In this document: positions 1 through 37,222 of the stretch, in pieces
How positions within the stretch are numbered: position 1 is the stretch's first letter
How the letters are laid out: every line of letters begins with the position of its first letter
From: a virus
IMG/VR virus record: IMGVR_UViG_3300048834_000889
Location: 1-37,222 of that record
Length of the DNA stretch: 37,222 nucleotides
Reading direction: 5' to 3' (one strand)
The notes under the pieces: generated by a model
The model's input: the letters and a program-made list of their open reading frames with translations, nothing else
What the model was told of the DNA's origin: nothing
The model's database searches: none
Made by a program: the position numbers and the translations under genes

Positions 1-168
1 TCGCGACTGGCACGCTCTCGGTCATTCCGCGGCCAATCGTGAGGTTTCCGGTATAGTCACGGTTGAGAACGGGCAGGTTCGGTAGGCCCGGATGCCGGGT
101 CATTCGCCGGGCGAGACACTGCCCGCAACTGGCGGTGGCCGGCGACGTGAGCGGGAAGGACGCGGCGC

Positions 169-1077
169 GTGACGACGCAGATACTGAAGGGATCCGAGGT
201 TGCCGCGTCACTGCGGGAATCGGTGACGGAATCGATCGCCCAGCTCACGGCGCAGGGCGGCCGACTTCCGGCGTTGGCGACCCTTCTGGTCGGCGCGAAT
301 GCGTCTTCGGAAGCGTACCGGGCGTCGATCGTGCGCACGTTCAAGCGAGTCGGCATCGCCCATCACCCGATCGACCTTCCGGAGAACACGACCGAAGCCG
401 ACCTGATCGACACCCTCGTTTCGTTGAACAACGATGAAACGGTGACAGGCGTGCTCACGCTCATGCCCCTTCCAGCTCACCTTCGAGCGGAAACGATCCT
501 CGAGCACCTTTCCCCCCTGAAGGATGTCGATGGCATTACGCCCACCAACGCCGGTCGCCTTCACATGGGACTCCCCTCACTGCGGCCGAGCACGCCCCAG
601 GGCGGTATCGAGCTGCTCGACCATTACGGGATCGGCCTCGACGGCAAGAATGTGACCGTGGTCGGACGCAGCAATGTGGTGGGCAGGCCGCTGGCCAGCC
701 TGTTAATGCAGCGGCACGCCACGGTGACGATCTGCCACACGCACACCCGCGATCTGGCAGCGCACACGCGGCGCGGCGAGATCATTTGCATGGCGGCCGG
801 CTCGCCGCACCTGCTGCGGGCCGACATGATCACTCCCGGCGCGGTGGTCATCGACTTCGGCGTGAACGTGCTCGATGATGGTCAGATGGTCGGGGATGCC
901 GCTTACGAAGAGATCCTGGATGTGGCGAGCGCCATCACGCCGGTCCCGGGTGGCACCGGCCCGGTGACCGCGCTGGTACTGGCCCGGAATACGGTTGCCG
1001 CAGGATTCGCCTGCCTCGCCGGCGATCTCGATCATGTCGACGTCGTCCGCTTTCGGGACCCGGCCATCGCCCGCTGA
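169..1077 (+). CDS. folD: FolD-like methylenetetrahydrofolate dehydrogenase/cyclohydrolase with altered active site
   Basis: FolD interconverts 5,10-methylene-, methenyl- and 10-formyl-tetrahydrofolate in cytoplasmic one-carbon metabolism. The 302-aa product is the usual family length. It has the N-terminal catalytic domain, the KDVDG motif (residues 118-122), the NADP-binding GRSNVVGRP segment and the C-terminal PVPGGTGPVT signature. The GTG start is preceded by GGAAGGA at 154-160. Numbering matches E. coli FolD exactly around the active site: Tyr50 and Asp121 are kept, but catalytic Lys54 is Ile and Gln98 is Leu. In the family Lys54 and Gln98 are needed for cyclohydrolase activity, so this is probably a dehydrogenase-only or repurposed paralog (inference). 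It is a host gene next to the tRNA attachment site. Confidence 0.9.
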   Translation: MTTQILKGSEVAASLRESVTESIAQLTAQGGRLPALATLLVGANASSEAYRASIVRTFKRVGIAHHPIDLPENTTEADLIDTLVSLNNDETVTGVLTLMPLPAHLRAETILEHLSPLKDVDGITPTNAGRLHMGLPSLRPSTPQGGIELLDHYGIGLDGKNVTVVGRSNVVGRPLASLLMQRHATVTICHTHTRDLAAHTRRGEIICMAAGSPHLLRADMITPGAVVIDFGVNVLDDGQMVGDAAYEEILDVASAITPVPGGTGPVTALVLARNTVAAGFACLAGDLDHVDVVRFRDPAIAR

Positions 1078-1089
1078 CCAGGCCCGACA

Positions 1090-1119
1090 TTGATCTTCCG
1101 TGACCGCGCGTGGTATGCT
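1090..1119 (+). promoter_or_regulatory. Promoter of the tRNA-Gln gene
   Basis: TTGATC (1090-1095) and TATGCT (1114-1119) are separated by 18 bp, a good sigma-70-type match. The tRNA begins 13 bp beyond the -10 box. The site lies between the folD stop and the tRNA. Confidence 0.6.
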
Positions 1120-1131
1120 GCTTGCCGCTGT

Positions 1132-1205
1132 TGGGGTGTCGTCTAACGGTAGGACGCCTGACTCTGGATCAGGTAGTTGGGGTTCGAATCCCTGCACCCC
1201 AGCCA
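1132..1205 (+). tRNA. tRNA-Gln (anticodon CTG)
   Basis: A complete cloverleaf can be drawn. The acceptor stem is 1132-1138 paired with 1195-1201. The anticodon stem CCTGA/TCAGG (1157-1161, 1169-1173) holds a 7-nt loop with CTG at 1164-1166. The T-arm loop is TTCGAAT, the discriminator is G, and CCA is encoded. It reads CAG codons. The phage integrase lies just downstream, so the 3' half is the likely integration target and is restored by phage DNA. Confidence 0.97.
1164..1205 (+). other. Probable attL: prophage junction in the 3' part of tRNA-Gln
   Basis: Tyrosine integrases often recombine within the anticodon-to-3'-end part of a tRNA. The integrase gene follows with only a terminator between. 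The crossover core cannot be bounded because the matching attR is not in the window. I saw no second copy of the tRNA 3' end. Confidence 0.45.
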
Positions 1206-1235
1206 AAGAAAAAGCCCGACGCCTCGGGAGAAACA

Positions 1236-1275
1236 CGGCCACTCGCCTATTCGCGAGTGGCCGTTTGTTGTTGTC
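1236..1275. terminator. Intrinsic terminator between tRNA-Gln and integrase
   Basis: A perfect 11-bp stem (1236-1246 with 1253-1263) closes a 6-nt loop. A T-rich tract, TTTGTTGTTG, follows on the plus strand. On the minus strand TGTTT follows. It probably ends the tRNA transcript and may also end the converging integrase transcript. Confidence 0.75.
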
Positions 1276-1294
1276 GTGCAGCCACTTCTGCAGC

Positions 1295-2479
1295 CTAGCC
1301 GTTGGACGAGGTGCGTTTTTCCCTCGTGAAGAGGGCATCCATGAGATCCGCGCCGCGCCGCCGATCCTCGTCGAGCACATGCCCATAGAGGTCCATGGTG
1401 GTGCTGATCTGCGTGTGGCCCAGCAAATCCATCACGAGCCGCGGCGGCAGGCCTTGTGCCAGGAGGAGCGTCGCACACCAGTGCCGCTGATCGTGAAATC
1501 GCTGGCGGGGCACGCCGGCGGCCGCGACGAGCGCCGCGAACCGTTTATTGACGTTGGTGGGCTCCATCGGGGTGCCGATCGAGGTCGTGAACACCAACCC
1601 CGAATCGACCCACCGCGCGCCGGCGCGTAAGCGCTCCTGGTGTTGCCGGATCCGATGCTGGCGAAGGGCGGTGACGACCTGGTCCGGGAGGGCGATAGCG
1701 CGCCGGCTCCGTTCGGTCTTGGGCGCCTTGAGAACGAGCCCGTGCGTCTTACTCCGCTGCAGTTGGTGCCGGATGGTCAATCGTCTGGCCTCGAGATCGA
1801 CGTCATCCCACCGCAGCCCGAGCGCCTCGCCTTTCCGCAGGCCGATCGCCAGCGCCACCGTGAAGAGCGCGCCAAGCCGGTCCTGACGAGCGACGTCGAG
1901 GAACCGCATCGCCTCGTCTGGTGTCCAGGGCGTGATCTCGATGCGCCGTTGTTTCGGCGGGTCCACGAGATCGGCGACATTGCGCGGCACGAGCTCCCAG
2001 CGTTCGGCGCGGCTGAGCGCGATTCTGAGCACGGTCCGGATGTACGCAACGGTCCGCGGGGAGAGCCCGGCATCCCGTTTCACTCGAAGTAAGGTCTGCA
2101 CGTGGCGAGGGGTGAGCTTGACGAGCTGATGGCGGCCGAGCTCCGGGATCAGGTGCAGCCGAACGATCGATTCGTAGCTCTCATAGGTGCGCGGCTCAAC
2201 GTTCGGCCGGACATCATCCTCCAACCACTGGTAAAGGAAGTCGGCGACGCTGATGCGATCGGGATTGATGTCTTTGCCGCGGAGCTGGTCCGCCCGCGCG
2301 AGGGCCAGTTTGGCGAGGACGTCGGCCTCCGTCCTGGCATAGAAGTATTTGCGCTTGCGCTTGCCACCGTCCCAGCCAACATCGAGCGAGGCCACCCACA
2401 GGCCGTCGGATGAACGCTGGTAGGCGCCGCCGGACCCCTGTCCGCGCCGCGTGCGGTCCCGCTCCGACGACCGTGCCAT
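1295..2479 (-). CDS. int: Phage tyrosine integrase
   Basis: A site-specific recombinase that inserts and excises the prophage at the tRNA. The ATG at 2479 is chosen because GGAGGTG lies 5 bp upstream; an in-frame ATG at 2494 lacks this. The 394-aa protein has an N-terminal arm-binding region, a SAM-like core-binding domain (about residues 70-170) and the catalytic domain. The catalytic set is complete: Arg215 (in GLRKGE), Lys254, His329-x-x-Arg332 (HDQR, usually HDLR), His355 (in LGHTQ) and nucleophile Tyr365. Its 3' end faces the tRNA, the usual orientation for tRNA-targeting phages. No excisionase was recognised. Confidence 0.95.
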   Translation of the reverse strand: MARSSERDRTRRGQGSGGAYQRSSDGLWVASLDVGWDGGKRKRKYFYARTEADVLAKLALARADQLRGKDINPDRISVADFLYQWLEDDVRPNVEPRTYESYESIVRLHLIPELGRHQLVKLTPRHVQTLLRVKRDAGLSPRTVAYIRTVLRIALSRAERWELVPRNVADLVDPPKQRRIEITPWTPDEAMRFLDVARQDRLGALFTVALAIGLRKGEALGLRWDDVDLEARRLTIRHQLQRSKTHGLVLKAPKTERSRRAIALPDQVVTALRQHRIRQHQERLRAGARWVDSGLVFTTSIGTPMEPTNVNKRFAALVAAAGVPRQRFHDQRHWCATLLLAQGLPPRLVMDLLGHTQISTTMDLYGHVLDEDRRRGADLMDALFTREKRTSSNG

Positions 2480-2541
2480 GTGCCACCTCCACACACCAAA
2501 CCGAATGGATGTTCTAGCCTACCGTATCCCGGGACGCGACA

Positions 2542-2871
2542 CTAGCCCAGCACCCCGCGCCCATCCCAAACAAAGACCATCCCGGAAATCTTATCGAGCC
2601 GGATCTGCACGGCGTCGAACGGAATGCTCTGCGACGGCGCGTAATGGACAAAGGCGATCGGCGCGATGTCGAGCTCGGCGGGCCAGGCGCGCACTAACTG
2701 TGCAGCGGTGAGGACGGTCCAGCCGTGGACGATTCGGCCGGCGTCACGTAAGGCGACGGCCACGCCGGCTGCGAGTTCGCCGGCGAAGACGGCATGCTCT
2801 GCGAGGATAGCGTCCGCCTGCTCGAGGGTAATGGGCTGGCCGCGGGGTGGGATGACCGGTGGCACGCGCAT
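2542..2871 (-). CDS. Small hypothetical protein with a PxTLEQA motif
   Basis: A 109-aa protein of unrecognised family. The N-terminal half carries a GQPITLEQA segment followed by an amphipathic stretch containing AGEL, and a central VLT. The C-terminal half has short strand-like segments. It shares this N-terminal pattern with a truncated relative at 4975-5109. It lies upstream of int on the same strand, and a perfect 14-bp hairpin (2887-2918) sits just before its start. It is probably phage-specific; no function is claimed. Confidence 0.6.
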   Translation of the reverse strand: MRVPPVIPPRGQPITLEQADAILAEHAVFAGELAAGVAVALRDAGRIVHGWTVLTAAQLVRAWPAELDIAPIAFVHYAPSQSIPFDAVQIRLDKISGMVFVWDGRGVLG

Positions 2872-2874
2872 CGC

Positions 2875-3117
2875 TCACGTGATGAACAGCGCCGTCTCGA
2901 ATGATCGAGACGGCGCTGAGAGGGGCATCGGAGTTGGCGGGCGAGCCGGTCCGGTCACTGGTGTGACCTGGTTCCCGGTGGCGCGGCGGCGCTCTGGCTG
3001 CTCGCCCAGCCGTAAGTGTACACGAACATCCGTTCTCTCATCAATCGCCTTGCCCGACAAACAAAACGCCCGTTGTGCGTCGGCAAGCCGATCGGTACCC
3101 TCAGAGGGAACTCGCAC
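2875..3117 (-). CDS. Possible 80-aa ORF, doubtful
   Basis: An open frame from a GTG at 3117 ends 4 bp before the 109-aa gene. The nearest Shine-Dalgarno-like sequence is about 15 bp away, further than normal. The 3' end overlaps the perfect hairpin at 2887-2918. No domain is recognised, and the composition looks like non-coding sequence. Listed only because nothing else explains the stretch. Confidence 0.2.
   Translation of the reverse strand: MRVPSEGTDRLADAQRAFCLSGKAIDERTDVRVHLRLGEQPERRRATGNQVTPVTGPARPPTPMPLSAPSRSFETALFIT
2887..2918. repeat. Perfect 14-bp inverted repeat upstream of the 109-aa gene
   Basis: The arms at 2887-2900 and 2905-2918 are perfectly complementary around the 4-nt loop ATGA. 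No T-run follows on either strand, so it is not a classic terminator. It may be an RNA hairpin in the leader of the 2542-2871 gene or a protein-binding site. Confidence 0.7.
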
Positions 3118-3137
3118 AACGGGGCAGGTGTTCTCCT

Positions 3138-3263
3138 GCTCCTCTCAACCGATCGGTGCTGGTGAACAAGCGAAGTATGCCAGAACGAATCGCCACACTG
3201 AACCATCCGTGGCCACCATTGTGCAGGTCGTCATTATGCGCTCCTCTCACAATCGATCGGTGC
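3138..3263 (-). repeat. Two copies of a leader repeat (CGATCGG box plus GAGAGGAGC)
   Basis: Read on the minus strand, 3159-3138 and 3263-3240 each contain GCACCGATCG, a few variable bases, then GAGAGGAGC. The second part resembles a strong ribosome-binding site. A third copy lies at 4904-4881. The palindromic CGATCG core could be an operator, and the purine-rich end suggests translation of short leftward ORFs. Confidence 0.5.
3145..3234 (-). CDS. Possible 29-aa leader peptide
   Basis: The ATG at 3234 follows GGAG with 6-bp spacing, one of the better ribosome-binding sites in this region, and the frame closes after 29 codons. The stop overlaps the next copy of the GAGAGGAGC repeat. The peptide has a short hydrophobic patch (FVLAYFAC) and no recognised family. 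It could be a regulatory leader peptide or chance. Confidence 0.3.
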   Translation of the reverse strand: MTTCTMVATDGSVWRFVLAYFACSPAPIG

Positions 3264-3270
3264 GCAGCGC

Positions 3271-3462
3271 CCACCCGCCGGCTGAGCCCTCCAGCCGGCG
3301 GGTGGTGTGCATTGACCGCCTCACCGAGTCCGACGCACCCCGGCCACCGGGCACGGGCGTGCGTGGTGGCCCCTGTTGTGCATCAGCCGCCGCACGCGCC
3401 CTTCATTGTGTGCAGGGTGCGGTTCGCCCTCCTGGTCTTGCCGCAACCTTGCCAGGAGGGCG
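3271..3462. repeat. Cluster of three strong hairpins
   Basis: Hairpin 1 pairs 3271-3284 with 3292-3305, 14 bp with a 7-nt loop. Hairpin 2 pairs 3342-3348 with 3365-3371 and has an inner stem, 3351-3355 with 3358-3362. Hairpin 3 pairs 3425-3435 with 3452-3462, 11 bp. None has a T-run, so ordinary termination is unlikely. The density suggests structured RNA or regulator binding sites. Confidence 0.6.
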
Positions 3463-3540
3463 GGCACCTCCTCACCGGTTCGCCGGCCGGCGCGATCTGT
3501 TGCGCGATTGCGACACCGCCCCTATCAAGCCTGCATGCGG

Positions 3541-3568
3541 TTGTGACGCCGCGCCACTACCCTAAAAA
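3541..3568 (+). promoter_or_regulatory. Candidate promoter for the 3644 gene
   Basis: TTGTGA (3541-3546) and TAAAAA (3563-3568) are separated by 16 bp in a locally AT-richer patch, about 75 bp upstream of the 3644 start. The match to consensus is weak to moderate. Confidence 0.3.
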
Positions 3569-3643
3569 GGCGCACGCCCTCTGCGCCCCACGCATCCATG
3601 ACGCGCGGTTCATGGCCCCCGCGAGCCGAGAGGAGAACCAGCG

Positions 3644-3988
3644 GTGCCCAGTATTCCCCTGAAAACCGCCGCCGGCGTCGTGATCGGGGTCATCCCCGCG
3701 CGTGCCATCCATCCCGATACGGGCGAGGTCGGCATCTGGGCGACGCTGCGGGACACCGCGTACGGACCGGTCTCGCTCATCATGTCGGTGCCGGTTCGGG
3801 ACCTGCTCGCGCAGGCAAGCGACCCCGGCACGCGCGCCTCCGCGGCGACCATCCGCCGGTGGCTCCTGCGTCGGGCGCGCGAGGAGGTGCTCGCGGCGCA
3901 TCCCGAGTTTGCCCACCTTCCGCTCGACGAGGGCGAGGTGTCATGGTACATCTGGGACTCCGGCCGGCACGAACCCCTCTTGCGCTGA
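3644..3988 (+). CDS. Hypothetical protein, 114 aa
   Basis: The GTG start has AGGAG 8 bp upstream. The product begins with a beta-rich segment (VVIGVIPARAI) and has an Arg-rich helical middle (IRRWLLRRAREEV) and a WYIWD patch near the C-terminus. I do not recognise the family. It is the first gene rightward of the control region, followed 79 bp later by another small gene, so the two may be co-transcribed early or lysogenic genes. Confidence 0.65.
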   Translation: MPSIPLKTAAGVVIGVIPARAIHPDTGEVGIWATLRDTAYGPVSLIMSVPVRDLLAQASDPGTRASAATIRRWLLRRAREEVLAAHPEFAHLPLDEGEVSWYIWDSGRHEPLLR

Positions 3989-4067
3989 CGCAGCTCGCGG
4001 GCCGGCTCGACGACCCCGCCATGCTTCTCCCCGGTGATGTACACGAGGATGTTCAAGGAGGACCACG

Positions 4068-4382
4068 GTGCCCGTCGGACGACGCGACGCAATGGAGCGT
4101 CACGGTGATCGCGACGTCGTGATTTGGCCAATCGCGTTAGTGGAGATGATGCGGACACTGCTGCTCGACGCATTCATCTACGCGATCCCACCCGATCGGT
4201 ATGGCATTTCGGCCGGGCGGCTGCTCGCGCTCACCACGGAGCTCGAGGCGCTGATCGCCGGCAGTCCGGATAACTGGGTGATCGCCGAGGTGCCGGCCAC
4301 GCTCTTGGCGGAGCTCCGGGAGGTCCGTCTGGCCGCGCAGATCCTGCTCGATGGGCCGGCTGGCGGCGAGGGGCTCTGGTAG
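4068..4382 (+). CDS. Hypothetical protein, 104 aa
   Basis: The GTG start is well supported by AAGGAGG ending 6 bp upstream. The protein is mostly helical, with a hydrophobic segment around residues 20-42 (IWPIALVEMMRTLLLDAFIYAI) and two Leu/Ala-rich helices. It may be membrane-associated or a small helical DNA-binding or adaptor protein. No family is recognised. About 140 bp without a gene follow before the receiver-domain gene. Confidence 0.6.
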   Translation: MPVGRRDAMERHGDRDVVIWPIALVEMMRTLLLDAFIYAIPPDRYGISAGRLLALTTELEALIAGSPDNWVIAEVPATLLAELREVRLAAQILLDGPAGGEGLW

Positions 4383-4520
4383 CCCGGCCGCGTGGATCGC
4401 GGTCACCGGCGGCGTCGCGCCGAGGTCGGTGATCCCGACCGGCGAGAACCGTGGCATGGAATTCGCAGCCCCGCCCGGCAATGACAGGCACGCTTCGGTG
4501 CGGCACACGAGTTGATCGAT

Positions 4521-4877
4521 ATGGCACGAATTGCAGTCGTGGGCCCAGATGCAGACATCCGGGCGGTGCTGGCGGAGATCCTGCGCGACGAAGGTCATAC
4601 GGTAGTGGACACCAGCGACGCCCGCCGGTTGGTCCAGGCGACGGGCGTTGAGGCCGTCGATGCGCTTGTGGTCGATACCGATATCGGTGCATCAGCGGGC
4701 GACGAGCAGCTTATCGACTGGCTGTCAACCGCGGCCCATCTCCACCTTCCGTTGCTGGTGCTCGTGATCGATCCGCCGCGCCATTGCTGCGCCGGGGAAG
4801 ACTTTCTGCGCAAGCCCTTCGAGCTCGACGCCCTCATCGCGGCCGTCGGACGGCTCGTGGCCCGCACCATGACGTGA
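4521..4877 (+). CDS. Orphan CheY-like receiver-domain protein
   Basis: The 118-aa product has the alternating strand-helix layout of a response-regulator receiver domain and nothing else. It has an acidic segment PDAD (9-12), a candidate phospho-acceptor Asp52 in VVDTD, and a conserved Lys98-Pro-Phe near the C-terminus. The usual Thr/Ser of the switch is replaced at Ile83, so phosphorylation signalling may be changed. The ATG at 4521 is preferred over a TTG at 4512. No histidine kinase or output domain is nearby. Receiver-only proteins are uncommon cargo in phages. The 3' end overlaps an antisense degenerate ORF. Confidence 0.6.
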   Translation: MARIAVVGPDADIRAVLAEILRDEGHTVVDTSDARRLVQATGVEAVDALVVDTDIGASAGDEQLIDWLSTAAHLHLPLLVLVIDPPRHCCAGEDFLRKPFELDALIAAVGRLVARTMT

Positions 4878-5184
4878 TGCGCTCCTCTCTTTTGCGATCG
4901 GTACGCCGTCCCGCCCGCCGACATTGCGGCAGGCGGCGCGTTCCCTCCTGGGCTCGATCTGACGCGCCTATTCTGGTCAACATGAGGGTGTGGTCCACGC
5001 GGTGTCCGCGCGCCTTGAGGATGATCCCGAAGCAGGCAATCAGCTCGCCGGCGTCCGCGGCGTAATGGCCGACGATGAGCTCGGCTTGCTCGAGGGTGAC
5101 GGGATGGCCGTGAGATGAGGCGGGGCATAGTGTAACGATACTCGAAGGAGTGGAATCGGTAAGCCATACTCGTCCCCTTGACAT
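4834..5184 (-). pseudogene. Truncated relative of the 109-aa PxTLEQA protein
   Basis: Residues 26-70 of this frame (DNA 4975-5109) match residues 11-55 of the 2542-2871 protein, with shared PxTLEQA, AGEL and LT positions. Similarity is visible in DNA around TGCTCGAGGGT. After LT the similarity stops. The frame then runs through a hairpin and a copy of the leader repeat and into the antisense of the receiver gene. This looks like a partial duplication cut off by rearrangement rather than an intact gene. The start is uncertain. Confidence 0.5.
4881..4936 (-). repeat. Third copy of the leader repeat, with an adjacent hairpin
   Basis: On the minus strand a hairpin (4936-4927 with 4920-4911, one wobble pair) is followed by GTACCGATCG and GAGAGGAGCGCAT. 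This is the same order as at 3305-3236, so hairpin and leader were apparently duplicated as a unit. No convincing leftward gene follows this copy; the receiver gene occupies the opposite strand. Confidence 0.5.
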
Positions 5185-5206
5185 CGTTAGCTGTTCAAGC
5201 TAAGAT
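5178..5206 (+). promoter_or_regulatory. Promoter and operator of the ImmR/ImmA-like operon
   Basis: A consensus TTGACA (5178-5183), a 17-bp spacer and TAAGAT (5201-5206) form the best plus-strand promoter in the window. A perfect inverted repeat TTAGCT-N5-AGCTAA (5187-5203) covers the spacer and enters the -10 box. A protein bound there would block transcription, which suggests autoregulation by the XRE protein encoded just downstream. Confidence 0.75.
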
Positions 5207-5289
5207 AGCTTCCGATGCGGTCGGTGGAGGGTTGGGCCGCATCTGGGATTCCCAACGTTTGTGGAACCCATTCGCCACGGAGGCACGCC

Positions 5290-5628
5290 ATGGGAGCGAA
5301 GTTTGGAGGCTATGCGCGAAAGATTCGACTGGATAAAGGCATCACGATGAAGGCTGTTGCCGATGCGCTCGAGTTTTCGTCTGCCTATGTGAGCGACATC
5401 GAGCAAGGCTATCGGAACCCGCCTTCTTCAGACCGATTGCGCCGGTGGGCGGAGCTCATTGGAGTCAACCCCGAGGAGTTTATTGAGGAGGCCGAGTCTG
5501 ACGTCAAAGTCGTTGAGTTGCCAGTCGGAGAAGAAGTCCAGGCCGAATTGGCGCACGCCTTACGGCGCAGGTGGACTTCGCTGACGGATGACGACATGAA
5601 GCGAATTCTGAAGGCGCTCTCTCAGTAA
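5290..5628 (+). CDS. XRE-family repressor, ImmR-like
   Basis: The ATG at 5290 is chosen because GGAGG lies 6 bp upstream; an in-frame ATG at 5215 has no such site. The 112-aa protein has an N-terminal helix-turn-helix (about residues 5-60) with the typical YVSDIEQGYRNP recognition and turn region, and an acidic, helical C-terminal part. It sits 12 bp before an ImmA-type protease gene. In such pairs the repressor maintains lysogeny and is inactivated by the protease after DNA damage or other signals. The dyad in its promoter is its probable operator (inference). Confidence 0.85.
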   Translation: MGAKFGGYARKIRLDKGITMKAVADALEFSSAYVSDIEQGYRNPPSSDRLRRWAELIGVNPEEFIEEAESDVKVVELPVGEEVQAELAHALRRRWTSLTDDDMKRILKALSQ

Positions 5629-5640
5629 AGGAGGACTGTG

Positions 5641-6225
5641 GTGGTTGAGACCCTTCAACAGGTGAAGCCCACCAGCTGGGCGGCGATCGAACGACACACA
5701 ATCAAGGTCTTGGCGTTCATGTACCCTGATTGCTTGACCTCACCGACGCCAACGCCGGTGGAGCACTTCATCGAGATCGGTCTTTCTCACCACTTGGGCA
5801 TCGAACTGAATGTCCGGGAGGATCTTCCAATGGACGTCGAAGGCGTCCTTATTCCCCGCAAGAACGGCGATCCGCCTCGTCTGCATCTTCCACTGGCAAC
5901 GTACGAAGGAATGCATGCCGGCAACCGTCGAGATCGATTCACTGCGGCACATGAATGCGGGCATGCGGTGCTTCACTCTCGCCAGATCACGGAAGCGTTG
6001 GTGTCGGGTAAGTCGGAAGGGCTGTTTCGGCGCAGGCGCGACATCCCGTCGTATCGGGATCCGGAATGCCAGGCAAATGTGTTTGCTTCGCGATTCCTGA
6101 TCCCAGGCGTCACTCTGCGAATGGCGATCCAATCAGTTGGTCTCGATGTGGTAGAGCTGGCGGACATCTTCAAGGTGTCGAAGGAAGCCATGCTCTACCG
6201 CTTGAGAGATATAGGGGCACTTTAA
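5641..6225 (+). CDS. ImmA/IrrE-family metallopeptidase
   Basis: A zinc protease that in related elements cleaves the partner XRE repressor to trigger induction. The HECGH zinc motif is at residues 104-108, and a third-ligand candidate, Glu142, lies in DPECQANVFASRFLIP, the family's second conserved block. A C-terminal helical region follows. Two GTG codons are possible: 5641 has 6-bp spacing from GGAGG, 5638 only 3 bp, so 5641 is preferred. It is co-transcribed with the repressor upstream. Together they form the probable lysis-lysogeny switch. Confidence 0.88.
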   Translation: MVETLQQVKPTSWAAIERHTIKVLAFMYPDCLTSPTPTPVEHFIEIGLSHHLGIELNVREDLPMDVEGVLIPRKNGDPPRLHLPLATYEGMHAGNRRDRFTAAHECGHAVLHSRQITEALVSGKSEGLFRRRRDIPSYRDPECQANVFASRFLIPGVTLRMAIQSVGLDVVELADIFKVSKEAMLYRLRDIGAL

Positions 6226-6376
6226 CGGCGAAGGGCTCGCGTTATGACCGCGAGCCCGTTCGGAATCCCGCCGTGGGGACTCAGAATTCGAAAGCACCGC
6301 CATCATAGCGTGGCGGGAGATTCGCCGCAAGAGGTGCCTCCGGAGTTCGGTAACGATCGATACGGAGGTTTAACTC

Positions 6377-6529
6377 GTGGCTGAAAAGTTCTATCTGGTC
6401 CCGCCTGAAGGTTACAAAATCATCTTCAGGGCGTCGACAACGCTTCCTGACGGCACGCGCATCTACGCTCGGCAATACGGCCGCAAGGCCTTCCCGATCC
6501 TCGTACCCATCGACTCGCACTCTCGCTAA
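6377..6529 (+). CDS. Small hypothetical protein, 50 aa
   Basis: The GTG at 6377 has ACGGAGG 8 bp upstream, and the frame closes at a TAA just before a strong terminator. The product begins MAEKFYLVPPEGYKIIFRA and ends PILVPIDSHSR. It is basic with alternating hydrophobic residues, as in a small beta-rich fold. No family is recognised. The 150 bp before it hold a 9-bp stem (6233-6241 with 6249-6257) without a T-run. It could share the ImmR/ImmA transcript as a small lysogeny-expressed accessory protein. Confidence 0.7.
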   Translation: MAEKFYLVPPEGYKIIFRASTTLPDGTRIYARQYGRKAFPILVPIDSHSR

Positions 6530-6537
6530 TCCAACGG

Positions 6538-6577
6538 GCCCCTGGAAGCGCACGGCACCTTCCAGGGGCTCTTTCTA
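6538..6577 (+). terminator. Intrinsic terminator after the 50-aa gene
   Basis: CCCCTGGAAG (6539-6548) pairs perfectly with CTTCCAGGGG (6559-6568), and CTCTTTCTAT follows. It ends the rightward lysogeny transcript facing the converging lysis operon. Confidence 0.85.
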
Positions 6578-6592
6578 TAACAAATCTCTGCT

Positions 6593-6982
6593 CTATCCGG
6601 TCTTCGCTTCCACCGACTCCGCGATCCCGCTCGGTTTCCAGAAGGTCGTATAGGTCACCGTCGCCGAGACCAAGACGATCAGAAAGCTCGTCACCAGATC
6701 CGAGGCCGTAAGCTCGCCGGCAAAATAGCTCGTGCCGGCGGCCGCGGCGGTGCTGACCGCGAACGTCATCAGCCCCTTGGCCTGGCTGCTCCACCGCTGC
6801 CGGTTGACCACGGCGATCGCCAGCGGCAGGAAGGTGCCGACCAGAAAGCTCCAGCGGCCGACGTTGGTGTCGGGGATGACGGCGCTCTCCTGCGCCGCCG
6901 CGCCGGTCACCAGACCGATCAGCAGCAGGAGCGACAGGCCGAGGATGCGCAGAAACCGGAAACGATTGCGACGAATGATCAC
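6593..6982 (-). CDS. Holin-like membrane protein with signal sequence
   Basis: The GTG start has GGGAGGAG 6-7 bp upstream. The 129-aa product has a basic N-terminus and a strongly hydrophobic segment (about residues 11-30) ending in GAAAQ, like a signal peptide. Two or three further hydrophobic segments follow (about 46-60, 70-90 and 93-112) before a short charged tail. As the last gene of the lysis block, just after the endolysin, it is a plausible holin or spanin-like factor. The assignment rests on topology and context, not a family match. Confidence 0.7.
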   Translation of the reverse strand: MIIRRNRFRFLRILGLSLLLLIGLVTGAAAQESAVIPDTNVGRWSFLVGTFLPLAIAVVNRQRWSSQAKGLMTFAVSTAAAAGTSYFAGELTASDLVTSFLIVLVSATVTYTTFWKPSGIAESVEAKTG

Positions 6983-6985
6983 GGT

Positions 6986-7066
6986 TCACTCCTCCCGTTG
7001 CTGGCCGAGCACGGCCACGATGATCACGACGGCGACGATGAGCGCCGTCCACTCAAACGGACTCAC
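6986..7066 (-). CDS. 26-aa membrane micro-protein in the lysis operon
   Basis: A GTG at 7066 starts one base after the endolysin stop. The frame encodes MSPFEWTALIVAVVIIVAVL followed by a short charged tail, so one transmembrane helix. It stops 3 bp before the next gene's start codon and contains that gene's GGGAGGAG ribosome-binding site. Small single-helix proteins beside endolysins often act as holin or antiholin; that role is inferred. The tight spacing argues for real, coupled translation. Confidence 0.6.
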   Translation of the reverse strand: MSPFEWTALIVAVVIIVAVLGQQREE

Positions 7067-7067
7067 G

Positions 7068-8501
7068 TCACAAGGCCCGGGGCGCCTGCTCGGCCTGGAA
7101 CCCGTCGCTCCACCGGAACAGCCGGCTGCCGTCCCCGCGCCGGATGACATCAACCAGTCGCCCGATCCGGGCCTTGGTGTAGCGCTCGGTCGGCTTCAGC
7201 TGCGCCCAGATGTGGGCGAGCCATGCCTGGCACTCGCTGCGGCTGGGATCGAACCGGAACGGCTGGCTCGCCCACGGCACCGTTAGCGTCCCGTAGAGCC
7301 GGCTGGCCAGCGCCTGCGTCATGCCCGGCGGGTAGAGCGGCAGCGGCTCGGGCTCTGGCACCACGATGCCGCCGACCAGCTGGTGCTGCTTGAGCAGCGC
7401 CTTCACGCCCGCCTGATGCTCATCGACCTGGTCGCGCACCCCGGCGCCCGGGCATTCGTTGTTGGAGTTGCCGCCCTTGCCGGTGAACTCCCGGTGCTCG
7501 AAGTCGGTCACGAGCCCAAACCTCGGATTGACCGGGTAACTGGTGTACGGCACCCGCAGATCGATCCCGCGTGGGTGGTTGCTCGCCCCGTCGAACAGCC
7601 ACGCCCAGAGCGCGATGCTCGCCTCGAGCTGGGGATCGGTCAGGCGCGCCGGCGACCGCAGGATGTGCTCGACCGAGAAGAGCCGGTCATTGACCGCGTT
7701 GACCCCGAACCGCTCCACGAACGCCGGGCCGTCGCCTTCGAGCCCCTGGGTATTGCCGTTGGCCCAGCCGGACCGCACCCCGAACGGATCGTTGAACATG
7801 GCGATCCGGCCCGCCTTGTCAATCGTGAAGTCCCAGAGGGCGTCCGCGTGGCGCTCCCCACCCACGGAGACGAACCCGCGATACCACTCGAGCGTCTGCT
7901 CCCCATCGGTGCAGTGGCGGACCCCGCCGACCGGCATCCGGGGCGCCACCTGGAAATACCCATTGCCCGGCCCGGCCTTGGTCACGATCATGTCCAGGAT
8001 CGCCGGTCTGGGAACGCGCCCGTACACGATCTGGCTTTGCGCCGGCGGTGGGCTCGGCGGCGGCACGGTGTCGCCGATCAACGGCAGCGCGGTGAAGTAC
8101 TGCTCGATTGTCCGGACGTACTGGGCGACGTTGTTGTTGTCATAGCCCGGCGCGTAAACGTTGATCAGGTCCCCGACTGACTGGGTGTCCTTGTAGGCAT
8201 ACCCGGGATCGTGGATCCGCTCGTTCCATTCCTGGATGCAGTCGGCCACTGAGGCGAAGGCCATGAACGACCCACCGCCCCGCTGCTTGAGGTTGAGCGG
8301 GTTCTTCATCCCGGCCGGCACCGCGGCGAAGTCGATGCCGCCCGAGCTCTCGGCCTGGAGCATGCCCCGCATCAGCCGGGAGACCGGCCGCGCCGCCTCC
8401 CAGCAGGCGCGCGCTTCGGGCCGCAGGATCGACGCCGCCGGCAGCGAGTCCCGGAAGGCCTCGAAGGAACAGTCACCGGAGATTCGCCAGTTGGTAGCCA
8501 T
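7068..8501 (-). CDS. Modular endolysin: N-terminal glycan-hydrolase-like domain plus Amidase_2
   Basis: This degrades peptidoglycan for host lysis. The 477-aa protein has an N-terminal module (about residues 40-140, MLQAES and later AQYVRTIEQYF) resembling glucosaminidase or lysozyme-like phage domains. A Pro-rich linker (about 145-160) follows. The central module resembles N-acetylmuramoyl-L-alanine amidase type 2, with SVEH and a C-terminal zinc-ligand CPG. A C-terminal helical module (about 390-477) with several Trp may bind the wall. GGAGG is 6-7 bp before the start, and the stop is one base from the 26-aa gene. The amidase call is firmer than the N-terminal one. Confidence 0.82.
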   Translation of the reverse strand: MATNWRISGDCSFEAFRDSLPAASILRPEARACWEAARPVSRLMRGMLQAESSGGIDFAAVPAGMKNPLNLKQRGGGSFMAFASVADCIQEWNERIHDPGYAYKDTQSVGDLINVYAPGYDNNNVAQYVRTIEQYFTALPLIGDTVPPPSPPPAQSQIVYGRVPRPAILDMIVTKAGPGNGYFQVAPRMPVGGVRHCTDGEQTLEWYRGFVSVGGERHADALWDFTIDKAGRIAMFNDPFGVRSGWANGNTQGLEGDGPAFVERFGVNAVNDRLFSVEHILRSPARLTDPQLEASIALWAWLFDGASNHPRGIDLRVPYTSYPVNPRFGLVTDFEHREFTGKGGNSNNECPGAGVRDQVDEHQAGVKALLKQHQLVGGIVVPEPEPLPLYPPGMTQALASRLYGTLTVPWASQPFRFDPSRSECQAWLAHIWAQLKPTERYTKARIGRLVDVIRRGDGSRLFRWSDGFQAEQAPRAL

Positions 8502-8502
8502 G

Positions 8503-8898
8503 TCAGTCCTCCTGGGTGTCGCAGGTCGCCAGCCGATCCACGCGGCCCCGCAGGTCCCGCACGTCCGTCTCCAGCCGAGCGATTCGCTCGGTGATCGGCC
8601 GCGTGCCGCGCTCGACGGCCTGCTGGAGCCGCGCGTCGAGCTCGCCGTTCAGCTGCTGCCGGATCTGCTTGACCCCCTTGGCCGTTTCCTCACCGGTGGC
8701 GGCGGCCTTGTTGACCCCCCGGATCAGCGGGAAGAGCACGCCCAGCACCGGCGTGATCATCAGGGTGCCGAGCAGGGTCATCAGGGCGATGGTGTTCGGC
8801 GAGTCGGCGACCTCCAGCCCCACCGCCGCCGCCGACAGGGTGAACACAATGGCGATCGATGCGCCCACCGCCAGCGCCGTGTGGTCCCGATTGCTCAT
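8503..8898 (-). CDS. DUF2746-like membrane protein with coiled coil
   Basis: The start at 8898 is chosen because GGAG lies 7 bp upstream; a longer frame to 8964 would run through a terminator-like hairpin. The 131-aa product has two hydrophobic segments (about residues 8-28 and 38-60) and a charged heptad-rich tail (about 75-125, RIARLETDVRDLRGRVDRL). The layout resembles small phage DUF2746 or holin-associated proteins. It lies directly upstream of the endolysin, with a one-base gap between its stop and the next ATG. Role: probably lysis or membrane functions. Confidence 0.7.
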   Translation of the reverse strand: MSNRDHTALAVGASIAIVFTLSAAAVGLEVADSPNTIALMTLLGTLMITPVLGVLFPLIRGVNKAAATGEETAKGVKQIRQQLNGELDARLQQAVERGTRPITERIARLETDVRDLRGRVDRLATCDTQED

Positions 8899-8910
8899 CC
8901 ATCCGCTCCA

Positions 8911-8992
8911 ACAAAAATGGCCGCCGGCCGCGCATCCCTGCGCGAACCGGCGGCCCGAAACCACCGCATCTGTTCTGGCCAGTTTAGCAGAT
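8911..8992 (-). promoter_or_regulatory. Structured leader element, copy A
   Basis: Read leftward: an extended -10 box TGCTAAACT (8989-8981), a short leader, then a hairpin. The outer stem is 8919-8927 with 8947-8955 (GCCGCCGG core). A 2-nt asymmetric bulge follows, then an inner stem 8929-8934 with 8939-8944. TTTTT (8917-8913) follows, then the start region of the 8503-8898 gene. The same architecture occurs at 25082-25170 and 29829-29913. Confidence 0.65.
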
Positions 8993-9012
8993 CAGGCCGG
9001 CCGCCTCGCCGC

Positions 9013-9450
9013 TCAGGCCGCGATCGACCACGCCGCATCCTCGTACCCGGGCAACTGGCAGATCGCCTTGACGGTCAGTGCGTCACAAAACGCTTTGGCC
9101 TGACTCGTTAACCAGCCGGGGTGCTCGCTGCTCTGGTACGCGTAGGCGTGGATCGCTTTGAGCACCGCGACCGGCTCCAGCGACGCGAGCGGCCAGAACC
9201 GGACGTCGTACGTCTCCGGATCGGGCGTCGGCACCGGTCCGGGCAGTGCATCGGGCGGGCAGTCGGGATAGCGGTACGAAACGCTCGCGATGTTCTCCCG
9301 CAGCAGCATGCGGCCGGTCTCGGAGGCGTTGCTGCTGGTCAACCGGTGCGCGGCGGCCGCGTAGAGCATCCCGTGCTCCATCGGGTCGAGGTAGAGCGCG
9401 GCGCTGATCAGCAGATCGATGTGGGCGGAGGAGACAACGTATGCGGACAT
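9013..9450 (-). CDS. Conserved phage hypothetical protein, 145 aa
   Basis: AAAGGA is about 8 bp before the ATG. The N-terminus, MSAYVVSSAHIDLLISAALY, resembles a family seen in actinophages and other siphoviruses, with a HID motif near the start and an IASVSYRYPD segment near the middle. The function of that family is unknown to me. The C-terminal part is rich in aromatic residues and Ala. It lies between the SWIM protein and the lysis genes in the leftward transcript. Confidence 0.7.
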   Translation of the reverse strand: MSAYVVSSAHIDLLISAALYLDPMEHGMLYAAAAHRLTSSNASETGRMLLRENIASVSYRYPDCPPDALPGPVPTPDPETYDVRFWPLASLEPVAVLKAIHAYAYQSSEHPGWLTSQAKAFCDALTVKAICQLPGYEDAAWSIAA

Positions 9451-9478
9451 GGCCGGATCCTTTCGTGGCGAGGAGGCG

Positions 9479-9505
9479 AGCGGGCCGGGTCATCTCCGGC
9501 CCGCT
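9479..9505. repeat. 10-bp inverted repeat before the 9013-9450 gene
   Basis: AGCGGGCCGG (9479-9488) pairs perfectly with CCGGCCCGCT (9496-9505) around a 7-nt loop. It lies between the SWIM gene and the next start codon. No T-run follows leftward, so it is more likely a processing, stability or weak attenuation structure than a full terminator. Confidence 0.6.
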
Positions 9506-9514
9506 GAGATCGAC

Positions 9515-9838
9515 CTAGGCGGCGTTCGCGGCCGGGGTGGCGGGATCAGGCGAGAGCACCCGCTCGACCAGCGCCAGCGCCAGGTGCTTGCACATCCCGC
9601 TGTGGGCAAACCCCTCGCAGGTGCAGGTGGCGTCCGGCACATTGACCGCGTAGTACACGTTGCCGTCCCGGCTGCTGGTGGCCAGGCAGCGGCGCCGCAC
9701 GCTGCCGATCAGGGTCACGCCTTCGATCACCGCCTTCATCGCCAGCCGGATCACCCGTTGCTCCGGGGTCTCGCCGGCGAGCGGGCGGCTGACCATGGCG
9801 AGGGTGATGTGGCCGGGAACATCGAACATCAGCTGCAT
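9515..9838 (-). CDS. Small SWIM zinc-finger protein
   Basis: The ATG at 9838 is chosen for AGGAG 6-7 bp upstream; an in-frame ATG at 9934 would run through the divergent promoter. The 107-aa product ends in a SWIM motif: C-x-C (CTC) followed by GMCKH, the C-x-C-xn-C-x-H zinc ligand pattern. SWIM fingers bind nucleic acid or proteins. It is the first gene of the leftward unit expressed from the divergent promoter at 9923-9951. A regulatory or DNA-associated role is likely; the exact function is unknown. Confidence 0.75.
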   Translation of the reverse strand: MQLMFDVPGHITLAMVSRPLAGETPEQRVIRLAMKAVIEGVTLIGSVRRRCLATSSRDGNVYYAVNVPDATCTCEGFAHSGMCKHLALALVERVLSPDPATPAANAA

Positions 9839-9907
9839 CGTGGACTCCTGTCCGGTGGGGCCAGCGGAGGTCCGAAGTCCGCCGGCGACTGTCGGTGAAG
9901 CACGCTC

Positions 9908-9951
9908 TTGCTTCATGCCTCTATTGTAGTGCATAATGCGCTACACGTCAA
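9908..9951. promoter_or_regulatory. Divergent promoters with a shared operator
   Basis: Leftward: TTGACG (9951-9946), 17-bp spacer, TACAAT (9928-9923). Rightward: TTGCTT (9908-9913), 18-bp spacer, CATAAT (9932-9937). A 21-bp dyad at 9925-9945, with arms TGTAG-T-GCAT and ATGC-G-CTACA (one mismatch), fills the leftward spacer and covers the rightward -10 box. One bound repressor could shut both. The ribbon-helix-helix protein at 9980 is the obvious candidate. Confidence 0.75.
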
Positions 9952-9979
9952 GCATTTCGGCGTGAAAAGGAGCGGAATC

Positions 9980-10168
9980 ATGGGGAAAAAGCGAGCCGTG
10001 CCGACATCGTTTCGCCTCTCCGACGAGGCCCGCCGGCTGCTCGGCGAGATCGCGCGTATGCAGGGGATCGGGGTCACGCAGGTGCTCGAATGGGTCATCC
10101 GGGAAAAGGCGCGGGAGCTCGGCATCCCGCTGCGGGGCTATGAAAACGGCGACCAGGCCGAAACCTGA
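9980..10168 (+). CDS. Ribbon-helix-helix-type regulator, 62 aa
   Basis: The ATG at 9980 has AAAAGGAG with 7-bp spacing. The short basic protein has a predicted N-terminal strand (VPTSFRLS) followed by two helices (EARRLLGEIARMQG and VTQVLEWVIREKARELG), matching the CopG/Arc ribbon-helix-helix fold. These proteins dimerise and bind dyads near promoters. It is transcribed divergently from the lysis block, and its promoter overlaps a 21-bp dyad. Autorepression and control of the leftward genes is the most economical reading (inference). Confidence 0.75.
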   Translation: MGKKRAVPTSFRLSDEARRLLGEIARMQGIGVTQVLEWVIREKARELGIPLRGYENGDQAET

Positions 10169-10242
10169 TCGCCGCGAGCGTGCTTCACCGCTTCGGACGG
10201 TGATGCACAATCGAGTGTAGCAGGGAGGATCCTCGGATCGAT

Positions 10243-10653
10243 TCAGCTTTCGACGTGATCCCGTGCGTGATGCCCGGTCAGAGTGATTGTGAGGACGAGA
10301 CGTTGGTTACGTGACCAAGCGCGAGCATATTGAAACTCCACAATGTCCCAGACCTGCTCCAGCCGGCCGACCACACGCGCTTCGGGCACCGAGAGGCTGA
10401 TGCGCCCTGCACCATTGGTGACGCGATTTCGTTGCCCTTGCGGAAGCGTGCGCCGCAGCTGCTTGAAATCGTTGTCGTGCGTCACAATAATAAGACCATT
10501 AACCTCAATCAAAAAAGCGAGTAGCTCGTCCGGTGATCCCCGTGCAACCACATCCCGAGCAACAAATACCTCATATCCACGAGCTCTTAACCACTCGCCG
10601 ACATTGTCAGCAACGTTCTCATCGGTGAGAAACCGCATCGGCGGCGCGGACAC
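10243..10653 (-). CDS. DUF5615 PIN-like toxin
   Basis: The product resembles DUF5615 (Mut7-C/PIN-like) ribonuclease toxins. It has an N-terminal RFLTDEN segment with a conserved acidic residue, a GYEVFVARDV segment, then IIVTHDNDFKQLRR with the second acidic cluster. The C-terminus is basic and strand-rich. Translation may begin at the GTG (10653) or the ATG at 10638, which gives the more typical MRFLTDEN start. It follows the antitoxin gene with a 2-bp gap. Codons look less GC-biased than in the phage genes, which suggests separate acquisition. The cassette may stabilise the prophage or exclude rivals. Confidence 0.8.
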   Translation of the reverse strand: MSAPPMRFLTDENVADNVGEWLRARGYEVFVARDVVARGSPDELLAFLIEVNGLIIVTHDNDFKQLRRTLPQGQRNRVTNGAGRISLSVPEARVVGRLEQVWDIVEFQYARAWSRNQRLVLTITLTGHHARDHVES

Positions 10654-10655
10654 AG

Positions 10656-11333
10656 TTAGGCGGCTTCGCGCAACGCGTTCTCGTGTTCGATAGCCTTAAG
10701 TATATCGATGAGTGTGACGTGTGGGTATTGCCGGAGAATTTCTTCCGGTGTGTAGCCGGCTTCGTGGAAACTCCAAATAGCGCGGGTCGGCACGCGAGTT
10801 CCGGCAATAATCCATGCATTGTGTGCGATGTGTCGATGACGCGTGATCTTTCCAACGTCTGCTGGGTTCCGCTCACGCAACTGCTGTTGCAGTGGCAACG
10901 TGTCCCGATGCACGTCTTCCAAGAGAATCGTTTCCATTACGCCTTGCCCAAACCTCGAACCGGAAGCCCATTCGCCGGAAGCCGGATCGCGGAAAACGAG
11001 GTGGCGATCATTGGTTACACGAATCTGAAGAGATGCCCACGGCGCTTCGTCAAACTGAGCAAGATAGGTTCCCACTCGACGCAGCTCCTCGAGTGAAATA
11101 CGGAATCGGTTTCGAAAGAGCGCGAGGGCCCTAAGGCTGACGAGGTCGCGATATGAATAGATTCGACGGTAGGGACGATGCGGCCTTTCGTCGACGTAGG
11201 TAGCCCTAAACACGCCGCTCGTCTCCCAATACCGGAGCTGCCGTTGCGTCAACCCTGTTAGGCGCTCTACTTGTTGCCCCGTGAACGCGAGAATTGGTTC
11301 GTTCGTCGTGGCGGTGAATGCGGGCATCGCCAC
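10656..11333 (-). CDS. MerR-type HTH plus DUF433 antitoxin
   Basis: The 225-aa protein has an N-terminal MerR-like winged helix (about residues 17-90, with LTQRQLRYWETSGV and YSYRDLVSLRAL). A central linker follows, then a C-terminal DUF433 domain (about 160-220, with AGTRVPTRAIWSFHEAGYTPEEILRQYP). DUF433 proteins are antitoxins of DUF5615 toxins, and that toxin follows immediately. The HTH suggests the antitoxin represses its own operon. A perfect 14-bp palindrome overlaps the promoter upstream. Confidence 0.85.
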   Translation of the reverse strand: MAMPAFTATTNEPILAFTGQQVERLTGLTQRQLRYWETSGVFRATYVDERPHRPYRRIYSYRDLVSLRALALFRNRFRISLEELRRVGTYLAQFDEAPWASLQIRVTNDRHLVFRDPASGEWASGSRFGQGVMETILLEDVHRDTLPLQQQLRERNPADVGKITRHRHIAHNAWIIAGTRVPTRAIWSFHEAGYTPEEILRQYPHVTLIDILKAIEHENALREAA

Positions 11334-11377
11334 TCGTCCTTTCCTGTCGCAGCGGCTGATACCGCTCGTGCGGCCCC

Positions 11378-11414
11378 ATTGTGTGCTCGCGTGGCAACCG
11401 TGTCAATATTGACA
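11378..11414 (-). promoter_or_regulatory. Toxin-antitoxin promoter with palindromic operator
   Basis: Leftward TTGACA (11406-11401), a 17-bp spacer and CACAAT (11383-11378) precede the antitoxin gene. TGTCAATATTGACA (11401-11414) is a perfect palindrome containing the -35 box, consistent with repression by the HTH antitoxin. Confidence 0.7.
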
Positions 11415-11476
11415 ATCGCGCCACGGCGTCGGTGAGTGGCTTATCAACGCCAGCACAGGAGCAACGAATCCATCAT

Positions 11477-11683
11477 TCACGCGGCCCGCTTGAGCCACGC
11501 CGTCCGCCGCAGCGCATACCGCCGCTCGCTCCCGCACGCCGGGCATCGCAGCCACCAGACACCCCGCTCTCGCTCGCTGTCCCGCTCAATTCCCCGCAGC
11601 AGCACCAGATTCCCCGATGCCCGCACGTACCCGAGCAACGCATGGCATTCGGGGCGCTGGCAGCAGAGCGCGGTCCGGCTCAC
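11477..11683 (-). CDS. Small zinc-ribbon protein, 68 aa
   Basis: This Cys-rich basic protein has CCQRPEC near the N-terminus and CPAC in its second half, which could form one zinc site. Charged strands and the end YALRRTAWLKRAA follow. It resembles short phage Com-like or zinc-ribbon proteins but no family is certain. The GTG start lies 5 bp past the stop of the preceding leftward gene, in a tail-gene context. Confidence 0.55.
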   Translation of the reverse strand: MSRTALCCQRPECHALLGYVRASGNLVLLRGIERDSERERGVWWLRCPACGSERRYALRRTAWLKRAA

Positions 11684-11687
11684 CGCT

Positions 11688-11957
11688 CTACCCCAACGGA
11701 TCCGCCGGCATCAGCGCTTTGGCCGTCTCGGCCGCCGCCAGCCGCGCGTTGGTCACGTAGCGCTGGAAGGTCTCGTCGCTCTCGCCGTCACCCCGGGTGA
11801 TGCGAATGACCGGCACCCCCTTGACCACGATGGTCGCTCCCGGCGAATCCGGGTTGCGTGTATCGTGAATGACCTCGACGGCCTCGAGCGCCGCCTCCCT
11901 GGCTGCCGACGCGTTCGGCACCGTTCGTTCCAGGTTCGGTGGTTTCGGTGTGCTCAT
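11688..11957 (-). CDS. Hypothetical protein, 89 aa
   Basis: GGAGG is about 7 bp before the ATG. The protein has a Pro-rich N-terminus, an Ala-rich helix, a beta segment (GATIVVKGVPVIRITRG) and a C-terminal helix. It lies at the distal end of the tail operon, downstream of the putative fibre protein, so a small virion or tail-tip accessory protein is possible. No family is recognised. Confidence 0.6.
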   Translation of the reverse strand: MSTPKPPNLERTVPNASAAREAALEAVEVIHDTRNPDSPGATIVVKGVPVIRITRGDGESDETFQRYVTNARLAAAETAKALMPADPLG

Positions 11958-11979
11958 GCGATCCTCCTCGACCGGCCGG

Positions 11980-12591
11980 TCAAACCGGCGTCATGACGTT
12001 CAGCGGGATGCACAGGCCAAACACGACGGCGTCGTTGATCGAGCCGGTCCCGCCCGTCACCCGCGCCCGCCCCGCGATGTTGATCGTCGCTCCCGTGCCC
12101 ACCACGGTCTTGATCTCCACGGCCACCAGGGTCCGCTCGCCACTGACCGTCGCGGTCCGCATCCCTTCGGTATTGGTCCCGCTCGCCTCGATCCGCACCT
12201 GGCTGATGATGCTCTGGCCGCTCGGCGCGTTGGCCGCCATCGCCGCCACCCCGATCACCAGGTAGGGCACGCCGGCCGCGAGCACGGAACTGGTATTCCC
12301 GTTGACAATCGTGGTGCCCGTGGTGCTCGACACCGAGTCTGCCGTGATGCTCCCCTTGGCCGCTTTCACGGCGGGCAGCCCCGGCGTGGCGTAGGCCAGC
12401 GCGGCCAGCAGCGCCCCGGCCGGCGCCGGCCGGGGCGCGTGGCTCCGCTCCCCGTCGCGCTGGGCCAGCAGTCGCTCCACCGCGGCCAGCCGCTCCTCCA
12501 GCGTTTGCCGGGGCGTGACCCCGAATTGCCGGTCGGTGGCGGCGAAGACCACATCCTCCGGGTTGACGAGCGTGGGGGGATTGCGCCGCAT
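11980..12591 (-). CDS. Putative minor tail/fibre protein
   Basis: Start ATG 12591 overlaps the previous stop as TGATG, with GGAGG 8 bp upstream. The 203-aa protein has an N-terminal helical segment with LEERLAAVERLLAQRD (coiled-coil-like). A long Gly/Ser/Thr/Val-rich region follows (about residues 75-203), as in the repetitive beta structure of phage tail-tip and fibre proteins. It follows the tail hub gene, the usual place for host-recognition proteins. The call is by composition and context. Confidence 0.6.
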   Translation of the reverse strand: MRRNPPTLVNPEDVVFAATDRQFGVTPRQTLEERLAAVERLLAQRDGERSHAPRPAPAGALLAALAYATPGLPAVKAAKGSITADSVSSTTGTTIVNGNTSSVLAAGVPYLVIGVAAMAANAPSGQSIISQVRIEASGTNTEGMRTATVSGERTLVAVEIKTVVGTGATINIAGRARVTGGTGSINDAVVFGLCIPLNVMTPV

Positions 12592-13586
12592 CACCCGATC
12601 CTCCGATCCGTGACGATGCCGGAGAGGGCCATGATGCCGTCCGGCTCACTCAGCGAGCGCGCCATCACCCGCACGGTGATCTGCTGGTTATTGCCGGGCA
12701 ACAGGCAGGCAATCGTGTCCCCCTCTCGGAACCAGCCGAAGCAGCGATCGACATTGACGATCCGCCCCTCGAACGTCTGGCCCAACGAGGCCAGCCGGTT
12801 CACCAGCGCCTGCGCGGCCGGCCGCAGCGCAATCACGCTGCCCGGCATGGCCAACACCGTTTCGTCCTGCCGGCGTCCGTGCGCGGCGATGCTGGCCGGA
12901 TTCTCGACCCGCACCGCCCGCCGCAGATCGGTCCGGTCATCGAGCGCGTACACCAGCAGATCGTTGATCACCGGGGCGATCGAATCGGGCAGGCTGTAGG
13001 CGACGATGTGCCGGGGCGCGACGAGCTGCCGCGTCGCGGAGCGGTCCGTGCCGGTCCGGCCCCAGGTGAAGGCCATGGTGTCGGGATCGATCCGCCACTC
13101 CGCGCCCGCCGCCCGGGCGAGGCCGTCGAGCGCCGAACCGAGCGTCTGGCCGTCGAGCCGCAGTTCCACCGGCTGCCCGGTTTCGTCGGCCGTCCGGTCC
13201 CGTACCCAGACCGGCCCGTGCCGCTCGGCATCGGCCAGCGCCGCCAGCGCCAGGGTGCCGGGCGGGCCGAAGAGCGGCCGCGCTCGCCGCGACAGGCGGC
13301 GGTCACTGAGCAGGATGCGCCAGTCGGTGGCGGTCAGTTCGGTGGTGCCGTCGTCGCGGGGCTGCGTTTCCTGCACGACCCCGGCCCACGTCCCGACATC
13401 GTTGGACTCCACCCGCACCCACATGCCTTTCGGCTGCGTCAGCCCGGCCTGCACCAGCGTCTCGGTCAGGAGTTCCGCCGAGAGGGTGCCCGGCGTTTCG
13501 ACCGCCCAGCTCCGGCTAATCCCGTTGGTGGGAAGGCGCTGTTCGTTCCCGCCGCCGATGTCGGAGAGGAGGATGCGGGCGGCCAT
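12591..13586 (-). CDS. Tail hub/baseplate protein, Gp37-like
   Basis: The ATG at 13586 overlaps the upstream stop (TGATG), so the longer frame to 13691 is rejected. The 331-aa protein resembles siphovirus tail proteins of the ReqiPepy6 Gp37 or hub type. It has a beta-rich N-terminus, a WAGVVQETQPRDDGTTELTA segment, a helical insertion (about 105-165), and C-terminal strands around the phrases EGRIVNVDRCFGWF and REGDTIACLLPG. Such proteins form the hub that closes the tail tube and opens on adsorption. It follows the distal tail gene. Confidence 0.7.
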   Translation of the reverse strand: MAARILLSDIGGGNEQRLPTNGISRSWAVETPGTLSAELLTETLVQAGLTQPKGMWVRVESNDVGTWAGVVQETQPRDDGTTELTATDWRILLSDRRLSRRARPLFGPPGTLALAALADAERHGPVWVRDRTADETGQPVELRLDGQTLGSALDGLARAAGAEWRIDPDTMAFTWGRTGTDRSATRQLVAPRHIVAYSLPDSIAPVINDLLVYALDDRTDLRRAVRVENPASIAAHGRRQDETVLAMPGSVIALRPAAQALVNRLASLGQTFEGRIVNVDRCFGWFREGDTIACLLPGNNQQITVRVMARSLSEPDGIMALSGIVTDRRIG

Positions 13587-15877
13587 CAGCCGAAGACCGC
13601 CGCCGTATACGAGAGCTCCAGGTCGTAGTCGTTGCCGTCCGCTTTGGCCGCGAGCTTGAGATCGTGCGTGCCCGGCGTCAGCCACAGCCACCGCTCGGCC
13701 AGGCGCTCGGTGCCGTCCGCCTCCACGTCGTGCACCAGCAGGGCGCGTGGCGGCACGCTCCGCAGCTCCACCCCGCCGCTATCCTCGATCCATGCGCGCT
13801 GCTGCGCCCCATCGATCACGAACGTCTCCCCGGCGGCAAGGACGATGTAGCGCTGCGTGTCGTCCGGGTCGAACCGGAACCGCTGGTACGGGGGATCGCT
13901 GCTGGCCGTGTCGCGGTCGATATAGAGGGTCCGGTTGAGGAGGTACCCGCTCACCGGGGCCGTGGGGGTGCTGATCACGAGATTGCTGGCGTCCCACGTC
14001 ACGTCGAGCCGGTCGTTCGTCCGGGCCGTGGCCACCATGCCCCGCTTCTGCCGGATCACGTAGCGGCTGGTCGAATCCGGGGCGGTGGCGAACGAGGCGG
14101 TGAGATTGTTGGTGCCGTTGTCGGTGATGGGCGCTTCCTGCCCCGCCCCGGTGCCGGAGATGATCCGCACCGACGCCCCGATCCACTGGTCGGCAATCCA
14201 CTCTTTCGTGTTGTCGTTGAGCTGCGTGGTCGATCCGCTCGTCGCGGTGCCGTCGTCTCCGGCCCAGCGCTCCCCGATCTCGTCCTGCACCTGATTGCTG
14301 ATCGTGGTCGGGATCAGGCCGAGGTAGAGCTGGATCGTGTCGGCGGTCAGGGTCAGGGTCTGCTCCGAGCGGTTGGTCAACGTCGTCATCTGCGCCGTGT
14401 CGGTGTACTCGTGAATGAAGCCGAGCGCCCCACCCGCTTCCCGGCTGCCCACCACGAAGGTCGCCATCCCGTTCGGGTTCTTGAGCTGGTAGGTGAAGCG
14501 AAGCCCGGTGATCGGGAACGGCATCGTCAGGCTGACCCCGTCCGCGCCGTTGTCGAGCACCGACGAGCCGCCGGGGAAGGAGCGGTCCGCATCGAGAATG
14601 GCGAAATAGTCCACCGTCCCCACGTTGACCGCCGTCCAGTCCGCCTGGTTCTTCACATCGTCGTTGTCGATGGAGAGGTACGGCGCCCACGCGCCCGGCA
14701 CATCGAACCGCGCGTCGCCCGGTTTCTTCTGCCCCTGGTTGATCCACCACAGGCCACGGCGCGAGTCGTTGCGCTCCGTTTGCCGCACCGGGTAGACCCA
14801 TTTGCCGTTACTGCTCATGATCAGGAGTACGCTCTCGCCGCCGGCCACCGCCCCCGGAAAGGCCGCGGTGGTCAGGCCGCCCGCCGTGCTGGCCGTGATC
14901 TCCCGCTCGACCCCGGCCTGGGTGCCGGTCAGGGCGCGCATGACGCCGCCGCGCCACTGGTTGGTTTCCCAGGAGACGCCGCTGATGCTGTGCACGGTGG
15001 TGGCGCCCGGCCCCGCCACGACCGTCCGCACCTCGTATTGCGTGTCGAAGGCCGGCTGCGTGTAGGAATTGAACGCCGTTCCCGGCATCAGGTAGGTATC
15101 GGAGAGGAGCAGCGTGTAGTCGGCGGTCTCGCCCGGTGGCAGGTGATCGACCACGAGCCAGACGTAGGCGATGTTGCGCCCGTACTGGTTGATCAGCTGC
15201 ATCCGCTGCCGCACCCCGTCTTTGAGCAGCGCGAAGTAGAACGACGGATGCGCCAGCCCATCGTAGGTGTTGCCGAGATTGACCCGCACCGGGAAGTTGA
15301 CCAGCGGCTGCGTGCCGTTGTTGGTGATCGAGAAGGTCCGGACCATCACCTGCTGGTCCGCCGCCGTCGGCGTCAGGCGCACCGTCCCGTGCACCGGCGC
15401 GTCCCCGGCGATGAGCAGATCGTTGTACCCGCTGTAGCTCCCCTTGGCCACGCTCACCGGCGCGACGGTGGTTTCCGCGAGCGCCCGCCAGAGCGGATCG
15501 GTGGTCAGGAAGGTGACGGCGATCATGTTGACGTCGGTGGTGAGCGCCCCCGGCGTGGTGACGATCGCCTCGCACGTCACCAGCGTGCCGTCGTTCTGCT
15601 TCGCCACGAGCGGCCCCGGCTCGGGATCGAGCGGGTTGATCCGCCCCAGCAGAAAAAACCAGGCCTGCTGAAAGGTCAGCGGCCCGCCCGGTCCGTAGGT
15701 GAGCCGCGCCGGGATCGGTCGGGGATCGACCCGCAGTCCCGTCAGTTCCCCCGCCTCGTTCATCCGGCCCGCGATCGACGGGATCACGCCCCATTGCCCC
15801 TGCGCCCCCTCACGCGGGATGCTGGCCGAAAAGCCGTTCGTCTGAAAATCAAATCCCCGGAAGCTCACGAGCTCCAC
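13586..15877 (-). CDS. Large distal-tail (Dit)-like structural protein
   Basis: The GTG at 15877 has GGAGG 8 bp upstream and lies 2 bp after the tape measure stop. The N-terminal ~140 residues resemble a distal tail protein (VSFRGFDF start, later FLTTDPLWR). At 763 aa it is far longer than a minimal Dit. The extra length is beta-rich with two copies of a W-x-G-x-V...G-x-x-x-G module (about residues 312-340 and 562-590). A C-terminal domain with LWLTPGTHDLKLAA follows. Added domains in Dit proteins often bind host carbohydrate. Role: tail tip, receptor contact. Confidence 0.72.
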   Translation of the reverse strand: MELVSFRGFDFQTNGFSASIPREGAQGQWGVIPSIAGRMNEAGELTGLRVDPRPIPARLTYGPGGPLTFQQAWFFLLGRINPLDPEPGPLVAKQNDGTLVTCEAIVTTPGALTTDVNMIAVTFLTTDPLWRALAETTVAPVSVAKGSYSGYNDLLIAGDAPVHGTVRLTPTAADQQVMVRTFSITNNGTQPLVNFPVRVNLGNTYDGLAHPSFYFALLKDGVRQRMQLINQYGRNIAYVWLVVDHLPPGETADYTLLLSDTYLMPGTAFNSYTQPAFDTQYEVRTVVAGPGATTVHSISGVSWETNQWRGGVMRALTGTQAGVEREITASTAGGLTTAAFPGAVAGGESVLLIMSSNGKWVYPVRQTERNDSRRGLWWINQGQKKPGDARFDVPGAWAPYLSIDNDDVKNQADWTAVNVGTVDYFAILDADRSFPGGSSVLDNGADGVSLTMPFPITGLRFTYQLKNPNGMATFVVGSREAGGALGFIHEYTDTAQMTTLTNRSEQTLTLTADTIQLYLGLIPTTISNQVQDEIGERWAGDDGTATSGSTTQLNDNTKEWIADQWIGASVRIISGTGAGQEAPITDNGTNNLTASFATAPDSTSRYVIRQKRGMVATARTNDRLDVTWDASNLVISTPTAPVSGYLLNRTLYIDRDTASSDPPYQRFRFDPDDTQRYIVLAAGETFVIDGAQQRAWIEDSGGVELRSVPPRALLVHDVEADGTERLAERWLWLTPGTHDLKLAAKADGNDYDLELSYTAAVFG

Positions 15878-15879
15878 AA

Positions 15880-18294
15880 TCAGTACCTCCGTGCGTCGGC
15901 CAGCCCTCGTCGCCGCATGGCGAACGACGAGGCGTCATAGGTGATCTGCTGCGTGACCGGCCCGTAATAGGCAACGGTGCCGCCGCCGCCAGTGGCCCGG
16001 GCGGCGTTGTCCATCAGCGCGGCCGTCGCCGGCGCCGGCAGCACCTGCGCGCCCGGCTCGACCAGGTAAATCCCGGGGTGCGGCACGATCGCCGCCGTCC
16101 CGTCGCGAAACTGGAGCAACTCGCCGCCGGCTTCAGCGAGCGAGGCCATAACGAGCCCGCCGTTGGCGTACCCGATCGGGCCGCCGTCGCGGTTACCGCC
16201 GCCGATAGCGCTACCGGGCGGCGCTCCCCCGGTGTAGGTCGTGCTGACGACAACGGCCGCGTACGTCGTGGCCGGAATCGAGTTGAGCCCGCTGATCACA
16301 TCGCTGATCACGCCGGAGGCGTTGTCGGTCGCGGTGATGGTCGTGTTGTGGCTGTCGGGGATGCCGTTGACCGCGCCGGTCAGGTTGTCCACGTCCACCT
16401 GCGTCGCGGCGGCGTTGCTGCTCGTGTCGATCGGCGGCGTGCCGCCGATCGCGAGGGTCAGCGCGTCGATGCTCGCCTTCAGCGCATCGACCGATTCGGT
16501 GACGCTGGTGGCGTTCGGGAAGTTGACGACAACCTCGCCTTCGGCCCCTTCCGAGATCAGCCCCATGTCGAGCAGCATCTGCTTCATCACCGGATCCGCG
16601 TTGGCCGCGGCCGTGATGATCTTGGTGGCGGTCGCCTCGCCGGTTTCGCCCAGCGCCCCGGATGCCGCGTCGGCGGCCAGGTACGCCAGTTCCATCGCCT
16701 TCGCGCTCTGCGAGGCGTCCATGAACCCGAGCGCGGCGATCTGCTGCTCGTCCGAGAGCTCGCCGAGACCTTCGATGTATTGCCGCTGCTGTTCGGTCAG
16801 TTCCGCCATCAGCGGCAGGTGCTTGGCCTGAATCGCCAGAATCTCATCCTGGATGGCCGCGTTGTCTTCCTGGATGCTGGTGCTGGCCGCCACCCCGGCG
16901 CTGTACTCCTCAAGCGAAATGAGCTGGCTCTCGTAGAGCTCGCCGAGCACCGATAGCCCGTCGCTGGCATCGGTCAGCCCCTTCGCCCAATCAGCCACCG
17001 CCTGTGACGACGCGGCGAGGCGGTTTGTCCCACCGATCAGGACGTTGAAGGTGTTCTCCAGCGCCGGCTGGTCGAGGTTCACGGCGACATCGAGCGCGAG
17101 CGAGTCGAGCCCGGCCGCCTGCAACCTCTCAGCGACGGTGTTGAGCAAGCCCACATTGACCGCTGCGTCGTACGCGGCTTGGGCATACTGCGCCATTGCG
17201 TCGGCGGCGAGGGCGTTCGCGACATAGTTGGAATAGAGATGATCCGTCATCCAGACGAGTTGCTCGTTGAACTCCTCGGTGGAGATCGTGCCATTCTGAA
17301 GCCCCGTGATGAGTTCCCCAAGGCGCTGCCGGACCTCGTCCTGTCCCGGCCCGGTGTACCGCAGCAGCTCGTTGTACATGGCCTGCGAATCGGCCAGGCT
17401 GGTCAGCGATCCGGTCAGATCGAGATTGCCGTCCACCAGGTCATTGGTCGACAGCCCGTACTTGCCCGTGAGCGCGATCGCTTCGGCCATCGCCTCGTTG
17501 TACGAGCTGATGCCCGGCACCGCCCCGCTGGCGAAATCGCCGGCCGGATTGCCCCCCTGGAACACCGCCTGCAGTTCCGCGAGCCGCGCGAAGTCGGTGA
17601 CCATATCGTTGATGGCCGACCCGCCCGCGAAGAGTGACACCGCCTGCGCCGCGTCTTCGATGCCGGCCGCCGTTTTGAGGATCTCGGTGTTGAACTTGGC
17701 GGCGTTGGCCCGGGTATCGTCCAGCCGGTCCGACAGCCCGTCACCGCCGCCGAGCAGGTCAGCCAGCCAGCTCACCGCCCCGGTGACGGCGTTGATGGCG
17801 AGCCCCATGACCGCCGGGCCGATCACCAGCGCCGCGCCGATCGCCGCCGCGCGCAGCGCCAGCATCCCGACCGCCGCCTTATCGACCGCCGAGCCGGTGT
17901 TTTCCGCTTCCGTGATGATGTCGCCAAGCCCTTGAACGATGTCACCGGCCGCGCCGGGAATCTTCTCGCCCGCGAGCCCGATCGCCTCGCCAAGCCCGCT
18001 CGCGCCGGCGCCCGCCTCCTCGAGCGGTCGCGTGGCGTCCCGGGCCGCTTTCCCCACGTCATCGAGCGCAGCGGGCAGCGGCCGGATCGCCACCGCCGCG
18101 CCATCGACCGCCGGACCGAGCGGCGCGACGGCATTGACGGCCTCATCGACGGCGGGGCCGAGCCGCTCGGCGCCTTTCCCCGCCTTGTCGAGCGCCGGGC
18201 CGAGCTTGTCGGCGGCATCGACCACGTTCTCGAAGGCGGTGCTGGCGTTGTCCGTCGCGACGATCGTGATTTTGATATCGTTAGATGCAGACAT
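15880..18294 (-). CDS. Tail tape measure protein
   Basis: The 804-aa protein sets tail length and helps DNA entry. The ATG at 18294 has AAGGTG with 6-bp spacing; a GTG at 18303 is less likely. The N-terminal ~130 residues are Ala/Gly-rich helical repeats. A hydrophobic region at about 145-190 may insert in membranes. Long helices follow, and the C-terminal ~130 residues are Gly/Ser/Thr-rich, ending basic. At about 0.15 nm per residue this predicts a tail near 120 nm. Its position after the tail-assembly chaperone and before Dit is canonical. Confidence 0.92.
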   Translation of the reverse strand: MSASNDIKITIVATDNASTAFENVVDAADKLGPALDKAGKGAERLGPAVDEAVNAVAPLGPAVDGAAVAIRPLPAALDDVGKAARDATRPLEEAGAGASGLGEAIGLAGEKIPGAAGDIVQGLGDIITEAENTGSAVDKAAVGMLALRAAAIGAALVIGPAVMGLAINAVTGAVSWLADLLGGGDGLSDRLDDTRANAAKFNTEILKTAAGIEDAAQAVSLFAGGSAINDMVTDFARLAELQAVFQGGNPAGDFASGAVPGISSYNEAMAEAIALTGKYGLSTNDLVDGNLDLTGSLTSLADSQAMYNELLRYTGPGQDEVRQRLGELITGLQNGTISTEEFNEQLVWMTDHLYSNYVANALAADAMAQYAQAAYDAAVNVGLLNTVAERLQAAGLDSLALDVAVNLDQPALENTFNVLIGGTNRLAASSQAVADWAKGLTDASDGLSVLGELYESQLISLEEYSAGVAASTSIQEDNAAIQDEILAIQAKHLPLMAELTEQQRQYIEGLGELSDEQQIAALGFMDASQSAKAMELAYLAADAASGALGETGEATATKIITAAANADPVMKQMLLDMGLISEGAEGEVVVNFPNATSVTESVDALKASIDALTLAIGGTPPIDTSSNAAATQVDVDNLTGAVNGIPDSHNTTITATDNASGVISDVISGLNSIPATTYAAVVVSTTYTGGAPPGSAIGGGNRDGGPIGYANGGLVMASLAEAGGELLQFRDGTAAIVPHPGIYLVEPGAQVLPAPATAALMDNAARATGGGGTVAYYGPVTQQITYDASSFAMRRRGLADARRY

Positions 18295-18329
18295 GCGCCC
18301 CACCTTCGTGCCACTCGGGAGAGCGCCAC

Positions 18330-18668
18330 ATGATCAAGCCGCTGCTGGTCATCACCGGGATCCTTTGGGCGATTACCGCCCTCGCCGCGAACGTCTTCTG
18401 GGCGACCGTGCTGGCGATCAACGTCTTTGTCATCGGTCTCTTGGTTATCATTGCCCTCAACGTTCAGGCGCAGCGGGAAGCGGTTGCCCCGTCCGCCCGG
18501 TCGAGCTTCGATTCCGATGCCGATCCCGACGCCGATCTGTTCGAGGAGTTCGATGACCCATACGCCGAAGGGCTGGTCGACGATGCGTCGCCCACAACCG
18601 AGCCGGCATCCCGGCCCGATCCCTCCATTCGCGTGAATCCGCGCCGCAAGGCCCGTTCATCCGCCTGA
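18330..18668 (+). CDS. Plus-strand membrane protein inside the tail operon
   Basis: The ATG at 18330 has GGGAGAG 6 bp upstream. The 112-aa product has two adjacent transmembrane helices (about residues 4-22 and 25-44). An acidic, low-complexity cytoplasmic tail (DSDADPDADLFEEFDD) and a basic C-terminus follow. It runs opposite to every neighbour. It starts 35 bp from the tape measure start and ends 4 bp from the frameshift-extended chaperone stop, so it fills the gap exactly. No minus-strand frame here is convincing. It may be a lysogeny-expressed cargo gene such as an exclusion factor (inference). Confidence 0.6.
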   Translation: MIKPLLVITGILWAITALAANVFWATVLAINVFVIGLLVIIALNVQAQREAVAPSARSSFDSDADPDADLFEEFDDPYAEGLVDDASPTTEPASRPDPSIRVNPRRKARSSA

Positions 18669-18672
18669 TCGC

Positions 18673-19277
18673 CTATCCCGGTGCTGCGCTGGCTCGCGCT
18701 TCGTCTCGCGCCCGCGCCTTCGCGTCCTCGATGACATTCCGCAGCTCCAGCGCTTCGGTCCAGCGTTCGGCGTCGGTGACCGCGTACTCGTCCGGCCGCA
18801 TCGGGGAGAAGTCGAACCAGGTGATCAGGTCGTAGCCCTCCGGTTTTTCCACCCGCTCCCCGGCGGTCGGCAGGTTCAGCTCGGCGCGGGCTCGCCAGAG
18901 GGCGTAGTGCCGGAAGGCGTCGATCCTTTTGGGCGCTCCGCTTCATCTCCCAGATGCACGCGCTTGAGCTTGATGGCCAGGAACATGGTGATCATCGGCT
19001 CGACCAGCCGCAGCACGTCCGGCCCCGCCTCGGCCGGTGGCGGCAACGGCTCGTACGCGCCGGTCTCGGCGTTGCGGCCCATCGCGTTCCAGGCCACCAC
19101 GTACGGCGCGATCACCTGAAACAGCTGTCCGTAGGACGCGCTCCCGTCGAGCGGGATGGCGTCGATCTCGGCGAAGGAGAGGCTGGTGATGATCGTGGCC
19201 CGGAACGGCTCCGACCCCTCCGGCACCTCCCAGTCCGCCACCACGTCCTTAGTTCGTCGAGGGATGTATCCGCTCAT
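18673..19277 (-). CDS. Tail assembly chaperone, -1 frameshift product (gpGT-like)
   Basis: Frame 0 meets the slippery heptamer CCCAAAA at 18933-18927, positioned as C-CCA-AAA. Slipping back one base enters a frame with no stop for 84 codons. That frame encodes RIDAFRHYALWRARAEL onward and ends at TAG 18675-18673. The fusion would be 201 aa. The extension has normal protein composition and no start codon or ribosome-binding site of its own. This gene order and mechanism match the lambda gpG/gpGT pair and most siphoviruses. The fusion recruits tape measure protein and tail tube subunits. Confidence 0.85.
18876..19277 (-). CDS. Tail assembly chaperone, frame-0 product (gpG-like)
   Basis: The ATG at 19277 has GGAG 6 bp upstream; the longer frame to 19463 is rejected. 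The 133-aa product has an N-terminal RRTKDVVADWEVPEG segment, a predicted alpha/beta core, and after the slippery codons CCA-AAA (residues 116-117) a short Gly/Ser/Pro/Thr-rich tail. It lies between the tail tube and tape measure genes. It is made in excess over the frameshift form to coat the tape measure before tube assembly. Confidence 0.85.
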   Translation of the reverse strand: MSGYIPRRTKDVVADWEVPEGSEPFRATIITSLSFAEIDAIPLDGSASYGQLFQVIAPYVVAWNAMGRNAETGAYEPLPPPAEAGPDVLRLVEPMITMFLAIKLKRVHLGDEAERPKGSTPSGTTPSGEPAPS

Positions 19278-19350
19278 GCGTGCTCCGTTGTCTCGGTGAA
19301 CGCGAGGAGAGATGTGGTGCTTGGACGCGGCATCTCCCCCAGCGAATCGC

Positions 19351-20583
19351 TTACGGTAGGGCCGCCATCGGCACCAGGCTGGAGAAGAGCACCGGGTAGC
19401 CGAGCACGGTGTCGACGAAGCCGGTGAAGGCGAACGTCGCCGTGATGTTGCTGCCCCGCTCATCCTTGGTCACCTGCGCCCAGTAGGCGGCCGGGATGTC
19501 GATGCGCGCCCGCTTCCTGGTGAGCGGGCTGGCGTTGATCTGCGAGCCGGTCTGCTCGATCCGGATCTTGCGCATCGTGCCGCTGGCGAACCGCTGGTAC
19601 TCACGGGGATCATCGAACTCAAGCCGCACCTGCCCGGTCACCTTGGCTTTCCCCACCCCCACCTTGCTCGACAGCCGGTCGACATCGGGGCCGAACCGCT
19701 TGCCGGAGAGGTTGTTCTGGTACGTCACGCTCCAGCTGATCCACTTGGGATGCGGCGTAGCGCCGAGCGTGCCGCCCGGCTCGTCGATCGCCACGATCGT
19801 GCCCGGCGCCGGGATCAGCTCCCGCGTCCGGTCCGTGATGCCGGCGGTGAAGACGCCGCTGATCTCGAACTCGTTGCCGTTGGCCACGGCGGCACTGAGC
19901 GTGGAGGCAAGGGTGAGCGTGTCGGCCGTGTTGCTCGCGATTTCGACGGCGTTGCCCGCCGCCGGGCCGGTGCGGATGAAGACGTAGCCGCCCTGCCACT
20001 GGTTGACGGTCCAGGCCGCGCCGGTCCGGACCACGGTCGTCGTGCTGCCGCCGGTGGCCGTGCCGCTATACCCGGGAATCGGGCCGCTGTACCGGGCCCA
20101 GAGATTGCTGGCCCATTTCCAGACGCCCTGACTGTCATCGGCATCGGCGCTGATCGTGAACTGGTCGAAGATGACCATCTCGGCTTTTTCCGGGATGCCC
20201 GGGAAGCTGTGCTCGATGCTCATCACGTCGAGCCGGTCGCTGCTCGACGGGGTCGTGTAGCCGTAGAGGTAGCCCGGCACCGCATTGCCGTCGGACACCC
20301 CCGCCACCCCGCCCCGCACCCCGTAGCGCGGGTAGATGGCCAGATCCTCGAAGGCGAGACTGACGTTGTGGGTGCCGCCGGCAGTCCACGGCCCGTAGAC
20401 CGGGGTGTAATCGACGAAGCGGGTGCCGGCCCGGTCGTCACTCTCCGCCAGCTGCCGGGCACGGGTGATGATGGTGGAGCCGTAGAGCTTGAAGGTCGGC
20501 GCGACCGCCACATCGCGGAAGAGCTGCGTGCCGGCGTAGGCCCGCCGCAGGCTCGATTCGTTGGGAACGGTGTTCATCGGCAT
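19351..20583 (-). CDS. Major tail tube protein
   Basis: The 410-aa protein has an N-terminal region with repeated beta segments, typical of phage tube proteins. A central inserted module (about residues 197-245) carries QWQGGYVFIRTGPAAGNAVEI, related to modules in the Dit-like protein. The C-terminal half has RKIRIEQTGSQI and a final strand-rich region. GAGGAG is 9 bp before the first ATG. Its position just upstream of the tail-assembly chaperone fits. It polymerises as hexamers to form the non-contractile tube; the insert would decorate the outside (inference). Confidence 0.75.
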   Translation of the reverse strand: MPMNTVPNESSLRRAYAGTQLFRDVAVAPTFKLYGSTIITRARQLAESDDRAGTRFVDYTPVYGPWTAGGTHNVSLAFEDLAIYPRYGVRGGVAGVSDGNAVPGYLYGYTTPSSSDRLDVMSIEHSFPGIPEKAEMVIFDQFTISADADDSQGVWKWASNLWARYSGPIPGYSGTATGGSTTTVVRTGAAWTVNQWQGGYVFIRTGPAAGNAVEIASNTADTLTLASTLSAAVANGNEFEISGVFTAGITDRTRELIPAPGTIVAIDEPGGTLGATPHPKWISWSVTYQNNLSGKRFGPDVDRLSSKVGVGKAKVTGQVRLEFDDPREYQRFASGTMRKIRIEQTGSQINASPLTRKRARIDIPAAYWAQVTKDERGSNITATFAFTGFVDTVLGYPVLFSSLVPMAALP

Positions 20584-20589
20584 GGCGGC

Positions 20590-20856
20590 TTACTCCTCCT
20601 CGCCGCCGAACTGCGCGGCGACGGCCGCGGCATCGGCCACGGTGTAGAGCCCGGACGCCACCGCGTCGCGGAACTGCCCCGGCGTCAGATTCGCCAGGTC
20701 GTCCGCCGTCAGGTCACGCTGCGGCACCCCGGCGAGATAGCGGCCATCGCCGGCATCCGTGAACCGGAGCGCCGCCGTCGGCGCGTGCTGTTCCGGGGCG
20801 ACGCCCGGCGCGGCTGATTGGTCGGTCTTGTCCTGTTTGTTTGCCTTGTCCGGCAT
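20590..20856 (-). CDS. Hypothetical tail-region protein, 88 aa
   Basis: The ATG at 20856 has GGAGG 8 bp upstream; the frame to 20994 overlaps the tail terminator gene and is rejected. The N-terminus is charged and low-complexity. The C-terminal half has LTADDLANLTPGQF and an Ala-rich acidic end, resembling small head-tail or tail accessory proteins. Function unknown. Confidence 0.6.
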   Translation of the reverse strand: MPDKANKQDKTDQSAAPGVAPEQHAPTAALRFTDAGDGRYLAGVPQRDLTADDLANLTPGQFRDAVASGLYTVADAAAVAAQFGGEEE

Positions 20857-20882
20857 GGCATCGGCCTCCTCTCCCTCGCGGG

Positions 20883-21332
20883 TTATCCCCCGAAGGCCCG
20901 GTGGAACTTGACGGTGAAATAGACGGTGATCGCGGTGTACTGGTGCGCGGCATATTCGATTTCCTGCGACGGCTCGAACCGGGCCGGCTCGCACTTATGC
21001 ACCTGTCCCGACTGCCCGCCCACCCGCAGGTGATAGGCGTCGGTGCCGGGTGCGAAGTGGTCGATGATCGGCATGATCAGCGGCTCCAGCGCGTTGATCT
21101 CGGCGGCGAGCCGTCCCTGCGCGGCCACGCGCAGCTGGACCTGCATCTCCCCTTCCCAGATCGCCTCCCCGCCGAGCGCGGTGATGGTGAACGGGTTGGA
21201 GAAGACCAGCGCGGCCGGCGTTTCACTGAGCGATGACGGCGCCGGGTAGTGCGCCTGGCGCAGTCCCGCCGCCGCGATGGCCGGGGCACGCAGCTCGTTC
21301 GCCAGCCGGAACCCGATCGTGGGCAGGTCCAT
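20883..21332 (-). CDS. Tail terminator/completion protein
   Basis: This 149-aa protein lies between the HK97 gp10-like protein and the tube gene, the usual position of the protein that caps the tail and joins it to the head. It begins MDLPTIGFRLANELRAP, has alternating strands such as MQVQLRVAAQG, an IMPIIDHF helix, and ends in strand YTAITVYFTVKFHRAFGG. The length and alpha/beta pattern fit the gpU/gp9 type of tail terminator. Assignment is by position and composition. Confidence 0.65.
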   Translation of the reverse strand: MDLPTIGFRLANELRAPAIAAAGLRQAHYPAPSSLSETPAALVFSNPFTITALGGEAIWEGEMQVQLRVAAQGRLAAEINALEPLIMPIIDHFAPGTDAYHLRVGGQSGQVHKCEPARFEPSQEIEYAAHQYTAITVYFTVKFHRAFGG

Positions 21333-21335
21333 CGC

Positions 21336-21803
21336 CTACCCCTCGATCCGGTTGATGATCCGCTGCACCACCGCCCGGAACTCCGATTGCACCTGCGGCT
21401 CCAGCCACGCCCTCGTCCGCTTGAACACCCACTTGCCCGTGGTTCCGGGGTGGTTGACCCGGCGGCGGAAGAGCACCTTCTTGCCGATCGTGAACCGGAG
21501 CGCCTTGGCCCGCTTCGCCGTAATGACGTGCGGCGCGCTCCCCGCTTCCACGACCCGCGCGTAGGGCGCGTTCGAGCCGAAGGCGGCGGTCACGCTCCCG
21601 CCGGCGAAACTGGCCGTCGTGTGCGTGATCGATCGACGGTAGTGACCGGTCTTGGAGGGCGCGCTCCGCTTGGCGTATCCGGACCCGGCCATGGCCACGT
21701 TCTCGACGCCGCGCCCCATCTCGTCACGCACGATCTCCGGCGCCTGCCGGAGCCGCGCGGCGAACTGCTCGTAGCCCTCGAACTCCACCCGGATCTCGCT
21801 CAT
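21336..21803 (-). CDS. HK97 gp10-family neck/tail protein
   Basis: The ATG at 21803 overlaps the upstream stop as ATGA and has GAGAGGG upstream. The 155-aa protein has an N-terminal EGYEQFAARL helix, an APSKTGHYRRSITHT segment typical of the gp10 family, and a region with APYARVVEAGSAPHVI. A basic C-terminus follows. In HK97-like phages gp10 proteins sit at the head-tail junction. The order connector, gp10, terminator, tube is conserved. Confidence 0.82.
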   Translation of the reverse strand: MSEIRVEFEGYEQFAARLRQAPEIVRDEMGRGVENVAMAGSGYAKRSAPSKTGHYRRSITHTTASFAGGSVTAAFGSNAPYARVVEAGSAPHVITAKRAKALRFTIGKKVLFRRRVNHPGTTGKWVFKRTRAWLEPQVQSEFRAVVQRIINRIEG

Positions 21804-22426
21804 ACCACCAGCCCTCTCGTGGCCAGCCGGTGCCGGGCGAGAATCCGCGTGACCTGCGGATCGGACCACGGGTTGCGGATGGGCGCGACGGTGCCGTCCG
21901 GACCCACGAAGCCGGCCGGGCTCGCCTGCTCCTGCTTGATCCGCTCGGCGGTGATGTAGTTGACCGCCCAGACGATGTCGGCCGGGACCGTGCCCGGCGC
22001 ATCCGCCCAGGTGCCGGTGACGGTGACGACGCTCGACCCCGCCCACGACGCCCCGGAGGTCAGCCGCACGGCGGTGATGTCGCCGAAGCGGTCCCGGACC
22101 GCCACGGCCCAGCCAGTGGCCTCCAGCGCCGTGCCGCCGCTGACCACGCCGCCGGCGTCGCTGCCCCCCACGGTGATGGCCGTGATGGTGCGGGCAGGCA
22201 CGGGCAGGACGAGCACGCTGCTCAGACCGCCCACCGGATAGATCGTGCGCGTCACGCTCGGCGCGGGGTCGCTGCTCCAGCCCCGGCCCGTGCGGTCCTC
22301 CACCAGCGCCGAGACGGTCTGCTGCATCTCGTCAATCCGCGCCTCGAGCCCGGCCTGAAATCCCGCCGAGGGTTCGCCGGGGCCGAGCATCTGGACGATG
22401 GTGGGAACGTCGCCGTAGCCGGGCAT
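21800..22426 (-). CDS. Head-tail connector (gp6-like)
   Basis: The 208-aa protein has an N-terminal acidic helical part (GLEARIDEMQQTVSALVEDRTGR), a central beta insertion rich in Thr/Val/Gly (residues 58-150), and a C-terminal helix with VNYITAERIKQE. Connectors of the gp6/gp15 type have this helix-strand-helix arrangement. Its place between the capsid and gp10-like genes supports the call. Its last bases overlap the next start codon. Confidence 0.65.
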   Translation of the reverse strand: MPGYGDVPTIVQMLGPGEPSAGFQAGLEARIDEMQQTVSALVEDRTGRGWSSDPAPSVTRTIYPVGGLSSVLVLPVPARTITAITVGGSDAGGVVSGGTALEATGWAVAVRDRFGDITAVRLTSGASWAGSSVVTVTGTWADAPGTVPADIVWAVNYITAERIKQEQASPAGFVGPDGTVAPIRNPWSDPQVTRILARHRLATRGLVV

Positions 22427-22429
22427 CGG

Positions 22430-30694: not shown

Positions 30695-30999
30695 CAGGCT
30701 GCTCCTCGCAACTCATTGAGCACGTCGTCCAGATCCGCCGGACGGACAATGCGCGCCGGAATGCCGGCGGTGTTGAAAGCGTCGATCCACGCTTGCTGCA
30801 TCGGCCCCAACCGGCCTTTCTCGGTCTTGCATTCGTAGACGAGGCAAACATCGTCTTTGACCAGAAGTAAATCAGGAAATCCTTCTGGAGACCGCCGAGC
30901 ATCATACGTGTGGTAGCACAGATAGCCAAGCCGGCCGGCCGCCTCGATGATCGCCTCCATCAGCTGCTTTTCGGTCATCGTTGCAGCCAACGGTGTCAC
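30694..30999 (-). CDS. VRR-NUC domain nuclease
   Basis: The 101-aa protein is a minimal PD-(D/E)xK-type VRR-NUC nuclease. It has GFPDLLLV with Asp43, ECK with Glu56 and Lys58, and Gln68 in the following helix, the family's catalytic set. A GTG start at 30999 is supported by GTGA overlap with the preceding small gene and by GGAGG upstream; an ATG at 30978 is the alternative. Stand-alone VRR-NUC proteins are common in phages and probably resolve branched DNA or aid replication and recombination. Confidence 0.88.
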   Translation of the reverse strand: MTPLAATMTEKQLMEAIIEAAGRLGYLCYHTYDARRSPEGFPDLLLVKDDVCLVYECKTEKGRLGPMQQAWIDAFNTAGIPARIVRPADLDDVLNELRGAA

Positions 31000-31148
31000 C
31001 GTCCCCCTCCCAGTTCCTGCTCGAACCGCTTCATCGCCTCGTCATCCCCCGCCAGCACGGCGGCGATCCACGCCATGACGAGCACCTGCCGCGTCTCCCG
31101 CAGCCGGCGCTCCCGCCGTTGTCGCCACCAGGTGCGCGGGCCGGTCAT
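30996..31148 (-). CDS. 50-aa basic helical protein
   Basis: The start codon overlaps the previous gene's stop (ATGA) and the stop overlaps the nuclease start (GTGA), so it is translationally coupled on both sides. The N-terminal half is very basic (WWRQRRERRLRETRQ) and the second half has a short hydrophobic helix and an acidic segment. It ends in Gly-rich codons that form the next ribosome-binding site. It could be a small DNA-binding or adaptor protein. No family is recognised. Confidence 0.65.
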   Translation of the reverse strand: MTGPRTWWRQRRERRLRETRQVLVMAWIAAVLAGDDEAMKRFEQELGGGR

Positions 31149-31477
31149 GGCTGGACCTTTCGGGCGGCGATGAGGCGAAGCGCGATCTGGTCAACGTAGG
31201 CGTGATAGTCGTCGTAGGCTTGCCGCCATTTCTCTCGATCATGGACGGCCTGCGTGCGACGCCAGCGACTCACCACCTCGAATACGTCGTCACGCGCGAA
31301 ATCCAGCTCGGATGTCTCAATCTCCGCCTCGGTCGGCTCGGCCTGCATCGCGGCAATGGCGGCGTCGGCCTTGCTCCGGTAATCAGCGCGGAGCCACGCC
31401 GCCTCCGACGCCCAGTGCTCCTCATCGTTGACCACGGCATAGATCGCCCGCGCCACCCGTTCTCGCAGCTCGCTCAT
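31145..31477 (-). CDS. Hypothetical protein, 110 aa
   Basis: The ATG at 31477 has AAAGGAGG about 7 bp upstream and overlaps the preceding stop (ATGA). The protein is helical and charged. The N-terminus MSELRERVARAIYAVVND resembles short phage proteins of unknown function whose AIY motif is followed by Trp-rich helices. The C-terminal half is rich in Tyr/Asp (AYDDYHAYVDQ). It is part of the coupled early operon. Confidence 0.65.
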   Translation of the reverse strand: MSELRERVARAIYAVVNDEEHWASEAAWLRADYRSKADAAIAAMQAEPTEAEIETSELDFARDDVFEVVSRWRRTQAVHDREKWRQAYDDYHAYVDQIALRLIAARKVQP

Positions 31478-32052
31478 CCCCGCGCCTCCTTTGCCTGCAT
31501 GAATGCCTCCGTAATGCGGAGAAACTGGTCGGCGTCGCCGCCGGCGTCCGGGTGGTGCTGTTTGGCAAGCCGCCGGTAGGCATCCGCAATCGCCGGCCAC
31601 GGCGCGCTCGCCGTCACCTCAAGCACCTCCCACCACGCCTGCGCGGAGGTTCCACCGGCCGGCAGCGCCGCGAACCCGGCGAACGCCGCATCGACCATCG
31701 CCTTCGCGCCCCAGCGCTCGAGCCCGCGCAGCGCGGCCACGGTGTGCTGAATCGCCCGCAGGTTGTCTTTGACGGTGTCCCACTTGTCACAGGGAATGCA
31801 CCGCTGCTCGCCCCGGAGGGTGAAGTAGACGGCCACGCCGGGAGCATCCGGGTCGCGGCGCGCCGCGTACGGCAGCCCATCGCGGCGCGTCGGCACATTG
31901 CAGCTGATCACCACGTCGCGGGCGCCGAGCAAGCCCAGCTCGCGCAGCACGCCGCTCCGGGCCTCGCCGAGCGTGGTGTCGAAGCGGGAGCGCTGCGGCC
32001 GGTCGGTGCGCGGCCACATTGGCGGCCACTGGAGCGGATAGGCGTCGATCAT
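31474..32052 (-). CDS. J-domain (DnaJ-like) phage protein
   Basis: The C-terminal ~55 residues form a J-domain-like segment: WEVLEVTASAPWPAIADAYR, then the signature HPD at residues 167-169 and a final helix. The N-terminal ~110 residues are unlike known DnaJ parts and include a Cys-x-x-Cys pair (residues 85 and 88). J-domains stimulate Hsp70 ATPase, so it probably recruits host DnaK, perhaps to remodel replication complexes. It lies between the methylase and the 110-aa gene, with ATGA overlaps. Confidence 0.8.
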   Translation of the reverse strand: MIDAYPLQWPPMWPRTDRPQRSRFDTTLGEARSGVLRELGLLGARDVVISCNVPTRRDGLPYAARRDPDAPGVAVYFTLRGEQRCIPCDKWDTVKDNLRAIQHTVAALRGLERWGAKAMVDAAFAGFAALPAGGTSAQAWWEVLEVTASAPWPAIADAYRRLAKQHHPDAGGDADQFLRITEAFMQAKEARG

Positions 32053-32879
32053 GGCTGCACCTCGAAGTCGAACCGCTGCTGCGTGATCCCCGCCGCGGCC
32101 GCTCGATTGAGCCAGATCGACTCCGTTCGCCGTGCTCCGAGCAGCGCCAGGGCTGCGCAGTCGATCCGGCGCCAGTGCACCAGGCGCTCATCGTAGAGTG
32201 GGCAGCGATAGCCGGAGATGACGACCATGCCGGGGTGCGCGTCGAGCTGGTCGAGCAGGGCGGTATGCCCATCGTCGTTCATCTCATGCCGGTAGAGCCG
32301 GTCAGCGCCCCGGGTGGTTTGTGGATACGGGGGATCGATGTAGAAGAGCGTGCCGGGATCCTGCCAGGCCGCGATGAGTTCCTCTGCCGGCCGGCACTCG
32401 ATCTGGACATGCTGAAGGCGCTCAACGACCTCCTGCAGCCGTTCCGGAATGCCGGACCACACTGAGGGCAGCGATCGCCGCTTCGTCTTGAGCCGGCCAC
32501 CCCGGTCCCAGCCGGAGCCACTCCCGAGCTTGACACCGAAGGACTGCCAGACGCGGACGGTGAAGCGACGGGCATCCTCCAGCTCATCGCCGGTCAGTTC
32601 GTCGCTCTGCCGGTACTCCGCTCGGCTCACCGGGGTGAGCGCCACGGCACGGATCAGTTCGTCCGGGCGGTCTCGGAGCACCCGGAAGAAATTGACGACG
32701 CGTCCGTCGAGATCGTTGGCCACCTCGACCTTCACCGGCGGCTTTGCCAGCAGCACCGAGCCGCCACCGAAGAACGGCTCAACGTAGACCTGGTGCGGCG
32801 GCAGATGCTCGATGATCCAGGGCGCCAGGCGAGCCTTGCCGCCGGGATAGCGGAGCACGGGGCGGAAGGTTGCCGTCAT
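32049..32879 (-). CDS. D12-class DNA adenine methylase (Dam-like)
   Basis: This transfers methyl from S-adenosylmethionine to adenine N6. The 276-aa protein has PGGK (residues 12-15), the cofactor-binding EPFFGGGSV (34-42) and catalytic DPPYP (182-186), the family order of class D12/alpha methylases such as Dam and DpnM. Start and stop overlap neighbours by ATGA. No restriction enzyme gene is nearby, so it is probably a solitary phage methylase that protects DNA from host restriction or times replication and packaging. Confidence 0.92.
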   Translation of the reverse strand: MTATFRPVLRYPGGKARLAPWIIEHLPPHQVYVEPFFGGGSVLLAKPPVKVEVANDLDGRVVNFFRVLRDRPDELIRAVALTPVSRAEYRQSDELTGDELEDARRFTVRVWQSFGVKLGSGSGWDRGGRLKTKRRSLPSVWSGIPERLQEVVERLQHVQIECRPAEELIAAWQDPGTLFYIDPPYPQTTRGADRLYRHEMNDDGHTALLDQLDAHPGMVVISGYRCPLYDERLVHWRRIDCAALALLGARRTESIWLNRAAAAGITQQRFDFEVQP

Positions 32880-33313
32880 GCCGTCACTCCGCTGGCTTCC
32901 GCCTCGAGCGTGGCCAGCTTGGTTCGGATGGCGACATTGACGCTGATCGCGCCGGTCGCCCGCTCCCAGCCGCGAACGAGCGACATCGACACGCCGAGCC
33001 GGGCCGCCAGCGCCTCGGCGTCGATGCCGAGCAAGGCCATGAGGCGACGCACGCGCACCGCCGTCCAGATGTCGCCGTCATCAGCCGGCGGCGTGCCGTT
33101 CGCCCGGATCGGCGCGCTTGCCGCCGTGACCGCCGCCGGCGCCGGACCCACCACCGTGGCGCGCAGGGTGACCGACTGCGGCTCGAAGAGGGCCTCCGGC
33201 ACGTCGAGTTCCAGGGTCGCCCGCAGCTCGCCCTTCTTCGGCTTGCTGTCCGAGCGCGTGGCGAGCCGGATGCCGCCGTCCGCCGTGAGATAGACCGTGG
33301 TCGTGATGATCAT
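32876..33313 (-). CDS. HTH-containing protein, 145 aa
   Basis: The N-terminal half is strand-rich (MIITTTVYLTADGGIRLATR) and is followed by an Ala/Pro linker. The C-terminal ~60 residues form an XRE-type helix-turn-helix, with LGIDAEALAARLGVSMSLVRG as helices 2 and 3. GGAG is 7 bp before the ATG, and both ends overlap neighbours. It may regulate the early genes or act in replication. The N-terminal domain is not recognised. Confidence 0.7.
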   Translation of the reverse strand: MIITTTVYLTADGGIRLATRSDSKPKKGELRATLELDVPEALFEPQSVTLRATVVGPAPAAVTAASAPIRANGTPPADDGDIWTAVRVRRLMALLGIDAEALAARLGVSMSLVRGWERATGAISVNVAIRTKLATLEAEASGVTA

Positions 33314-33843
33314 GTGCGATCTCCAATCTGCTCGCGCGCCATCGCGGCCACGTCTCCGGGGCGCTGCTTACCGTGACGGATTCGGTATCTCGCCTCATTG
33401 CTTCGCCGGCACTGTTGGCAAGAACGCTTGCCATGTCGGTCGAAATAGGTGTTCGTCAGTGAGTAGGGATGCCCATTCGGACAGTGCGTGACTCTGCTGT
33501 GGAGCGACTGGCCCTTCAACTCGGCATCAACAGCGTTGTCACGTCTGGTTCCGAGATACAGATGCCTTGGGTTGACGTAGGCGGGATTATCACCATCCGG
33601 GCAATTGTGGAGAACCAATAACCCATCCGGAATCGGTCCGTTGCAGAGTGACCATGCGACGCGGTGCGCATACAACGTCGGCCCGCGTCGGCCATTGGTG
33701 CTGAACGTCCCGTGACCGGACGTGTTGGCACCGCCCTTGAAGAGCCAGCAGGAGCGCTCATCACCACTTTGGCGGTCAACGAGCGCCCAGAAGCGATTGA
33801 TGTCGTGAGGGGACAGAGCGATTGGGATACACTGTTTCCGCAT
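33310..33843 (-). CDS. HNH endonuclease with C-terminal zinc finger
   Basis: The ATG at 33843 has AGGAGG with suitable spacing; the frame to 34005 runs through a hairpin and is rejected. The 177-aa protein has a central HNH homing-type nuclease core (HRVAWSLCNG, then VLHNCPDGDNPAYVNPRHL and GTRRDN). Its C-terminus carries CPNGH and CQQC as a zinc-binding DNA-recognition part. Such free-standing nucleases are selfish genes that spread between phages. It has its own promoter upstream and a less GC-rich codon pattern than its neighbours. Confidence 0.85.
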   Translation of the reverse strand: MRKQCIPIALSPHDINRFWALVDRQSGDERSCWLFKGGANTSGHGTFSTNGRRGPTLYAHRVAWSLCNGPIPDGLLVLHNCPDGDNPAYVNPRHLYLGTRRDNAVDAELKGQSLHSRVTHCPNGHPYSLTNTYFDRHGKRSCQQCRRSNEARYRIRHGKQRPGDVAAMAREQIGDRT

Positions 33844-33862
33844 CTCAGACCTCCTGCGTCTG

Positions 33863-33925
33863 GGTGCCACGCCGGGGGCTGCTACCAACAGCGCCCCGGC
33901 ACCTTTATGGGTTTCCAGTAGTATA
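33863..33925 (-). promoter_or_regulatory. Promoter and leader hairpin of the HNH gene
   Basis: An extended -10 box TGGTATACT (TATACT at 33925-33920) lies leftward after an AT-rich patch. The leader then forms a hairpin (33863-33866 with 33900-33903, 33872-33877 with 33894-33899, 33878-33881 with 33889-33892) before the AGGAGG. The 120 bp upstream of the HNH gene hold no other gene. An independent promoter fits a mobile nuclease gene. Confidence 0.55.
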
Positions 33926-33962
33926 CCAAAACCCCCGGTCAATTCCGATCGTTTCGCCGTAT

Positions 33963-34589
33963 TCATGTCGTCTCTGTCGCCATTGAAAGCACGACCTTTC
34001 GGCACGTTTCCGCATCACCGAGCGCCCGGTGCCCACCCGGCGGAATCCCGAACCGGGCCGCCGCCACATCGAGCCGCTGCCATTTCGGTTTGCCGTAGTC
34101 GTTAAGCTCGCCCATGAAATCGGCGAAGGCCTGCATGGCACAGCCGCGGCCGGCAATGTCCAGTGAGATCGCCGGAACGCCGTGTCGCTGGCAGAGCCGA
34201 TTGATCAGGGGGAGATCGAAGCCGACGTTGTAGACCACCACGTATCGTCCGGCGATGGCGGCGCGAAGACGCTCAGCGACCTCCGGCCAGGTGGGCGCCG
34301 CGGCCACCATCGCATCGGTGATGCCATGCACGGCGGTAGCGTCAGCCGGAATTGGCTGTGTCGGCTGCACCAGGGTCTCGATGAGCACCGTCCCATCGCC
34401 GGCCACGACGGCGAGATCACAGACGTCGGCATCGAGTCCGAGGCCGGTGGTCTCCGTATCGAGGTAGACGACGGTCGGGTTATTGCCCACCTTGACCGCC
34501 CAGTCGATCGCGCGGTCGTGCGGCGTGGCCAGCCGAGAGACGGCCGCCGGTTCCGCCGGGAACAGCCCGGCCTGGATCACGTCATGCAT
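33963..34589 (-). CDS. DnaQ-like DEDDh 3'-5' exonuclease
   Basis: The 208-aa protein has all DEDDh motifs: DTETTGL with Asp44 and Glu46 (Exo I), NVGFDL with Asp125 (Exo II), and HRALGDAE with His187 and Asp192 (Exo III). It degrades DNA or RNA from the 3' end and may proofread or trim ends during phage replication. No polymerase is fused. AGGAGG is 9 bp before the ATG. The ~30 N-terminal residues before the fold are extra. Confidence 0.9.
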   Translation of the reverse strand: MHDVIQAGLFPAEPAAVSRLATPHDRAIDWAVKVGNNPTVVYLDTETTGLGLDADVCDLAVVAGDGTVLIETLVQPTQPIPADATAVHGITDAMVAAAPTWPEVAERLRAAIAGRYVVVYNVGFDLPLINRLCQRHGVPAISLDIAGRGCAMQAFADFMGELNDYGKPKWQRLDVAAARFGIPPGGHRALGDAETCRKVVLSMATETT

Positions 34590-34628
34590 CGTGAGGGTCC
34601 TCCTGGAATGACGTCGTTCGTGGTCTAG

Positions 34629-35396
34629 TTACGCGCCGCGCTGCAAGCGCTGATCGGCGCCGAGGACGCCGATGACGGTGATCGCCTCGAAGAGCCGGCT
34701 GGTGGCGCGGCCACCCAGGCCCGCCCGGAGCACGGTCGGATCGTCATGGTTGGTGGTGACGATGGTGGCCTTGAGGTCCTCGTACCGGCGGTTGATCAGG
34801 ACGTAGAGCCGTTCCTGCACCCATTCGGACGATTTCTCACTGCCGAGGTCATCGAGCACCAGCAGCGACGGCCGGACCGCCGACGCAAGCGGATCCTCGT
34901 CCTCCGCGCTGTTGCCTGGGCGTTGCTCGTGCAGCCAGAGCGGAAGATTGATCAGTCCCACCGAAAGCCCCTGCTCGTGCATGGCCCGCAGGGCGCCAAT
35001 CGCCAAGCCGGTTTTGCCGGTTCCGGTCGGTCCGGCCAGCAGCAGATTCTCGCCACGCCGCCACGGCTCATTGGCCAGCCAGGTCCGCACGTCTGCGGCA
35101 GCGATGGGCTGCGGCGACGTGTCGAGCCGGTAGCCGGCAAACCGCCGCGGCACGAGCTCACCCCAGAGCTGCTCGCGCTTCCGCTCGGCGGCCAGGATGT
35201 CGCCGGCGGCGCAGAGGCAGATCGCGCCGCTCTCCGGCACCCGGCCGGTGTCGCCGCAGTCGCCACACTGGCAACGGGCGTCCCAGCCGAACTGCTCGAT
35301 GCGCGCTGCCTTGCGGTCAGCGTAGTCAGCGCGGATCGCCGCGAGCCGCTCCCGAAACGGCGGCACATAGTCGCTCAGGCGTTTCATCTCGCCCAT
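34629..35396 (-). CDS. DnaC-like AAA+ helicase loader
   Basis: The start at 35396 follows GGGAGA, one base after the initiator stop; the frame to 35549 lies inside that gene and is rejected. The 255-aa protein has an N-terminal Cys cluster (Cys42, 44, 47, 60, 62) that may bind zinc and the helicase. Walker A GPTGTGKT (122-129) and Walker B LLVLDDLG (178-185) follow, then sensor segments with TTNHD. It loads the host replicative helicase onto the phage origin together with the upstream initiator. Confidence 0.9.
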   Translation of the reverse strand: MGEMKRLSDYVPPFRERLAAIRADYADRKAARIEQFGWDARCQCGDCGDTGRVPESGAICLCAAGDILAAERKREQLWGELVPRRFAGYRLDTSPQPIAAADVRTWLANEPWRRGENLLLAGPTGTGKTGLAIGALRAMHEQGLSVGLINLPLWLHEQRPGNSAEDEDPLASAVRPSLLVLDDLGSEKSSEWVQERLYVLINRRYEDLKATIVTTNHDDPTVLRAGLGGRATSRLFEAITVIGVLGADQRLQRGA

Positions 35397-35397
35397 G

Positions 35398-36369
35398 TCA
35401 CGTCTCCCGCAGTTGTGTGATGAAGCGATCGGCGAAGGCTTTCTGATCAGCCTCGGTCGTGATGGCCGGCGCACGCGGCGGCCGGGGAGCGGACGGTGGC
35501 GGCGTGCCGCGTGCTTTCGGGGCGACCCGGACCGGCCGCCCCTGGGCAATCCATTGCGGCAGGGTTTCGGCCAGCTTGCGCACCGTCAGCTTGCCCGGGT
35601 CCGACCAGAAGGGATCGGACCGGAACCACCGGACACAGGCCTGCACATCCGCCGCGGCGATATCGCCGGCCAGCGGCTTCAGCGCGTCGAAGGCCTCCCG
35701 CCGCTCCCGGCCCTGGACCTGCTTCGGTTTCCGATCGGTCGCACTCGCCCAAGCATCGACCAGGGCGAAGACCTCGCCGTCTGGAACCGCTGCCGGCGCA
35801 TCGCCCTCATCGGTGGGGCCGGCGCCGGCGGCAGCCGCGCCGTCCTCCGAAGGAGGACCGTTCTCTTGGTACGGTTCTGGTACGGTTAAGGGTACGGTTA
35901 CGGACGGACTCTGTGCGCCGTCCGGCGGAGCTCCGTCGGAATTCCGTTGGACGTCCGTCGGAGATGCGCCGACGCTCGCTGATCCGTCCGCAGGACCTCC
36001 GGCACGTTTCTCGGGATTTCTCCCGGAACTCCCGCGCTTTCGCTCGGCATCGGCTTTGCGACGCTCGATGAGCTTGCCCGCGTAGTCGTGCCAGTCATGA
36101 ATGACGTGCCGGTCGCCGTCAGTATCGATGAAGCCGGCACCCTGAAGCGCTCCGTATAAGACTCCCTCAGCACCATCCCAGAGAGCGGCATCCTCGAGTT
36201 GCCATGGGTCGAATCCCGAAAGGTCGCCGTCCTGGGCGAAGTCAAGCGCCCAATGCCAGACCAGATGCAGGTGGCCGATCATCGTCGGCACACTCACGCC
36301 GGCCAGGCGGGCCGCCCGTTTCGTCTTCGGATGACGACCGATCTCCTGATGCGATTCAACCCACGCCAT
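35398..36369 (-). CDS. Replication initiator/replisome organiser
   Basis: The 323-aa protein has an N-terminal winged-helix-like domain (about residues 1-105, MAWVESHQEIGRHPKTKRA start and a DPWQLEDAALWDG segment), as in phage replisome organisers. A long low-complexity linker follows (about 105-200), then a C-terminal helical domain (about 205-275) possibly related to DnaD. It lies just before the helicase loader, the lambda O/P-like order. Its linker-coding DNA contains two iteron arrays, the probable origin it binds. Family assignment is by context and N-terminal pattern. Confidence 0.78.
   Translation of the reverse strand: MAWVESHQEIGRHPKTKRAARLAGVSVPTMIGHLHLVWHWALDFAQDGDLSGFDPWQLEDAALWDGAEGVLYGALQGAGFIDTDGDRHVIHDWHDYAGKLIERRKADAERKRGSSGRNPEKRAGGPADGSASVGASPTDVQRNSDGAPPDGAQSPSVTVPLTVPEPYQENGPPSEDGAAAAGAGPTDEGDAPAAVPDGEVFALVDAWASATDRKPKQVQGRERREAFDALKPLAGDIAAADVQACVRWFRSDPFWSDPGKLTVRKLAETLPQWIAQGRPVRVAPKARGTPPPSAPRPPRAPAITTEADQKAFADRFITQLRET
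35868..35962. other. Putative phage replication origin: two iteron arrays
   Basis: Array 1 has three copies of GGTACGGTT at 35868, 35879 and 35891. Array 2 has four copies of TCCGNYGGA, a near-palindrome, at 35921, 35932, 35943 and 35954, exactly 11 bp apart. An 11-bp period is about one helical turn and not a multiple of three, so coding cannot explain it. The arrays lie inside the initiator gene, as the lambda origin does in O. Array 1 is less GC-rich than its surroundings. Confidence 0.75.
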
Positions 36370-36374
36370 CGCCG

Positions 36375-37019
36375 CTACTCGCCTTCGCCGTTCAGGTCGA
36401 GCCGGGCTTGGGCGAAGACCTCATCCGCGCCCTTCAGGTCGTGCTTCCATAGTCCGTAGCGGATCACCTCGTCGTAGAACATCTCCACGTCGTGCGGGCG
36501 GACGGCGTAGCCCAGTTCCCCGGTTTCTTCGTCTTCCGTCACCTCGATATGTTTCAGTTCGTGAAAGACGAGTGCTTCCATCTGACCGACCGTGATCTTC
36601 GTCTCACGGCAGTTGTCGGCCGCGATCCAGATCACGAAATCCGCGTCGCTGTAGTACGCCGTGAGACCGCTCACCTTACTGCACTTGCCGAGCGTGGCCT
36701 TCCCGCCCTTCGTGCCGCCCTTCTTCTTCCACTCGTACTTGATCGTCAGGTCTTCGAGCCCGCCGAGCTCCGGCCACTTCGCGATGAGCGCGTCGCCGAT
36801 CTCGGCGATCGCGGGCGCCGGCAGGAACTCTTGGGAGTAAAAGCTGGTCTCGGACGGCACCTTGAAGCGGGCAGTTCGATCGCGTGTGGATCCTCCCACC
36901 TCGTGCTGGAGGTCAAGACGATCACCGAGCGCATCCGTGATGGCCTTCGTTGCCTCGGTGATCAGCTGCGTCTTCGTCGTTCGCCGCGAGGCGGCTGGCA
37001 GTTCGGTCGTTCCCACCAT
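36375..37019 (-). CDS. Putative phage metallopeptidase
   Basis: The 214-aa protein has a zinc-peptidase motif HELKH (residues 153-157) in ALVFHELKHIEV, followed by VRPHDVEMFYDE. This matches the PhageMetallopep family found in many temperate phages. Upstream are IKYEWKKKGG and a FVIWIAADNC strand. The ATG is preceded by GGAGGAG 5-6 bp upstream and by a strong hairpin. Its substrate is unknown. It is transcribed before the initiator gene, so it is probably an early protein. Confidence 0.82.
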   Translation of the reverse strand: MVGTTELPAASRRTTKTQLITEATKAITDALGDRLDLQHEVGGSTRDRTARFKVPSETSFYSQEFLPAPAIAEIGDALIAKWPELGGLEDLTIKYEWKKKGGTKGGKATLGKCSKVSGLTAYYSDADFVIWIAADNCRETKITVGQMEALVFHELKHIEVTEDEETGELGYAVRPHDVEMFYDEVIRYGLWKHDLKGADEVFAQARLDLNGEGE

Positions 37020-37035
37020 CGTGTCGCTCCTCCAC

Positions 37036-37056
37036 GGCCGGGCGCGTCGCCCGGCC
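37036..37056. repeat. 9-bp hairpin before the metallopeptidase gene
   Basis: GGCCGGGCG (37036-37044) pairs perfectly with CGCCCGGCC (37048-37056), with a 3-nt loop. It lies between the partial gene's stop and the GGAGGAG of the metallopeptidase gene. No T-run follows leftward. Confidence 0.6.
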
Positions 37057-37066
37057 GGTGTCGCCC

Positions 37067-37222
37067 TTAGTTCTGGTCCGCCTGCTGGGTGTCGTACGCC
37101 GCCAGCGCATCGCGCGCCGCGAACACCACATCGGCCAGGTCACCCTCAGCTTTCTGCAGCAGTTTGGTGACCGTGTAGATCCCCTTGCCGTCGAGCTCCT
37201 CGAGCGCCTGCACGCCGCACTG
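37067..37222 (-). CDS. C-terminal part of an unidentified protein (cut by the window edge)
   Basis: An open frame enters at the right edge and ends at TAA (37069-37067), giving 51 residues. It is helical and acidic, with ALEELDGKGIYTVTKLLQ and LADVVFAARDAL segments. The start lies outside the window. No family is recognised. It is on the same strand as the early genes and would be cotranscribed with them. Confidence 0.6.
   Translation of the reverse strand, partial: QCGVQALEELDGKGIYTVTKLLQKAEGDLADVVFAARDALAAYDTQQADQN

Follow-up and report, generated by a model that had tools for sequence, protein, structure and literature searches.

Origins inside initiator genes

Replication origins that lie inside initiator genes are already established for phage lambda, phage SPP1, and plasmid pSK41 (PMC7466680, PMC6316719, PMC5703833). 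In lambda, the iterons and an unwinding tract are found within gene O, and the O protein binds the AT-rich region in single-stranded form (PMC7466680). The oriL of SPP1 lies within gene 38, where it comprises direct repeats and an AT-rich unwinding element, and the helicase loader of this phage is gp39 (PMC6316719). The origin of pSK41 (RepA_N) is central in rep, which encodes an N-terminal winged helix of ~120 residues, a linker, and a C-terminal domain with a DnaD-like structure; in plasmid pPR9, the N-terminal domain of pSK41, along with the origin region, is replaced by a phage-like one (PMC5703833). The DnaA-trio, the DnaD recognition element (B. subtilis oriC), and the strand-specific unwinding elements of RK2 and F are short strand-asymmetric repeats beside initiator boxes that are bound as single strands (PMC10797057, PMC10201434, PMC4081077). 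Plasmid Rep proteins stay bound to iterons while binding one strand of the unwinding element (PMC4081077), and the DnaD of B. subtilis binds one strand of oriC (PMC10201434).

The locus and its initiator protein

The window analysed here is the whole stretch of 37,222 bp (GC 67%) at positions 1-37,222 of the IMG/VR virus record IMGVR_UViG_3300048834_000889. A megablast of 12001-37000 (25 kb) against 50,697 phage records gave no match; judged from its sequence, the virus is far from the isolates in the records compared. The search of GTDB genomes gave no confirmed relatives of the initiator protein. The features of interest are the following.

34629..35396, minus strand: DnaC-like helicase loader (AAA+), next gene downstream of the initiator (phrog_50, E 8.5e-31; IstB_IS21, E 1.1e-11)
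35398..36369, minus strand: replication initiator gene, 323 aa (phrog_9474 match, E 3e-37)
35868..35900, plus strand: pentamer array GGTAC-GGTTC, GGTAC-GGTTA, GGTAC-GGTTA, from its sequence a probable DNA unwinding element
35901..35920: 20-bp spacer from the pentamer array to the iterons, from sequence
35921..35929: iteron 1, TCCGGCGGA, 11-bp tandem register
35932..35940: iteron 2, TCCGTCGGA, 11-bp tandem register
35943..35951: iteron 3, TCCGTTGGA, 11-bp tandem register
35954..35962: iteron 4, TCCGTCGGA, 11-bp tandem register
35987..35995: degenerate site TCCGCAGGA, a possible fifth iteron recognised by eye, 33 bp (3 x 11) from iteron 4 and in register

The match to PHROG 9474, a replication initiation protein, covers residues 1-133 of the 323-aa protein (E 3e-37). 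The helicase loader that the first-pass annotation had placed next door is the DnaC-like gene at 34629-35396, directly downstream. Further downstream lies a DnaQ-like exonuclease (33963-34589, minus strand), and the upstream neighbour of the initiator is a putative phage metallopeptidase (PF18894; 36375-37019, minus strand). The initiator protein is predicted to have three parts.

Residues ~1-116: winged-helix-like N-terminal domain, helices and a two-stranded wing (AlphaFold model, confident)
Residues ~124-195: disordered linker (AlphaFold model)
Residues ~197-276: helical DnaD-like C-terminal domain (AlphaFold model and profile similarity)

The profile of the C-terminal part is similar to DnaD 8ojj (E 0.0017), and both arrays encode part of the predicted unstructured linker. 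A Pfam search of the initiator returned no family at E up to 1, and thus no RepA_N domain, and a Foldseek search of its model against the PDB gave nothing at E below 1. The top-ranked fold match is the RepA initiator 4pta, a weak hit (Z 4.7, 83 aligned, 3.3 A) that ties with unrelated winged helices. No O-like PHROG was found for the window's initiator; the protein of one relative (L004) does match O-like families.

Four iterons in tandem register and an array of pentamers

The first-pass annotation had described two iteron arrays within the initiator gene: three GGTACGGTT repeats spaced by 11 and 12 bp, and four TCCGNYGGA near-palindromes spaced by exactly 11 bp. The coordinates and spacings of both proved exact. 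The second set retains the character of iterons, with spacings of 11, 11, and 11 bp. Single copies of TCCGNYGGA are not rare in the window (10 found against 6.0 expected by shuffling, with isolated copies at 7109 and 30734), and because a single copy is thus nearly expected in such a GC-rich window, it is the tandem register that constitutes the signal. The degenerate site TCCGCAGGA belongs to a 33-bp repeat family (D1). An isolated TCCGAAGGA is present at 35846-35854, beyond the pentamer array and out of the 11-bp register with the iterons.

The other array does not behave as a set of iterons. The 37 kb window contains no perfect copies of GGTACGGTT besides the three at 35868, 35879, and 35891 (spacing 11 and 12), each of which decomposes into a pair of pentamers (G/T)(G/C)T(A/T)N, GGTAC being followed by GGTTC or GGTTA, with the GGTWN strand antisense to the initiator gene. 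The least stable 40-mer of this gene starts at 35861, on the pentamer array, and is among the least stable 0.65% of the window. The A+T content of the array is the highest within the gene, but it is moderate, about 52% against 33% for the window. The GGTACGGTT array is better described as a local form of a pentamer array, and from its sequence it is a probable DNA unwinding element. Searching the viral collection for three exact GGTACGGTT gave 0 matches; that spelling is therefore specific to the window's phage, and we dropped it as an exact shared motif. The DnaD recognition element is defined by two or more copies of 5'-TnnT-3' on one strand, to which DnaD binds; by eye, we saw two overlapping TnnT near 35875-35881, and they do not recur along the pentamer array.

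The encoded peptide does not account for the arrays

We recoded the 323-residue protein 20,000 times at random with synonymous codons, following the window's codon usage. At 11-bp spacing, the recodings contained at most 2 TCCGNYGGA in a row, against 4 in the actual gene; in the 11/12-bp register, they contained at most 1 GGTACGGTT, against 3; and neither array was reproduced in any of the 20,000 recodings. The periods of 11 and 5 are out of phase with codons, as the first-pass annotation had noted for the period of 11, and they point to selection on the DNA and not on the peptide. The repeats could in principle have no role as DNA and just reflect a linker peptide that is repetitive or of low complexity, given that the linker is predicted to be disordered and that some relatives have repeats of 6 bp or 12 bp, in phase with codons. 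This is scarcely credible for periods that are out of codon phase and that synonymous shuffling does not reproduce, the more so as two protein families translate the same pentamer from opposite strands (see below).

Relatives identified by the DNA pattern

A run of three exact TCCGNYGGA spaced by 11 bp is present in 17 stretches of the viral collection, far more than expected from base composition (well under one by a rough estimate). In most of these stretches, among the matches listed, a skewed T-containing second array adjoins the iterons on the same side as in the window. The looser pattern TCCNNNGGA was found in 59 stretches, and the ORFs overlapping its arrays most often match replication initiation families, including PHROG 9474 in 33 of 82 ORFs. 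A scan with 12-bp spacing, intended as a negative control, gave 74 stretches, yet 13 of its ORFs come from the same initiator family, and it is not a clean negative. Since these 13 ORFs belong to the family, the sequences indicate that it tolerates an iteron spacing of 11 or 12 bp. In this family, the initiators of L084, L085, L101, L102, L107, L112, L138, L141, and L147 carry TCCNNNGGA spaced by 12 bp instead of 11 and in phase with codons. In the Microcystis phage Mae-JY24 (L163, 2486-3310), which like the Paenibacillus phage Harrison (L158) is a cultured relative, three iterons resembling GTGAACGGTTT, spaced by exactly 11 bp, stand beside four tctggc hexamers.

In five Paenibacillus-type loci, the region upstream of the gene contains a further TCCNNNGGA array (L009 5862-5892, L015 8123-8153, L048 1227-1257, L052 7085-7115, L063 10860-10890), at some 85-105 bp from the initiator start codon. 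These upstream arrays are possibly operators or second origin sites. Their position, where an operator would be expected, is what lends some weight to the idea that the TCCGNYGGA array itself is an operator, bound by the initiator or a repressor and controlling the transcription of the replication genes. We regard this as very unlikely for the window, where the array lies about 410-450 nt inside the initiator coding region, no second array exists upstream of the gene, and the pentamer array accompanies the iterons. A role as operator could in any case be compatible with one as origin.

Relatives identified by the protein: periods, order, and iteron classes

We also gathered initiators through their N-terminal domain and reduced them at 70% identity, which left 89, of which 57 (the window's among them) had been found through protein similarity only. 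For each gene, we took the best 24-nt self-match at lags 4-24 and compared it with 300 synonymous-codon shuffles. Among the 57, the lowest possible p was reached at lag 11 in 18 genes, at lag 5 in 14, at lag 10 in 13, and at lag 22 in 9; lags 7, 8, 13, 14, 16, 17, 19, 21, and 23 reached it in 0 or 1 gene each. For the window's own gene, p is 0.01 (lag 11) and 0.003 (lag 22); many relatives fall short of significance. Among the 89 non-redundant relatives, the 11-bp period of the iterons and the 5-bp period of the pentamers exceed the synonymous shuffles. The iteron blocks are mostly found 332-455 nt into the gene, and in 28 of the 31 genes with strong blocks of both, the pentamers follow the iterons in the direction of the gene's 3' end.

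The two elements have different patterns of conservation. The sequence of the iterons varies between initiator clades (TCCNNNGGA, GTGAC, GTTAC, CACGT, and others), with a period of 11-12 bp, and the pentamer array stays similar while the iterons change. Iteron classes cluster on the tree built from N-terminal domains, which is poorly resolved: 0 of 200 shuffles were as low overall, both in a first set, biased because some genes had been chosen for TCCNNNGGA, and in a second, unbiased one; in the latter, the TCCNNNGGA class alone is not significant (48/500). The swap in pPR9 fits this coupling of iteron class and N-terminal domain. The pentamer profile of 48 genes, on the antisense strand, is (G/T)(G/C)T(T/A/C)N, with A almost absent at positions 1-3 and GGTAC and GGTTA as the commonest units; its blocks were chosen for a period of 5 or 10, so the period there is not independent evidence. 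The window's GGTACGGTT array fits this profile. AT-skew alone was rejected as a mark of the element, being weak (mean z 0.48 against synonymous shuffles) and inconsistent in its offset.

These data bear on whether both arrays could be iteron sets, serving two DNA-binding surfaces of the initiator or two proteins. Both arrays are in tandem at about 11-bp spacing in the window, and the initiator is predicted to have two folded domains. The possibility is nevertheless unlikely, because across relatives the second array has a period of 5, not 11, and a skewed pentamer profile, because it stays similar while the iterons change, and because no other part of the gene is as unstable.

A second initiator family identified by the pentamers alone

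A scan for five GGTWN pentamers identified at least 80 loci, and the following figures are from the 80 matches listed. PHROG 9474 is matched by 21 of the 35 ORFs to which the array is antisense, and the DnaD-like PHROG 8489/5708, a different family, by 21 of the 34 that have it on their sense strand. In this DnaD-like family, the sense-strand GGTWN array encodes a repeated peptide, VRLGKVRLGK. The VRLGKVRLGKD of DnaD-like prophage proteins is a translated GGTTA/GGTAA array adjoining 11-bp iterons in L251, L254, L273, L316, and others. In 18 non-redundant members, chosen by the pentamer alone among the matches listed, lag 11 has the top mean z before the array (1.87, the next being 1.01), and the lag-11 block usually ends within about 25 nt of the pentamers. 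From these sequences, the position of the pentamers relative to the iterons is conserved and their GGTWN strand is reversed between the two initiator families; with opposite strands, no single polarity rule holds.

A probable replication origin in the linker-coding part of the initiator gene

We conclude, with a probability of roughly 85%, that the arrays are a phage replication origin in the linker-coding part of the initiator gene. The reasons are that the arrays are unexplained by coding, recur beside diverse initiators, coincide with low duplex stability, and adjoin the loader gene. The first-pass annotation had proposed a probable origin in this linker, and the predicted disorder of the linker and the same layout in related initiators support it. 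The GC skew has no turn at the array site, in a record that is possibly incomplete. At such an origin, the N-terminal domain of the initiator would bind the four TCCGNYGGA iterons, which would lie on one face of the DNA because they are spaced by one helical turn. The assembled complex would then melt the adjacent pentamer array, where opening is expected to begin, the loader encoded next door would deliver the replicative helicase of the host to the exposed strand, and replication would start at this site.

We tentatively suggest, at somewhat less than even odds, that the (G/T)(G/C)T(A/T)N array is a sequence-specific single-strand element that corresponds, in phages, to the DnaA-trio and the DnaD recognition element; it would be shared by two or more initiator families, direct helicase loading, and replace a plain AT-rich tract in GC-rich phages such as the window's. 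A single-strand role of the pentamers is plausible by analogy because lambda O, plasmid Rep proteins, and B. subtilis DnaD bind single strands. The pentamer array may account for a curious peptide that recurs in the replication proteins of prophages: if the single-strand reading is true, it would explain VRLGKVRLGK in the DnaD-like proteins of Firmicutes prophages as origin DNA read as protein. More generally, 11-bp iterons and a pentamer array inside an initiator gene could provide a sequence rule to locate the origins of many uncultured phages, and a simple system for asking how origins open without an AT-rich tract.

Comparison with known systems

We found no description of the pentamer element, or of the layout of 11-bp iterons and pentamers, in phage origins, in a literature whose subscription journals were thinly covered. 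The locus had been likened to lambda-type origins, and the likeness holds for the layout: the iterons are within the initiator gene, as in O, the loader gene is next, and the order is the same, since in lambda the iterons are followed, toward the 3' end of the gene, by a tract that is T-rich on its antisense strand, and in the window by the pentamers. It does not extend to the elements themselves. The annotated lambda iterons are inverted repeats of 18 bp placed 20-24 bp apart, whereas those of the window have 9 bp at 11 bp; the lambda tract is AT-rich, whereas the window has an ordered GGTWN pentamer array; and the window's initiator gave no match to O-like families, which the L004 protein does match. 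SPP1 oriL, compared by its description, shares direct repeats and an unwinding element inside the initiator gene, that of the window being predicted from duplex stability. The pSK41 system resembles the window in having its origin (a probable one in the window) central in the initiator gene, and in the order of winged helix, linker, and DnaD-like C-terminal domain (all predicted in the window); it differs in its RepA_N Pfam match, absent here, and in its iterons and DNA element. What the window shares with B. subtilis oriC, RK2, and F is a short repeated strand-asymmetric motif adjoining the initiator sites. Its repeat unit has 5 nt, not 3 or 13, in contrast to the trinucleotide 3'-(G/A)AT that the DnaA-trio repeats next to DnaA boxes, and its strand varies between the two phage families.
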